NCBI GenBank assembly: GCA_026931725.1
Contig: JAIXLE010000134.1
Location: 1 to 64,000, forward strand
Origin: Bacteroidales bacterium
GTDB taxonomy: Bacteria; Planctomycetota; Planctomycetia; Gemmatales; Gemmataceae
DNA length: 64,000 nucleotides
Direction of reading: 5' to 3'
The notes beneath the pieces are model-generated. The model did not search any database. It saw nothing but the letters and a program-made list of their open reading frames with translations, and had not been told where the DNA came from. Position numbers and translations under genes: made by a program. Shown one piece after another: positions 1 to 64,000 of this stretch (positions are counted from its first letter, which is position 1; each line of letters opens with the position of its first letter).

Positions 1-1
1 G

Positions 2-325
2 AACACCAACTTCGTGACAGCGTTCCTGGCCGTTGCACTCGGGGCGAACCTGTCTCCAGAACTGAACGGCAAGCTGGACGGGCTGGATGTCCACGCCTTC
101 GCTGTGGCGAACGAAGCGGCGAAGCACGGCGGCAACCGGATGCTCCAGGAGATCGACCAGCGGGCGGAATCCTGGCCGAAATCCGCGAAAACCCAGTGGG
201 GGTTCCTCTCCGCGGCGGTGCGTCCACGCGGCCTGGGTGGCGTCCTCCGGGATGTGGGGCTGTTCCTGGCTGGCGCGGTTTGTGCGTCCGTGGGCTGGGG
301 AATTTACCTCGTGGTGGCCGGGTAA
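2..325 (+). CDS. C-terminal part of an unrecognised membrane protein
   Basis: The frame is already open at the left edge, so the gene probably starts outside the window; the GTG at 14 could be an internal valine. About 107 residues are visible. The last ~25 residues form a hydrophobic segment ending in LVVAG, which looks like a C-terminal membrane anchor, and the part before it is a polar helix-like stretch. I do not recognise the family. The stop at 323-325 is 60 bases before the start of the ROK kinase on the same strand. Confidence 0.5.
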   Translation, partial: NTNFVTAFLAVALGANLSPELNGKLDGLDVHAFAVANEAAKHGGNRMLQEIDQRAESWPKSAKTQWGFLSAAVRPRGLGGVLRDVGLFLAGAVCASVGWGIYLVVAG

Positions 326-385
326 ACTGTGTGGGGCTGATTTTCTTCCTTCCGCCCCGTGTGCGAGCCTTTACGGAGTCCCGGT

Positions 386-1297
386 ATGTTTCTCGGTATT
401 GAGATCGGTGGGACGAAGTTACAACTGGGCCTAGGGGCGGGGGATGGCCAGCTCGTCGGCCTCTGGCGGGGGGGCGTGACACTCGCGGAGGGGGGAGCGG
501 GCATTCGCCAGCAGATCGAAGCCGCGATTCCGCAACTCTTGCAGGAATTCGGCATCGCACGCGATCAATTGCGCGGGATCGGGGTCGGCTTCGGTGGCCC
601 GACTGACGATGCGACGCAATCGGTCATCAAATCGCACCATGTCTCCGGTTGGACAGGCTTCCCACTGGCGGCCTGGCTCAGGGAGCGGCAAGGGCTGCCC
701 ACCGTCATCTGTAATGATGCAGATGTCGCGGGCTTGGCTGAAGCGCTGCACGGTGCTGGGCGGGAATTGTCGCCCATCTTCTACATGACGGTGGGCAGCG
801 GCATCGGCGGCGGGCTCGTGATTGACGGGAAGATTTATCGTGGTGTCGGGCAAGGAGCCGGGGAAGTCGGGCATTTGCGGCCCGCGTATCCACTGGATAG
901 TCCGCTGGCGGGCGGCATTCTCGAGGATTTTGCCTCCGGCTGGGGGATTGCCCGTGTCGGGGAAGCGATGGGGCTGCCGTCGCCGGTGACGGGGCAATCC
1001 GTGGCGGATGCCGCGCGAAAAGGGGATACCACCGCGTTGACCGTGCTGGATGAAGCGGCCCAGGCACTCGCCGAGGGGGTCTGTTCGGTCATCAAGTTGC
1101 TCTGTCCACGACGCATCGTGATCGGTGGCGGGGTGTCTCTGCTGGGGGATGATCTATTCTTCGCCCCGATTCGTCGCTATGTGGCGGAGCGTGGCTTCGC
1201 GGCGTTCGCGGGGCTGACCGACATCGTCCCGGCGGAACTCGGTGAGGAAGTCGTAATCCACGGTGCCTTGGCGCTGGCCCGGCAACAGTTTTCGTAA
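386..1297 (+). CDS. ROK family sugar kinase / glucokinase-like protein
   Basis: A 303-residue protein of the ROK (repressor, ORF, kinase) family, probably phosphorylating a hexose in the cytoplasm. The N-terminal phosphate-binding loop is IEIGGTKL, with Glu in place of the usual Asp of DxGGT. FGGPTD, CNDAD (containing the expected catalytic Asp), GSGIGGG and GEVGH follow in the expected order, then a C-terminal VIGGGV. The family's zinc cluster (CxCGxxGCxE) after GEVGH is absent, so substrate and metal use may differ from typical ROK glucokinases. I chose the ATG at 386 because it places the loop at residue 4; an in-frame upstream start would add nine residues with no family match. trpF begins nine bases after the stop, so the two may be cotranscribed. 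A second ROK gene lies at 2763-3740. Confidence 0.85.
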   Translation: MFLGIEIGGTKLQLGLGAGDGQLVGLWRGGVTLAEGGAGIRQQIEAAIPQLLQEFGIARDQLRGIGVGFGGPTDDATQSVIKSHHVSGWTGFPLAAWLRERQGLPTVICNDADVAGLAEALHGAGRELSPIFYMTVGSGIGGGLVIDGKIYRGVGQGAGEVGHLRPAYPLDSPLAGGILEDFASGWGIARVGEAMGLPSPVTGQSVADAARKGDTTALTVLDEAAQALAEGVCSVIKLLCPRRIVIGGGVSLLGDDLFFAPIRRYVAERGFAAFAGLTDIVPAELGEEVVIHGALALARQQFS

Positions 1298-1306
1298 AAC
1301 GATCTC

Positions 1307-1939
1307 ATGGTACGCATTAAAATCTGCGGTGTGACCACACCGGAAGACGCGGTTCACGCCGCCGAGTGTGGCGCGGACGCACTGGGGTTGAATTTTTATC
1401 CCCGGTCGCCTCGGTTTCTCTCTCCCGAACAAGCGGAAGCCCTGGTCCGGGCGTTGCCGCCGTTCACCGCGACGGTCGGCGTGTTCGTTCAGGAATCCGT
1501 TTCCTGCATGCAAACCGTGGCCATGCGGTACGGTCTGCGGGCCGTGCAAACGTATTCGGATACCCCGCTGGCCGTGGATTTTTTCCCCGCCGCGCAGATT
1601 CCCGCCTTCCGGGTGCAGGATGCCGCCACGCTGACCGTAGCACGGCAATGCGTGCAGAGTGTGCGGCCCGCGGCGATTCTCGTGGATTCTTACGTTCCCG
1701 GCGAACCGGGCGGCACGGGGCATCGGGCACCGTGGGAGTTGCTGGCGGGCTTCGATGCTGGCGTGCCGCTGATCCTGGCGGGCGGCCTGACCCCGGATAA
1801 CGTCGCTGAGGCGATCCGGTTGGTGCGTCCGTGGGGTGTGGATGTGGCCAGTGGCGTGGAATCCGTACCGGGGCGAAAAGACCCTGGCCGGGTGCGTGCC
1901 TTCATTCAGGCGGTGCGTTCGGTCGAATCGCGGGAATAG
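1307..1939 (+). CDS. trpF: Phosphoribosylanthranilate isomerase
   Basis: TrpF converts N-(5-phosphoribosyl)anthranilate to the 1-carboxyphenylamino deoxyribulose phosphate in tryptophan synthesis. The 210-residue length is normal for a monofunctional TIM-barrel enzyme. Family marks are KICGVT at the N-terminus with the catalytic Cys7, GLNFYPRSPR, LVDSY with the catalytic Asp, GGTGHR, LAGGL and the phosphate-binding GVDVASGVE near the end. No other trp gene is nearby, so the pathway is dispersed. It follows the ROK kinase by nine bases, a spacing that suggests cotranscription without a metabolic link. Confidence 0.96.
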   Translation: MVRIKICGVTTPEDAVHAAECGADALGLNFYPRSPRFLSPEQAEALVRALPPFTATVGVFVQESVSCMQTVAMRYGLRAVQTYSDTPLAVDFFPAAQIPAFRVQDAATLTVARQCVQSVRPAAILVDSYVPGEPGGTGHRAPWELLAGFDAGVPLILAGGLTPDNVAEAIRLVRPWGVDVASGVESVPGRKDPGRVRAFIQAVRSVESRE

Positions 1940-2027
1940 CTTGGACTGGGCCTGCGAGCGATTCGGTGCGTCTCTTGGTAAACTACTGGAAGAACTCCAT
2001 GTTTGCCCGGCAGCGTGAGGAACGGAT

Positions 2028-2249
2028 ATGTCGATTATTCATGCGATTTATGAAAATGGTGTCTTCCGTCCGACCGAGCCGGTCGATCTGCCGGAACATG
2101 CGGAAGTGGAGTTTGAGTTGAAAATGCTGGATGCTGAGCAACCAGTCACAAAGCACCCTCGCCGCCCTGGTCTGCTCAAAGGCCAAGTCCTGTACATGGC
2201 TCCAGATTTTAATGAACCGTTGGATGACTTGCAGGAGTACATGGAGTGA
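2028..2249 (+). CDS. Antitoxin with DUF104-type N-terminus (VapB-like)
   Basis: A 73-residue protein. Residues 1-30 (IHAIYENGVFRPTEPVDLPE) match the DUF104 antitoxin fold, a small beta-rich domain found next to PIN toxins. The C-terminal half, ending LLKGQVLYMAPDFNEPLDDLQEYME, resembles the toxin-binding tail of DUF2281-type antitoxins, which probably wraps around the PIN active site. The stop overlaps the GTG start of the PIN gene (GTGA at 2246-2249), so the two are translationally coupled, the usual arrangement for toxin-antitoxin pairs. A GAGGAAC sequence lies just upstream of the ATG as ribosome-binding site. I saw no obvious operator palindrome upstream. Confidence 0.8.
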   Translation: MSIIHAIYENGVFRPTEPVDLPEHAEVEFELKMLDAEQPVTKHPRRPGLLKGQVLYMAPDFNEPLDDLQEYME

Positions 2250-2641
2250 ATCTGTTGCTCGATACTCACACGCTGATCTGGTTTGCCGACAGCGATCCGA
2301 ACTTGAGTGCCCACGCATTATCGTTCATTGCTGATCCCGCAAACAATTTGTTTCTGAGCATGGCGAGCGTTTGGGAAATGGCCATCAAATGTGGGATTGG
2401 CAAGCTGACGCTTTCGCCGAACTACAAGGAATATCTTAGCAAGGCTATTTCCGGTTACGATATCTCAATTCTCGGCATCACATGTGCTGATTGTGTGAGC
2501 TATTCGACACTGCCTTTTCCGAATCCGAAACATCGTGACCCCTATGATCGCATGATCGTCATCCACGCCCTGCGGTACGCACTCGTTTTGCTCAGCATAG
2601 ACGACAAACTGGATGGCTTTGGTGTCAATCGCCTCTGGTAA
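2246..2641 (+). CDS. PIN-domain ribonuclease toxin (VapC-like)
   Basis: A 131-residue PIN-domain protein, expected to be an endoribonuclease neutralised by the antitoxin encoded just upstream. It begins LLLDTHTLIW (first catalytic Asp), contains SVWEMAIKCGIGKL with the conserved Glu, and HRDPYDRMIV with the third acidic position, followed by LLSIDDKL where these enzymes carry the last acidic residue. All four acidic sites appear intact, so the toxin is probably active. The start is GTG, overlapping the antitoxin stop. The target RNA cannot be read from sequence. Confidence 0.88.
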   Translation: MNLLLDTHTLIWFADSDPNLSAHALSFIADPANNLFLSMASVWEMAIKCGIGKLTLSPNYKEYLSKAISGYDISILGITCADCVSYSTLPFPNPKHRDPYDRMIVIHALRYALVLLSIDDKLDGFGVNRLW

Positions 2642-2699
2642 CGGCGTGAAGCGGCCCCCTGCCGCTTGGGTTTTTGGTAAACGTGGCTTCTCCAGTTCT

Positions 2700-2705
2700 T
2701 ACAAT
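2700..2705 (+). promoter_or_regulatory. Candidate -10 box TACAAT before ROK kinase 2
   Basis: TACAAT lies 58 bases before the chosen ATG at 2763. The same hexamer sits at similar distances before several other genes in this GC-rich window. No convincing -35 element is visible. Confidence 0.35.
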
Positions 2706-2762
2706 ATCCCCCAAACCTCCGGGAGATTCTCCCACACGCGGACAGGCGGCCGGGAGTCCATC

Positions 2763-3740
2763 ATGAATCAACGATATTGGATCGGCATCGACCTCGGCGG
2801 AACCAAGATCCTCGCCGGGCTGTTCGATGATGAACTCAAACTTCTGGCGCGAGCCAAGCACCCAACCGGCAGCGAAGGCGGCCCGGCGGGAGTGTTCAAC
2901 CGCATTGCCCAGGCGGTCGATGCCGTAATCCGGGAAGGCAAGATCGAACCGAGCCAGATTGCCGGGATGGGGTTCGGCATTCCGGGGCAGATCGCGCCGG
3001 GCAGTACCTTCGTGCGGTTCGCCCCGAATCTGAACTGGCGGGATGTCGACATTCGACCGCTGCTCCCGGCGGATTGGACTTGGCCAATCGTGGTGGAAAA
3101 CGATGTCCACATGGGAACTTATGGCGAGTTTGCCCGTGGGGCGGCGGTCGGGGCTCGGCATGTCTTCGGTATGTTCGTCGGCACGGGGGTTGGCGGCGGG
3201 CTGATCCTGAACGGCCAACTGTACGACGGCTTCAACGGCCATGCGGGCGAGATTGGCCACATCATCGTCCACTGGCGGCGCGGCGAGAGCCTGGAATCCG
3301 TGGCGGGACGCCGCTATCAGATGCGCCGAGCCAAGGAGATGCTGGACGATCAACCCAAGAAGATCCGCAAAAGCTGGAAGGGGCTTGACCCGGAGCGAGT
3401 GAAAAGCTCGCAGTTAGCGGAACTGTACGCGAAAGATGACCCGATCGCGGTGCAGGTCGTCGATGACGCGGCACGGGCGCTCGGGGCGGCGGTTGGAAGT
3501 GTGATCAACCTGCTGAGCCCGGAAATCGTGGTCATCGGCGGCGGTGTTACCGGGGCGTTGGGGGCCGGGTTTTTGGATCGCATCTGGGAGATCGCCCAGC
3601 GATACACGCTTCCCGGAGCCGCGAACAATGTCCGATGCCTCCCGGCGGCTCTCGGCGACGATGCGGGCATCGTCGGGTGTGCGGCGTATGCCCGAGCCAA
3701 AACCCTCCCTGTCGCGGGGACCATCACCTCGGCAGGGTAG
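2763..3740 (+). CDS. ROK family sugar kinase, second copy
   Basis: A 325-residue ROK family protein with the canonical loop IGIDLGGTKI at the N-terminus, FGIPGQ, VENDVHMG (catalytic Asp region), FVGTGVGGGLI, GHAGEIGHI and VIGGGV. As in the first ROK protein, the zinc-binding cysteine cluster after GEIGH is missing; a positively charged stretch (about residues 185-225) occupies that place. The ATG at 2763 puts the nucleotide loop at residue 8, whereas an earlier in-frame start would overlap the PIN toxin gene and add an unlike tail. The HisN-type phosphatase starts 62 bases downstream, and the two may form a transcription unit. The two ROK proteins are diverged and not a recent duplication. 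Confidence 0.87.
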   Translation: MNQRYWIGIDLGGTKILAGLFDDELKLLARAKHPTGSEGGPAGVFNRIAQAVDAVIREGKIEPSQIAGMGFGIPGQIAPGSTFVRFAPNLNWRDVDIRPLLPADWTWPIVVENDVHMGTYGEFARGAAVGARHVFGMFVGTGVGGGLILNGQLYDGFNGHAGEIGHIIVHWRRGESLESVAGRRYQMRRAKEMLDDQPKKIRKSWKGLDPERVKSSQLAELYAKDDPIAVQVVDDAARALGAAVGSVINLLSPEIVVIGGGVTGALGAGFLDRIWEIAQRYTLPGAANNVRCLPAALGDDAGIVGCAAYARAKTLPVAGTITSAG

Positions 3741-3802
3741 CTTTCTTGTTCCGACCGGATTGTTCCGAGCGGATTGCGACCTGATCTGGAGCGTTTGCGA
3801 GC

Positions 3803-4573
3803 ATGAATCCTGAATGGCGGAGCCGATACGACCTGGCCCTGGATGTGGCCCGGAAGGCGGGCGACCTGGCGAAATCGTACTTTGATGGCAGCTTTGAAGT
3901 CATCATCAAAGACGACCGCAGTCCCGTGACCATCGCGGATCGGAAGGCGGAAGAACTCATCCGGGCCGAAGTCACCCGGCACTTCCCCACGGATGGCTTT
4001 CTCGGCGAGGAGTTCGGCGATCAACCCGGCGCATCCGGTTTTCGCTGGGTCATCGACCCGATTGACGGCACCAAGTCCTTCATTCGGGGCATCCCACTCT
4101 GGGGGACGCTGGTCGGCTTGGAGTATCGCGGGGAAACGATTGCCGGGGCCGTGTACGCGCCGGGGTTGAACCAACTGTTCCACGCCGTGCGGGGCAACGG
4201 GGCGTATCGGGATCAGAAGCGGATTCGCGTATCCGATGTGGCGGAATTTTCGCAGTCGCTGCTCTGTTATTCCAGCATCTCCTGGTTCCGACTGAACAAC
4301 AAGGAAGCCGCGTTCCTCGATCTCGCCGCGAAGACCGATCGCCAGCGGGGTTACGGCGACTTCCTGGGTTTCCTGATGGTGGCACAGGGTTCCGCGGAAT
4401 TCATGATCGACCACGGCGTTCACGCCTGGGACGTGGCCGCGCTCATCCCGATCGTTGAAGAAGCGGGCGGCCGGATGACGAACTGGGCGGGCGAAGTGAC
4501 GATCCACAGCCCAGACGTTCTGGCCAGCAACGGCCCCCTGCACGAGGCGGCTCGGTCGATCCTGGCGGGATAG
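3803..4573 (+). CDS. hisN: Inositol monophosphatase-family phosphatase, probable histidinol-phosphatase
   Basis: A 256-residue member of the FIG/inositol monophosphatase superfamily. Metal-binding motifs are complete: GEE at residues 68-70, DPIDGT at 85-90 and WDVAA from 209. The length, FIRGIPLWGTLVGL and the tail resemble HisN-type histidinol-phosphatases, which remove phosphate from L-histidinol phosphate in histidine synthesis; inositol or other sugar-phosphate specificity is the alternative. It requires Mg2+ and acts in the cytoplasm. It follows ROK kinase 2 by 62 bases, so a role on a sugar phosphate is also plausible from context. Confidence 0.85.
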   Translation: MNPEWRSRYDLALDVARKAGDLAKSYFDGSFEVIIKDDRSPVTIADRKAEELIRAEVTRHFPTDGFLGEEFGDQPGASGFRWVIDPIDGTKSFIRGIPLWGTLVGLEYRGETIAGAVYAPGLNQLFHAVRGNGAYRDQKRIRVSDVAEFSQSLLCYSSISWFRLNNKEAAFLDLAAKTDRQRGYGDFLGFLMVAQGSAEFMIDHGVHAWDVAALIPIVEEAGGRMTNWAGEVTIHSPDVLASNGPLHEAARSILAG

Positions 4574-4586
4574 AGCAGGAAACCGG

Positions 4587-4963
4587 ATGTCCCATTCGTT
4601 CGATGCAACGCTGAAGGCGTTGGTTGCGGCTCACCCCGACGACTTCGCGGAGCTGTTGGGGTTGCCGCGTACATTCTGACCGGCCTCCGAATGGACAAAT
4701 CGGACTTAGCTTCTATCTACCGAGGAATCGGACTCATGAACGAATCCACCGCCTTTGATGAAGTCATGGAAGAAGGTGAACGCCGCGGCAAACTCAAGCG
4801 AAGTCACCACCTACTGTTGCTATTGGGGCAACAGCGATTCGGCGAACCGGATACAGCCACGACAGCGGAAATTCAAGCCATTCAGGATATGAAACGCCTC
4901 GAACGCATGTCGATTGCGATCCTGATAGTCAATTCCTGGTCCGCTTTGTTGGCTACGCCGTGA
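4587..4963 (+). pseudogene. Degraded Rpn-family (PD-(D/E)XK) nuclease/transposase gene
   Basis: Two pieces of one gene family lie end to end in different frames. Positions 4587-4679 encode MSHSFDATLKALVAAHPDDF and ten more residues before a stop, which is the typical N-terminus of the planctomycete Rpn-like putative transposase family. Positions 4691-4963 encode a C-terminal piece with LLLLGQQRFGEPD, AEIQAIQDMKRLERM and a closing WSALLATP, typical of the other end of the same family. The catalytic middle (roughly 150-200 residues) is missing, so this looks like a deletion remnant. The family recognition is from memory and was not checked by search. Confidence 0.6.
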
Positions 4964-5072
4964 GGAACCACCCTGGACGGATGACCCCACTTCCCGAACA
5001 ATAATGAGAAGCCTGCCGAATGCCGGTGCTGACCGGCGAACCTCAGACCTTTCTCCCAGAGGAGCTTCCTCG

Positions 5073-5840
5073 ATGCAGCGTTTGCGTTTCGCGGTTCTGG
5101 CCGCCGGTGTGTTCGCCCTCACGGCCAACACCGTGCATGCTCAGGGTTACGGCACCATCAAGGGCCAAGTGATCCTTCCGAACCCACCCGCCAAGACCGA
5201 AATCAACATCACCATCGACAAAGAACACTGCCTGTCGAAGGGCAAGCAGGTTCCCACAGACATTCTTGTGGACCCGGATTCCAAAGGTGTCAAGAACATC
5301 GTCGTCTGGCTGCGTCCCGATGATACGAACCGCCGGGCACCGTTCCCCAAAGACAAGATCAAACCCGAACTGGTCAAAGTGTCCCCGAAGACCCACATCA
5401 TCGATCAGCCGTGCTGTCAGTTTGAGCCACGGGTGATCGCCGCACGGGAAGGCGACAAACTCGAAATCAAGAACAGCGCTCCGGTGCCGCACAACATCAA
5501 CTACAGTTCGGACGCGGAGAGCTTCAACGTCACCGTGCAACCGGGCAAGAGCTACGCCGCTCAGCAGCCGCTCGCGGCCCAGTCGAGCCCGATTCCGTTC
5601 AAATGCGACATTCACCCGTGGATGGCGGGCCGCGTGCGGGTGTTCGATCATCCGTACTTCGCCATCACGGATAAAGATGGCAAGTTCGAGATCAAGGATG
5701 CCCCCGAAGGGAACTGGCGCATCGTGTACTGGCACGAGAACGGCTACCACAAGGGCCGCGCCGGTCTGCTCGGTTTCCCCGTCACCGTGAAGAAAGACGG
5801 CGTGACTCAGCTCGACGCGGTGACGCTGGAATTGCCGTAA
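5073..5840 (+). CDS. Secreted cupredoxin-like (type 1 copper) protein
   Basis: A 255-residue exported protein with a signal peptide of about 24 residues ending TVHA-QGYG. After a region containing GTIKGQVILP comes a cupredoxin domain with the four type 1 copper ligands in order: His in PVPHNINY, Cys and His in FKCDIHPW, and Met in WMAGRVRV. It ends with a carboxypeptidase-regulatory-like beta domain (FAITDKDGKFEIKDAPEGNW). Periplasmic electron transfer or copper binding is the expected role; the partner is unknown. The ATG at 5073 has GAGGAGC just upstream and gives a clean signal peptide, while an earlier in-frame ATG at 5004 does not. A strong hairpin follows the gene. Confidence 0.82.
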   Translation: MQRLRFAVLAAGVFALTANTVHAQGYGTIKGQVILPNPPAKTEINITIDKEHCLSKGKQVPTDILVDPDSKGVKNIVVWLRPDDTNRRAPFPKDKIKPELVKVSPKTHIIDQPCCQFEPRVIAAREGDKLEIKNSAPVPHNINYSSDAESFNVTVQPGKSYAAQQPLAAQSSPIPFKCDIHPWMAGRVRVFDHPYFAITDKDGKFEIKDAPEGNWRIVYWHENGYHKGRAGLLGFPVTVKKDGVTQLDAVTLELP

Positions 5841-5873
5841 TCGGAGTGTGTTCGCGGAAGAAGTCAAGAATAC

Positions 5874-5905
5874 AGAATCCCACGGGTGCTTGCCCGTGGG
5901 ATTCT
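5874..5905. terminator. Bidirectional terminator hairpin between cupredoxin gene and pyrG
   Basis: A perfect 13-base-pair stem (AGAATCCCACGGG, 5874-5886, with its complement at 5893-5905) closes a six-base loop TGCTTG. It sits between two convergent genes and is followed by a weak T-rich stretch on the plus strand. Confidence 0.8.
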
Positions 5906-5910
5906 TGCAT

Positions 5911-7527
5911 TTATCCCTTTGTTTGATGGGCATGGGCGACGGCCGCGCCGATGAAGTCCCGGAACAACGGTTGCGGTTGCGTCGGCTTCGACTTGAATTC
6001 CGGGTGGCACTGCACTGCCAGGAACCACGGATGGTTCGGCAATTCGATGATTTCGACCAGTGCCCCGTCGGGTGTCGTACCCGAAATGACGAGGCCGGCG
6101 GCTTCGAGCTGCGGGCGATATTCGTTGTTCACTTCAAAGCGGTGTCGGTGGCGTTCGGAGATGAGGACGGCCTTGTAGGCGGCATGGGCTTTGGTGTCCG
6201 GCTTGATCTTGCACTCATACGCGCCGAGCCGCATCGTGCCGCCGATTTGCGTCACTTGCCGTTGTTCGTTCATCATGGCGACGACCGGGTGCGGTGTCGC
6301 GGGGTTGCACTCGGTGGAATTCGCATCCGCCAGACCCAGGACGTTCTGGGCAAACTCGATCGTGGCACACTGTAAACCGAGACAGATCCCGAAGAACGGA
6401 ATGGCGTTCTCTCGTGCATGGCGAATCGCGGCCACTTTCCCCGGAACCCCCCGCTTGTCGAACCCACCGGGCACCAGCACGCCGTTGACTTCCGCCAGAA
6501 TCGACGCAACGGAATCGGCATCGACCGATTCGGACTCCACCCGCAAGACTTTGAGCCGGGCGTTGTGGTAGATGCAGGCGTGGTCCAAGGATTCATACAC
6601 GGACTTGTAGGCATCCCGATGGCGGACGTATTTGCCGACTAGGGCGATGGTCACTTCATGTTCGGGAGTCCGCATCCGTTCGAGCATCTTTTTCCAGTCG
6701 TCCAGGTTGAGCGGCCCCGCCTGCACCAACCCCAACCGTTCGACGATCAGTTCATCGAGCCGGTTCGCGGCCATGCTGAGCGGCACTTCGTAGACGCTGA
6801 ACTCTTTATCCTTCTCCTCGATGACCGCACGGCGTTCGACGTTGCAGAACAGGGCGATCTTGTCCCGTTCCTCTTGGGGGATTTCGCGCTCCGTGCGGCA
6901 AATGAGGACATCGGGTTGAATCCCGATCTGGCGGAGTTCGCGCACGCTGGCCTGGGTCGGCTTCGTCTTCAGTTCGCCAGCGGCTTTCAGATACGGAACC
7001 AAGGTGAGGTGAACATACAGACAGTTTGCCTTGCCGACATCCAGGGCGAATTGCCGAATCGCTTCCAGGTACGGCATCGCCTCGATGTCGCCGACGGTGC
7101 CGCCGATCTCGGTGATGACCACGTCCACATCCGGGGTGGCCAGCTTGCGGATACACTCTTTGATTTCATCCGTGACGTGCGGAATCACCTGCACGGTCTG
7201 GCCGCGATAGGCACCTTTACGTTCCTTGCGGAGGATCGTCTGATAAATCTTACCCGTGGTGTAGTTGCAATCCCGGTCCAAGGGGGCGTTGGTGAATCGT
7301 TCGTAGTGCCCCAGGTCCAGGTCCGTTTCCGCGCCGTCATCCAGAACGTACACCTCGCCATGCTGGTACGGCGACATGGTGCCGGGGTCGACATTCAAGT
7401 AGGGGTCGAGCTTCTGCATGCGGACTTTGAGTCCACGTCGCTCCAGTAACAACCCGATCGAGGCGGAGGTCAGCCCTTTGCCCAGAGAGCTGACCACGCC
7501 GCCGGTCACGAAAATATGCTTGGCCAT
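5911..7527 (-). CDS. pyrG: CTP synthase
   Basis: CTP synthase makes CTP from UTP using ATP and glutamine. The 538-residue protein has the N-terminal synthetase domain ([41 protein letters not shown]) and a C-terminal class I glutamine amidotransferase domain (about residue 290 on) with nucleophile Cys in GICLGLQ and the His/Glu pair in CHPEF. Length and all catalytic sites are normal. It stands alone. Its leader of about 70 bases carries a TATACT box inside a GGAAC/GTTCC inverted repeat. Confidence 0.98.
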
Positions 7528-7590
7528 TCGCCCGAAGTCCTGCGGATCGCGGTGAGTGTGATCGTCACGAAGTGGAGCGCATCCGCCCGA

Positions 7591-7606
7591 GGAACAGTAT
7601 AGTTCC
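7591..7606 (-). promoter_or_regulatory. Candidate pyrG promoter/operator
   Basis: On the minus strand the sequence reads GGAAC-TATACT-GTTCC, a near-consensus -10 hexamer flanked by a perfect five-base inverted repeat, about 70 bases before the pyrG ATG. The arrangement would let a dimeric regulator cover the -10 region. Inferred from sequence only. Confidence 0.35.
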
Positions 7607-7674
7607 CGAGCCGCCAGTGACCAATCCGCTGGATTGCTCGATATTGAAGTGGGAAACGGAACCGGGGAAAACGG

Positions 7675-7737
7675 AACCGGGGTCGATCGTCCCCGACTCC
7701 TTTGAGGTGGGAAAACCGGGGGCTGTCGTCCCCGGTT
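7675..7737. repeat. Pair of AACCGGGG/CCCCGGTT palindromes
   Basis: Two hairpins of one repeat family lie between the EEP gene's 3' end and the pyrG leader. The first is imperfect (CGGGG 7678-7682, CCCCG 7691-7695, eight-base loop). The second has a perfect eight-base-pair stem (AACCGGGG 7714-7721, CCCCGGTT 7730-7737) with loop GCTGTCGT. The same element recurs after the ArsI-fusion gene and three times near 26.8 kb. Confidence 0.65.
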
Positions 7738-7777
7738 CGGTTGGGATTGACGGATCGGTAAATCAACGGGTTTTTGC

Positions 7778-9385
7778 CTACGGCTCCAGGATCACCAACA
7801 CCGGGCGGTGATCCGAGGCGATGGCTTCCGCCAGTGCCGTGGCCTTGCGGACGCGGTATTGCCCGGCGGGTCGGAACAGGACGTAATCAATCTGCATCGT
7901 CGGCTTCTCCACGGGAATCGTCCGCAATCCGAATGTGGCAGTGGCATCGACCCACTGCGCGGCCAGCAAGGTGGCGAACGCCGGGCTGGCCGGCTGCGTG
8001 TTCAGGTCGCCAGCCAGGATGACCGGATGTGTGGCCTTGGTGAAGAGTCGATTCAGTTCCGCCACCTGCTGCTCCCGTTCGGCGGGGTACTGATGATCGA
8101 GGTGGGTTGTGACGAACGCCAGTTCCCGGCCATCCATCGTGATGCGGGCTTCCAACGCGATCCGCTTCTCCTGTTTGGGCGAACCGGGAAGCGGGTGGAC
8201 CGTGGCCGCCGTGATCGGGAAACGCGACAGCACCGCTTGCCCGTAACCACCTCCTTGCAGTGGGATCGCCTGACCGAATCGACCGTGCATTCCCGTCAGC
8301 CGGGCTAGCACGGCGGTTTGATCGACCCCTTGGGTGCGTTTGGTCTGATGGTCCATCTCTTGAAGGGCCACCAAGTCTGGGTCCGCTTCTCGGATCACCC
8401 GAGCGATGCGGGCCAGATCGAGTTGGCCATCGACCCCTTCACCGTGGTGAATGTTGTAGCTCAGCACCCGCAGTGTCGGTTTCTGCCCCGGCTCGGTGGC
8501 TCGCAAAACAGCTGTGACTGGGAAGTGATCCGAGGGGGTGCGACCATCCCGTGCGGTGCGGTCGATACCGGCCAGACGCACGCCCCAGTCTCGGGAAGCG
8601 CCAATCCAGTCGATCCGCTCGCCGTTGGTTGCGTTCACTTGGAATCCCGAGAACGTCCCTTCTTCTTTCCCACGGGTTGGGTGCAGGTGGCGGAAGGTGT
8701 CGACCAAGGGGGACGGTTGCTTCGTTTGTGGGCCGAACAGTGCGGCGTAGGGTTCGCTGTCTTCTCCCGCGTTGAAATCCCCGGACACGATCAGACGGCA
8801 ACCCTGGCCGAGCGTGGCGAGCTTTTCGCGGATCAGCCGAGCGGATTCGATCCGCGCCTGCGTTCCCCGGTGATCGAGGTGGGTATTGAGGTACAGGATG
8901 GGTCGGCTGCCCGGCGCGGTGCGGTCTTGCAGTTTGACCCAGGTGGCCACGCGGGGTAGGGCCGCATCCCAACCTTTGCTGCCGGGTGTGTCGGGTGTGG
9001 CGCTCAACCAAAAGTGGCCGCCCGCGCGTTTCTCGAATCGGTCCTTACGGTAGAACAGCGCCGCCGATTCGCCCGCATCGTGGCCATCGTCTCGCCCGGC
9101 AGAGAACACCGCGTATCCGGGGAGTTTCTCGGCCAGATAGTCGCGTTGAAAGGCGAGCGTCTCTTGGGTGCCGAGTAGGTCCGGGCCAAACGCGGACACA
9201 ACATCAACCAGGAAATCTTTGCGTTTTTCCCAGGCGTTCTCCCCGTCTTTCGCGGTGCCGAAGCGGATGTTGAAACTCATCACACGCACCGGAACGGCAT
9301 CTGGCACTGCTGTGGTCGGTGGAGCCCCGGCAGCCAGTGTGAGTGAGGTCAGTGTAACGACAAGGGAACCAACCCAGCGGATCAT
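7778..9385 (-). CDS. Secreted protein with two endonuclease/exonuclease/phosphatase domains
   Basis: A 535-residue exported protein holding two complete EEP-fold hydrolase domains in tandem. After a signal peptide ([20 protein letters not shown]), domain 1 (about 33-300) has MSFNIRFG (Asn39), GTQETL, NTHLDH, SGDFNA and SDHFPV. Domain 2 (about 305-535) has LSYNIHHG (Asn311), ALQEMD, TTHLDH, AGDLNT and SDHRPV. Metal-binding and catalytic positions look intact in both, so each half may cleave a phosphodiester or phosphomonoester (nucleic acid, phospholipid or sugar phosphate). The start at 9385 gives the signal peptide; an upstream in-frame ATG adds 35 non-matching residues. The PhoD-like gene lies 104 bases upstream on the same strand. 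Confidence 0.85.
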
Positions 9386-9489
9386 GCGACAACCTCGATC
9401 ATCGGAAGGGAGAAGGATGTGTTGCCAGTGGGAAACCGGGAAGTTGCGAGGAGGCAAGCCCGCGGCCGACCTCATCGCGCTGAGTGACA

Positions 9490-10581
9490 TTATGGCTGGG
9501 GCTTCGCACGGAGCTGGCTGAGCATCACCCGCTGTTGAAGGATGACATCACCGGATTCTTCCCGCACTTGCAGGCGAATCACCGGGTCGGCGGCTTCCCA
9601 GTCGATCAGCACGGAGCCAAAGTTGATGTCGAAGTAGGTCAACCCGACACGGTAGGAATTGATCTCATTGGCAAAGCGGACCTTGGATTTCGTGAAGTTG
9701 CCGCTGGGGGTGTTCAGGCTGCTGGAGCAGATGTCGTAGAGTGGGTAGCCCACGCCATCTTTGTGGTCGGCGGGCAGTTTCGACATTTCGGAAAGATGCC
9801 GATCCCCGGTGATGAAGACGACACCATCGGCTCGGCTATCGCGGATCAGGTTCAGCAACCGTTTGCGTTCGCGTGGGAAGTTCCCCCACATCTCGGAGCC
9901 ATGTTCATCGGGGATGATCTGCACGCCGGAGCCGATGAGCCGCAGTTCGGCGGGCACTTTCAACTGTTCCGCGAGCCATTTCCATTGGGCTTCTCCCAGC
10001 ACCGTGGCGGTGGGGTCCGTGTTCGGAACGTATTTCCCGCGGCGGCCTTCGCCGGGTTCGCCGGGTTGGAATCCCGTTTTGAGCGGGCTACGGAAATACC
10101 GGGCATCCAGCAGGATCAGTTGCACCCGTTTGCCCGGTGGGCCGAACACTTGCGCGGAGTACACCCCTTCGCGGTTCCAACGGGGATCGTTTTTCGGAAC
10201 CTCGAAGAAGTTGAGGAACACTTTTTGTGCTTCCTTCTTCTTGGGGTACTCGGCACCGGCATCATTGGCACCGTAGTCGTGGTCATCCCAGGTGGCATGG
10301 ATGGGGCAGATGGACTTGAGTTTGATGAAGCCGGGGTGCTGGCCGAGTTGGTCGTATTTGGCCTTCATGACTTGCATGTCTTGGGTGTCGGCGTAGACGT
10401 TGTCGCCGAGCATGACGAAATGCTGCGGTTGCATTTTGATGATCGCTTCCCAGATCGGCTGGGGCCGGTCGGCGTGAGTGCAGGAACCGAACGCGATCCG
10501 CGAGACAACCGGCAGTTCGGCGGCTGGGGCAGTCGGTGCCAGGACGAGGATGAAGGCAGCCATCGGCACAAGACGCGGCAT
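9490..10581 (-). CDS. Secreted PhoD-like alkaline phosphatase/phosphodiesterase
   Basis: A 363-residue exported metallophosphatase of the PhoD type. The signal peptide is MPRLVPMAAFILVLAPTAPA. Metal-site motifs are FGSCTHADRPQPIWEAI, LGDNVYADT, TWDDHDYGANDAG and TGDRHLSE, in family order. It probably hydrolyses phosphate esters or diesters in the periplasm to supply phosphate. The start at 10581 is supported by the signal peptide; an earlier in-frame ATG near 10761 would overlap the promoter region. A TACAAT box lies about 45 bases upstream. The two-EEP-domain gene follows on the same strand, so the pair may be a phosphate-scavenging unit. Confidence 0.88.
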   Translation of the reverse strand: MPRLVPMAAFILVLAPTAPAAELPVVSRIAFGSCTHADRPQPIWEAIIKMQPQHFVMLGDNVYADTQDMQVMKAKYDQLGQHPGFIKLKSICPIHATWDDHDYGANDAGAEYPKKKEAQKVFLNFFEVPKNDPRWNREGVYSAQVFGPPGKRVQLILLDARYFRSPLKTGFQPGEPGEGRRGKYVPNTDPTATVLGEAQWKWLAEQLKVPAELRLIGSGVQIIPDEHGSEMWGNFPRERKRLLNLIRDSRADGVVFITGDRHLSEMSKLPADHKDGVGYPLYDICSSSLNTPSGNFTKSKVRFANEINSYRVGLTYFDINFGSVLIDWEAADPVIRLQVREESGDVILQQRVMLSQLRAKPQP

Positions 10582-10624
10582 AGGCAGACTCCGTGGAAAA
10601 GGGAAAGAACCGGGTGGGAAGAGT

Positions 10625-10630
10625 ATTGTA
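10625..10630 (-). promoter_or_regulatory. Candidate -10 box TACAAT before the PhoD-like gene
   Basis: The minus strand reads TACAATACT 44-49 bases before the ATG at 10581. It is one of six TACAAT-like sites in matching position in this window. Confidence 0.4.
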
Positions 10631-10786
10631 GGAACCCGGTTGGCCAGCAACCGCTTTGCACCCCTTGAGTGATGGATGATGTCGGTTTTCTGAAATCCGA
10701 GTCGGGGAACTAGACGGGGGAATCTGGGGTGATAATATCTTGTCTCTAGGGCAGGTATCATTTTGTTTTCGCATCGGGAGATATTT

Positions 10787-11815
<1,029 letters not shown>

Positions 11816-11817
11816 GC

Positions 11818-13059
11818 ATGGCCACTTCAGCTCTGTCATGGACAGCGACTCAGCCACGCGTCCCGTTTGGCTGGCGGTGGATGTCGATCGCGGTGGCGGC
11901 CTTGGCGATGGTGGCCACGCTACCCGGTCGCACGCATGGGCTGGGTCTGTTCACCGAGCCGATTCTGCGGGAGTTCGGGTTATCGCGTGTTGACTACGGG
12001 TTGATGAACCTGTGGGGGACTCTGCTGGGGGCGGCGTTCTGCCTGCCGTGCGGCTGGCTGCTGGATCGGTTCGGCACTCGTACCGTGCTGGTGGGAACGA
12101 TGGTGTTGCTCGCGGGTTCCGTGTTCGGACTGGCGGCATGGACGGGCGGGACGACGGGATTGTTCCTGTTCATCCTGTTGACTCGGGGATTCGGGCAGAG
12201 TGCTTTGTCGGTGGGGAGCCTGGCGTTGGTGGGGCGCGCCGCCGGGGTGCGGAGCGGTTGGGGTATGGGAGTCTACGCCTGCCTGACGACACTCGGGTTC
12301 ATGGCCGCGTTCACAGTGCTGCGTTCCGTGGTGCTGGCCAGCCCCGACGATTGGCGCACGCCGTGGGCCGGAATTGGTGGTGGGGTACTCGTGGCCGCGG
12401 TCGTGTCGGGGTTGCTGATTCGAGATCACAAACGGGTACACGCATCGCACGAACCCAGAGAGGAACCGAGTCACACGTTCGGGCAGGCGTTGGCATCACC
12501 GGCGTTCTGGGTGTTCGCGGTCGGCACTGCGTTCTACGGGATGGTGGCAGCGGGTACCTCGTTGTTCAATGAGTCGATTCTGGCGGAACGTGGGTTTCCT
12601 AAAACCATTTTTTTGAATGCCACGGTCGTTGGCATCCCGGTCGGGTTGGTGGCGAATCTGCTCGGCGGGTGGTTGGCTGGCCGGGTCGCCTTGGGTCGGT
12701 TGTTCGCGGTGGCTCTCGCGTTGCTGGCCGTCACGCTGTTGCTGTTTCCGCGCGTGGTCGTGGAATGGCAGGTCTATGCGTATGTGGTGGCGCTCGCGGC
12801 GGCGGGTGGGGTCATCACGGTGTGCTTCTTCATCGTCTGGCGGCGAGCATTTGGGCCAGCGGCTCTGGGGCGCATTCAGGGGGCCGCGCAACTGCTGACG
12901 GTCCTCTTCTCGGCGGCGGGGCCATTGCTGTTCGCGGAAGCGCAATCGCGGCTGGGTCAGTATGCTCTGCTGTTTCCCTGGCTGGCCGGAACCGCGTTCT
13001 TCCTGGCTCTCTACTCGTGGTTCACCCGTATCACCCCGTACCCCCGAGTTACCCGATGA
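11818..13059 (+). CDS. Major facilitator superfamily transporter
   Basis: A 413-residue membrane protein with about 12 hydrophobic segments in two blocks separated by a charged loop (RDHKRVHASHEPREEPSH, about residues 204-221). GWLLDRFGTR between segments 2 and 3 is the MFS motif A region. It resembles the oxalate/monocarboxylate-like branch, but the substrate cannot be read. The next gene (PhyH) starts within its stop codon (ATGA), so the two are translationally coupled. Context with the PhyH and ArsI-like genes raises the possibility that it moves an organic arsenic or phosphorus compound; this is inference. Confidence 0.88.
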   Translation: MATSALSWTATQPRVPFGWRWMSIAVAALAMVATLPGRTHGLGLFTEPILREFGLSRVDYGLMNLWGTLLGAAFCLPCGWLLDRFGTRTVLVGTMVLLAGSVFGLAAWTGGTTGLFLFILLTRGFGQSALSVGSLALVGRAAGVRSGWGMGVYACLTTLGFMAAFTVLRSVVLASPDDWRTPWAGIGGGVLVAAVVSGLLIRDHKRVHASHEPREEPSHTFGQALASPAFWVFAVGTAFYGMVAAGTSLFNESILAERGFPKTIFLNATVVGIPVGLVANLLGGWLAGRVALGRLFAVALALLAVTLLLFPRVVVEWQVYAYVVALAAAGGVITVCFFIVWRRAFGPAALGRIQGAAQLLTVLFSAAGPLLFAEAQSRLGQYALLFPWLAGTAFFLALYSWFTRITPYPRVTR

Positions 13060-13832
13060 CCCAGTTGACCAGACCTTCACCTTGGCGAACTCAGTGGGAA
13101 CGCGAGGGATTCGTGATCCTGCGGGGATTGTACGATACCCCGGAAATCGCCGCCGCCGCACACGATGCGGATCGGGTCCGAGAAGAATATGCCCATCTGG
13201 TGAACGTCCAGAATATCCGCTGCCGTTGGCAGGACAATGTCTTCACGGGGGAATGTCAGTTTGACGCTTTCGATCCGATCATCGACTTGTCGCCCGTCTG
13301 TCGCGGTCTGGCACACGATCCCCGACTGTTCGAGTTGTTGGCGACCTTGTACGGGGAGCCTGCGTGTCTGTTCAAGGACAAGCTCATCTTTAAGATGCCG
13401 GGAGCGAAAGGGTACGGCCTCCATCAAGATTGGATCGCCTGGGAACGATTTCCGCGTAGCTTCCTCAGCGTGCTGGTCCCACTCGACCCGGCCGACGAAG
13501 ATAACGGCTGTACGCTGGTGTATCCCGGTTATCATCAGGTCGGGCCGCTGACCCCAACCGATGGCACCTACCGGGAACTGGCCGCGGAAACCGTGGATGA
13601 ATCGCAGGCGGTGCCGTTAATCCTGGAGCCGGGCGACGTGGCGGTGTTCAGCGGCTTCACCCCGCATCGCTCCAATCCGAACCTCTCGGATCGCCCCCGC
13701 CGTCAGCTGTACTTCAGCTACACGCGGCAGTCCGATGGTGGGGAACTCCGCGGGCAGCACTATCAGGATTTCCACCAGTTCCTGAAAGCGAAATATGCCG
13801 AGTACGGCAAGCACGACACCTACTATGCCTGA
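13056..13832 (+). CDS. Phytanoyl-CoA dioxygenase (PhyH) family protein
   Basis: A 258-residue Fe(II)/2-oxoglutarate-dependent oxygenase of the PhyH family. The iron-binding HxD lies at His123-Asp125 (LHQDW), the distal His at 204 (TPHRSN) and the 2-oxoglutarate-binding Arg in RRQLYFSY. It would hydroxylate a small organic substrate in the cytoplasm. The ATG overlaps the MFS stop, so it is coupled to the transporter, and the ArsI-like fusion gene starts 36 bases downstream. Many PhyH proteins act on secondary metabolites or phosphonates; substrate unknown here. Confidence 0.88.
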   Translation: MTQLTRPSPWRTQWEREGFVILRGLYDTPEIAAAAHDADRVREEYAHLVNVQNIRCRWQDNVFTGECQFDAFDPIIDLSPVCRGLAHDPRLFELLATLYGEPACLFKDKLIFKMPGAKGYGLHQDWIAWERFPRSFLSVLVPLDPADEDNGCTLVYPGYHQVGPLTPTDGTYRELAAETVDESQAVPLILEPGDVAVFSGFTPHRSNPNLSDRPRRQLYFSYTRQSDGGELRGQHYQDFHQFLKAKYAEYGKHDTYYA

Positions 13833-13868
13833 CGCATCCCCCCGACGCATCCCCCCGGAGAGTGCCCC

Positions 13869-14924
13869 ATGCCCGCTGAACCGCAAACCCGCTTTCATCT
13901 GTCGTTAAACGTCGCGGATCTGCCGCGATCCGTGGCGTTCTTCCGCATCCTGTTCGGGCAGGAACCCGCCAAGCTCCGCCCGGATTACGCGAAGTTCGAG
14001 CCAGGGGAACCCGCACTGGTGCTCTCGCTGGAACCGCAGGCACCGGGCAGTAGCGGCGTGTTGAACCATGTGGGCATCCGACTCCCGGACCCCCAGTCTC
14101 TGGTCACGGTGCAACGGCGGTTGGAAGCCGCGGGCATCCGCTGCCAGCGGGAAGAAGGTGTCGAGTGCTGCTACGCCAAGCAGACGAAATTCTGGCTGCG
14201 TGACCCGGATGGCACATTGTGGGAGATGTACACCTTCGAAGGCGACCTCGACCATCGCGGTGTGGGTCAAGCTCAGGATGTCGTACTGGTGAACACACCA
14301 ACCCTATCCGCGTCCGTCGTCTGGGAACACCGGATGGACCAACTGCTTCCCGAATGCCTCCCTCTCGCGGACGGCAGCGCAGACGAAGTGCGACTACGGG
14401 GGACGTTCAACCTTCCCCTGTCGACCGAGCAGCAGCAGACCATCATGAACGAAGTCGAACGGGCGCTGAAACCCGGCGGGCGGCTGTTCGTGCATGTGCT
14501 GACCTCGGATCAGACGGTAGAAGCTCCCGCGCTCCCCGGTCCGGCCGCCGTGGTCCGCTTTGTGCCGCGAGAACAGGAACCGTTGCGGTTACTCGTGGAA
14601 GCGGGGTTCTCCGCCGTGCGGCTGTTGAAGTTCGACGCGAAGCCGTGCTTCGTCCGCGCGGGCGTGGAAATGCGGGAAACGCAGATGGAAGCGTGGAAGC
14701 CAATTGCCCCCCCCATCGAGGCGACCCAGACCGTGCTGTATCGTGGGCCGTTCGATCAGGTGGAATTAGACGGTCAAACGTATCGACGCGGTATGCGGGT
14801 GACTGTGCCGGAGTCGGTTGCGGAGCGGTTCCAGCAGCCGGATTGGGCGGCGTTCTTCACCGTGTTTCCGGCAACGGTTCGTCGCCCAGAGGGAGCCCCA
14901 GCCTGTGGAGCGGGCTGCGGCTGA
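13869..14924 (+). CDS. ArsI/CadI-like glyoxalase-fold protein fused to a partial methyltransferase
   Basis: A 351-residue two-part protein. Residues 1-130 are a VOC (glyoxalase-fold) domain close to ArsI, the Fe-dependent C-As lyase: His10, His67 and Glu119 fit the metal ligands, and the vicinal Cys100-Cys101 in ECCYAK fit its arsenic-binding pair. Residues 140-290 resemble the second half of a SAM methyltransferase (LPLADGSADEVRLRG, ALKPGGRLFVHVL), without a visible GxGxG SAM-binding half. Residues 285-345 (VLYRGPF, YRRGMRV) resemble the C-terminal tail of ArsM-type arsenite methyltransferases, and the protein ends CGAGCG. It probably deals with organic arsenic or another soft metal; the fused half may be structural or bind metal. 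The stop is followed by a terminator-like palindrome. Confidence 0.75.
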   Translation: MPAEPQTRFHLSLNVADLPRSVAFFRILFGQEPAKLRPDYAKFEPGEPALVLSLEPQAPGSSGVLNHVGIRLPDPQSLVTVQRRLEAAGIRCQREEGVECCYAKQTKFWLRDPDGTLWEMYTFEGDLDHRGVGQAQDVVLVNTPTLSASVVWEHRMDQLLPECLPLADGSADEVRLRGTFNLPLSTEQQQTIMNEVERALKPGGRLFVHVLTSDQTVEAPALPGPAAVVRFVPREQEPLRLLVEAGFSAVRLLKFDAKPCFVRAGVEMRETQMEAWKPIAPPIEATQTVLYRGPFDQVELDGQTYRRGMRVTVPESVAERFQQPDWAAFFTVFPATVRRPEGAPACGAGCG

Positions 14925-14939
14925 GCCGAGGCTTCTGAA

Positions 14940-15002
14940 AACCGGGGACTGTCGGAATGTGCATTCATGCTGAACCGAGGACGAGAGTCCCCGGTTGTTT
15001 TT
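14940..15002 (+). terminator. Terminator-like AACCGGGG palindrome after the ArsI-fusion gene
   Basis: A perfect 11-base-pair inverted repeat (AACCGGGGACT 14940-14950 and AGTCCCCGGTT 14986-14996) with a 35-base spacer is followed by GTTTTT. It lies between convergent genes, 15 bases after the stop, and is a member of the dispersed palindrome family. Confidence 0.6.
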
Positions 15003-15020
15003 CCTCACCGGGTGCGTGGA

Positions 15021-15917
15021 TCACACCCGCATTTCCTCGGCGGCGAGCTTGGCGGCCACGATGATCTTCCCTTCCCAGGCGGGATCATCGGGGTGGAAGG
15101 GGAAGGTGATCCCGCGGCTGCTGTTCACGATCGCTCCCAGACCGTCTGACCGGAAGGCGGCCCGCACATCCGCCGCCGTGCCACCCTGGGCACCGTAGCC
15201 CGGCACCAGGAACCACACATCCGGCAACGCCGCTCGCAGCTCGACCAATTCCCGAGGATGGGTCGCGCCGACCACTGCCCCGATCGCGCCGAAGCCGCAC
15301 GTTCCGAGTGTCTCCGCGTTCCAGCGGGCCACCGCGTCTCCGACATGCCGATACAGCGGGCGGCCCTCGCAGATCAGATTCTGGAACAAACCGCCGCCGG
15401 GGTTGCTCGTGCGGACCAACACGAACACCCCACGATCATCCGAGCGGGCCGCTTGCACGAACGGTGCGACGGCATCTTCCCCGAGGTACGGATTCACCGT
15501 GAGCGCATCCGCGTTCCAGACTGGGATTGTCCCAGATGGGGTGGGTGCCCCGGCGAACGCGGCATCAGCATAGGCGGTGGCGGTGCTGGCGATGTCGCCT
15601 CGTTTCGCGTCCAGAATTGTGACGCACCCCAGTTCCCGCGCCCGATCGAGTACCTGCGACAATGCCCGCATCCCAGCGGGGCCAGCGAGTTCAAAGAACG
15701 CGGCTTGCGGTTTGATGACTCGGGCCACCGGCGTGACCAGATCCAGCACCCGCAGGCAAAACTCGGCGTAGGCATCGGCGAGTCCATCCAGGCCGTGGTC
15801 GGCGTGGCGTTCTCGGAGGGAATGCGGCAGCATCGCCCAGCGGGGGTCGAGCCCGACGCAGAGGGCGGTTCCGGTGGCACGGACGGTTTCCGCGAGTCGA
15901 TCAGCGAACACGGACAT
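15021..15917 (-). CDS. pyrF: Orotidine 5'-phosphate decarboxylase, type 2
   Basis: PyrF decarboxylates OMP to UMP, the last step of pyrimidine synthesis. The 298-residue length and ILDAKRGDIASTA motif (catalytic Lys/Asp) mark the longer type 2 subfamily found in planctomycetes, actinobacteria and others. TALCVGLDPR at the N-terminus and the phosphate-binding VPGYGAQGG and IVNSSRGI near the C-terminus are present. I chose the ATG at 15917 because it gives the family N-terminus; an upstream in-frame start adds a 54-residue Pro/His-rich tail that overlaps the next gene. Confidence 0.95.
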   Translation of the reverse strand: MSVFADRLAETVRATGTALCVGLDPRWAMLPHSLRERHADHGLDGLADAYAEFCLRVLDLVTPVARVIKPQAAFFELAGPAGMRALSQVLDRARELGCVTILDAKRGDIASTATAYADAAFAGAPTPSGTIPVWNADALTVNPYLGEDAVAPFVQAARSDDRGVFVLVRTSNPGGGLFQNLICEGRPLYRHVGDAVARWNAETLGTCGFGAIGAVVGATHPRELVELRAALPDVWFLVPGYGAQGGTAADVRAAFRSDGLGAIVNSSRGITFPFHPDDPAWEGKIIVAAKLAAEEMRV

Positions 15918-15946
15918 ACGGGAGGATTCCTGAATCGGGGGGAGTT

Positions 15947-16360
15947 TCACGAACGGGTCGCGCTGCGGAGGATACCGACGCTGGAATCGAGGATGCGTTT
16001 TTGCCGCGTTCGGGTGGTGGTTTCGGGGAGGGCGGACTTCGATTCCAGGTATTCCAGGTTGGCCATGCATTCCGGGCAACCGATGGTGTTCAGATGAAAT
16101 GCGATATAATCGTGAAATTCCGGGTCACCCGCACCGAGTAGGTATCCTCCGAGTTGATCGAGACTGGGGCAGCTCACTTTCTCGCCCCGCCAGACGGAGC
16201 TGATGGAATGGTCGCCCCGATCGACTTCCTGGCGGACACTCGTGAGCAGGGTTTGCAGCTCAGGCCGTTCCCGGATGGCTTTTTCGACGGCGGTGAGTTC
16301 CGCATCCGGCAAGGCATCATTCAAAAAGTCCCGCAAGATTTGGCGCGTGATTTCTGGCAT
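15947..16360 (-). CDS. Small protein with a zf-HC2-like His/Cys site
   Basis: A 137-residue soluble protein. The N-terminal half is helical and charged (DFLNDALPDAELTAVEKAIRERP, too long to be a signal). CPSLDQLGGYLLG is followed by a candidate zinc site, FHLNTIGCPECMANLEYL, which has the H-x(n)-C-x2-C shape of the anti-sigma zinc finger (zf-HC2). There is no membrane segment. Similar proteins occur in Gemmataceae near ECF sigma factors or kinases, but no sigma factor is adjacent here. pyrF lies 29 bases downstream on the same strand. Regulation by protein binding is a guess. A TACAAT box lies about 34 bases before the start. Confidence 0.6.
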   Translation of the reverse strand: MPEITRQILRDFLNDALPDAELTAVEKAIRERPELQTLLTSVRQEVDRGDHSISSVWRGEKVSCPSLDQLGGYLLGAGDPEFHDYIAFHLNTIGCPECMANLEYLESKSALPETTTRTRQKRILDSSVGILRSATRS

Positions 16361-16393
16361 ACCGTTTCTCCCGGTTGGGGAATCTCACCCTAT

Positions 16394-16399
16394 ATTGTA
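16394..16399 (-). promoter_or_regulatory. Candidate -10 box TACAAT before the zf-HC2-like gene
   Basis: The minus strand reads CTACAATATA, 34-39 bases upstream of the ATG at 16360, in an AT-rich patch of a divergent intergenic region. Confidence 0.4.
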
Positions 16400-16540
16400 G
16401 CAAATAGCTCGCAGGGCGGCTTTTCCCGCTGAGTCGTCATTCGCTGTGCGGGAATTGGCCGGGCGAACTGACACGTCGGTGCCCAGTGGTGGTGGCGTGT
16501 GGCCATCATCGCCTTGGTACCTGGGGTTCCGGTGACACAC

Positions 16541-17704
16541 ATGGCATCGTTTGATGTGATCGTACTGGGTCTGGGGGCGATGGGGTCGGCGACGGCTTAT
16601 CAACTCGCTCGGCGCGGGAAACGGGTACTCGGCCTCGAACAGTATGCCCTCGGGCATGATCAAGGCAGTTCACACGGGCATACGCGGGTGATCCGGCAAG
16701 CGTACTACGAACACCCCGATTACGTTCCCCTGCTCCGGCGAGCGTATGACTTGTGGTACGACTTGGAACAGCATACAGGGCATCATCTGCTCACCGAGTG
16801 CGGGTGCTTGAATATCGGTGTCCCGAACGGGGAGCTGATCGCGGGCGTGCGGGCCTCGGTGCGGGCGCACAATCTCCCGGCAGAACTGTTACTGGCCTCG
16901 GAAATTCGGCGGCGATTCCCACCGTTCCGGGTGGATGATGACATGGTGGGCATCATCGAGAATCGGGCCGGGTTCCTGTATGTGGAAGAATGTGTGCGGA
17001 CGTTCTGCGAAGCGGCGGCGGCGCTGGGGGCGGAACTTCACCCAGAAGAAGGAGTCACGCACTGGGAACCGGAGGGGCACGGCGTGCGCGTCACCACGAC
17101 ACGCGGCACCTATCACGCGGATCGGCTCGTCATCACGGCCGGGCCGTGGGCGACTCGCTGGCTGAATGAAATGGGCGTACCCCTGACCGTCATGCGGCAA
17201 ACCCTGCAATGGTTCCGCCCGCAGGAGGCGACACCGTTTCGGCGGGATCAGTTTCCGGTCTATCTGGCGGAGGTGCCCGGTGGACCCGTGTACGGGATTC
17301 CCATGATTGACCCGCGTGGTCACAAAGCCGCCCGACATTACGGAGCCCCCGAACTGACCGACCCGGATCAAGTGGACCGCAACCCGCATGAAGACGATGT
17401 CGAACCGATTCGCGCCTTCTTCCGACGGCATCTCCCCGGAGCGAACGGGGAATGCACGGCTCAGCAAGTCTGCCTGTACACGATGACCCCGGATCGGCAT
17501 TTCGTGCTGGATCGGCACCCACATCATCCCCAGGTGGCCGTGGCGGCGGGGTTCTCCGGGCACGGGTTCAAGTTCGCCCCGGTGGTCGGTGAGATTCTGG
17601 CGGATCTTGCGGAATTCGGTGAGACGACGCAGCCGATTGCGATGTTCCGGGCCAACCGCTTTCATGCCGAAGGGTTTACTCCCAAAACGTGGCTACCGGG
17701 GTAG
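16541..17704 (+). CDS. solA: Monomeric sarcosine oxidase-type flavoprotein (N-methyl amino acid oxidase)
   Basis: A 387-residue FAD enzyme of the DAO/monomeric sarcosine oxidase family, oxidising N-methyl amino acids to the amino acid, formaldehyde and H2O2. The FAD-binding VLGLGAMGSATAYQLA is at the N-terminus. CLYTMTPDRHFVLD in the C-terminal part carries the Cys that covalently links FAD in this family, and the preceding QQV and the GFSGHGFKFAPVVGE end motif match. The start at 16541 gives the normal N-terminus; an in-frame codon at 16499 would add 14 residues. N-methyltryptophan oxidase activity is an alternative. Confidence 0.9.
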   Translation: MASFDVIVLGLGAMGSATAYQLARRGKRVLGLEQYALGHDQGSSHGHTRVIRQAYYEHPDYVPLLRRAYDLWYDLEQHTGHHLLTECGCLNIGVPNGELIAGVRASVRAHNLPAELLLASEIRRRFPPFRVDDDMVGIIENRAGFLYVEECVRTFCEAAAALGAELHPEEGVTHWEPEGHGVRVTTTRGTYHADRLVITAGPWATRWLNEMGVPLTVMRQTLQWFRPQEATPFRRDQFPVYLAEVPGGPVYGIPMIDPRGHKAARHYGAPELTDPDQVDRNPHEDDVEPIRAFFRRHLPGANGECTAQQVCLYTMTPDRHFVLDRHPHHPQVAVAAGFSGHGFKFAPVVGEILADLAEFGETTQPIAMFRANRFHAEGFTPKTWLPG

Positions 17705-17732
17705 TCGGGTTTGGGTCGGAAGGGGGGGAACG

Positions 17733-17772
17733 AAAAACCCTCACGCCGGAGTCCGAGACAGGGGCGTGAGGG
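17733..17772 (-). terminator. Rho-independent-type terminator for the TerB-like genes
   Basis: On the minus strand the stem CCCTCACGCC (plus-strand arms 17738-17747 and 17763-17772, perfect ten base pairs, 15-base loop) is followed directly by TTTTT (plus-strand AAAAA at 17733-17737). It lies 31 bases after the stop of the minus-strand TerB-like gene and also serves the convergent oxidase gene. Confidence 0.75.
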
Positions 17773-17803
17773 GTGGGCGAGAACGAAAATCTGATGAGCG
17801 CAC

Positions 17804-18178
17804 TTATCCCAGCGTTTTCACCAACTCCTCGAATTCTGGCGAGGTCTTCTTGGCGGCGGCCTTGAGTTCGTGCAGCAGTTGCTTTTCCGCGTCATCGACA
17901 ACGCCATCGGCCAACAAGAACTTCTTCAGCCAGTCGGCTTCGGCCTTGGAGATTTCTCCATCGGCGAGGATCGCTTGCTTCACCACATCGAAGACGAACT
18001 GATGGAATTCCTGCACCGCTTTCGGCGCGTGTTTCCGCAAGTCCACGAGAAACTCGGCTTCCGATTTTGAGATGGCCCCATCGGCGAGCAGTTCCTTTTT
18101 GATGATCTCGGTTTCTTTCCGTTCGATGTACCCATCCGCGAGGATCAGGTTTTTGGCGAGCCGCTTCCAGTCTGCCAT
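17804..18178 (-). CDS. TerB-like helical repeat protein, copy 1
   Basis: A 124-residue cytoplasmic protein starting MADWKRLAKN. Four short repeats of the pattern LADGxIxxxE are visible: LADGYIERKE, LADGAISKSE, LADGEISKAE and LADGVVDDAE. This is the helix-loop-helix pattern of the TerB fold (tellurite-resistance-associated, metal-sensing in some members). No ter gene is nearby, so a role in tellurite resistance is unsupported. I chose the ATG at 18178 because the tandem paralogue starts with the same MADWKRLA; an upstream in-frame ATG adds 37 low-complexity residues. It lies 132 bases downstream of its paralogue. Confidence 0.7.
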   Translation of the reverse strand: MADWKRLAKNLILADGYIERKETEIIKKELLADGAISKSEAEFLVDLRKHAPKAVQEFHQFVFDVVKQAILADGEISKAEADWLKKFLLADGVVDDAEKQLLHELKAAAKKTSPEFEELVKTLG

Positions 18179-18310
18179 GTTGCGTTCTCCGTTTGGGTTC
18201 GTCGATTTGGGTTCGTCGATCGAGGTGCCGCCCGTGCCGCTCGGCACAGACTGCGTGGCTAGCATAGCTTCTGTCGAGGGATTCGCCACCGAGGAAAATC
18301 GGAATCCGCG

Positions 18311-18697
18311 TCAGATACTGACCTGATCATGGATCAAGGCATCGAACTCCGGGCAAGTGACGACCGCGGCCCGGTGCAGGTTCATCAGGAACTCTTGCTC
18401 GTGTTCGTCGAGAACGCCATCCGCGAACACGAAGTCGATGAGCCAGCGTGTCTCGGCGGGCGAGATTTCCCCATCGCGGAGGATGGCGTGCTGCACGACC
18501 TCGAACACGAGTTGATGGAATTCCGGCGCGGTGCGGGCGGCATCGGCGGCGCGACGCACGGCGATCAGGAACTCGGCTTCTTCGCGGGGGGTGGTGTTGC
18601 TGGTGGAGAGAGCCGCACGGATGATGGCGGCTTTTTGAGCATCCACGGCACCGTCGATCAAGGCAATTTGAGCGGCGAGGCGTTTCCAGTCGGCCAT
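18311..18697 (-). CDS. TerB-like helical repeat protein, copy 2
   Basis: A 128-residue paralogue of the downstream gene, sharing the MADWKRLA start and the core EAEFL, APEFHQLVFEVVQHAILRDGEIS and ADGVLDEHEQEFL. The repeats are more diverged: the first reads LIDGAVDAQK and the second has lost the ADG. The two genes are adjacent on the same strand and arose by tandem duplication. No catalytic motif is visible; a binding or sensing role is the best guess. Confidence 0.68.
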   Translation of the reverse strand: MADWKRLAAQIALIDGAVDAQKAAIIRAALSTSNTTPREEAEFLIAVRRAADAARTAPEFHQLVFEVVQHAILRDGEISPAETRWLIDFVFADGVLDEHEQEFLMNLHRAAVVTCPEFDALIHDQVSI

Positions 18698-18718
18698 GGC
18701 GATTCTCTCGGTTGGCGG

Positions 18719-21052
18719 TTACGGATTGGGCACTTTCCAAACGCTCAACAAGTTGGAGAATGTATCCGTCCAGATGGGGCCAGCCGTGGCACGGAGTCGT
18801 TGCCAGCGCCGGTCGGCGGCCACCGGGCCGAGGTCACGCGGGTCACGGGCCAGCACGACCCAGGTCGACGGATATTTCCCCTCTGCGCGTTCCCGATCGG
18901 AAACGAAATCATCATCGAGCCAGAGCGAGAACGGCGGTTCCGCGTTCGCGGCGAGTCGGGCCACGAGCGGCGGTAAATCAAGATAACGGTTCGAGAGATG
19001 AAAAGCGAGTACCCCGTGCGGGGCGAGTTTGCGTGAGTACAGCGCGAACGCTTCCTGGGTCAGCAGGTGAACGGGAATCGCATCAGAAGAGAAGGCATCC
19101 AGCACGATCAAATCGAAGCGACCATCCGGGGCCAGGGCCAGTTGCCGGCGGGCATCGCCTAGGATGATGTCCACGGTGCCGCGGGCTTCGTGCAGGAAGG
19201 TGAAGTACCCGGAGTCCCGCGCGATGCGGACAACGGCGGGGTCGATTTCATAGTAGGTCCAGTGTTCGCCCGGCTCGGCATACGCCGCGAGCGCGCCGAC
19301 ACCCAGGCCGACCAGCGCGACCCGTTGCCGCCGTGCCGGGGGCAGGTGCGTCAGCAGTCGCCCGGCTGGTCCGGTGGGGGAGTAATAGGTACTCGGCGGC
19401 GGGGGGCCGTGCGTATCGACGGGTTGTTGGCCGTGGGTCGTTGTGCCGTGGACCAGTTGCACGAATCGGCCATCGGACGAATGGACCACCCGCAGCGTGC
19501 CGAAAAAGTTCCGGCTGGTGAGCAAGGTTTCCCCATGTGGGCCGGTGTCGCAGAATCCCGCGAGGAACAGCACCAACAAACAAACCGCGAACCGGGCGGG
19601 ATTCCGCACCAGTGCGAACGCCACCACCGCAGGCAGGCCGAACATCAACCCGGAACGCAGTAGCCGGACGATCAGTTGCTCAGGGGCATTCGTCATCCGG
19701 GGAAGCGAAACCCACTCGGGAATCTGCCAGACCAACCCAGCCACCAGCCCCACGAACACGAGCAGCCAAACACCATCTCGCCGCGAGAATCGGAGCGGCA
19801 CCAAGCCTTTTCCGATTTCCGGGCGTATCAACCCGATCAACACGATCGCCAGCGGGTATTCCAGCAGCCCCAACCGGGCAAACAGAATCGGAGCCAGGAG
19901 CGCATTCACCAACCCGCCCACCACGCCGCCCACGGACAGAGCCAGGTAAAACGTCGTCAGGAACCGCGGTGCCGGTCGATCGGCGGCCAGTTCACCATGA
20001 CAGAGCAGCGACACACCCAGCAACGCGAACAGATGAATCCCCGCCACGATCAGCAGCGGTTCCGTCGCGCGGGTCAGCAGTGCGACCGTGAGGAAGAGAA
20101 TCAACATCGGCACCGTTCGCCCGATGACGAGCCGTGCCCGGTCGGGCCAGCGGGCAAAGACGATGATGAAGCTCAGCAGGTACAGCGCCAACGGCACCAC
20201 CCACAGCAAGGGCACCGGCGCGATGTCCGTGGTTAAGTGCGTGGTCGCTGACATCAGGAAGCTGGAAGGCAACGCCGCCAACGCCACCCATTTCCCGAGT
20301 TGCCAGCGGCTCGGCGGTGCCTCGGTCGGCGGACCCTCGGAGGGAGGTACGGTGGGAACGAGGACGTGAGTAGTCGGGCCGCTATCGGAATCTTCCTTCG
20401 CGCTGTCTCGGTCTGAGAGAGGGGTTGGAGGTGCAGGTTGGGATTCCTGGTGGCTCGCGGTGGTGCGGATCGTGGCGGCACAGGCGGTCATCAGCAGCAG
20501 TAACCCGGCGTATCCGATCAGCCAATCCGTGAACTGATCCGGCAACGTCAACAGCGGCTCGATCACGAACGGATAGCCCAGCAGCCCGATGAGGCTACCC
20601 GCGTTGCTGGCCGCGTAGAGGAAGTACGGATCGCTCCCGGAACGGTGCCCCGTCGTGGTGAACCAGCGTTGCAGCAACGGAGCCGTCGCCGAGAGGAAGA
20701 AGAACGGCATCCCGATCCAGACCGTCAAAAACGCGATCAGGCCGAAGATCGGATAATCGCTGGCAACGGGGATCCAGTCGGGGTTGGGTCGAATGGTCAG
20801 CACGAGCGTCAGGGCCAAGCCCCCCAGCAGAAGATGCCAGCGGACCTGTCGGTGTGGCGGCAACCGGGTGAGGCGGTCGGCGTAGCCGTAGCCCACCAGG
20901 AGGACGGCTTGGAAGAAGAGGAGGCAGGTGGTCCAGACGGCTGGGGTGCCTCCCGCGAGCGGAAGCAGTTCTTTCCCGGCTACCGGCTGCACCACGAACA
21001 CGAGACACGCGGACAAGAACAATGTCAGCGCGAACAGAGCAGGCAGCATCAC
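18719..21052 (-). CDS. Fused membrane transporter-like / spermidine synthase-like protein
   Basis: A 777-residue protein. Residues 1 to ~500 hold about a dozen hydrophobic segments in MFS-like arrangement, starting LFALTLFLSACLVFVVQPVAGKELLP, with a long polar Pro/Ser-rich loop near residues 200-250. The C-terminal ~230 residues are a spermidine synthase-like Rossmann domain: VALVGLGVGALAAYAEPGE, YYEIDPAVVRIA, ILGDARRQLA and LIVLDAFSSDAIPVHL. The fusion is a known family in planctomycetes and proteobacteria whose substrate is not settled; polyamine synthesis should not be assumed. The Nudix gene upstream ends three bases before this start. Confidence 0.85.
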   Translation of the reverse strand: MMLPALFALTLFLSACLVFVVQPVAGKELLPLAGGTPAVWTTCLLFFQAVLLVGYGYADRLTRLPPHRQVRWHLLLGGLALTLVLTIRPNPDWIPVASDYPIFGLIAFLTVWIGMPFFFLSATAPLLQRWFTTTGHRSGSDPYFLYAASNAGSLIGLLGYPFVIEPLLTLPDQFTDWLIGYAGLLLLMTACAATIRTTASHQESQPAPPTPLSDRDSAKEDSDSGPTTHVLVPTVPPSEGPPTEAPPSRWQLGKWVALAALPSSFLMSATTHLTTDIAPVPLLWVVPLALYLLSFIIVFARWPDRARLVIGRTVPMLILFLTVALLTRATEPLLIVAGIHLFALLGVSLLCHGELAADRPAPRFLTTFYLALSVGGVVGGLVNALLAPILFARLGLLEYPLAIVLIGLIRPEIGKGLVPLRFSRRDGVWLLVFVGLVAGLVWQIPEWVSLPRMTNAPEQLIVRLLRSGLMFGLPAVVAFALVRNPARFAVCLLVLFLAGFCDTGPHGETLLTSRNFFGTLRVVHSSDGRFVQLVHGTTTHGQQPVDTHGPPPPSTYYSPTGPAGRLLTHLPPARRQRVALVGLGVGALAAYAEPGEHWTYYEIDPAVVRIARDSGYFTFLHEARGTVDIILGDARRQLALAPDGRFDLIVLDAFSSDAIPVHLLTQEAFALYSRKLAPHGVLAFHLSNRYLDLPPLVARLAANAEPPFSLWLDDDFVSDRERAEGKYPSTWVVLARDPRDLGPVAADRRWQRLRATAGPIWTDTFSNLLSVWKVPNP

Positions 21053-21055
21053 GGA

Positions 21056-21514
21056 TTATTCCTGGTCGGCGAACAAGCGGCCCGCTTCGTCGAGCGCGCC
21101 GTCGATGGTGCCGTTACCGTACTGCCGGGGGGGCGGCCAGGCGACCCATTCATGGCCCGTGTGTTCGGAAACGACAATCGGCGCATCCTGATTCAGCCAG
21201 CCGAGGAAGATGGTAACGGTCTTCTGCACCACTTCCCCGCCGAGCCTCCGGTAGCGGGGGTAGTAGCAGGATTGGAATTGAAATCGGGGGTCCAGCGTCA
21301 CCGCTTCGGCCGGGAGCCCGGTTTCCTCGACGAGTTCCCGCAGCGCGCACATCTGCTCGGTTTCCCCTGGGTCGCGGTGGCCTTTCGGCAGGTCGAACCC
21401 GCGGGGGTGGGTCAGCAATAGGTACGACAACTCCGGTTCGCGCCGGAAGAGGAGTACACCGCAGGACATGATCGTTCGCATCGGCACGTTTTCCGCTTCA
21501 GACCGTCCGGTCAT
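21056..21514 (-). CDS. Nudix hydrolase
   Basis: A 152-residue Nudix enzyme. The Nudix box is complete: GHRDPGETEQMCALREL-VEETGL, matching Gx5Ex7REUxEExGU. FDLPKGH before the box and WVAWPP near the end recall the diadenosine tetraphosphate hydrolase branch (MutT/Ap4A type), so it may clear dinucleoside polyphosphates or other nucleotides. I chose the ATG at 21514, preceded on its strand by GGAAGGTGA; alternatives at 21481 and 21562 exist. It sits three bases before the transporter/spermidine-synthase-like gene, an operon-like spacing. Confidence 0.88.
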   Translation of the reverse strand: MTGRSEAENVPMRTIMSCGVLLFRREPELSYLLLTHPRGFDLPKGHRDPGETEQMCALRELVEETGLPAEAVTLDPRFQFQSCYYPRYRRLGGEVVQKTVTIFLGWLNQDAPIVVSEHTGHEWVAWPPPRQYGNGTIDGALDEAGRLFADQE

Positions 21515-21610
21515 GAAAAAATCACCTTCCGCCGGGTTCCTGTTTCCCAGTTGAAGTTGCAACGACTAGATTATGGGGATTCCCTCAGATGGACCCCCGG
21601 AGTTTTTCTG

Positions 21611-23350
21611 ATGCCTCGTCTGCTGTTCACGGCCTGCGCCCTGGTGGCGATGGTCGCCCTGCCCGCCTGTTTTCGCACGCCGCCGGATGCCAGCATATTA
21701 GCCAGCCCCTCCTCCGCACAAGCGCGGCCTGACCCGAATGCCGAAAAGCCGAAGCCCGTGCGGTTGATGGTCGTGCTGATGTTCGACCAGATGCGCGGCG
21801 ATTACGTCCAGAAATGGTTACCCCTCTTCGGGGATGGCGGCTTCCGACGGCTCATGACCGAGGGGGCGTGGTTCGCCAATTGCCACTACCCTTACGCCAC
21901 CACCACGACGGGGAACGGCCACGCGTCGGTACTCACCGGCACCTCCGCCGCGTCGCACGGCATCATCAACAACAGCTGGTACGATCGCCAGGAAGGGGCC
22001 ACGGTCAACTGCTCAACCCTGTCCAAGTACAGCGTGGTGCCGCCCACGCCGGGGAAGAAAGCGGGCGCGTCCGGCACCCCGGATCGGCTGCTCAGCCCGA
22101 ATGTCGCGGATAGCTTGAAGACCGCCACCCAGGGGAAAGGCAAGGTCTTCGGCCTGTCGCTGAAGGATCGCTCAGCCATCTTCCCGTCCGGGCATCACGC
22201 CGATGGAGCGTACTGGTTCGAGCAGCAGTTCGTGACCTCGACCTATTACCGGGATGCGTTGCCAAAATGGGTGACGGATTTCAACGCTTCCGGGGAGGCG
22301 GAAAAGTACTTCGACCGGGACTGGACCCGTTTCCGCAGTGACATTGACTATGAAAAGTATGCTGGCCCCGATGATGGGCTCGGGGAAGGATCCGGTACGA
22401 AGCAAGGCAAGACCTTCCCGCACCCGATGAACGGCGGCGACAAGAAGCCCGGCTCCGGCTACTACCGTGCCCTGGCCAACTCGCCCTTCGGCAGCGAAGT
22501 GCTGCTCGCTTTCGCCAAGCAGTGCGTGACCGCGGAACAGCTCGGCCAGGACGACACACCCGACCTGCTCTGCGTCAGCTTCTCCTCGAACGACCTGATC
22601 GGGCACACCTGGGGGCCGGATTCCCATGAGGTGTTTGATGTCACGTTGCGAACCGATGCGTTGATCGCCGATCTGCTGCGCTTCCTTGATGCCAAGGTCG
22701 GCAAAGGGGAGTACGCCGTGGTGGTGACGGCCGATCATGGGGTTTGCCCGAACCCCGAAGTTTCCACCGCACGGGGGGTGAAAGCCCAACGGATCGACAT
22801 GAAAGCGCTCACGGCCGGGGCGGAACAGCACCTACAAGAGACATTCGGCGGCATGGCCAAAACCACGGATGGCAAGAAAGATCGCTGGTTCGATGCCGTG
22901 TCACCGCCCTGCTTCTACTTGAATCCGCGGTTGCTGGCCGAGAAGAAACTGGATGCCGATACCGTCGCGGAGAGTTTAGCGGGGTGGCTCCGCAAGCAGG
23001 AAATCATCGAGCGAGTCTACACCCGTAAGCAGCTCCTGGGTCCGACTCCGGCCAACTGGGACGAGATGGATCAGCGGGTGAAGAAGTCGTTCCATCCGGC
23101 CCGCAGTGGGGAGATCACGATCGTGAGCAAACCCTACAACGTGTACTGGGGTGGCAGCAGCGGCACCAGCCACGGTACGCCGCACCCCTACGATACACAC
23201 GTCCCCCTCTTGGCTTATGGGCCAGGGGTGCGCGGAGGGAAGAAGACGGAAGCCGTCACGCCGCAGCACGGGGCCACGATCGCCGCCCATTTCCTGCATG
23301 TGCCGCTGCCGAAGGATTGCGAGTACACGCTGCCGAAAACCTTGAAGTGA
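21611..23350 (+). CDS. PafA-like alkaline phosphatase lipoprotein
   Basis: A 579-residue alkaline phosphatase superfamily protein close to PafA. The N-terminus is a lipoprotein signal with lipobox LPAC (about residue 20). The core begins VVLMFDQMRGDYVQKW (metal-binding Asp), followed by FGDGGFRRLMTEGAWF, the Thr nucleophile region TTTTGNGHASVLTGT and ASHGIINNSWYDR, then SSNDLIGHTWGPDS and VTADHGVCPNPE (metal ligands). It should be anchored in a membrane facing the periplasm and hydrolyse phosphate monoesters. The start at 21611 gives the lipoprotein signal; an upstream in-frame ATG at 21551 overlaps the Nudix leader. Confidence 0.9.
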   Translation: MPRLLFTACALVAMVALPACFRTPPDASILASPSSAQARPDPNAEKPKPVRLMVVLMFDQMRGDYVQKWLPLFGDGGFRRLMTEGAWFANCHYPYATTTTGNGHASVLTGTSAASHGIINNSWYDRQEGATVNCSTLSKYSVVPPTPGKKAGASGTPDRLLSPNVADSLKTATQGKGKVFGLSLKDRSAIFPSGHHADGAYWFEQQFVTSTYYRDALPKWVTDFNASGEAEKYFDRDWTRFRSDIDYEKYAGPDDGLGEGSGTKQGKTFPHPMNGGDKKPGSGYYRALANSPFGSEVLLAFAKQCVTAEQLGQDDTPDLLCVSFSSNDLIGHTWGPDSHEVFDVTLRTDALIADLLRFLDAKVGKGEYAVVVTADHGVCPNPEVSTARGVKAQRIDMKALTAGAEQHLQETFGGMAKTTDGKKDRWFDAVSPPCFYLNPRLLAEKKLDADTVAESLAGWLRKQEIIERVYTRKQLLGPTPANWDEMDQRVKKSFHPARSGEITIVSKPYNVYWGGSSGTSHGTPHPYDTHVPLLAYGPGVRGGKKTEAVTPQHGATIAAHFLHVPLPKDCEYTLPKTLK

Positions 23351-23363
23351 AAGCCATCAACAA

Positions 23364-23399
23364 CCCGGCCCACGGGGAACAGACTCTCCGTGGGCCGGG
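23364..23399. terminator. Strong hairpin between convergent genes
   Basis: A stem of 12 perfect base pairs (CCCGGCCCACGG 23364-23375, complement 23388-23399), extendable by three inner pairs including one G-T, closes on ACAGAC. It lies 13 bases after the PafA-like stop and 27 bases from the end of the convergent gene. It lacks a T-run. Confidence 0.65.
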
Positions 23400-23426
23400 C
23401 CAAGTGGGTGTCGGTTTCCGTGTGAT

Positions 23427-23990
23427 TTACGGTTGGATTAACTCGAACGAATCGAAAAACTCGGCCACGATCTGACTGCGAACAAAGTCGCGCTCGCCCG
23501 TGGCCATGATCTGATAGAGCCGTTTGCCCACCAGCACGACCCGGCAACGGATCTGATTCCGCCCAGTCAAGACATCGAACTCCCGCCCGAGTGTGGCATC
23601 GGTTCCGAGAGTGAAATCCTTCTCGCTGTCGATCTGGCCATCGACCCCCTTCAAGGCATCCCGCAGGCCATCGTACAGCTTGGCTTTGGCCACATTCGTA
23701 AAGGCATCGGGAAAGTCGCTGTACGACACGGAGAGGCAAAGTTGTCGGCTCACATCACCCCGCAGCGTGTTGACGCGTACCGGGCCGATGGCGGTGGCCA
23801 AAGTGGCATCCTCGTCATCATCGTCATCCGGCATCAGCACACGAAAACGGCCATCCTCGGAGGTGTGGCGTTCCAGCTTTTCGTGGAGGCGGTGTTTCTC
23901 TTTCGGCCCGGCCTGGCTGTCGGTGATGAAGAACAATCCGATCGGAGCAACGAGAAACCCCGCGAGAAGGGGAAGGTGATTGAGTCGCAT
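23427..23990 (-). CDS. Secreted protein of unknown function
   Basis: A 187-residue protein with a signal peptide (MRLNHLPLLAGFLVAPIGLFFITDSQA). The mature part begins with a charged helix and an acidic run DDDDDED, then beta-rich sequence with VRVNTLRGDVSRQLCLSVSYSDFP, REFDVLTGRNQIRCRVVLVGKRLYQIMATG and a closing FFDSFEL. This pattern is frequent in planctomycete secreted proteins, but I do not know a function. It is 126 bases downstream of parB on the same strand and converges with the PafA-like gene. Confidence 0.7.
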   Translation of the reverse strand: MRLNHLPLLAGFLVAPIGLFFITDSQAGPKEKHRLHEKLERHTSEDGRFRVLMPDDDDDEDATLATAIGPVRVNTLRGDVSRQLCLSVSYSDFPDAFTNVAKAKLYDGLRDALKGVDGQIDSEKDFTLGTDATLGREFDVLTGRNQIRCRVVLVGKRLYQIMATGERDFVRSQIVAEFFDSFELIQP

Positions 23991-24116
23991 CGAGTGAGTC
24001 TCCTTGTGGCATCACGCTACGGACTCGGCCCATCGACCGCAACTCGCCCGAAACGCAAACCGCCCATCCGGTGATTCGGATGGGCGGGTGAGAGATTTTG
24101 CATTGTGCGGAAGCGC

Positions 24117-24986
24117 TTACCCTTGCAGGGCCGCCACGAGGCGTTCAAAGTCATCGTTGGAGTCAAAACCCAGGACGATCTGGCCGCGGTCCTGGGCCTT
24201 CACTTTGATCTCGACTCGGACAGCGAGTTTTTGCCGCAGTTCGTTCTCGATCCCGGTGACGTGGGCGGTTTTCTCGAATTTCTCGCTCGGCGTTTTCTCG
24301 CTGACCACGGCTTCCACGGGGGCCGCGTCTTGTTCCTTGATGAGGGCTTCCAGTGCCCGCACCGAGAGGCTTTGCAGCACGACTTGCTTGCAAAGGGACG
24401 TTTGCCGGGCCGCGTCGGTGATTCCCTTGAGTACCTTCGCATGGCCGAGGCTGATCTGCCCGAGCCGCACGGCGGATTGCACCTCCGGCACCAGATTCAG
24501 CAACCCCAAGAGGTTCGAGACGCTGGTGCGGTCGATGCCGAGTTTCGCCGCGAGTTGTTCCTGGCTCATCTGGAAGCGGTCCAGGTAATCCTTGAATCCC
24601 TGGGCTTTTTCGATGGGGTTCAGGTCCGCTCGCTGGATGTTTTCCGCCAGGGCGGCCTCGAAAACCTGTTGGTCGTTGAACTCGACGAGGTGAACCGGCA
24701 CCTGGGTCAGCCCCGCGAGTTGGGCCGCCTTGAGTCGGCGTTCCCCGGCGATGAGCTGGAACTGTTCGCCGTTCGCCCGGACCACGAGTGGTTGCAGGAT
24801 GCCGTGTTCCTTGATGCTTTCGGCCAGCTGGAGCAGTTCCTCTTCGTCGAATTGCTTCCGCGGCTGGTAGGGGTTGTGTTGAATCTGGGTGATGGCGAGT
24901 TGGGCGGCACCCGTGGGAATCGGGTCGTTTCCACCGCTGATGAGTGCGTCGAGTCCTCGTCCGAGTCGGGCTTTTGTGGCTTCCAT
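24117..24986 (-). CDS. parB: ParB/Spo0J chromosome-partitioning protein
   Basis: A 289-residue ParB. It begins with the signature RLGRGLDALI, has the N-terminal CTPase/clamp domain with NPYQPRK, GILQPLVV and GERRLKAA, and ENIQRADLNPIEKA, then a central helix-turn-helix (QLAAKLGIDRTSVSNLLGLL) and a C-terminal dimerisation domain (EIKVKAQDRGQIVLGF). It should load at parS sites, slide as a CTP-dependent clamp and recruit SMC and ParA near the origin. No parA is adjacent in the window. A 15/16 match to a parS variant lies 191 bases before its start. Confidence 0.96.
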   Translation of the reverse strand: MEATKARLGRGLDALISGGNDPIPTGAAQLAITQIQHNPYQPRKQFDEEELLQLAESIKEHGILQPLVVRANGEQFQLIAGERRLKAAQLAGLTQVPVHLVEFNDQQVFEAALAENIQRADLNPIEKAQGFKDYLDRFQMSQEQLAAKLGIDRTSVSNLLGLLNLVPEVQSAVRLGQISLGHAKVLKGITDAARQTSLCKQVVLQSLSVRALEALIKEQDAAPVEAVVSEKTPSEKFEKTAHVTGIENELRQKLAVRVEIKVKAQDRGQIVLGFDSNDDFERLVAALQG

Positions 24987-25177
24987 GTCATCCTCTTTCC
25001 ACCGAGTACGGCGTTCGGATTACGGTTGTCGAAAGGGGCACCGAACCCGTCGCCGTGGCGATTCCGTTCGAGCCTCTCATAGCATCTCTTCCGGGTTGCG
25101 GAATGCGGACTTTTCGGCGGGCATGGGCCGCCCGCTCTCGCCCCTTGGCGGCATCAAGGCGGCTTCGATTTCCCGGC

Positions 25178-25193
25178 TGTTCTACGTGGAACA
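25178..25193. promoter_or_regulatory. parS-like ParB-binding site
   Basis: TGTTCTACGTGGAACA differs at one base from the parS variant TGTTCCACGTGGAACA used by pseudomonads and at two from the Bacillus form. It lies upstream of parB, a place where parS sites commonly occur. Binding is inferred from sequence. Confidence 0.6.
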
Positions 25194-25285
25194 ATCGGCC
25201 TAATCGGAAGAAATTCACTATTCGTCAGGCTCAGAATTATGGCCTTGTCGAAGAGGAAAATTTCGGATTACCATCCGCCCCGTCA

Positions 25286-25388
25286 GGTCGACGCCTCGGA
25301 ACCGTCGACCGGCCTGAAGTGCTTCGCGGCCGGAACCCGCGACCTTCAGCAACGGGGTCTTCGGAACGACCCCACCGGAGAAGAGGTG
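25286..25388 (+). ncRNA. Row of stem-loops with GGA in every loop (possible regulatory RNA)
   Basis: Four consecutive hairpins are visible on the plus strand. (1) GGTCGACG 25286-25293 pairs with 25303-25310, loop CCTCGGAAC. (2) CTGAAG 25314-25319 with 25344-25349 and, inside it, CGCGG 25325-25329 with 25337-25341, loop CCGGAAC. (3) GGGGTC 25354-25359 with 25368-25373, loop TTCGGAAC. (4) A weaker CACC/GGTG stem 25373-25388, loop GGAGAAGA. The first three share CGGAAC at the loop's 3' end. GGA exposed in serial hairpin loops is the hallmark of CsrA/RsmA-binding RNAs. It may be a small RNA or the leader of the PseG-like gene; expression is unproven. Confidence 0.35.
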
Positions 25389-25610
25389 TCGAATTACGGT
25401 CCCGCCACATGCGATGGCTACGGTCATCGTTCCTTCTCGGCGGGCTCGGCCTTCACACCAACCGGCATGGTTTAGTCAGCAACGGGTCGGCACCCGTGTC
25501 TTCATGTGGGGTCGTGCGCTCCGGGCCAACGCGCCGGGACTGGCAGACGCTCCGTGTTGGCATAGGGGACCGCCGCCCCCGCACAACCTGGTTTTGTGAA
25601 GGACGCTCGC

Positions 25611-26696
25611 ATGGAAGTGAAGCGCGGCCCGATTCTGTTTCGTTGTGATGCCACCCCGGAACAAGGCTGGGAATCGTTTTATCAGTGTCTTTCGTTGGCC
25701 GCGGCTCTGCAACGCCGCCGCCGGGGGACGCACTTCTTCAGCTACCTCGAACCGCTTTCCCTCGCTCAGGTGGTCCACCGAGCGAACAATGAATGGGTGC
25801 CCGCGGAGTCGATGGTGGGCGGCAGTGGGGATCTCGAAGCCACGCTACGGGAAGTTCGTCGACTCAACGCCGCCGCCGTGATTGTGAATAGCCCGAACGT
25901 GACACCGGAATATGTGGAACGACTATCCGGGACGGGGGCCGCGGTTCTCGTCTTCGATTCCACCGGAGCGGAGCAGTATCCTGCCGCCATCGTGGCCAAT
26001 CCATTGCTGGCACCGGGCCGCAAAGCCTTCCATGCCGAACGGGGAACGCAACTCCTGTTGGGTCGCAAGTTCGCCCTGGTGCGGGGCATCTTCCGACGGC
26101 AACGCACGATCCGGGCCACCGAGCAGCCCGGCCCGTTCCGAGCGTTGGTGGCGTTCGGAGATGACGACAACGCCGATCAAACCTTCACCCGCACAGAGCA
26201 ACTGCTAGAAATGCCGAAGGTCGACAAGGTGAGCGTGGCCGTGCGGACGCATCATCCTCGGTATCACGAACTGAAAGAATTCGCCGCCGCGAGCAAGGGC
26301 CGTTGCGAAGTGATCACGGAGCCGAAAGAGATTATGACTCGGCTCATCCGAGCGCACATGGCTTTGACCAGTGGCGACAGTTGGGCACTTGAACTCTGCT
26401 GCGTCGGTATTCCGCAACTGCTGCTACCGTCGAAACCCGCGCACCTGCTGAACGCGAAGCGGATGGATGATGAAGGGGTCGCCACTTTCTTAGGAGCCGC
26501 GGAGGAAGTGAGTTTTGAGCAACTGCATGAAGCCGTGGCCCTGGTCCTGGATGACCCGATGGAACGGCTCGGCATGACCCGCTGTGCCCGGAACCTGATC
26601 GACGGCCGGGGTGGCGATCGCATCGTCAACGGCCTGGAAATCGTGCTGCACACGCCCCGCTACAAGCAACCCGTTGGATTGCGACTGGTAGCCTAA
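25611..26696 (+). CDS. PseG/SpsG-like GT-B fold protein
   Basis: A 361-residue protein resembling PseG/SpsG nucleotide-sugar hydrolases and related GT-B glycosyltransferase-like proteins of sialic-acid-like sugar synthesis. The start FRCDATPEQGWESFYQCLSLAAAL aligns with their RxDxxxxxGxGHxxRCLxLA, but the catalytic-type His of GxGH is absent (GWESFYQC). The C-terminal half has SGDSWALELCCVGIPQLLLP and NAKRMDDEGVA, like the nucleotide-binding GxxxxEAxxxGxP region of the family. With the key His missing, it may be a non-hydrolytic relative. No other pseudaminic or legionaminic acid gene is in the window. The repeat cluster follows it. Confidence 0.65.
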   Translation: MEVKRGPILFRCDATPEQGWESFYQCLSLAAALQRRRRGTHFFSYLEPLSLAQVVHRANNEWVPAESMVGGSGDLEATLREVRRLNAAAVIVNSPNVTPEYVERLSGTGAAVLVFDSTGAEQYPAAIVANPLLAPGRKAFHAERGTQLLLGRKFALVRGIFRRQRTIRATEQPGPFRALVAFGDDDNADQTFTRTEQLLEMPKVDKVSVAVRTHHPRYHELKEFAAASKGRCEVITEPKEIMTRLIRAHMALTSGDSWALELCCVGIPQLLLPSKPAHLLNAKRMDDEGVATFLGAAEEVSFEQLHEAVALVLDDPMERLGMTRCARNLIDGRGGDRIVNGLEIVLHTPRYKQPVGLRLVA

Positions 26697-26735
26697 ATGA
26701 TAAGGAAAAAGGCAGACAGCCACGTTATGTAGCTG

Positions 26736-26904
26736 AACCGGGGGCGACAGTCCCCGGTTGTTTGCGTGTGTGCGTGCAGGGTGTGTGGGCAGAAACCGGG
26801 GACTGATCGGGAGGCATCTTACGGAACCGGGGATGATAGTCCCCGGTTGTTTGCGTGTGTGCGTGCAGGGTGTGTGGGCAGAAACCGGGGACTATCGTCC
26901 CCGG
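26736..26904. repeat. Cluster of AACCGGGG palindromes with a 56-base direct repeat
   Basis: Three hairpins share AACCGGGG/CCCCGGTT arms: 26736-26743 with 26752-26759, 26825-26832 with 26841-26848, and 26883-26890 with 26899-26904 (shorter right arm). A half-element lies at 26793-26800. An exact 56-base direct repeat spans 26749-26804 and 26838-26893 (period 89), carrying a GT-rich core (GCGTGTGTGCGTGCAGGGTG) between palindrome halves. The cluster occupies most of the 384-base gap between the PseG-like gene and polX. The rest of the gap, up to 27080, is a C/T-rich stretch (TTTTTCCTTTTGACTTTTTC). Confidence 0.8.
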
Positions 26905-27080
26905 CTCGGAAATTCAGGTGGAACCCAGGGTGAGTGTGGGGATGAAGCCTGAGTCTGTACTGATGGCATCCCATTCGTATTGTGCTTCTCTTGGCTGTTC
27001 CTTTCCCCTTTTTCCTTTTGACTTTTTCCTTTAACTACACTGACTCTACCATTCTCAGCTTGTCTCCCCGGAGCCGCTCC

Positions 27081-28874
27081 ATGACTCAGAATGATGTTGC
27101 TGCCGCGCTGGAAGAAATTGGAACACTTTTGGCCCTGAGCGGGGAGAATGACTTCCGTACGCGGGCCTACACCAATGCGGCTCGGACGATCTCGCAATTC
27201 ACTGGCGATCTGAACGCGGTCGTGCGTGGCGGGAAGCTCGGCGAGATTCGCGGTATCGGCGTGGCCCTGCGAGACAAGATCACAATTCTGGTCACGACTG
27301 GCCGGCTTCCGTACCTGGAACAACTGCGGGCGAGCGTGCCACCGGGGCTGATTGCGATGCTCCGCGTGCCGGGGCTGGGGCCGAAAAAAATCATCCAGCT
27401 GCAAAAGGATCTGCAAATCGACTCGCTGGAGAAACTCGAAGCGGCGTGCCTGGCCGGTCAGGTCGCGGAACTCAAAGGGTTCGGAGCCAAAAGCCAGGAA
27501 CGCATTTTGGAAGGCATTCGGTTCCTCGGAACGGTCGGCAATCGGGTGCGGATCGACGAGGCGTTGCCGTTGGGGGAAGCCTTGCTCGCACGGGTGCGAG
27601 CCTTTCCCGGTGTCATTCGTGCCGAGCTTTGCGGCAGCCTGCGGCGTCGTCGAGAAACGGTCAAAGACATCGACATCGTCGCCAGCAGCGCTGACCCCGG
27701 CCCGGTGATGGATGCATTCGTGAAGTTGCCCCAAGTCATCCAAGTCACCGGGCACGGCACGACGAAATCATCCATCGTCGCGGCTCTCATGGTGGGTCTG
27801 GAACGGGTCGTCATGAGTGCGGATTTGCGAGTGGTCACGGAAGAACAATTCCCCGTGGCGATGCTGCATTTCACCGGCAGCAAGGAACACAACGTCCGAC
27901 TGCGGCAACGGGCGAACGAACGCGGCTGGTCGCTCAACGAGTACGCCCTCAGCGGGGACAACGCGCCGGGGAACCTACGCACGGAAGCCGACATTTACGG
28001 GGCGCTCGATCTGGAATGGGTGCCCCCCGAAATGCGGGAAGACACCGGCGAGATCGACGTGATGGCGGCCCGAGCCGTTCCGAAGCTACTCGAACCGGGT
28101 GATATTCGCGGTGTCTTTCACAATCACACCACGGCATCCGATGGCACCGCGACACTGAAAGAAATGGCCCGTGCGGCTCAGGCACTGGGCTACGAATACT
28201 TTGGCGTGGGCGATCACTCGCAATCTCTGACCGTCGCCAACGGTCTGAATGCGAAACGGGTCCGGCAGCAATGGGCCGAAATCGACGAGTGGAATAGTCG
28301 ACTCACCGGCATTCGCATTCTGAAAGGAACCGAGTGCGACATTCTGCAGGATGGTTCGCTGGACTACCCGGATCAGTTATTGGCGGGGTTCGATTACGTC
28401 GTGGCCAGTGTGCATTCCCATTTTACCTTGTCCGAGGAGGAGCAGACGACTCGGATTTGCAAGGCGTTGGCGCACCCCGCCGTGACGATGCTGGGTCATG
28501 CGACGGGCCGACTCTTACTGCGGCGGGAAGGGTACAAGCTCAACCTGGAACGGGTGCTGCAAACGGCCGCTGAGCATGGCAAGATGATCGAAATCAACGC
28601 CCAGCCGAGCCGGCTCGATCTCGACTGGTTGCATGTGAAGCGGGCCAAGGAACTCGGAATCCCGCTCGTCATCAACCCGGATGCGCACAGCCCGGAGGAT
28701 CTGGCACTGGTTCCGTTCGGTGTCATGGTCGCGCGGCGAGGTTGGTTGACGCAAGCGGATCTGTTCAACACCCGCAGCCTGACCGAGGTTCTCGCCGAGT
28801 TGGAGAAACGCAAAGCGGCCTGGATGGCTCAAAGCGGAATCGAAACCGAGGCCCAAACACCCCCGGTTTCTTGA
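27081..28874 (+). CDS. polX: DNA polymerase X family protein with PHP exonuclease domain
   Basis: A 597-residue bacterial PolX. Residues 1-140 hold the 8-kDa-like helix-hairpin-helix DNA-binding part (GEIRGIGVALRDKI, VPGLGPKKI). The nucleotidyltransferase core carries GSLRRRRETVKDIDIVAS, with the two catalytic Asp of DID. The C-terminal PHP domain, about residue 340 on, has HNHTTASDGTATLKEM, GVGDHSQ, GTECDIL, VASVHS and NPDAHS, typical metal-binding positions for 3'-5' exonuclease or AP-site processing. It is a gap-filling repair polymerase. I chose the ATG at 27081; the in-frame region upstream is hydrophobic and lies in the C/T-rich tract. Confidence 0.95.
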   Translation: MTQNDVAAALEEIGTLLALSGENDFRTRAYTNAARTISQFTGDLNAVVRGGKLGEIRGIGVALRDKITILVTTGRLPYLEQLRASVPPGLIAMLRVPGLGPKKIIQLQKDLQIDSLEKLEAACLAGQVAELKGFGAKSQERILEGIRFLGTVGNRVRIDEALPLGEALLARVRAFPGVIRAELCGSLRRRRETVKDIDIVASSADPGPVMDAFVKLPQVIQVTGHGTTKSSIVAALMVGLERVVMSADLRVVTEEQFPVAMLHFTGSKEHNVRLRQRANERGWSLNEYALSGDNAPGNLRTEADIYGALDLEWVPPEMREDTGEIDVMAARAVPKLLEPGDIRGVFHNHTTASDGTATLKEMARAAQALGYEYFGVGDHSQSLTVANGLNAKRVRQQWAEIDEWNSRLTGIRILKGTECDILQDGSLDYPDQLLAGFDYVVASVHSHFTLSEEEQTTRICKALAHPAVTMLGHATGRLLLRREGYKLNLERVLQTAAEHGKMIEINAQPSRLDLDWLHVKRAKELGIPLVINPDAHSPEDLALVPFGVMVARRGWLTQADLFNTRSLTEVLAELEKRKAAWMAQSGIETEAQTPPVS

Positions 28875-28910
28875 TAAACACCTCTCGGTTGTCCAGCAAT
28901 CTTCGGGACA

Positions 28911-30296
28911 TCATCCCTTCAACAACTTCGTCATGCCCTGGGTCAGCTGCTGGTCAATGTCCGGGGCGCAGAATGCCACGCTGACTTCGTAGCCGCCATT
29001 TTGATACTCTTCAGCGGTGGGGATGTACCACGGTCCACCATCACCATACGCCGCCGTGGCGACGAACCGGCTCGGGGCCAGTTTCTGCGCCCGTAGCTGA
29101 TATTCCACGAACGATTCCGCGGGCAGGTGCAGGATGGCAATGTCGTTGATCTGCAAGGAACTCAGTACGATCGGCGGGGTCTTCGCTTCTGCCCGGCGAA
29201 TGTACGCCCATTCGTAAGCGACCCGATTCCGGCCGACGACGGGGCGTTTCTTATCTTCAATCTGCGCCTTCAGGGCGGCTTCGGTGTACTGGCCGCCACG
29301 CGGCGGGGGCAGCACTTCCTGAGTCTTCCATGTGACCGCGCCGATGGTTTCCCGCTTCAATGATTTGTCCGCGGCGACGATGGCATCGTGCATCCGTCCG
29401 GCGAGGATCGGCCGTTGTTCGTGGGAGCCATCGTTGTACTTCCCAGCGGTCACGTTACCGGAGCAGCCGGTGAAGTAGATGTGCGTGCAGTCCGGTTCTT
29501 CCTGCTGGCGCTGTTTCCGCGCGAGTCCGACGAAATCGCTGCTGACGCGGCCATCGCCATAGTAGCTCATCGGGTGGGTGGCGTAGTAATGGCAAGCGGC
29601 GATTTTCGTGTCTTTGTCGAAGAAGGCAACCGTGCGAAGGTTCGGATCAATCGTTCCTTCGGGCAGCGCGCGTAATTCGGGGCTCTTCGTGGCACTCGCC
29701 CGAGAGGCGATGACCTTCCCGCTGGCATCGCGTTTGATCCGCCGATTCGAGGCCACTTTGTCCACGCGGGCCTGACCGCTGGCGACATGCGTGACCCGTC
29801 GAGTTTTCTTCAATCCTGCCGCGACGGCTTTTCGGCCTCGATCCAGGCAAGTGCGGTAGAAATCGAGTTCGACGATGTGCGGCAGATCGCCTTGTTTCAA
29901 CACCATGCGTTCCGCGTCCAGGCAGGCGAACGGGGCGTTGTGCTGGTGGACGCACTGCACCGCGACGCGATCCGGCGTGGTTCCAGCGGCTTCGGCGAGT
30001 GCGGTACGCCAGGCAACATGGGCTTCGTTCAGCAAGCCGGTCCAGTCGACCGCACAGAGCACGATCGGCTTCCCGGCTCCGGTGAGCACGAAGCCGATCG
30101 CTTCGAGTGGATCATCGACGGCGACAACCGGCTTGATCCAACCGCCGCAGAGGGGATGGCCCATCGGCGGGGTGACATCGAATCGGAAAGGGGCGATGGC
30201 CAGATCCGCAGCGCGGGACGTATCCGCGGCGAGTGCCGCCATCGGCAGCAGAGCCGCGCTGGTGGCCAGAAATTCACGACGATCCGGTAGCAGCAT
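28911..30296 (-). CDS. Tat-exported neutral ceramidase-like protein
   Basis: A 461-residue protein with a twin-arginine type signal (RREFLATSAALLPMAALA). The mature part resembles the N-terminal domain of neutral/alkaline non-lysosomal ceramidase: RFDVTPPMGHPLCGG, VQCVHQHNAPF with candidate zinc His residues, CHYYATHPMSYYGDGRVSSDF and YFTGCSGNVTAGKYND, a serine-containing segment like the ceramidase active site. Planctomycetes carry many such proteins with unknown substrates; amide hydrolysis of lipids or other ligands is possible. It converges closely on polX (36 bases). Confidence 0.82.
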   Translation of the reverse strand: MLLPDRREFLATSAALLPMAALAADTSRAADLAIAPFRFDVTPPMGHPLCGGWIKPVVAVDDPLEAIGFVLTGAGKPIVLCAVDWTGLLNEAHVAWRTALAEAAGTTPDRVAVQCVHQHNAPFACLDAERMVLKQGDLPHIVELDFYRTCLDRGRKAVAAGLKKTRRVTHVASGQARVDKVASNRRIKRDASGKVIASRASATKSPELRALPEGTIDPNLRTVAFFDKDTKIAACHYYATHPMSYYGDGRVSSDFVGLARKQRQQEEPDCTHIYFTGCSGNVTAGKYNDGSHEQRPILAGRMHDAIVAADKSLKRETIGAVTWKTQEVLPPPRGGQYTEAALKAQIEDKKRPVVGRNRVAYEWAYIRRAEAKTPPIVLSSLQINDIAILHLPAESFVEYQLRAQKLAPSRFVATAAYGDGGPWYIPTAEEYQNGGYEVSVAFCAPDIDQQLTQGMTKLLKG

Positions 30297-30443
30297 GAGA
30301 AAGACCCCGAAACAGGTAGGAGAGCGCTACCATTATCGGGGCAACTGTCGGGATTGCCAAGCAAAACTCGGGATGGATATAGCCTGAATGATGGATGTTA
30401 CATCCAAGGTGTCGGTGAAGTGAGTTTGTGTCAGGGTGAATCT

Positions 30444-31325
30444 TCATCTTAACACTTGGCGATTTGTGCCGGCGAGATATGCAGGGAGAATATACTTCTC
30501 AATCGTCAATATCCGTTGCTTCATTTCCTTTTCCGGTAGGTCACGTATGATGTCGGGTAGTTCAACCCCAATCAATTCCTGAATCGCCCATGCTGCTTTT
30601 CCCTGGACTACAAACAGATCGTGTAGAACGACTTTTGCCTTCTGAAATTGCTTGGCGCTCAGTTGATTCCTGTAGCCGAACTTGACGCAAGTCGGCAGGT
30701 GTAGACCAGTGTTATTGGTAAATGCCGTGTGTGATGAATCGTGTAGCTTGGCAGCTAATAAATACAGCACTTTGTCGATTTGAGATGACGGCAGTTTGCT
30801 CCACTGTTTCAGAATATCAGCGACCTGCTGGTAATCTGTTTTGTCAAAGAATCTAGAGATTTCTTCTGAGGTAGAAATGTAAATACGAATCGCGTTCGCT
30901 CGCTTGGAGTGTTCAGCAGGCGTTAATTGATGGTGTAATATTGGCATATGTTGGGGAACGGACAGTATCAGACCGATCGCCCATGCGGCTCTACCGCATT
31001 TCATCAGTACATCTTGGGTCGGATAATACTCATAGTGCGCATCGCCATTTCCTGTCTCTCGAAACGGGATCAACACTCTCTCAGCGTCGTCGAGTCGGAG
31101 TTCTGCACGATCGTTGAGGGCACGGGCAAGACTCTGAAGAATTTCTTTCCGGTAAAGATCGCTCGAATTCCGCCACAATGATACCCGCTTCTCCATCTCT
31201 GTGTAGCTCGTATCACCATATAGTGCGGCAACGCCTCTTTCGACATTGAGTACCGCATCGACTGGAGGAGCGTGTGCAATCATCAAGGCGACGTATGCGA
31301 ATCCCGCTTGCATGGTGATACTCAA
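30444..31325 (-). CDS. Orphan protein of unknown function
   Basis: A 293-residue protein, mostly helical and soluble, that I do not recognise. Visible points are PFRETGNGDAHYEYY, CGRAAWAIGLILSVP and QGKAAWAIQELIGVELP, so a segment of the type (K/R)AAWAI appears twice and hints at an internal helical repeat. The gene is clearly AT-richer than its GC-rich neighbours, as are the restriction-modification genes beyond purM, which suggests transfer. It is divergent from purM. It could be an accessory defence gene, but nothing in the sequence proves that. Confidence 0.6.
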   Translation of the reverse strand: MSITMQAGFAYVALMIAHAPPVDAVLNVERGVAALYGDTSYTEMEKRVSLWRNSSDLYRKEILQSLARALNDRAELRLDDAERVLIPFRETGNGDAHYEYYPTQDVLMKCGRAAWAIGLILSVPQHMPILHHQLTPAEHSKRANAIRIYISTSEEISRFFDKTDYQQVADILKQWSKLPSSQIDKVLYLLAAKLHDSSHTAFTNNTGLHLPTCVKFGYRNQLSAKQFQKAKVVLHDLFVVQGKAAWAIQELIGVELPDIIRDLPEKEMKQRILTIEKYILPAYLAGTNRQVLR

Positions 31326-31622
31326 AGTATGGGATATTGGAACAATAACTGCTCAACTGTGGGATAACCCGATCTTTCATCAGACTTGGTAACCATTTGG
31401 GGTGCCTGACTACGATGGTGGTTCGATTGCGTGAGTCACCGACGGAAAAACGGCTTCATGTGTGATGTTCCTGGGAAATGTGGTCCAATTCCAATGAAGT
31501 TGCACCAACTTTCGATGATTCTCACGCCATGTTCATTACTTGTCAAGACGCTCCCAGTCCTGATCGCCGGACTTCTGTTCAAACCATAAGACAATACTGT
31601 CCCCTGGGCTGAGATTACCGCG
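31326..31622. other. Intergenic region between orphan gene and purM
   Basis: A 297-base, AT-richer stretch with no plausible gene. The only feature seen is a GACAATACT element at 31590-31598, placed like a -10 box 25 bases before the purM ATG. Confidence 0.4.
31590..31595 (+). promoter_or_regulatory. Candidate -10 box GACAAT before purM
   Basis: GACAATACT starts 33 bases before the purM ATG and differs by one base from the TACAATACT seen before the PhoD-like gene. Confidence 0.3.
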
Positions 31623-32741
31623 ATGACGAAGCCGCTGACCTATGCTGATGCCGGGCTCGACCTGGAGAAATACGCCGAGACCATGTCCGGCATCCAACCG
31701 ATGCTGGAACGCACGCAGGACAAAGCCCGCGTTCTGCCGCCGCCGTTTCCTGGTCGCAAGGGCGGCAAAGGAGCCGGGGGCTTCGCCAGCCTCTTTGACC
31801 TCGACCCGCACGCCTTACTCGGTCGCCGCAAATATCAGCATCCCGTACTCGTCTCCTGCACGGACGGGGTCGGCTCGAAACTCAAAATTGCCCGCATGAT
31901 GGGAAAGTTCGACACCGTCGGGATCGACTTGGTGGCGATGTCCGTGAACGATTTGATCTGCACGGGCGGCGAACCGTTGCTGTTCCTCGATTATCTGGCC
32001 ATGCCCACGGACGATCCCACACTCACGCAGGCACTCGTAAAAGGGATCAGCGATGGCTGCCTGGAGGCGCAATGCTCGCTCGTCGGCGGGGAAACCGCAA
32101 TTTTGCCGGACTTCTACGCGATGGGGGATTTCGACATGGCCGGGTTCTGTACCGGCGTGGTCGAGAAAGAGCGGATCATCGACGGTCGGACCATTCAGAC
32201 TGGCGATGTCGTGATCGGGCTGGCCTCCAGCGGGGTGCATTCCAACGGCTACAGTCTGGTGCGGAAGATCGTCTTCGACACCGCCCAGCTCGATGTTTCC
32301 CTTCCGGTGCCCGAACTCGGGGGCACGGTCGGCGAGGCACTATTGGAACCGACCCGTATCTATGTCAAACCGATTCGGCACATTTTGGAGAAAGCGGCTG
32401 AGTCGTTCGGCACCTCGGAACCCATGATTCGCGGCTTGGCCAACATCACCGGCGGCGGCCTGATCGACAACGTCGCTCGGATTTTGCCGGAGGGCAAGCG
32501 TGCGGTGTTGAATCGGGGTTCCTGGTCCGTGCCCGCGGTGTTCCGTTGGATGCAATGGCTGGGGAACGTCGCCCAAGCCGAGATGGATCGTGTCTTCAAC
32601 GGCGGCATCGGCTTCGTCGTTGTCTGTGCGCCCGCCGCGGAGTCCATGATCCGGGAGCAGCTCCACAGCCAAGGCATCGCCTGCTGGGACATTGGCCGCA
32701 TTCAAGATGGCCCCACCGGCGTGGAGATTGTTGGAAACTAA
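31623..32741 (+). CDS. purM: Phosphoribosylformylglycinamidine cyclo-ligase (AIR synthetase)
   Basis: PurM closes the imidazole ring in purine synthesis using ATP. The 372-residue protein has the expected YADAGLDLEKY start, SCTDGVGSKLKIA, VGIDLVAMSVNDLICTGGEPL, VGGETAILPDFY, GLASSGVHSNGYSLVRK and NITGGGLIDNVARI motifs. It is slightly longer than the E. coli enzyme (345 residues). It is GC-rich like the core genome, while AT-richer accessory genes lie on both sides. The restriction endonuclease gene starts 57 bases downstream. Confidence 0.97.
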   Translation: MTKPLTYADAGLDLEKYAETMSGIQPMLERTQDKARVLPPPFPGRKGGKGAGGFASLFDLDPHALLGRRKYQHPVLVSCTDGVGSKLKIARMMGKFDTVGIDLVAMSVNDLICTGGEPLLFLDYLAMPTDDPTLTQALVKGISDGCLEAQCSLVGGETAILPDFYAMGDFDMAGFCTGVVEKERIIDGRTIQTGDVVIGLASSGVHSNGYSLVRKIVFDTAQLDVSLPVPELGGTVGEALLEPTRIYVKPIRHILEKAAESFGTSEPMIRGLANITGGGLIDNVARILPEGKRAVLNRGSWSVPAVFRWMQWLGNVAQAEMDRVFNGGIGFVVVCAPAAESMIREQLHSQGIACWDIGRIQDGPTGVEIVGN

Positions 32742-32798
32742 ATTTTAGTGGCTGGAATCCGAGTTGGAATCGACCGATTCGCTTGCGGCGGTAGTCAG

Positions 32799-33455
32799 AT
32801 GAACAAAACCAAATTGACCATTGTTCAGTTGTGCCAAGAAGCCGCAACATTTGCTCAGATTGAGTCGGCACATTCGGAATCAACATTATACGGTGTCAAC
32901 AATGGCAAAGCGATCGGAACCTATATCGAACAAAAACTTCGAGCATATCTGGAAGCACGGTATAGCTTCGAATCGGGTAATGCTGCGGCAGGGATTGACT
33001 TTCCCAGTTTACAGGTAGACATCAAGGCGACGGACATCCGGCAGCCGCAATCGTCATGCCCGTTTAAATCGGCGCGTCAGAAGATATATGGCTTGGGGTA
33101 TTCGGTTCTCATTTTCGTATACGAGAAAACCGACCACCCCACGACCGCAACGGCTCATCTGAATTTTATGCATACTGTATTCGTGGATCGATCACGTACC
33201 GCGGATTACACCATGACAAGACTCATTCGTCAACATCTTGATGCGGGGTGTAATGCTGAAGATTTAATTGGACTTATGCGAGATAAGAATTTGCCAGTGG
33301 ATGATATTGAGGCTAGTACAATCGCGGAAGAACTATTGCGATCTCCATGTGAGCAGGGTTACTTGACTATCTCCAATGCGTTGCAATGGCGACTGCAATA
33401 CAGTCGAGTTATTGAACAGGCGGGCAAGATCGATGGGATACTGAAGCTTCGCTAG
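32799..33455 (+). CDS. Type II restriction endonuclease, PD-(D/E)XK fold
   Basis: A 218-residue protein that pairs with the downstream DNA methyltransferase. The nuclease core is readable: Glu44 in GTYIEQKL, Asp67 in GIDFP and Asp74-Ile75-Lys76 (VDIKATD), a PD-(D/E)XK arrangement, followed by QPQSSCPFKSARQKIYGLGY. GYLTISNALQWRLQYSRVI near the C-terminus belongs to the same restriction enzyme family as I remember it. It should cut unmethylated DNA at a specific site not predictable here. The gene is AT-richer than purM upstream. The ATG at 32799 fits the family start. Confidence 0.8.
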   Translation: MNKTKLTIVQLCQEAATFAQIESAHSESTLYGVNNGKAIGTYIEQKLRAYLEARYSFESGNAAAGIDFPSLQVDIKATDIRQPQSSCPFKSARQKIYGLGYSVLIFVYEKTDHPTTATAHLNFMHTVFVDRSRTADYTMTRLIRQHLDAGCNAEDLIGLMRDKNLPVDDIEASTIAEELLRSPCEQGYLTISNALQWRLQYSRVIEQAGKIDGILKLR

Positions 33456-33474
33456 TCTTCAGTCGTGCGATACA

Positions 33475-33487
33475 ATCATCTGATGAT
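33475..33487. promoter_or_regulatory. Palindrome before the methyltransferase gene
   Basis: ATCATC-T-GATGAT is a perfect 6-1-6 palindrome four bases before ATG 33491 and 18 bases before ATG 33506. It could be an operator for restriction-modification control or chance. No controller (C) protein gene is visible. Confidence 0.2.
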
Positions 33488-33490
33488 GGA

Positions 33491-35005
33491 ATGGCATTTT
33501 CCGTTATGAGCAAGAAAAAAGAGTACGGCGATTTTCAGACCCCATTGGGTTTGGCTACCGATGTGTGCAACTTATTGGAGAAAATCGGATTACGGCCTGC
33601 CTCATTGTTGGAACCGACGTGTGGATTGGGTTCGTTTATTTTCGCCGGGATGAAACAATTTCGAACACTCCAACAGATTCTTGGAGCGGAAATCCACTCG
33701 GACTATGTCAAAGTTTTGGAATCTCAGCTACAGGGGTTAAAGGCTGCTACAAAAACGCGAGTCGTCGTGGCTGATTTCTTTATCACAGACTGGAATCAAG
33801 TTGTCACGGAGTTGCCGGAACCAGTTTTGGTATTGGGGAATTTACCCTGGGTCACCAATGCTCATCTGAGCAAGCTCTGTAGTCAGAATTTGCCCACGAA
33901 ATCCAATTTTCAAAATCGTAGTGGGCTGGATGCCATTACTGGTAAATCCAACTTCGATATTTCGGAATGGATGTTGATCCGTTTGCTAGAGGCTTTGAAT
34001 GGGCGGCACGGTGCACTTGCCATGTTGTGCAAATCCTCTGTGGCGCGGAAAACCTTGTTTCATGCTTGGAAGCATGGCATTCAAATTGAAAAATCAGCAA
34101 TGTATCGTATTGAGTGTGACACCCATTTTGATGCTCATGTCGATGCCGTACTACTGGTAATCCATTTTCGACCGGGATCTTGGGATCTGGAAGCAAAACT
34201 CTATTCAAATCTTAATGATGCAGAACTCGAAACAATTATTGGTATCGAGGAAGGGATAATACTTTCTGATGTGTCGACATATCGCAGATTTCGGCATCTT
34301 CAGGGTGAATGTGCTTTGAAATGGCGTTCGGGCATCAAACACGATTGTTCAAAAGTTATGGAACTGATACGAGATGGAGTCCAGTATCGTAACGGCATGA
34401 ATCAGACTGTTGAGCTAGAAGATACCTATCTTTTCCCGATGATGAAAAGCTCCCACGTTGCCAATGGAGTCGTGGGTAATGCCCGATGGATGCTCGTACC
34501 GCAGCGAACGATTGGTGAGAGTACATCGATCATTGCACAACGAGCACCTCGGACTTGGGCCTACTTGAATCAGTATGCGGAGCATCTGGAAAAACGTGCC
34601 AGTGTGATCTACCGAAATCGCCCACCGTTCTCTGTGTTCGGGGTGGGAGATTATTCATTTGCGCCCTGGAAAGTTGCCATCAGTGGCTTCTACAAAAAAT
34701 TGTCATTTCAAGTGATCGGTCCGATTGATGCAAAACCTGTTGTGTTTGATGATACAAGTTATTTTTTGCCATTTCAGACACAGCCACAGGCTGAGTATAT
34801 TGCATCAATACTTAATGCAGATCATGCTCGGGCGTTCTATGAATCGCTAGTATTTTGGGATGCCAAGCGCCCGATTACTGCGGATTTGTTACGCCGTTTG
34901 GATTTGCGAAAACTTGCCGCCGAAGAAGGATCATCTGTTCAATTTCAGTCACTCTTCGGTTCGGAGCAGAGTACGCAGACTTGTTCACTGTTCGATGCAG
35001 TGTGA
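33491..35005 (+). CDS. Type II DNA adenine-type methyltransferase
   Basis: A 504-residue (499 if the second ATG at 33506 is used) SAM-dependent DNA methyltransferase. Counting from 33506, DFQTP (9-13) is motif X, LLEPTCGLGSF (34-44) is the SAM-binding motif I, and GNLPWVTN (NLPW at 112-115) is the catalytic motif IV, a variant of (N/D)PPY that marks amino-methylation of adenine or cytosine. KSNFDISEWMLIRLLEAL and LAMLCKSSVARK follow as in related modification enzymes. The C-terminal part is the likely target-recognition region. It protects host DNA from the endonuclease encoded 35 bases upstream. AT-rich codon use matches the partner gene and points to joint acquisition. SMALL alternative: a solitary methylase is unlikely given the neighbour. 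Confidence 0.88.
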   Translation: MAFSVMSKKKEYGDFQTPLGLATDVCNLLEKIGLRPASLLEPTCGLGSFIFAGMKQFRTLQQILGAEIHSDYVKVLESQLQGLKAATKTRVVVADFFITDWNQVVTELPEPVLVLGNLPWVTNAHLSKLCSQNLPTKSNFQNRSGLDAITGKSNFDISEWMLIRLLEALNGRHGALAMLCKSSVARKTLFHAWKHGIQIEKSAMYRIECDTHFDAHVDAVLLVIHFRPGSWDLEAKLYSNLNDAELETIIGIEEGIILSDVSTYRRFRHLQGECALKWRSGIKHDCSKVMELIRDGVQYRNGMNQTVELEDTYLFPMMKSSHVANGVVGNARWMLVPQRTIGESTSIIAQRAPRTWAYLNQYAEHLEKRASVIYRNRPPFSVFGVGDYSFAPWKVAISGFYKKLSFQVIGPIDAKPVVFDDTSYFLPFQTQPQAEYIASILNADHARAFYESLVFWDAKRPITADLLRRLDLRKLAAEEGSSVQFQSLFGSEQSTQTCSLFDAV

Positions 35006-35065
35006 GCATCCTGGCATATCATCATCGCCTTAGCTAATACCGGAACCACGCAGTAGAATAACATC

Positions 35066-35824
35066 ATGAAACGCACCCTTGCTATTGTCATTGCTCTCTT
35101 TCTCAGCACCATCACGGTGAGCGCGAAAGATTTTCCTCGGCCACTGAGCTACGCTGAGGCGATCGGGAAGGATTACATCTTCGTCATGCTCGGCCCGTTG
35201 GAAGTCGATCAGGCGGCTGCTCCGGGCGATGCCAAACTGCTGGCCGACCTGCGGGCGAAGTACCCCGCGTCCGGGCTGTACCCAGCGGCGGGGGGGCTAG
35301 CTGTCTGGACCACCGATGCCCCGTATGTTCCCTCCGCTAATGCGTTCGCCTCCACCGATGGCGTTCACATGGCCCTGATCGAAGGCGACTGGTGGAAGAC
35401 GAAAGAGTATGTTTCCCCGAGACGATTGCCCGAAGAGAAGTCCCAAGCGCAGCTCCACGGGCCAGCGGTCAGCTTCTACGTCCAAGGCCAGTTACGGAAA
35501 CGGTACACCGTCGATCAACTCATTCAGGAACCGAATCGGTTGGAACACACCCCAGAGCATGTGCTTTGGGCTGCCGGGGCGGCGTTGAACGATGAAACGA
35601 TGCGCTTCGTCGTGATGACGCAAGATGCTCAGCGGATCACTTTCGATGCGACCACGGGAGAAATGCTGCGACGGGATCCCGCTGGGTTCGGCAATCCCAT
35701 TGCTTCCTGGATTATTGCCGCTTGTGGCGGGTTGTCGCTGCTGGTGCTGGCCATCTGGGCTTGGATCGTTTTCCTGCGGCGCGGCAAGAGCGTCACGGCT
35801 TCGGTAACCCCGTCGCCTTCATAA
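35066..35824 (+). CDS. Exported membrane-anchored protein of unknown function
   Basis: A 252-residue protein with a signal peptide (MKRTLAIVIALFLSTITVSA), a soluble middle part with SYAEAIGKDYIFVMLGP, YPASGLYPAAGGLAVWTTD and ALIEGDWWKTKEYVSPRRL, and a single C-terminal membrane segment (WIIAACGGLSLLVLAIWAWIVF) followed by a basic tail. The bulk should face the periplasm. I do not recognise a family. Its last 32 bases overlap the 3' end of the convergent gene. Confidence 0.72.
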   Translation: MKRTLAIVIALFLSTITVSAKDFPRPLSYAEAIGKDYIFVMLGPLEVDQAAAPGDAKLLADLRAKYPASGLYPAAGGLAVWTTDAPYVPSANAFASTDGVHMALIEGDWWKTKEYVSPRRLPEEKSQAQLHGPAVSFYVQGQLRKRYTVDQLIQEPNRLEHTPEHVLWAAGAALNDETMRFVVMTQDAQRITFDATTGEMLRRDPAGFGNPIASWIIAACGGLSLLVLAIWAWIVFLRRGKSVTASVTPSPS

Positions 35825-36359
35825 GTCGTGTGAATTTCTGATCGTGAATCCAGACCACGAGCGTCTGCCGATTCTCACCTTCCCAACCGAGGGCAGCCGG
35901 GGTGCCCGGCTTGGGCAGCATCAACACGCCGGACAGCCGGCCAGTGGGGTCGAAGACCTGAATGTTCTCCGGTGTCGCGGCGTAGATGCGTCCGGCGGAA
36001 TCGACCACCATTGCGGATACGGCCAATGCTGTCGCTCCTTTCTTCAACCGCAGGGGGCAGTACGGAGCGGGGTTTTGCAGTTCCCCTTTCTCGTTGGCGC
36101 ACAAAGCCCAGATGTGCCGTCCCGTTGCCACTCCCGCGAACACGGTGCCGCCATCCGGTGAGGCCACCGAAGTTGTTGCGGAGCCTAACCCCGGAATCGT
36201 GATTCTCGGTTTGGGAATTGTTGGCTTTTCACTCGCCGCTTGTGCTGTTTTCCAGGTTTCACCGTCCTGAACAAACTGCGACAATGGCATGTCTTGCCCG
36301 ACCGCCATCCCGGCCAGTCCCGGCAATAGCAGCACCACTCCGACCCACCACGGTTTCAT
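35793..36359 (-). CDS. Short secreted gluconolactonase/SMP-30-like protein
   Basis: A 188-residue exported protein (signal MKPWWVGVVLLLPGLAGMAVG). From about residue 70 it has beta-propeller-like blades: SVASPDGGTVFAGVATGRHIWAL, VVDSAGRIYAATPENIQVFDP and GWEGENRQTLVVWIHDQKFTRL, as in SMP-30/gluconolactonase proteins. At 188 residues it is far shorter than a complete six-blade enzyme (about 300), so it may be degenerate or only a sensor-like domain. It lies 86 bases after a secreted esterase gene on the same strand; in planctomycetes such esterase and gluconolactonase parts are often neighbours or fused. Confidence 0.65.
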   Translation of the reverse strand: MKPWWVGVVLLLPGLAGMAVGQDMPLSQFVQDGETWKTAQAASEKPTIPKPRITIPGLGSATTSVASPDGGTVFAGVATGRHIWALCANEKGELQNPAPYCPLRLKKGATALAVSAMVVDSAGRIYAATPENIQVFDPTGRLSGVLMLPKPGTPAALGWEGENRQTLVVWIHDQKFTRLMKATGLPKP

Positions 36360-36445
36360 GATACCTCTCCGAGCAATTGTCAGATTCTGGAAACGCTTGT
36401 TCTGATTTCTGTTCCTCAAACCTGAAACTCTGAAACCCGAAACCG

Positions 36446-37306
36446 TTATTTCCGCCACAGCCAGATGAGGCTCTCGGGAAGGATCGCGCCACCGTGACGG
36501 CCATTGTGGCCACCGTCGCCGAAGGCAAACTGATAGTCGTAGCCCATGAATTTCAACGCGGCGGCCATCTGCTGATTCGCCAGCGGCCAGTGCCCATGCA
36601 GGTTATCGAGGTCGTTGGCCCCATCTTGCAGGAAGACGCGGATCGGCTTCTTCTCGGTCTTGCGGATGATGCCGGGGTAGGCATCGCCACCACGAATGTT
36701 CGTGAAACTGCCGACGTGGCTGAGGACTTTGCCGAACAGGTCTGGCCGTTCCCAAGCCACGGTGAAGGCACAAATTCCACCACTGCTGATGCCGCCGATG
36801 GCCCGCTGGGCGGGATCACGGCTGAGTTTCACCGCGGCGGTTTTCTCGACCCGCGGCAACAGATCGACTTCTAAAAACTTGGCGTACTGGTCGGAGAGGG
36901 TGTCGTACTCAAAACTCCGGTTCGAGCGGGGTTTTCCTTTCCCCTGGGAAGGAAACACGCCGGGATTGACGAACACGCCAATCGTGACCGGCATCTTCTT
37001 CTGATGGATGAGATTGTCGCAGACGACCGGGACACGGAAACCCCCCGTGGGGTTCTGATAACCGTTTCCATCTTGAAAGACCATGAGTGCCGCCGCGGAC
37101 TTTCCGTCGTATTGGGCCGGAATGTACACCCAGTAATCTCGCGTCGTGCCGGGGAAGATGGTGCTATCGTTCAGGCTGTATTTCGTAATGGTGCCTTTCG
37201 GAACCCCGTCTTTGTACTGGGAGTTCGGGCCGAGTTGGTAACCGTCCGCCGCCGGGGTGAGTCCCACGGTCAGAAGCAAAGCCGCCCATCCTGTAACGAA
37301 ACGCAT
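36446..37306 (-). CDS. Secreted esterase D-family alpha/beta hydrolase
   Basis: A 286-residue exported hydrolase with a short signal peptide ([20 protein letters not shown]). The fold resembles the esterase D/enterochelin esterase group: [25 protein letters not shown], the nucleophile elbow GGISSGG, the acid in DGANDLDN and the histidine in [11 protein letters not shown]. It probably cleaves an ester on a carbohydrate or siderophore in the periplasm. The SMP-30-like gene follows on the same strand. Confidence 0.85.
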
Positions 37307-37482
37307 GCGTCGAACCTTTCCAGAAATGGCATCCGGGTCAGTGCGCCCAGCGTATCACCTCCGACTTCGCGCAACAACGATTCGGGTTGGGAATCTTTGC
37401 TGGGCATCGGCCTTGGCCGGGGTCGTCGCGGTCGCATTTGCGGAGAAGGGGAATTCCAGAGTCCGAATCCGGGGTATCAGCG

Positions 37483-37491
37483 TGATATACT
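37483..37491 (+). promoter_or_regulatory. Candidate extended -10 promoter of the FG-GAP gene
   Basis: TGATATACT combines an extended -10 TGn with TATACT, 41 bases before the ATG at 37532. No -35 match is seen, which is acceptable for an extended -10 promoter. Confidence 0.35.
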
Positions 37492-37531
37492 CAAGCTACC
37501 TACCTTCTCACTTGAATTGCCGGAGTCGGTC

Positions 37532-38740
37532 ATGAACACCGATCGCACCTTGTTGGCTTGTGAGTCTCTCGAAGACCGCCTCACTCCGGCGATTGTCGGC
37601 CTGGAAACTGTTGCTGGTACTGGCGTACTCGGCCCGATCCCCGTGGGTGCGGGGTTCATCGGTGCGGGAAGCCTGGGCACGGGTGTTTTGCCCTCGAATC
37701 TTCTCGTCAGCGGAACCCCGGATGGAAACGGTCAACTCGTTTTGCCGAATGCGAACCGATCCGGGTATCAGTTGCCGGGGGCGAATCAGCCGCTGATTCC
37801 GGGCTTCCCCGGCTTGGTACGGGTGGCTTTGGCCGATGTGACCGGAGATTCCATCCCGGATTGGATCGCGGGAGCGGGGCCGGGTGGGCAGCAAGTGGTC
37901 ATCCGCGATGGAGCCAGTGGCGCGATTCTGGCGAACTTTCTTCCGTTTGAATCTTCGTTTAACGGGGGTGTCTTTGTCTCGGCAGGGGACATCAACCAGG
38001 ATGGCCGGGCGGAAGTTGTGGTGACACCGGACCTCTCCGGCGGTCCACGGGTGAAGGTGTACGATGGGCTGAGCTTGTCGAAATCGCAAACGGTCGTTCT
38101 CGCGGATTTCTTCGGCATCGCGGATCGGGCGGGGGTGGTGGATGGGGCGTTCCGCGGGGGAGCCCGCACGGCCATCGGCGACATCAACGGCAACGGGTTC
38201 CCTGATGTCATCGTGGCAGCCGGTTTCGGCGGCGGCCCGCGGGTGACCGTGTGGGAAGGCGCATCCATCGCCAGGCCGAATGGCACTCAGCCTTCCGCGC
38301 CGCCGATTGCGAACTTTTTTGCGTTTGAGCCTACACTCCGCAATGGTCTTGTCGCGGCGGGGGATGTGAACGGGGATCGGTACGCGGATTTGGTCTTTGG
38401 TGGCGGCCCGGGTGGTGGCCCCCGTGTCCGGGTTGCCAGTGGAGCCAGCATTTCCGCGATTACCACCGATTTCGGCCTCGACGATCCGGGCCGAGCCTCT
38501 CTGACCATCATGAACTTCTTCGCGGGTGATCCGAACACACGGGCGGGAATCCGCGTGACGATGCGTAACCTCGATGGTGACGGTTTCGCGGACCTCGTCA
38601 CCGGCAGTGGAGCCGGACTCACACCAGAAGTGCGAGTCTATCGCGGAGCGTCACTCGTGGCGAACCCGCTCAACCCCGATCTGGCGCAGGTCTTCACACC
38701 GTTCTCCCAAGTCGTGACGGATGGGGTGTATGTGGGCTGA
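37532..38740 (+). CDS. FG-GAP/VCBS repeat protein with LEDRLTPA tag
   Basis: A 402-residue exported repeat protein. The N-terminus (residues 1-20) carries LACESLEDRLTPA, the planctomycete LExLEDRxxP tag that marks many large surface proteins in place of a normal signal peptide. At least five FG-GAP-like repeats with calcium-binding DxNxDG patterns follow: LADVTGDSIPDWIAGAGPGG, AGDINQDGRAEVVV, IGDINGNGFPDVIVAAGFGG, AGDVNGDRYADLVFGGGPGG and MRNLDGDGFADLVTGSGAG. It probably forms an integrin-like beta-propeller at the cell surface. An in-frame upstream extension exists but lacks any family match. Confidence 0.88.
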   Translation: MNTDRTLLACESLEDRLTPAIVGLETVAGTGVLGPIPVGAGFIGAGSLGTGVLPSNLLVSGTPDGNGQLVLPNANRSGYQLPGANQPLIPGFPGLVRVALADVTGDSIPDWIAGAGPGGQQVVIRDGASGAILANFLPFESSFNGGVFVSAGDINQDGRAEVVVTPDLSGGPRVKVYDGLSLSKSQTVVLADFFGIADRAGVVDGAFRGGARTAIGDINGNGFPDVIVAAGFGGGPRVTVWEGASIARPNGTQPSAPPIANFFAFEPTLRNGLVAAGDVNGDRYADLVFGGGPGGGPRVRVASGASISAITTDFGLDDPGRASLTIMNFFAGDPNTRAGIRVTMRNLDGDGFADLVTGSGAGLTPEVRVYRGASLVANPLNPDLAQVFTPFSQVVTDGVYVG

Positions 38741-38821
38741 GCATTCCCCAGAATGGTTGATAACATAAGGGTTCCGGCCGGTCGCCGCGATCGGTCGAAT
38801 GTCATTTCCGGGAGAACCCCC

Positions 38822-39301
38822 ATGCAAGGCCATACCGAGATTCTCGACGCTCTGAACCGTGCCCTGACCATCGAACTCACCGCCATTAATCAATATTTCT
38901 GCCAAGCGAAGATGTGCAAGAACTGGGGGCTGATGAAGCTGGGGAAAAAGCACTACGAAGAGTCCATCGGCGAGATGAAACATGCGGATCAACTGATCGA
39001 ACGCATTCTCTTCCTCGAAGGCGTGCCCGAAATTGCCCGCTACGATGTCATCCGCGTCGGGGCGGACGTGAAAGAGCAGTTCGAGAATGACCTCAAGCTC
39101 GAAACCGGCGGAGTGGCGGCGTACAACGAACTCGTCGATTTGGCCATTCGCCTGAAAGACAACGGCACGCACGATCTGGCGCTGAAAATTTTGACGGATT
39201 CCGAAGAACACGTCGACTGGCTGGAAACCCAGCTCGGGCTGATTCAGATGGTCGGGCTGGAAAAATATCTGGCCGAGCAAATTGGCGGGGATGCAGAATA
39301 A
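38822..39301 (+). CDS. bfr: Bacterioferritin
   Basis: Bacterioferritin forms a 24-subunit shell that oxidises and stores iron. The 159-residue protein keeps the di-iron ligands Glu18, Glu51 and His54 and the haem-ligand Met52 at the same numbers as the E. coli protein (EESIGEMKHADQLIERILFLEG), plus a C-terminal DSEEHVDWLETQLGLI with the remaining ligands. The ATG at 38822 gives the family N-terminus and is preceded by CGGGAGAA. The ferredoxin that releases its iron (bfd) is encoded on the opposite strand with only three bases between the stops. Confidence 0.96.
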   Translation: MQGHTEILDALNRALTIELTAINQYFCQAKMCKNWGLMKLGKKHYEESIGEMKHADQLIERILFLEGVPEIARYDVIRVGADVKEQFENDLKLETGGVAAYNELVDLAIRLKDNGTHDLALKILTDSEEHVDWLETQLGLIQMVGLEKYLAEQIGGDAE

Positions 39302-39304
39302 AGC

Positions 39305-39577
39305 TCAGACACTCGCCATCTCCACCTGAACGACCGGCAGGGCATACACTGCCAGATACTGCCGGATCTCTCGCCGACAGCAACCGCAACCGGAACCGGC
39401 TTCGGTGAGCTGCTGCACAGCGCGTTCGGTCGTTGCGCCGTGAATTTGAATCGCCGTAATGATCTCCTGCTCAGTGACTTGCAGACACCGGCAGACGATG
39501 CGATCCGGGCAGCTTCCGACAGAGGGACACGACCGACAGGAGCCGGTACAGGCGGGGGCGGGTTCGCAGGAATGCAT
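39305..39577 (-). CDS. bfd: Bacterioferritin-associated ferredoxin with extra N-terminal cysteines
   Basis: A 90-residue BFD-like [2Fe-2S] protein that should reduce bacterioferritin's core to release iron. The cluster ligands are Cys29, Cys31, Cys64 and Cys67, fitting C-x-C-x32-C-x2-C. Unlike the ~64-residue E. coli Bfd, it has a 28-residue N-terminal extension with five further cysteines (Cys4, 10, 14, 17, 23), which could hold another metal or cluster. Its start is 20 bases from a perfect 7-1-7 inverted repeat resembling a Fur box. It converges on bfr. Confidence 0.85.
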   Translation of the reverse strand: MHSCEPAPACTGSCRSCPSVGSCPDRIVCRCLQVTEQEIITAIQIHGATTERAVQQLTEAGSGCGCCRREIRQYLAVYALPVVQVEMASV

Positions 39578-39596
39578 ATCGGCCTCGGAGTATTCC

Positions 39597-39611
39597 TGAG
39601 ACTGAGTCTCA
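39597..39611 (-). promoter_or_regulatory. Fur-like operator before bfd
   Basis: TGAGACT-G-AGTCTCA is a perfect 7-1-7 inverted repeat whose arms match five of seven bases of the Fur heptamer TGATAAT. On the bfd strand it directly follows a TAATAT -10-like hexamer (plus-strand 39617-39622) and lies 20 bases before the start codon, so a bound regulator would block transcription. Confidence 0.4.
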
Positions 39612-39862
39612 TTCCCATATTAGCCACCCTGTTTTCCGAGTCAAGATATTCTGCTGCGCCGATTGGTGGGCGGTGATACCGGCATGCGGGCCGGGTTTGG
39701 ATGCTTTTTCGGTTCTGTGATGATTCCTCAGTCCAGTGTTGCCCTCATGACAGGGGATCGGTTAGGCTAATAGTACCTCCCGCCTGCGGATTCGTTTGGG
39801 CCGCGTTCGATTGTGTTGTGCTGCTGGTGTCCTGCCGTGATTCTTTGTCAGGTGCTGCCATC

Positions 39863-42031
39863 ATGATGACCCCCATGCTCACCCTTCTGGTCGCATCGCT
39901 TCCCACCACGGCGGCGGTTCCACCGGCACCTGCGGCTCCCGTGAGCTTCCAACGGGATGTGATTCCGATCATGACCGCCGCGGGGTGCAATCAAGGTGCC
40001 TGTCACGGTACTCCCACGGGGAAGAACGGCTTTCGCCTGAGCCTGCGGGGATACGACCCGGCGCTCGATTATCAAACCATAACCCGTGAGATGGGCGGTC
40101 GCCGGATTCATCGCTTGGACCCCGATGCCAGTTTGCTGCTGGTGAAGGGCAGCGGCTTGGTTCCACACGGCGGCGGGAAGCGGTTCGAGCCGCACGGCCA
40201 ACTGTATGCAATCGTCCGTGCCTGGATTGCCGCCGGGGCCATGCGGGATCAGGCCGAACCGCCGACGCAGTTGACCGTCAGCCCCGCGCACACCATCCTC
40301 GATGCTCCCGTGGATCGGGTGACGCTGCGGGTGTCCGCCACCTTTGCCGATGGCACACAGCGGGATGTCACCCATCTGACCCGCTTTTCGGTGAACGACC
40401 CCGTGACCGCCAGTGTGGATGCATCTGGGATTGTGCGTCGGAACCTCCGGGGAGAGGTTGCCATCGCGGCGGAGTACATGGGACGCATGGCCACGGCGGT
40501 CGTGTTGTTCCGCGATCCGGTGCCGGGGTATCAGCCGCCGCAGTTCCCCGCGGTGAATTTCGTGGACACGATCCTCTTCGAGCGATGGAAAGAACTGCTC
40601 ATCACTCCAGGGGCGTTGTGTACCGATGGGGAATTCCTGCGCCGAGCCACGCTGGACATCACCGGACGGATTCCCACGGTCGAGGAAACCCGACAATTCC
40701 TCACGGATGCCGCACCCGACAAACGGGAACGCCTCATCAATCGGCTACTGGATTCCGAGGACTTCACCGCTTGGTGGACGCAAAAATGGGCTGACCGACT
40801 GAGCCTGAACAACCGATTCGTCGGCAAGACCGGAGCGGTGAAGTTTCATGCCTGGATTCGCGCACAGATGGCCGCGAACGTGCCGGAAGATGAGTTCGTC
40901 CGACGAATTCTGACCGCGTCCGGGCCGAGTTACTCCCACCCCCCCGCCGGGTTTTACCGTCGCCTGCGGACCCCGGATTTACGCGGCGAAGAGATTGCCC
41001 AGCTGTTCATGGGCGTGCGGATGCAGTGCGCGAAGTGCCACAATCACCCCGGTGAACGCTGGACTCAGGATGAATACTATGGCTTGGCCGCGTTCTTCAA
41101 CCAGCTGACCTACCGCAATGGGCCGTTCTTCAATCATATCTATGATAAAGAAGAAACAATCATCGGCACGCACTCCGGGGAAGTCGTGCAGCCACGCACC
41201 GGCCAGCGGATGCCGCCGAAGTTCCTCGGTGGCGCGGTTCCGACCATTTCCCCGCACGAGGACCGCCGAGCCGTGTTCGCGCACTGGTTGACGGCTCCTG
41301 ACAATCCATTCTTCGCCCCAGCGGCAGGGAATCGCATCTGGTATCACCTGTTTGGTCGCGGTCTGGTGGATCCGGTGGATGACATCCGCAGCACGAATCC
41401 GGCTGTCTCCGAACCGCTGTTGGCTGCACTGGCGCAGGAGTTCCAGCGTGTCGGCTACGACCGCAAGCAACTGATTCGGACAATCGTTCTGTCCCGAACT
41501 TACCAGTTATCATCGGCCGCGATGCCGGGTGATAATGAGTTGGCCGAAAAGTATTTTGCCCGGTATCCGGTTCGCCGACTCGGCGCGGAACAACTCCTGG
41601 ATGCGATCACCCAGGCCACGGGAGTCGTGGAAGCATTCCCCAGTTTACCCGTGGGTACGCAGGCGACCGAGTTGCCCGATGGGGAATACAAACACCCGTT
41701 CCTCGAAGCGTTTGGCCGACCGGCTCGGGCGATGGTGTGCGAATGCGAACGCGAATCGGATACGAACCTGATTCAGGCACTCCAGCTGATCGGCGGGACC
41801 GTCACGAACACCAAGGCCCGTTCGCCCCAAGGTCGCGCGGCCTTGCTTGCCGCCAGTAACCAGACACCCGATGCGATTTTGGAGGAATTGTTCCTTGCCA
41901 CATTGACCCGTCGTCCGACTGACGCGGAACGCCAATTGGTGCTACCCGCATTCGCGCGGAACCGCACCACGGCTGCAATGGATCTGCTACACTCGCTACT
42001 GAATCACCCGGAGTTCGTCTTCCAGCACTAA
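39863..42031 (+). CDS. DUF1549/DUF1553 cytochrome-like exported protein
   Basis: A 722-residue protein of the planctomycete DUF1549-DUF1553 group. A signal peptide (MMTPMLTLLVASLPTTAAVP) is followed by CNQGACHG, a haem-type CxxxCH site, then a Big2-like beta domain (about residues 125-210, TLRVSATFADGTQRDVT), DUF1549 with NFVDTILFERWKEL and RRATLDITGRIPTVEE, a CAKCHNHP haem-type CxxCH motif near residue 395, and DUF1553 (HWLTAPDNPFFAPAAGNRIWYHLFGRGLVDP). The function of the family is unknown; redox-linked degradation of polymers is suspected. A DUF1501 partner gene usually follows but is absent here. Confidence 0.9.
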   Translation: MMTPMLTLLVASLPTTAAVPPAPAAPVSFQRDVIPIMTAAGCNQGACHGTPTGKNGFRLSLRGYDPALDYQTITREMGGRRIHRLDPDASLLLVKGSGLVPHGGGKRFEPHGQLYAIVRAWIAAGAMRDQAEPPTQLTVSPAHTILDAPVDRVTLRVSATFADGTQRDVTHLTRFSVNDPVTASVDASGIVRRNLRGEVAIAAEYMGRMATAVVLFRDPVPGYQPPQFPAVNFVDTILFERWKELLITPGALCTDGEFLRRATLDITGRIPTVEETRQFLTDAAPDKRERLINRLLDSEDFTAWWTQKWADRLSLNNRFVGKTGAVKFHAWIRAQMAANVPEDEFVRRILTASGPSYSHPPAGFYRRLRTPDLRGEEIAQLFMGVRMQCAKCHNHPGERWTQDEYYGLAAFFNQLTYRNGPFFNHIYDKEETIIGTHSGEVVQPRTGQRMPPKFLGGAVPTISPHEDRRAVFAHWLTAPDNPFFAPAAGNRIWYHLFGRGLVDPVDDIRSTNPAVSEPLLAALAQEFQRVGYDRKQLIRTIVLSRTYQLSSAAMPGDNELAEKYFARYPVRRLGAEQLLDAITQATGVVEAFPSLPVGTQATELPDGEYKHPFLEAFGRPARAMVCECERESDTNLIQALQLIGGTVTNTKARSPQGRAALLAASNQTPDAILEELFLATLTRRPTDAERQLVLPAFARNRTTAAMDLLHSLLNHPEFVFQH

Positions 42032-42116
42032 TCGTTTTGGCTGGATGCCGGTTTACGGTGTGAGGATGTGATATTCTGTCGAGATTATGACATTTCGATA
42101 AGAATGGAACCCGCTA

Positions 42117-42148
42117 TTCGACACACCGGGTGGACGCGGTGTGTCGAA
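42117..42148. terminator. Bidirectional hairpin between convergent genes
   Basis: TTCGACACACCG (42117-42128) pairs perfectly with 42137-42148 around an eight-base loop GGTGGACG. It lies 85 bases after the DUF1553 stop and 34 bases from the end of the convergent small gene. No T-run follows. Confidence 0.6.
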
Positions 42149-42181
42149 CTGTTGACCGTGTAGTTCCCCGCAATCGGGCGG

Positions 42182-42523
42182 CTACTTCTTCTTACCCTTC
42201 TTGATCGGTTTTGCCGTAGGGGCAGGGTCAGGGGTTGGTGTGGGGTCGATCCGCACTTCGCCCAGGTCGGCAGCTTCCGCGCCCTTGGCTGTGATCTTGT
42301 AAGTGGGTTCATCGTCTTGCGTGCCGACGATCTCAATCAAACCCAGATCCACCAACCGAGCAATCATGGCGAGGTCTTTGTCGCGTCGCTGCCACGGACG
42401 CAGCGCGGCAAAGGTCATCGGCTGCGTTTCCGAGTTCAGCAGTCGCCGAAGCACCCGCCAGGGGTTCGCTTCCAGGTAGATCGTGCGACTGGTCCAGGAT
42501 GCGGGCGTGTTTGACGTTGTCAT
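42182..42523 (-). CDS. Small winged-helix-like protein with a basic tail
   Basis: A 113-residue cytoplasmic protein. The middle part, WRVLRRLLNSETQPMTFAALRPWQRRDKDLAMIARLVDLGLIEI followed by DDEPTYKITAKGAEAADLG, reads like a winged-helix domain (three helices and a hairpin; described in pieces). The tail is Pro-rich and ends KPIKKGKKK, which would favour nucleic acid binding. It is similar to small proteins I remember from Gemmataceae, with no known role. The ATG at 42523 is chosen over an in-frame earlier start because the protein then begins MTTSNTPASW, the form recalled for relatives. Confidence 0.6.
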   Translation of the reverse strand: MTTSNTPASWTSRTIYLEANPWRVLRRLLNSETQPMTFAALRPWQRRDKDLAMIARLVDLGLIEIVGTQDDEPTYKITAKGAEAADLGEVRIDPTPTPDPAPTAKPIKKGKKK

Positions 42524-42575
42524 GGCGGTACGACTGTTCAGGTGGATAAAGATTGACCAAAAAGAGCGACACGGC

Positions 42576-42628
42576 GAATAGTCTACTCTGCTGAACAAAA
42601 TAACACTCGGAGTACAACGAGACTATTC
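42576..42628. repeat. Spaced inverted repeat upstream of the small winged-helix gene
   Basis: GAATAGTCT (42576-42584) and AGACTATTC (42620-42628) form a perfect nine-base inverted repeat with a 35-base spacer that holds a smaller ACTC/GAGT pair. A second small palindrome, AGCTA-TCG-TAGCT, is at 42635-42647. The 215-base AT-richer gap between the dehydratase end and the small gene's start holds no gene. Confidence 0.5.
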
Positions 42629-42738
42629 ACTACAAGCTATCGTAGCTCTTGGAGAATCGTTGTCATCAACAGATTTGTTAATTTCTCGAAATTGTGCCCA
42701 TATCAAAACATGTTGAAATCAAGCCGTTGGGGTCCGAT

Positions 42739-44727
42739 TTACACGCGCTGGGCTGATGGTGTGGTGGGGATCAGACGCGGGATGATGGCCTCGGGGTCGT
42801 AGACACAGCCGCCCCAGACTCCGCCGCTGGCTTGTTGGAGGGCGGCCCAGAGCCGGGTATCAGCGGGTAAACCGGGGTCAGCGGCCAGGTCTGGGCGGGG
42901 TGATCGCTGGGCCAGTGTTGCCGTGCCCCATGCGGCAGTATATTCTCCGGTGGAGTCGCCAATCAAGTCGATCGAGCCATCGAGCCGGTTCCGGTCGATG
43001 GTGATGCGCACGATGTCGCCATCTCGCAGTTTGCCGATTGGCCCGCCCGCGAGTGCTTCGGGGGTGACGTGGCCAATGCACGCGCCGGTGCTGACTCCGC
43101 TGAACCGGGCATCCGTCAACACGGCGACCTGTTTGCCCCACGGGAGGAACTTGAGCGCACTGGTGAGTTGATACGTTTCTTCCATGCCCGAACCGAGCGG
43201 CCCTCGGCAGCACAGCACCAGAATATCGCCCGGTTCCACTTTGCGATCCCCTTCCCCTTTGATCGCGGCGATGGCGGCTTTTTCGGTCGTGAACACCTTA
43301 ACCGGGCCGGTCTTCCGATAGACACCATCCGCATCGACCACGGATGGATCAATCGCCGTGGATTTGATGACTGAGCCATCCGGGCAGATGTTGCCACGGG
43401 GGAAGGTGATGGTGCTGGTCAAACCACGGGCACGCGCCGCGGAAGGGGACAGGATCACGGTATCCGGGTCGATGCCGTCGCGGGTGCGGAGTTGTTCCCG
43501 GAGTCGGGCTCGCCGCGGGGAGTGCGTCCACCAGTCCAGCACAGCGCCGAGCGGTGCGCCGGTGGCGGTCAGGGCATCGAGTCGCAGCAGACCCAGTTCC
43601 CGCAGGTGCAGCATGACTTCGGGCACCCCGCCAGCCTGGAAGACGCGCACGGTGGGATGGCCGATTGGGCCGTTAGGCAAGGCATCGACCAGACGCGGTA
43701 CTTTCCGATTGATGGCGGCCCATTCATCCACAGTGGGTCGACGCAGACCCGCATGGAAGGCGATGGCCGGGGTGTGCAGGAGCAGGTTCGTGCTGCCGCC
43801 GAACGCGGCGAACACGGTCATCGCGTTATGAATGGCCGCATCGGTCAGAATGTCGCGGGTGGTCAGACCGATTTTTGACCGATGAACCAATGTTCGCGCG
43901 GAACGCCGGGCCATATCCAGCCAGATCGGTTGCCCGGAGGGGGCGAGAGCCGAGTGCGGCAGCGACAGCCCCAGAGCTTCTCCGACGACTTGCGAGGTCG
44001 CGGCGGTGCCGAGGAACTGACAACCGCCACCGGGGGAGGAACAGGCATGGCACCCGGCATCCGCGGCTTCTTCCAGTGTGATTTCCCCGTGGGCGTAGCG
44101 AGCGCCGATGGTCTGCACTTTGCCGGTATCTTCGTGTCCGGTTTCCCAGGCCAGCATCACGCCGCCCGGCACGAGGACCGTGGGGTAATCGTGCTGCGAA
44201 GCCAGCGCCATCATCATCGCGGGCAGTCCCTTGTCGCAGGTGGCCACGCCCAACACGCCGGAACGGGTCGGGAGTGACCGCATCAGTCGACGGAGCACCA
44301 TCGCGGAGTCATTGCGGAACGGAAGACTGTCGAACATGCCGGGTGTGCCTTGCGTTCGACCATCACACGGGTCGGTGACAGTACCCGCGAACGGAATCAC
44401 CTTCTGACGTTGCAGTTCCTCCGCAGCCGCTTTCACCAGGAGCCCGACTTCCCAGTGGCCGCTATGGTAGCCCAACGCAATCGGGGAACCGTCCTCAGCC
44501 CGCAACCCGCCGTGAGTGGACAGGATCAAAAATTCCTGACGTCCCAACAGTGTCGGGTTCAACCCCATGCCGACATTTTGGGACCAACCGAATAGGTCAC
44601 CGCTCGGCGCGTGCCGTAGCAGTTCCGGTGTCAACGGCAATGTCCCTGCGGGACCGGGGGCCGTGGTCACGAGGTCGGTGAGTGTCTCATCGGCTGTTTC
44701 CAGCAAAGCCGCTTCCGTCGTGTTCAC
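42739..44727 (-). CDS. YjhG/YagF-type D-xylonate (sugar-acid) dehydratase
   Basis: A 662-residue IlvD/Edd-family iron-sulfur dehydratase. The long N-terminus ([46 protein letters not shown]) is that of the YjhG/YagF D-xylonate dehydratases, not of branched-chain IlvD. Cluster and Mg2+ region motifs are [30 protein letters not shown], and [16 protein letters not shown] near the end. It would dehydrate D-xylonate or a similar aldonate to a 2-keto-3-deoxy acid. The GTG start overlaps the stop of the GH2-type gene (GTGA), so the two are translationally coupled and probably serve one sugar breakdown path. Confidence 0.88.
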
Positions 44728-47700
44728 GGTTTCTCCTTCCCGGCAGTGATCCCGAGGATGACCGGGATACCATATCCTTTTTCTGCTACGATCTCGATAC
44801 TGGTCAAAAGTTCATGGGGTCGTGGGTTCGTCCACGGCATCTGATAGACGGCCAGATGCTGACCATCGTTTTCGGCCGTCCAGGCGAGCGATGCGGTCGG
44901 CAATCCCGTGGCGTGTGCGGTCGCATGTGCGGCCACCCCGTCGTTTAGCCGTACCGGCACCGTGACCGTTTCACCGTCCTTGTAGTGGATGCGATATTGG
45001 AAGACTGTCGGCGGGGCGGGTGGTTTCTGCTGGCCGCGTGGACGGGGGGCCTGCCACGGTCGCGTTTGGATGAACGTGTGCAGGAAGAATAACGCATCGG
45101 CACGAGTGTTGGCGGGAATTCCGCTGACCGTTTGTGTCGTGGTGTTCAGCACAATCGCGGCGGGCAGCGGAGAGGTGCGGAAGTCGCGGATCCTGTACCG
45201 GACACCCGCGAACTTCTGCTCGCCAACGGGGAAAGAACGCAAATCCGGCTTGCCGGGGAACCCGCGATCTTGCGTGAGGTAGCCGTTGCACTTCTCCCCC
45301 AGGGGCAGCGGTTCGTAGCGGAGGTTCGCACTCGGCATCAGCAGCCGTTCCGGGGTGAAGCCCGCTCCGAGGTTCCGCAACAGCGTGGCGACGAGTGCGC
45401 GTTTGCGGTCGGCATTCTCCGGGTTCGCCTCCGTTGGCAACACGTTCACCTGGTTCAACAGAATCCCACCGGAACCGATGGGGTACTTTACCAACGCTCC
45501 GATGTTCAACAACGGAACTACCTGTTTCTCGAAGTGGGCCGGGCGTTGCACGGTCAGCCAGAGGTTGTCGATGCCGATGACGGGCTTTTCGTGCGGGGTC
45601 CACGCCAGCGGTTCCAGGGCGATCGACTGACATTCTCGGGGCGGGAACGAGAAATCCTGTCGGCGTTCCGCTTCGGGTTTGAGGTTCAGTGTTATGGCTT
45701 GGTCCCGGTTGCCGTCGAAGACCACCCGCAATTGCGTGAGTTTGCGGTAGTGGCCGTTGATGATGAGGGACAACCCACGGATCTGCTCCCGCTTGGGGAG
45801 AGTGGCGGACCAACTCGGACGCTCTCCCGCCGTGGATTGATCGTGGTAGAAGATGAACTTCCAGGAATCGGCGGAGGTCAGGCCATTGGTCATCTGGGAC
45901 CAACCTTGCTGGAAACTGCTGGACCGCGCGAACGGGGCGATGTCCGTGAGATCGACCACATGGGAAAAGCTGTCGGATGCCGGGTAGCGGTCGCCCGCCC
46001 AGGGGTAGATTTTCTCCGCGGATTCCAGGGCGACATCCCGCAGGGCCAACCCGGCGGCGAGTGGATCGCGTACCGGCGCGAGCGTGACCCGTTCTCGCCG
46101 GAAGGGCCGCATCACATGATCGTAACCCACCAGTCGGTTGAAGTCCGCGAGTCCTGCCGGTGGGACATTCCAGGTGATGAGCCAGCCGCCGGACTCCGTG
46201 AATGTCCGCACCGCGTCCCGTTGGGTGGCGAGCGTGCGGAGTGTCTCCGGTGTGGCATCGACGATCACGATGCGCGCGTTCTTCATGGCGGAAATCGGAT
46301 CGGTGACGCGGGTAAACTGTACCCCGGCTGCCGTCAGCAACTGGGTGCGGGGGTCCGACTCCGCCAGCACCGCCGCGACGGGGCGAGATTCCCGGTGATA
46401 ATCCCGAGCGTAGCGAATCAGGTTCGCCAGGATACGGCGTGCGACCGGGTCCGTGGGTTTGTCGCGGATGTCCAACTGAGAGAGCAGCAATAACCCTTCC
46501 CCGATGGGACATTCGACCAGGGCCGAAAACGCCAACTCCTGATCGCACTGGACCAGTGACCGGGCCGCGCGGGTCGGTTTGCGATAGGCATTCCGGTAGA
46601 CAATCTGATCGCCGGACCAACAGAAGAAATCGGACGCGCCGAGCTGGAAAAATGCCGGGTGCGTCGGGTTCTCGGGGAAGGCGATACGGCCCGTGTGCGT
46701 CGTGGGTTCCAGGTGCGCGGGAGTGGCGAGGTACTGCAGGGGATGGGTTTGATCCAACACGAGTATCCGTTTGCCACTCACGGCGAGCGCGGACCAAATC
46801 GGGTCCGTGGCCAGTTGGGGTGTCACCGCGTCTGGGCCGACGATGAGGAGTGGACAGTCGGAGGGAATCGCATCCAGACTTTTGATCGAAACCGTGTCGA
46901 TGATACTGGGAATCCCGGTGGCCTTCCCGGCGGGATCCCAGAGTGCGACGCGGCCCGCCAGAGTGTCCAGTTTCCGTACTGGGCCGAGCAACCGTAACGG
47001 CTTCCGATCCCGGAAGACTTCTTTTCCTTGACGTACACAAGTCAGCACCAGCTCCGCCTCGACGTGGGTATCAGGCGGGACTGTTGGGACATCGAGTGCG
47101 AGGGAAAATTCCTCGTTTCCGCCGGGCGGTAGGACGAATTCTTTCTTCCCCCGGATTTGTGAGACATTCCCGACACCGCGGGTCTGGAACAGCCAGTGAA
47201 CCGTGATCGGGTCCGGGTGGCGGGTATCGTTGAAGACTTTGAGTGTCCGTGTCTGTTTCGTCCCAGCGTCCCAGGTACTGTCCCATTCGCGGACCAGCAC
47301 GCACACCGGCTGCCAGGCGCGGTAATGCTCCGCCTGTGGTCCCTCAGCGAACCAGAACTGAAACGCGGCGACACCGTGCCAGCGATACCCTTCGGAGAGC
47401 ATCCGCGCGAACCGGGTCACCCCAGTCGCGGCTTCCCGGCGACCGAGAAACGCCGATTCTCCGCTGATCTCCGCGAATGCCGCCGGGGGACTGCCGTTGG
47501 CAAAGTAACTTTCACCGAGAAATAACGGTTTATCTTTCCCGATCGGCCAAGGGCTTTGGCCGGGGCGTTGGTCGCGTGGGGCGTAGGCGTGCGTGAGGGT
47601 GTAGGCTTCGTCGGGGTAGTCGCGTTTGTCCTGTTCGAGGTAGTGGTTGCCGTACACGGGCAGGGTTTGCTTCATCAAGGCATCGCCGCCGTCGATCATC

Positions 47701-49775
47701 ACGGGCCGGGTCGGGTCCAGGGCCATCACGCTGTCGGCGGCTTTTTGAATCTCCGGTTCCACCTGTTTCAACCAGCCGAAGTTCCGAGCGTTGATGTAGG
47801 TGATTTCGTTCTCGATCGACCAGATGAACACGGAGGGGTGGTTTCGTTCCGCCTTCACCCAGGCCGCGAGCTGAGCCCGCCAGTTGTCAAACAGAGCCAA
47901 ATGCGGTTTGCCGTCGATGACCAGTTGATAGCTGGCGACTTCCCCATCAAAAATCCCGGATCGGCGCACGGGTACGCCAGCGGCATCGAAAAAGTCCAGT
48001 GTCTCCGCTTGGCTGGCTCCGGTCCAGGGGATGTCACCCCAGAATCGCATCATGTTCTGACCGTTCTTCCGCCATTCGGCCACGGCGGCGGCGGGATCGG
48101 TGCCCGGTGCCAGCGTGTGATGGCGTAGGTCCGCGCGAAACTGCCAGGGGATACCGTTGAGCGTGAACTTTGTCCCGGCGATGCCCCATTCCCGGAAGCC
48201 GAACTTCGTCTCCAGTCGGTCGACAGGTTTTCCCGCGATGTTCAAGGTCGTTTCCACGATGTACTGTTGTGGGTCATCGGGCCACCACAGTTTCGCATCC
48301 GTCCACGGTTCCTCCAACGCGACCGTCAGCGGTTCATCCGGCATCACGATGGCCTTCACCGGGTCAAACCGCTTGGCAATCGTGGATTCCGTGAGTGGGC
48401 GTACCGTGTTGATGATTTCGACTTCGAGTGGTAAATCGGTCGGGTTCTGGATCGTGAGATCAAGTCCGAGTCGGCGTTTGGCGACAGACGGCTTGCAGAA
48501 CAGATCCGCCGTGTAGGCGGCTCCACCTGCCACCAGTATCGGCGTTTCGAGAATGCCACTACGGCGAACTTTGAACATCACCGGGAAATCCGCAAAACGT
48601 GTCGGCGGCAGTCCGCTACCGTGGAACCGTGACAGCGGAAGATGGAACAATCGCCGGGCGGACTGCCCTTCCGCGGTACGGCTCATGGCATAGTACAGGT
48701 CTTTGATTCCGACGATGATTTCGTTGGTTTCCCCCGGTTTGATGGCATCGGTGACATCACATTCCCAGAGCGTGCTGGGCGTGCGACTGTGACCGCACCG
48801 GGTGCCGTTGACGAACACCGTGGTCAGCAGGGCATTATTCGGGAACCGTAGCACGAACGATTTCCCCCGCAGCTCCGCGGGCACCTGGACCCGACAGCGG
48901 TAGAGGTAACGGTGGCAATACTCCCATTCCGGCCGTTCCCGGGCCATGTTCGCGGGAACGTGGATCGCCTTCCAGTGCAGGGTGTCGAGGTCCGTAGGAA
49001 GTGCCGCGATGGGGCCGGTGCGGTCGTCGATCTCGCCAGGCTCATCGTAGCGGGCGATTTGCCAGGTGCCGCCGAGCCGGAGGGTCCGGCGCTTGGCTTC
49101 ATCCTTGGCTTGGGCTGCGGTGCCGGTGTCTGGGGGAGGAAATTCAAACCGAACATCCGCTGCGTCGCGGTCTTGGGCCGTGCGCCACGACGATCCCGGC
49201 CGATGCGGACCATTGGGAAGGAACGGTTTTTGACTCAAGCAAATCGCGTCGAGTCCGAACAGGAGCCGAGTGGGTTGCGGCTGACCGTCGACGAGGCGGG
49301 TTGGCCGGAGAATCCGCAGTTCCAGCGTCTGTTTACCGGGTTTCAGCGGCACGGTGCCGAGCGATTTCCAAGCCACTTCGGCGAAGTCCGCCAAGGTCAT
49401 GAGGTCCGTTGTATAATCCTCCGGCTGCACGTCGGACCAGGGGCGATCCCCGAGCCGCCAGCGGAACGGGGCACGGGCGAACTCGTAACCGATGCGAACC
49501 CAGAGCGTGTATTCCCCGGCTTGTGGGATGTCACAGGTGTAACTGATGCCGATTCCGTCCGTGGGGATTTTGGCTTCCACCTGATTCGGTTCGACCACGG
49601 CGAACAGCCATTTCCCTTCGGAGAGATGTTCCGCGTGCCCCCAACCGCCGGTCGAGAAGGGAAACGTCGTGCTGGCGGGTGCCTCGCCTTCGAGCCAAAT
49701 CGGTTCCTGAGCCAACGCGGGAACGGTGCCGAGCCACAGACTCACTAGGGCGAACAAACCCAGAAAACGCGGCAT
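44724..49775 (-). CDS. Large secreted GH2-type glycoside hydrolase
   Basis: A 1683-residue exported enzyme (signal [23 protein letters not shown]). Domains in rough order: an N-terminal carbohydrate-binding-like beta domain (25-200), GH2 sugar-binding domain (about 240-400, [20 protein letters not shown]), immunoglobulin-like domain, and a GH2 TIM barrel (about 525-790) with acid/base Glu657 in WSIENEI and nucleophile Glu755 in FLGESYF. A long C-terminal half (about 880-1683) has Rossmann-like glutamine-amidotransferase-fold stretches ([22 protein letters not shown]-like [11 protein letters not shown]) and beta-sandwich parts. It likely cuts a beta-linked plant or algal polysaccharide; the exact sugar is unknown. 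It is coupled to the sugar-acid dehydratase gene downstream. The ATG at 49775 gives the signal peptide. Confidence 0.85.
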
Positions 49776-49889
49776 GATGAAGCACCATCCAGAGAGGAAA
49801 TGGAATTGTGCGCTGGGCGTTCGGGACAATAATGACCCGACTGACCCCAGGGGGGAACTGGGGTGCGGCTGTAGGAGATTTTCGGGGAA

Positions 49890-50534
49890 TCAACTACCAA
49901 CGAGGAAACCGGCGGCGAACGCCAGCCCGATGAGGACGAACCCCATAATCGCCAGCATGAGGGCGGAAGCCTGGCTAATGAAGATGCCCTTCTCACCCGT
50001 GGCCAGTTCGGCCTCGCTGGGGGCGAGTGGAGCAGCGGGGGTGGAGCGGGTCAACCCCTTGGCACCCTGGCTGCCGGATGGTCCGCCGGAAGGTGTGGCC
50101 GCCTTCTGAGCGGCGGGGGTCAGCAACCGCTCGAAGTCATCGCGCTCGAACAGGGGCGTTTCGTCCTTCCCGGCTTTTCCCGGTGCGGGTTTCGGCTTCC
50201 GTTCGAGCGGTGGGGATGGCGGGGCGGAGCGGGATTCCGTCGATACGCCAACGGCTTCTCGTTTTCGGGCCGCGGGTTGTTCCCGTGGTGGGAGCGGCGG
50301 AAGTTTCTGGGACGGCTCCCGTGGCGGGGGCGGCGGGGGCAATTCGGCGGCGCGGATGCTCTCCGCTTCGGCCTCGAACTCCGCGTTTTGTGGATCCTCC
50401 TCATCGGGTGAGCCATCGTCAGCCGGTACAATCACGGCATCGCCACATTTCGGGCAAGCAACTTCTGTTCCCGCTTTCCGTCGGGCGATGCTCAGTAACC
50501 CAAAGCAAGACGGGCAGCGAAAATGAATCGGCAT
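49890..50534 (-). CDS. Zinc-ribbon protein with C-terminal membrane anchor
   Basis: A 214-residue protein. A zinc ribbon at the start has Cys7-x2-Cys10 and Cys27-x2-Cys30 (RCPSCFG, CPKCGDA), followed by a long Pro/Ser/Glu-rich disordered region (about 40-170, with PPPPPPREP), and one C-terminal membrane segment (SALMLAIMGFVLIGLAFAAGFLVG). The ribbon should face the cytoplasm. Proteins of this build are common in planctomycetes and their role is unknown. The start at 50534 puts the ribbon at the N-terminus. It is divergent from the next gene. Confidence 0.75.
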   Translation of the reverse strand: MPIHFRCPSCFGLLSIARRKAGTEVACPKCGDAVIVPADDGSPDEEDPQNAEFEAEAESIRAAELPPPPPPREPSQKLPPLPPREQPAARKREAVGVSTESRSAPPSPPLERKPKPAPGKAGKDETPLFERDDFERLLTPAAQKAATPSGGPSGSQGAKGLTRSTPAAPLAPSEAELATGEKGIFISQASALMLAIMGFVLIGLAFAAGFLVGS

Positions 50535-50746
50535 ACGAATCTCCAACGGCCGAGCTTGCGGAACCGTTCTTTCCCTGGCAGACCTCGGCACCGGGTATTC
50601 TCAAATTGTCGCCGGTTCGGGTTCTCACTGCAATGGGTTCCTTCCGCCTCCGTGGCCGGGTACAACTAATTTATGGCAAATTGTGCTCCCCGGGGCGGCA
50701 TCCACGCTGTTCGACCGTCAAATTCTCTCTCGGCGAGGAGGGTATC

Positions 50747-53236
50747 GTGATCTCCGTGTCCGCCCGTGCATTCCTACGCATCAGTTGTCTGGGTATCCTT
50801 GGTGGCATGATGCTCGGTGTTGCTGTGGCCGCCGATGCCGTCATCATGCGGGATGGCTTCGTCATCACGGGCCGCGTGACCAAGGAACGCAATCTCCGCG
50901 GTTATTCGTTCGACGTGGTGGATGATGGCCCCAAGGTCATCATTTACAGTGCCCATTCCCGCAAGGGGGGCAAGGTCGAGAAGAACGTCCCCCGTCCAGA
51001 GTACACCGCCTACAAGCGGGCGGGCCGGGTCGGGAACTCGCCACCCCCGGCTGCTGGTGAATTCCACGCGGGGGATTTTGATGAACACTGGCGGCGTACC
51101 CTCGAAGTGCGTCGACCGGACGGCAACTATCACGAAGTCAAGCAGCTCATCACCTACCTGGACCCGTATGCCTGTCAGGTGGATGCCACGAGCCATCGCT
51201 GGCGTCTGGCATACCACACTTCCGAAATGGACCCGGACCAGATTTTACGCCTGCTCCGCAATCACCCGGACCTAAAGGAAGAAGAAGGCAAGCCCGATCT
51301 GGCGAAACGGTTGGCCATCGTGCAGTTCCTGAAGGATACCGGCTGGCTCACCGCCGCGCGACGAGAAATGAATAGCCTGCCCAAGCTGATTCCGGGAAAC
51401 TGGCCAGCCGATCAGATCGAACGATCCGACAAACTCCGCGAGGAACTCGACACCGCGGAAACCAAATACATCATCGACGAACTGGAAGCCGCGCTGAAGT
51501 CCGGCCGCTACGAAACCGCCACCCGCTATCTGGCCGGGTATTCCCCGAAATCCAAAGACCCGGCCGAGATTACCCGACTTTCCGTGGTCAAGGCTCAGAT
51601 CGAGACGATCCGCCCAAAGTTTGAACAGACAGCCCACCTGCTCGACGATCTGCTGGACCGCGTGGAAGGGGGCCGGGCGATCCATGCAACCGTGGGCGGC
51701 GGGCTGGCTCTCCTGGCGGTGCCGCGGCGAAAACTGGCGGAACCGTTGGCCACTCTGGTCGAAGCCGGGCACGCGGTGCTTCAGGATTTGCACCCGGATA
51801 GCGCTTCTCGGATCGAACTGTTCCGCGCCTCCGCTCAGCAGGAAATGCGACGGCTCAACGAAGGCAAAAAGCCGATCAACACGCCGGAACAGTTACTCGC
51901 ACTGGCCGTCACCGGCTGGCTGAAAGGGTCATTCGGCGCGGAGACGAAACCCGATGCCGCTGTGAAATGCTGGAAGACCCGCGAATTGGCCATCGCCTAC
52001 TTCCGCGAAGACATCGGCAACCAACGCCAGCAGATGCTCGATGCGTACCTCACTTCGGGAAACCCCTTGCCGCCGAGTGAACTGGCCCAGGTGATCTCTC
52101 TGCTGCCGCCGCCGTTCCCGGAAGACTTGTCGCAACCGCTCGGCGTGGAAGTCAAAGTGGCAGACAGTGATGTCAAAGGAATCTACAAACGGGAAACCGG
52201 CACCACGATCGACGCGGCCAACGCCGGGGTGCCGTTCTTCCTGCATTTGCCGCCAGAGTACCATCATGGTCGTTCGTACCCACTGCTGATCGGTCTGACG
52301 CACACCACCGTTCCTGCTGAGAAGTTCGCGGCCCTGCTCGCTCCGTACTGCGACCGCAACGGCTACATCCTCGCCACGATCGACTGGACGAACCAATTCG
52401 ATACCGATGGCTACGATATATCCGGGTCCAAGCATCCGCTGGTCACCTCGGTTCTGCGTGACCTCTTGCGACGCTTCCAGATTGACCCGGATAAAGTGTT
52501 CCTGTTCGGCCTGGGGGAAGGGGCGACTTTTGCTTTCGACATGGGGGCGAGCCACCCGGACCTATTCGCGGGGGTGGCCACGTTCGGCGGGATGCCGAAA
52601 GCGGAGCAGTTCATGCACTACTGGCGGAACACGCAAAAACTCCCGTACTTCGTCGTCACCGGCGAGCATGGCGGCGGTTCCGTGGAGCAGCTACGCAAAG
52701 TGTTTGAATACTGGATGCCACGCGGTTTCCCGGCCCTCATGACGATGTACAAAGGACGTGGGGTCGAATGGTACACGGTCGAAGTGGGCCGAATGTTCGA
52801 CTGGATGGGTCGGCAGACCCGCGCCCGCGGCACCGCCAGCTTACGATTAAATGAACCGATCTTCGAGCCCTGGCAGATTCTGCGTCCCACCGACAATCGG
52901 TTCTACTGGGTCGGCACCACGGAGGTGAAACCCGCGCACCTCATGAGCGGTCGGACGATCCGTAACGGCTTGTCACCCGCTCACATTGCCGCGGACATCC
53001 AGCAGGGGAACAAGATCGTCGTCAAGGCGTTCGGCGTGCGGAACGTGGTGATCTGGCTGGAACGGAACATGATCGACTGGACCCGTCCCGTGGGCGTGAT
53101 CCTCAACGGCCAGGTGCCTTATGGTTTCCGTCCGCACGTCATGGAGCCGGACCTGCATTTGATGTTCGAGACACTCTACCGCAACCAGGACCGCAAGATG
53201 CTGTTCATGGGCAAGTTCGAGTTCCCCGTACCCTAG
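50747..53236 (+). CDS. Large secreted protein with alpha/beta-hydrolase-like domain
   Basis: An 829-residue exported protein. The GTG at 50747 has a strong ribosome-binding site (GAGGAGGG, 50735-50742) and gives a signal peptide (SARAFLRISCLGILGGMMLG, ending AVAADA). An in-frame open extension upstream to 50027 runs antisense to the zinc-ribbon gene and is rejected. Residues 30-90 look like a small beta domain (MRDGFVITGRVTKERNLRGY), 100-480 are helical, and 490-720 resemble an esterase-type alpha/beta hydrolase (FFLHLPPEYHHGRSYPLLIG, FLFGLGEGATFAFDMG). The nucleophile elbow reads G-L-G-E-G with Glu591 where Ser is expected, so it may be non-catalytic. Confidence 0.72.
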   Translation: MISVSARAFLRISCLGILGGMMLGVAVAADAVIMRDGFVITGRVTKERNLRGYSFDVVDDGPKVIIYSAHSRKGGKVEKNVPRPEYTAYKRAGRVGNSPPPAAGEFHAGDFDEHWRRTLEVRRPDGNYHEVKQLITYLDPYACQVDATSHRWRLAYHTSEMDPDQILRLLRNHPDLKEEEGKPDLAKRLAIVQFLKDTGWLTAARREMNSLPKLIPGNWPADQIERSDKLREELDTAETKYIIDELEAALKSGRYETATRYLAGYSPKSKDPAEITRLSVVKAQIETIRPKFEQTAHLLDDLLDRVEGGRAIHATVGGGLALLAVPRRKLAEPLATLVEAGHAVLQDLHPDSASRIELFRASAQQEMRRLNEGKKPINTPEQLLALAVTGWLKGSFGAETKPDAAVKCWKTRELAIAYFREDIGNQRQQMLDAYLTSGNPLPPSELAQVISLLPPPFPEDLSQPLGVEVKVADSDVKGIYKRETGTTIDAANAGVPFFLHLPPEYHHGRSYPLLIGLTHTTVPAEKFAALLAPYCDRNGYILATIDWTNQFDTDGYDISGSKHPLVTSVLRDLLRRFQIDPDKVFLFGLGEGATFAFDMGASHPDLFAGVATFGGMPKAEQFMHYWRNTQKLPYFVVTGEHGGGSVEQLRKVFEYWMPRGFPALMTMYKGRGVEWYTVEVGRMFDWMGRQTRARGTASLRLNEPIFEPWQILRPTDNRFYWVGTTEVKPAHLMSGRTIRNGLSPAHIAADIQQGNKIVVKAFGVRNVVIWLERNMIDWTRPVGVILNGQVPYGFRPHVMEPDLHLMFETLYRNQDRKMLFMGKFEFPVP

Positions 53237-53237
53237 T

Positions 53238-53287
53238 AGTGGACAGTGGACAGTCAGCAGTGGACAGTGGACAGTCAGCAGTGGACC
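53238..53287. repeat. Short 21-base tandem repeat after the stop
   Basis: AGTGGACAGTGGACAGTCAGC occurs twice exactly (53238-53258, 53259-53279), with a third partial copy to 53287, in the 77-base gap between convergent genes. Each unit also repeats GTGGACA internally. Confidence 0.8.
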
Positions 53288-53313
53288 ATGAACAATGGAC
53301 CATTGACCATGAG

Positions 53314-60288
<6,975 letters not shown>

Positions 60289-60319
60289 GGCTCCGGGTCA
60301 CTCCGCGACACACAGATCA

Positions 60320-60331
60320 GAACAGAGGTAC
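60320..60331. promoter_or_regulatory. Weak LexA-like site before uvrA
   Basis: GAAC-AGAG-GTAC matches seven of the eight conserved bases of the Gram-positive-type SOS box GAACN4GTTC and lies between the candidate -10 box and the uvrA start. A single imperfect match; low certainty. Confidence 0.2.
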
Positions 60332-60339
60332 AGGCTATC

Positions 60340-60345
60340 AGTATA
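60340..60345 (-). promoter_or_regulatory. Candidate -10 box TATACT of uvrA
   Basis: The minus strand reads TTAGTATACTGATAG, with TATACT 52-57 bases before the uvrA ATG. No clear -35 is seen. Confidence 0.35.
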
Positions 60346-60486
60346 CTAACCACCCAGGCGGAATATCACGCACAACCACCCTCCGCATCCTGAGGCCAGC
60401 GGAAAATCCGCTCCAATGGCTTGCGTGAGGGTTTTGTTCCTGCGAGAATCGTGTGTGAGATATTCCATTGCACATCTTTCTGTCGA

Positions 60487-61587
60487 TCAGTTGGAGTCGC
60501 ATTCCAGTCCAAACGTCGCGGCGACGGCGGCGTTGGTGATGCGTCCCGCGCGGACGTTGACCCCGGTTGCTAGCCCTGGGTTTTCTCGGCAAGCGGTGTC
60601 GATGCCACGATTGGCAAGCTGGAGCGTGTACGGCAGCGTCACGTTCGTAAGGGCGTAGGTGCTGGTACGGCCCACGGCTCCGGGCATGTTGGTCACGCAG
60701 TAGTGAACGATGTCATCCACGAGGAAGGTCGGTTGCGCGTGGGTGGTGGGTCGGCTGGTTTCGATGCAGCCGCCCTGGTCAATGGCCACGTCGATGACGA
60801 CCGCTCGGTACGGAAGGCGTTTCAGGTCTTCCCGGCGTACCAGATGCGGAGCCTTCGCTCCCGGAATGAGAACCGCGCCGATGACCAGATCGGCCCGGCT
60901 CAGGCAATCGAGGATGTTGTGCCGATTGCTGTACAAAGTGGTGACGTTCGGCGGCATGATTTCATCGAGGAAGCGGAGTCGATCGAGGTTGATGTCCAGC
61001 AGGAATACATTGGCCCCAATGCCTGCCGCGATTTTGGCCGCGTTCGCGCCGACGACTCCCCCACCCAGTACCACCACCGTAGCCGGGGCGACACCCGGTA
61101 CGCCAGCCAACAAGATACCACGGCCTTCCTGCGGGCGTTCGAGGTACTTGGCTCCTTCCTGGATGCTCATGCGGCCTGCGACTTCGCTCATCGGAGTCAG
61201 CAACGGCAGCCCGCCTCGGGCATCGCGGATCGTTTCATAAGCAATGGCCGTGATGCCAGCGTTCATGCAGGTGCGTGTCAGTTCTTCGCTGGCGGCAAAG
61301 TGGAAGTAGGTAAAAACCGTTTGCCCGGCCCGGAGGAACGGCCATTCCGTGGGCAGCGGTTCTTTCACCTTCACGATGAGTTCGGCCTGACCCCAGACTT
61401 CGGAGGCCGTGGGGGTGATCGTTGCGCCGTAAGCGGCGTACTGATCGTCCGTGATGCCGCTTCCCAGACCGGCTCCGGCCTGGATCAGAACCGAGTGACC
61501 CGCTCGGACCAGTTCTTCGACCCCGGCCGGGATCATCGCCACGCGGTATTCATCCGCCTTCACTTCACGGGGGACACCAATAATCAT
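60487..61587 (-). CDS. ald: Alanine dehydrogenase
   Basis: NAD-dependent alanine dehydrogenase interconverts L-alanine and pyruvate plus ammonia. The 366-residue protein begins MIIGVPREVKADEYRVAMIP and has the catalytic Lys75 (VKVKEPLP) and His96 (TYFHFAA), the NAD-binding VVVLGGGVVGANAAKIAAG and LLDINLDRL, DVAIDQGGCIETSRPTTH and the closing NMPGAVGRTSTYALTN. Length and motifs are normal. It lies 198 bases upstream of uvrA on the same strand. Confidence 0.97.
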   Translation of the reverse strand: MIIGVPREVKADEYRVAMIPAGVEELVRAGHSVLIQAGAGLGSGITDDQYAAYGATITPTASEVWGQAELIVKVKEPLPTEWPFLRAGQTVFTYFHFAASEELTRTCMNAGITAIAYETIRDARGGLPLLTPMSEVAGRMSIQEGAKYLERPQEGRGILLAGVPGVAPATVVVLGGGVVGANAAKIAAGIGANVFLLDINLDRLRFLDEIMPPNVTTLYSNRHNILDCLSRADLVIGAVLIPGAKAPHLVRREDLKRLPYRAVVIDVAIDQGGCIETSRPTTHAQPTFLVDDIVHYCVTNMPGAVGRTSTYALTNVTLPYTLQLANRGIDTACRENPGLATGVNVRAGRITNAAVAATFGLECDSN

Positions 61588-61781
61588 GAGCGCCTTCTGC
61601 TAAGAGAGAGTGGGGAACCAAGTGGAGAAGTCCGTGCGGACCCCGAGATAGCATAGGAACCCGCGTTCCGTTGTCCGCAGGTGATTACTGATCTGTTGTA
61701 CAGGAAGAAGCGGCGAAGTGGGAGGGGATCAGCTTCTGCACGAAAAGGCACGGGGGACGGTACTTCCGCGCGGAATCCCGC

Positions 61782-61815
61782 CCTCCCCCCGACTCTCTCC
61801 CCACATGGGGGGAGG
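61782..61815 (-). terminator. Terminator-like hairpin after the thioredoxin-like gene
   Basis: CCTCCCCCC (61782-61790) pairs with GGGGGGAGG (61807-61815) around a 16-base loop, 18 bases after the stop of the minus-strand gene. A separate perfect 12-base palindrome TTCCGCGCGGAA lies at 61764-61775. No T-run. Confidence 0.5.
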
Positions 61816-61832
61816 AAGCAAGTCTGGCTCGA

Positions 61833-62936
61833 TCAGTCCGTTTTCTCGCCCTTGAATGTGGCGATGCGGCGTTTCAAAAACTCTTTTTCTCGATCATTCT
61901 TGCTGACGGCGAGAGCTTTTTCGGCATACTCCACGGCTTTCTTGCTGTTGCCCGCGGCGTACTGCGAATCGGCGATGCCGTACAGCGCCAGAAAGTCCTG
62001 GTCGCCTTTTAGTTTCAGGTAGGCTTCCGCCGCCTTCAGTGAGATTTCGATATGTTTGTGTTCGGGGTTGACCTGAGGGGAGGCCCAGATGCCCCGCAAG
62101 CGGAACAGCGAGCGATCATTCTTTTTCGCCACCAGTTCCGGGATCAGTGTCTCGGCCAGCGGCTTGGCATCGTCGAATTTCTTCGCGCTGGCCAACATCA
62201 GCACCTTGTTGACACGGAAGGACGGTTTCTTGGCCTGATCCGGGTACTGCTGTTCGTACTCGGCGAGTTCGGCAATCGCGGTATCCGGGTTCTTCTCGGC
62301 CAGTTCGTAAATCGCATCGAGTGCTTCGCTGGCCTTCTTCATGGCGGCGATGTCTTCTTTCCCACGCCAAGTGCCCGCGATCACCTTGGGCAGGACATCA
62401 TCGAGTTCCGCCGGGTGGCCGATGAAGGCGATTTTGCCCCCTTTGTCGACGACGAACGAACAGGGAATCCCGTTGCGTCGGGCCGCTTTCATGTAGTCCG
62501 TGTAGGTTTTCGGGTTGTCGGAATAGGCGAACGCCAGGGGCATATCCTTGGCATCTTTCTCGACGAATTCTTTTACGTTCTCCAGGGAGTTGCTCGGATC
62601 CTTGGTGGAGAAGGCAATCGCAATCAGCCCTTTGTCCTCGTATTCATGCTGAAGCTCCGACAAGTGCGGCATCATGGCGATGCACGGCCCACACCAAGTC
62701 GCCCAGAAATCGACCACATACACTTTACCGGGTTCGTAATTGGTGACGCTTTTGCCCTTGAGCCATTCCGTCGCGGCGAGTGGCGGGGCAACATCCCCGA
62801 TGTCGAGCCGGGGTGTTTCTTTCTTCTCGGCATCCGGTTCGGACGCTGCGGTTGCCGCGGTCGCTTCGGTACTATTCCCAAACGAGCAGGCACTCAGCCC
62901 GCAGAGAAACGCAGACGCCAACAAAGTTCGCATCAT
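61833..62936 (-). CDS. TlpA-like thioredoxin-fold lipoprotein
   Basis: A 367-residue protein with a lipoprotein signal (lipobox LSAC near residue 17) followed by a Thr/Ala/Glu-rich linker. The thioredoxin-fold domain (about 45-190) has the redox centre WATWCGPC, KVYVVDFWATW and GIPCSFVVDKGGKIAFIGHP, typical of TlpA/ResA thiol-disulfide reductases in the periplasm. The C-terminal 170 residues are helical with TPR-like repeats (AAEAYLKLKGDQDFLALYGI, AVEYAEKALAVS). It probably reduces disulfides, for example in cytochrome maturation. The start at 62936 gives the lipoprotein signal. A TACAAT box lies about 45 bases upstream. Confidence 0.87.
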   Translation of the reverse strand: MMRTLLASAFLCGLSACSFGNSTEATAATAASEPDAEKKETPRLDIGDVAPPLAATEWLKGKSVTNYEPGKVYVVDFWATWCGPCIAMMPHLSELQHEYEDKGLIAIAFSTKDPSNSLENVKEFVEKDAKDMPLAFAYSDNPKTYTDYMKAARRNGIPCSFVVDKGGKIAFIGHPAELDDVLPKVIAGTWRGKEDIAAMKKASEALDAIYELAEKNPDTAIAELAEYEQQYPDQAKKPSFRVNKVLMLASAKKFDDAKPLAETLIPELVAKKNDRSLFRLRGIWASPQVNPEHKHIEISLKAAEAYLKLKGDQDFLALYGIADSQYAAGNSKKAVEYAEKALAVSKNDREKEFLKRRIATFKGEKTD

Positions 62937-62978
62937 CAACCTCCCGTGGAAATCCGAATCCTGGTGAAGCATTCAGAC

Positions 62979-62984
62979 ATTGTA
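62979..62984 (-). promoter_or_regulatory. Candidate -10 box TACAAT before the TlpA-like gene
   Basis: TACAAT on the minus strand, 43-48 bases before the ATG at 62936. Confidence 0.4.
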
Positions 62985-63136
62985 CAGACGATCGCACCCG
63001 TGGAATCCATCACGAATTCTCATGGGTGCAGGCCGATTATTGGGAATACCCAGATCAAGCCGAAATCTTGCGACTCGCCCGATAATCTTGTCACGACGAA
63101 CGAACCCAGGCAGCTACCGTATACCTCCGGGGTGAG

Positions 63137-63142
63137 TACAAT
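63137..63142 (+). promoter_or_regulatory. Candidate -10 box TACAAT before pepF
   Basis: GAGTACAATC lies 36-41 bases before the pepF ATG at 63178. Confidence 0.4.
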
Positions 63143-63177
63143 CTCCCGATGTTCCTACGGCCACAGGAGATATGCAC

Positions 63178-64000
63178 ATGTCCAATTCCGATACCACGCG
63201 GTTGCCGAATCGAGCAGAAGTTCCGGTCGAACAGACCTGGGATCTGAGCAGCCTATTCCCATCCGATACCGCATGGGAGGCAGAGTTCCAGAAATTTTCG
63301 GAGCAGACCGGCGGGTACGCCGCCTTCCGGGGCACGCTCCACCAATCCGCCGCTCGGGTACGGGAATGTTTGGAGTTGGATTCTCAGATCGAACGGCTCG
63401 GCGACCGTTTGGGAACATATGCCTTTCTGAAAACAGCCGAAGACGTGGCGAACAGTACCTATCAGGGGATGAAAGGACGTTATCTCGGTGTGGCCAGCCG
63501 GGCAGCGGAGGCGGCGAGCTTCCTGCGGCCAGAACTGCTGGCAATCCCCGATGATCGGATGCAAGCCTTCATGGCTGATCCCGTGTTAGCCGATTATCGT
63601 CTGGTTCTGGAACGGTTATTGCGATACAAACCACACACGCTCAGTGAATCGGAAGAACGCTTGCTCGCCATGCAAATCGAATCCGCGCAAACCCCACGCA
63701 ATGTCTTCGATCAATTGACGAACGCGGATATGAAGTTTGGAACAATCAACGTGTCCCCCGGCCAAACCATCGAACTGAGCCACGGCAGTTTTGCGAAGTG
63801 CCTGGAAAGCCCGGATCGGGCCGTACGACGACAAGCCTTCCATCAATACTATCAGGTATTCACCGATCACGAGAATACATTGTCAGCCACGCTCGCGGGG
63901 TCCATTAAGCAAGGTGTCTATCAATCGCGTGTGCGATCGTTTTCATCGGCGCGGTCGGCTGCTTTATTCCCAGATGTTGTACCGGAAAGTGTGTATGATA
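63178..64000 (+). CDS. pepF: Oligoendopeptidase F, N-terminal part (runs off the window)
   Basis: The frame is open to the right edge, giving 274 residues of an M3-family oligoendopeptidase F. VEQTWDLSSLFPSDTAWEAE, LGTYAFLKTAEDVAN, QGMKGRY, RYKPHTLSESEERLLAMQ and HGSFAKCLESPDRAVRRQAF are typical of the helical N-terminal half. The zinc-binding HEXXH lies beyond the window. The ATG at 63178 is seven bases from AGGAGA (63165-63170); another ATG at 63172 is too close to it. It should cut short peptides in the cytoplasm. It is divergent from the TlpA-like gene. Confidence 0.9.
   Translation, partial: MSNSDTTRLPNRAEVPVEQTWDLSSLFPSDTAWEAEFQKFSEQTGGYAAFRGTLHQSAARVRECLELDSQIERLGDRLGTYAFLKTAEDVANSTYQGMKGRYLGVASRAAEAASFLRPELLAIPDDRMQAFMADPVLADYRLVLERLLRYKPHTLSESEERLLAMQIESAQTPRNVFDQLTNADMKFGTINVSPGQTIELSHGSFAKCLESPDRAVRRQAFHQYYQVFTDHENTLSATLAGSIKQGVYQSRVRSFSSARSAALFPDVVPESVYD

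Follow-up and report, generated by a model that had tools for sequence, protein, structure and literature searches.

An ArsI domain fused to the later half of an ArsM in a conserved planctomycete gene cassette, a candidate C-As lyase

One gene in the window (the whole 64 kb stretch of Gemmataceae DNA analysed here) joins a domain of the C-As lyase ArsI to the later half of the methyltransferase ArsM, the latter deprived of what ArsM uses for SAM and arsenic binding, and related fusions are found across Planctomycetota, mostly beside the same transporter and dioxygenase genes. Considering ancestry, residues and neighbours together, we give about even chances to the reading that this protein is an Fe(II)/O2-dependent ArsI-type C-As lyase whose ArsM-derived C-terminal part serves as a non-catalytic module. 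The two parent enzymes work in opposite directions, ArsM forming C-As bonds and ArsI cleaving them, and a gutted ArsM attached to an ArsI is thus a recombination of the opposite enzymes of one cycle.

The fusion gene and its ArsI domain

The gene and the predicted functional positions of its first domain are the following.

13869..14924, + strand: CDS of the ArsI::psi-ArsM fusion, a single unbroken frame with an ATG start, 351 amino acids
13890..14258, + strand: ArsI/CadI domain of VOC fold, residues 8-130 (NF041414 and TcArsI structures)
13896..13898, + strand: H10, predicted Fe(II) ligand, aligned with Gln8 of TcArsI (fusion alignment)
14067..14069, + strand: H67, predicted Fe(II) ligand (fusion alignment)
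14166..14171, + strand: C100-C101, vicinal Cys pair predicted to bind trivalent arsenic (TcArsI alignment)
14223..14225, + strand: E119, predicted Fe(II) ligand (fusion alignment)

The NCBI model for this family (NF041414, ArsI_CadI_VOC) scores 125.7 bits on residues 8-136, against an equivalog cut-off of 116, and it matches all 22 members of a 22-sequence alignment of fusions at E 1e-5. TcArsI chains (PDB 5c4p and others) match the N-terminal domain with an E value of 1.2e-24; these chains are 123-126 amino acids long, and the match ends at their last residue, approximately where the ArsM-derived part of the fusion, here called psi-ArsM, begins. The VOC fold, the positions of the Fe ligands and the vicinal cysteine pair are shared with ArsI. 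H10, H67 and E119 correspond to positions 8, 65 and 117 of TcArsI, which we take to be its Fe(II)-binding triad, the first of them being Gln in TcArsI and His in the fusion, and C100-C101 align with the TcArsI pair that presumably binds the arsenical. The first-pass annotation had stated that the metal ligands and vicinal cysteines of ArsI are kept, and it was right: by alignment, the residues of the ArsI site are complete in the fusion from the window.

These cysteines and the Fe ligands are invariant across the 22-sequence alignment. Residues were also counted over 56 distinct fusion sequences, a few of which are shortened by contig or locus ends. Position 10 is His in 49 of them, Gln in three and Ser in one, and is absent from three; H67 is present in 53; the E119 column holds Glu in 54 and Asp in two; C100 is found in 55, and C101 in 46, with Gly in nine and a gap in one. 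All nine sequences with Gly at this position are first-copy tandem paralogues. Taking into account that C101 is Gly in nine of the 56 and that a few paralogues lack Fe ligands, some copies of the fusion may do something else. The NCBI model would label the fusion as a plain ArsI, which calls for caution in annotation.

The second half derives from ArsM

The remainder of the protein contains two ArsM-like segments and two positions of special interest.

14316..14705, + strand: psi-ArsM, later half of the ArsM Rossmann domain, residues 150-279 (hhalign, Foldseek and structural model)
14400..14402, + strand: G178, at the position of an ArsM arsenic-binding Cys, taken as Cys174 of CmArsM (fusion alignment)
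14646..14648, + strand: C260, a Cys where ArsM has Trp (fusion alignment)
14724..14870, + strand: ArsM-type C-terminal tail (YxGPF...RG), residues 286-334, missing from short members

It had been proposed at first reading that the second part resembles only the later half of ArsM plus its tail, and profile comparison agrees. When 16 C-terminal halves of fusions were compared by hhalign with 13 of the 30 planctomycete ArsMs extracted, the match reached a probability of 99.7 and an E value of 1.6e-26, and it placed residues ~150-339 of the fusion on positions 153-343 of 382 in the ArsM profile. Searches with individual models gave similar spans: Pfam Methyltransf_11 matches residues 162-209 only through positions 52-95 of 95 (21.0 bits, just below the cut-off of 21.2), and the ArsM model NF040538 matches residues 168-324 through positions 169-330 of 356 (E 1.2e-10). 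The bit score of the fusion against NF040538, 41.1, is to be read against a cut-off of 500 which planctomycete ArsMs do not reach either (best 363.9 bits; none above it in 148 genomes). From these spans, homology to ArsM starts right after the SAM-binding half and extends into the ArsM tail. The Tyr of this tail is kept in 44 of the 56 fusions, being Phe in one and a gap in 11.

Structure prediction leads to the same family. The AlphaFold2 model of the full-length fusion has a mean pLDDT of 84.4 and a pTM of 0.49, which means that the domains are mostly confident and their mutual placement uncertain; modelled alone, the C-terminal half has a mean pLDDT of 89.5 and a pTM of 0.70. The comparison of this half with ArsM, suggested in the first-pass annotation, was made with Foldseek: the best 13 PDB matches are all ArsM or AS3MT, with E values from 1.1e-11 to 1.5e-9, the next match lying at 4.5e-6. 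The rmsd over the whole ArsM/AS3MT match is 14-15, which we read as a different arrangement of Rossmann half and tail in the model from that in ArsM. With the full-length model, the best Foldseek matches are ArsM and TcArsI. In VIA-align the C-terminal model ties between CmoB (Z 12.3) and CrArsM (Z 12.2), followed by CmArsM at 9.8-9.9, so VIA-align alone cannot single out ArsM, which the Foldseek and profile scores do. An origin of the second half in an unrelated family is ruled out by the hhalign and Foldseek matches to ArsM.

Residues lost and gained in the ArsM-derived half

The SAM-binding loop, motif I (D/E-x-G-x-G-x-G), is present in 29 of 30 ArsMs and in none of the 56 fusions, in keeping with its earlier reported absence. 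The column of G178 holds Cys in all 30 ArsMs, and Gly in 54 of the 56 fusions (Asn in one, a gap in one). None of the 56 has Cys at the second arsenic-binding position of the later half of ArsM, nor is there any Cys within five columns of either position in any of them. The arsenic ligands of CmArsM are Cys72, Cys174 and Cys224, the C174A and C224A variants being inactive (PMC3877260). By motif, the two cysteines lost in the fusions would be equivalent to Cys174 and Cys224, and the position of Cys72 would fall within the half deleted from them. Judged by its residues, the psi-ArsM half is devoid of what ArsM uses for SAM and arsenic binding, and the fusion cannot be a methyltransferase by itself. 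The earlier suggestion that this half could be a metal-binding remnant is not borne out as far as ArsM chemistry is concerned, given that both arsenic-binding cysteines of the half are gone in 56 of 56 fusions. A regulatory part, the other option raised there, would be conceivable.

The column of C260 holds Cys in 44 fusions, Trp in 11 and a gap in one, versus Trp in 30 of 30 ArsMs, and the residues invariant in the 22 aligned fusions are G178, P183, G204, G224, C260, F261, R269 and E270. Moreover, 27 of the 56 fusions have Cys among their last 12 residues, the fusion from the window having two.

Distribution and evolution of the fusion

In all, 72 fusion frames were collected, 56 of them distinct. 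A pattern scan of genome contigs gave 24 loci, namely two Geodermatophilus loci with ArsI only and 22 planctomycete fusions, distributed over Zavarzinella, Gemmata, Fimbriiglobus, Limnoglobus, Schlesneria, Fuerstiella, Pirellula, Planctomyces and other bins. Among 95 Gemmataceae genomes, the C-terminal half was matched in 34 at E 1e-3, and the fusion is carried by 25, those with a C-terminal match at E < 1e-25; one of the weaker matches, inspected closely (G023), is an ordinary ArsM. Across the phylum, both domains occur in one frame at E 1e-20 in at least five of 392 genomes, considering the best five candidates per genome. Two or more fusion copies, mostly in tandem, are present in 10 Gemmataceae genomes.

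The first-pass annotation had raised the possibility of a sequencing error, to be checked in other Gemmataceae; the recurrence of the fusion in 25 of 95 genomes disposes of it, and its conservation in frame in 56 distinct sequences excludes chance, sequencing error and misjoined genes alike. Read-through of a stop codon, considered for two short members (L039 and L054) in which tblastn alignments crossed a TAG, was also ruled out; the sequence past the stop opens a gene in a different frame, which two close relatives share. Among plasmid records, none of the 114 matched covers 80% of the fusion query, and a match of the second half on a Cupriavidus plasmid proved to be a complete ArsM with its SAM loop and cysteines.

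Concerning selection, identity to the fusion from the window in loci L005-L014 is 48-57% for psi-ArsM versus 62-72% for the VOC domain. The dN/dS ratios of psi-ArsM are 0.14, 0.13, 0.16, 0.07, 0.25, 0.39 and 0.13 in seven of eight pairs, several of these values being rough from synonymous saturation and the eighth pair having a saturated dS; in each of the seven pairs with finite values, the ratio is equal to or above that of the VOC domain. By these codon comparisons, both halves are under purifying selection. The second half, which had been described as a possible remnant, is thus no decaying relic, being conserved across the phylum with dN/dS of 0.07-0.39.

In a tree of VOC domains, read unrooted, 27 standalone ArsIs are separated from 58 cassette VOC domains by a split with support of 0.93, six of the 58 being without psi-ArsM in the frame used. 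Midpoint rooting nests the standalone ArsIs among the fusions, while the unrooted tree presents them as one clan. The tandem group is poorly supported (0.17 and 0.43), and therefore no claim is made on the order of duplication.

In the tandem loci (L095-L100 and L015-L028), the first copy carries Cys-Gly in nine sequences and the second copy Cys-Cys, and some of the clusters hold additional unfused VOC copies. Going by this pairing of residues, the two kinds of copy could form heteromers. One locus (L079:1483-1956, minus strand) contains a psi-ArsM piece without an ArsI domain, perhaps the relic of a lost fusion.

A cassette with a transporter and a dioxygenase

Three genes precede the fusion on the same strand of the window, in the order DUF1559, MFS, PhyH and, lastly, the fusion.

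10763..11815, + strand: DUF1559 (SBP_bac_10) protein with an N-terminal methylation motif (PF07596, 154 bits against 23.3; N_methyl, 27.9 against 21.2)
11812..13059, + strand: MFS transporter, 415 amino acids from TTG 11812 (or starting at ATG 11818) (PF07690, 80.3 bits against 33.4)
13056..13832, + strand: PhyH-family Fe(II)/2-oxoglutarate dioxygenase (PF05721, 106.4 bits against 22, scored on 13083-13832)

The ATG of the PhyH gene overlaps the stop codon of the MFS gene by four bases (ATGA), the MFS gene either overlaps the DUF1559 gene by four bases (from TTG 11812) or follows it after two (from ATG 11818), and 36 bases separate PhyH from the fusion. The PhyH translation contains HQD and a later His; HxD...H is the motif of PhyH 2-oxoglutarate dioxygenases. 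Its best NCBIfam match is methylphosphonate hydroxylase, at 92.7 bits against a cut-off of 500, and its best PDB matches are EvdO2, EvdO1 and ectoine hydroxylase.

Neighbours were counted in 24 canonical loci (the window, L034-L055 and L099), flanks that could not be seen being contig ends. PhyH lies beside the fusion in all 20 loci with a visible flank, MFS in 22 of 23 (missing in L034) and DUF1559, as a neighbour of the cassette, in 17 of 19 (the exceptions being L034 and L049; present in the window, L035, L037-L042, L044-L047, L051, L053-L055 and L099). DUF1559 is also present in L147 and L148 and absent from L146, and all four cassette genes are found in L158 and L159. DUF1559 alone is weak evidence, since the genome of the window has 67 matches to this family. 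The order MFS-PhyH-fusion occurs mostly in relatives of Gemmata and PhyH-MFS-fusion in most others, and in L046 the fusion comes first; these differing orders imply that the linkage of the cassette outlived rearrangement. The tandem loci L095-L098 and L100 combine MFS and fusions without PhyH. In a phylum-wide search for the MFS protein, in which the best four candidates per genome were scored, at least eight genomes carried it, three of them as lone relatives, and no replacement of the fusion was recognised there in the ORF list or by tblastn. The conserved neighbours (DUF1559, MFS and PhyH) say more about function than the fusion alone.

A gene for a CobW-type GTPase lies near the cassette in four loci (L050:2209-3318, L055:5535-6668, L148:1520-2636 and L146:4009-5124), in three of which it adjoins an ArsR with a GCC motif, of the type described below.

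Links to arsenic genes

Ten of 27 canonical loci (L037, L039, L041, L044, L049, L050, L054, L055, L147 and L148) have, next to the cassette, a small ArsR/SmtB-type repressor with a C-terminal GCC motif, for instance L055:5181-5495; several other loci are cut by contig ends. It is also near the cassette in L158 and L159, loci chosen because a repressor of this type had already been placed on the same contig. Three cysteines are invariant in 10 of 10 of these proteins, one close to the first helix and two in the GCC motif, a pattern absent from the two ordinary ars-operon ArsRs compared, and both GCC-type members scanned pass the NCBI ArsR/SmtB metalloregulator model (88.5 and 80.3 bits against a cut-off of 55). 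In five of 16 fusion-bearing genomes (G007, G020, G040, G043 and G093), the nearest GCC-type ArsR is on the contig of the fusion; none was found in G191, and in the remaining ones it is distant or on another contig, the single-contig genomes G010, G051 and G071 included.

Genes of arsenic resistance proper adjoin the cassette less often. In genome G332 (locus L147), the genes after the fusion, all on its strand, encode a GCC-type ArsR, a DUF488 protein, a second ArsR, ACR3, an ArsC-like protein (best match the arsC_pI258 family, 147.4 bits against a cut-off of 174.3) and a standalone ArsI (140.2 bits against 116), and G444 has ACR3 and ArsI with the same spacing. L147 is the only one of 27 canonical loci in which ACR3 or ArsC relatives were found beside the cassette; ACR3 was found in three of 15 genomes, near the fusion in two. 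Genes for ArsI are described as lying within ars operons (PMC6205960), a usual setting without being a strict definition, which is present in G332 and absent around the fusion of the window.

Within the 64 kb window, relatives of ArsR, ACR3 and ArsC were searched for and none was detected at E 1e-5, and the genome to which it belongs has no ACR3 at E 1e-30 and no ArsM at E 1e-15. The general arsenite-methyltransferase model gives 17 matches in this genome, none above its cut-off, and is uninformative here, as all 14 control genomes match it too. The genome does contain a separate standalone ArsI, and at a distance of 2.6 kb from it are arsR, an arsC-like gene (129.1 bits against a cut-off of 174.3) and the gene of a MIP channel. 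These searches tie the cassette of the window to arsenic through its ancestry and the neighbours of its relatives, not through its own neighbours. The closest GCC-type ArsR of the genome (L155:6574-6918, contig C81) is unlinked to the cassette, as happens in several relatives; an association of this repressor with a C1-metabolism gene preceding it was dropped, the gene having no Pfam match at E 1e-5.

Proposed function and alternative readings

According to the reading to which we give even chances, a trivalent organoarsenical would bind C100-C101 beside the Fe of the VOC domain, where its C-As bond would be cut. The psi-ArsM half would carry out no methylation and would offer a surface for dimerisation, substrate presentation or partner docking. 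PhyH could hydroxylate a more highly substituted arsenical, or a side chain of it, either ahead of the cleavage by the lyase or following it, the MFS protein would transport the substrate or the product, and the Cys-bearing ArsR, where present, would turn the cassette on. Given that an ordinary ArsI coexists with the fusion both in the genome of the window and in the gene run of G332, the substrate of the fused lyase probably differs from that of ordinary ArsI. We know of no activity for any member of the fusion family, and the cassette may represent a route for dealing with organic arsenic that has yet to be described.

A more specific proposal, which we consider unlikely as it stands, is that the cassette serves planctomycetes in degrading, by oxidation, organoarsenicals that are beyond the reach of ordinary ArsI, PhyH hydroxylating a carbon adjacent to arsenic and the fused lyase cleaving the C-As bond. 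Candidate substrates would be di- and trimethylated arsenicals, arsenosugars, arsenobetaine or an arsenic-bearing natural product; the dead ArsM half might be shaped for such larger arsenicals, and in many lineages the cassette would have its own ArsR. Should organoarsenicals be its substrates, the cassette would bring a 2-oxoglutarate dioxygenase and an MFS carrier into the arsenic cycle, and Planctomycetota would offer a testable degradation route for more highly substituted arsenicals.

It might also be that the VOC domain has been repurposed and that the cassette acts on a non-arsenical compound, such as a natural product or a phosphonate-like molecule, the ArsI and ArsM ancestry being only history. 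The best matches of PhyH (methylphosphonate hydroxylase, below cut-off, EvdO2, EvdO1 and ectoine hydroxylase), the presence of ACR3 or ArsC relatives in a single locus out of 27 and the loss of the arsenic-binding cysteines of ArsM are consistent with this. Nevertheless, we regard it as rather unlikely: none of the 22 aligned fusions deviates at C100-C101 or at the Fe ligands, a three-Cys ArsR is near the cassette in a dozen loci, and in G332 and G444 the cassette has ACR3 and ArsI as neighbours, all of which argue for arsenic.

The two other alternatives concern the psi-ArsM half. This half might bind trivalent arsenic through new cysteines, C260 and those of the C-terminus, and pass it to the lyase site, as could be suggested by C260, invariant in the 22 aligned fusions and replacing the ArsM Trp in 44 of 56, and by the terminal cysteines of 27 of 56 fusions, two of them in the window. 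It seems quite improbable, considering that the position of C260 retains Trp in 11 of the 56, that only three have two close terminal cysteines, that the cysteines of ArsM are absent from all 56 and that the short members lack the tail altogether. An evolutionary leftover without any role, with the ArsI domain alone being of consequence, would explain why psi-ArsM has a lower identity to the fusion from the window (48-57% against 62-72% for the VOC domain in L005-L014), why its dN/dS never falls below the VOC value in the seven finite pairs and why the tail is missing from several lineages. It is, however, very improbable for a segment with dN/dS of 0.07-0.39 and eight columns invariant in 22 of 22 fusions, kept from the relatives of Gemmata to bins of Pirellula, Fuerstiella and Planctomyces.

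Comparison with known systems

By membership of its first domain, the fusion is an ArsI, to which a pseudo-ArsM module and a new cassette have been added; it differs from ArsI in its PhyH-MFS setting and in the place of its VOC domains, which lie in a clan of the tree apart from standalone ArsIs. With ArsM and AS3MT (CmArsM, 4fr0 and 6cx6; CrArsM, 5evj; human AS3MT, 8xt7) it shares the later Rossmann half and the C-terminal tail, but the SAM-binding half is missing and the arsenic-ligand cysteines are deleted or replaced.

A parallel outside arsenic metabolism is the N-terminal domain of Anamorsin (4m7r), which we take to have a methyltransferase-like fold without methyl transfer. VIA-align gives it a Z of 10.5 with psi-ArsM (rmsd 3.2, 115 aligned), and the Anamorsin domain appears as a weak Pfam match in three of 16 members. 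There is no close sequence kinship between the two, and Anamorsin is a precedent for a mode of action, not a family assignment.

Fusions of arsenic genes have been described before, among them ArsR-ArsC and AqpS-ArsC (PMC6205960) and ArsRM (PMC10190100). In these, as described, both parts are taken to work, whereas in ArsI::psi-ArsM one partner is halved and without its catalytic features. Planctomycete ArsMs have been placed in one group with their fungal counterparts in a study that also reports an arsM-SelD fusion (PMC5552862). In the open-access literature, most subscription journals being outside the search, no description of the ArsI::psi-ArsM fusion or of its cassette was found. PADLOC returned a single weak match for the fusion, to mad2 (E 4.2e-5, residues 181-263), which is taken as generic.
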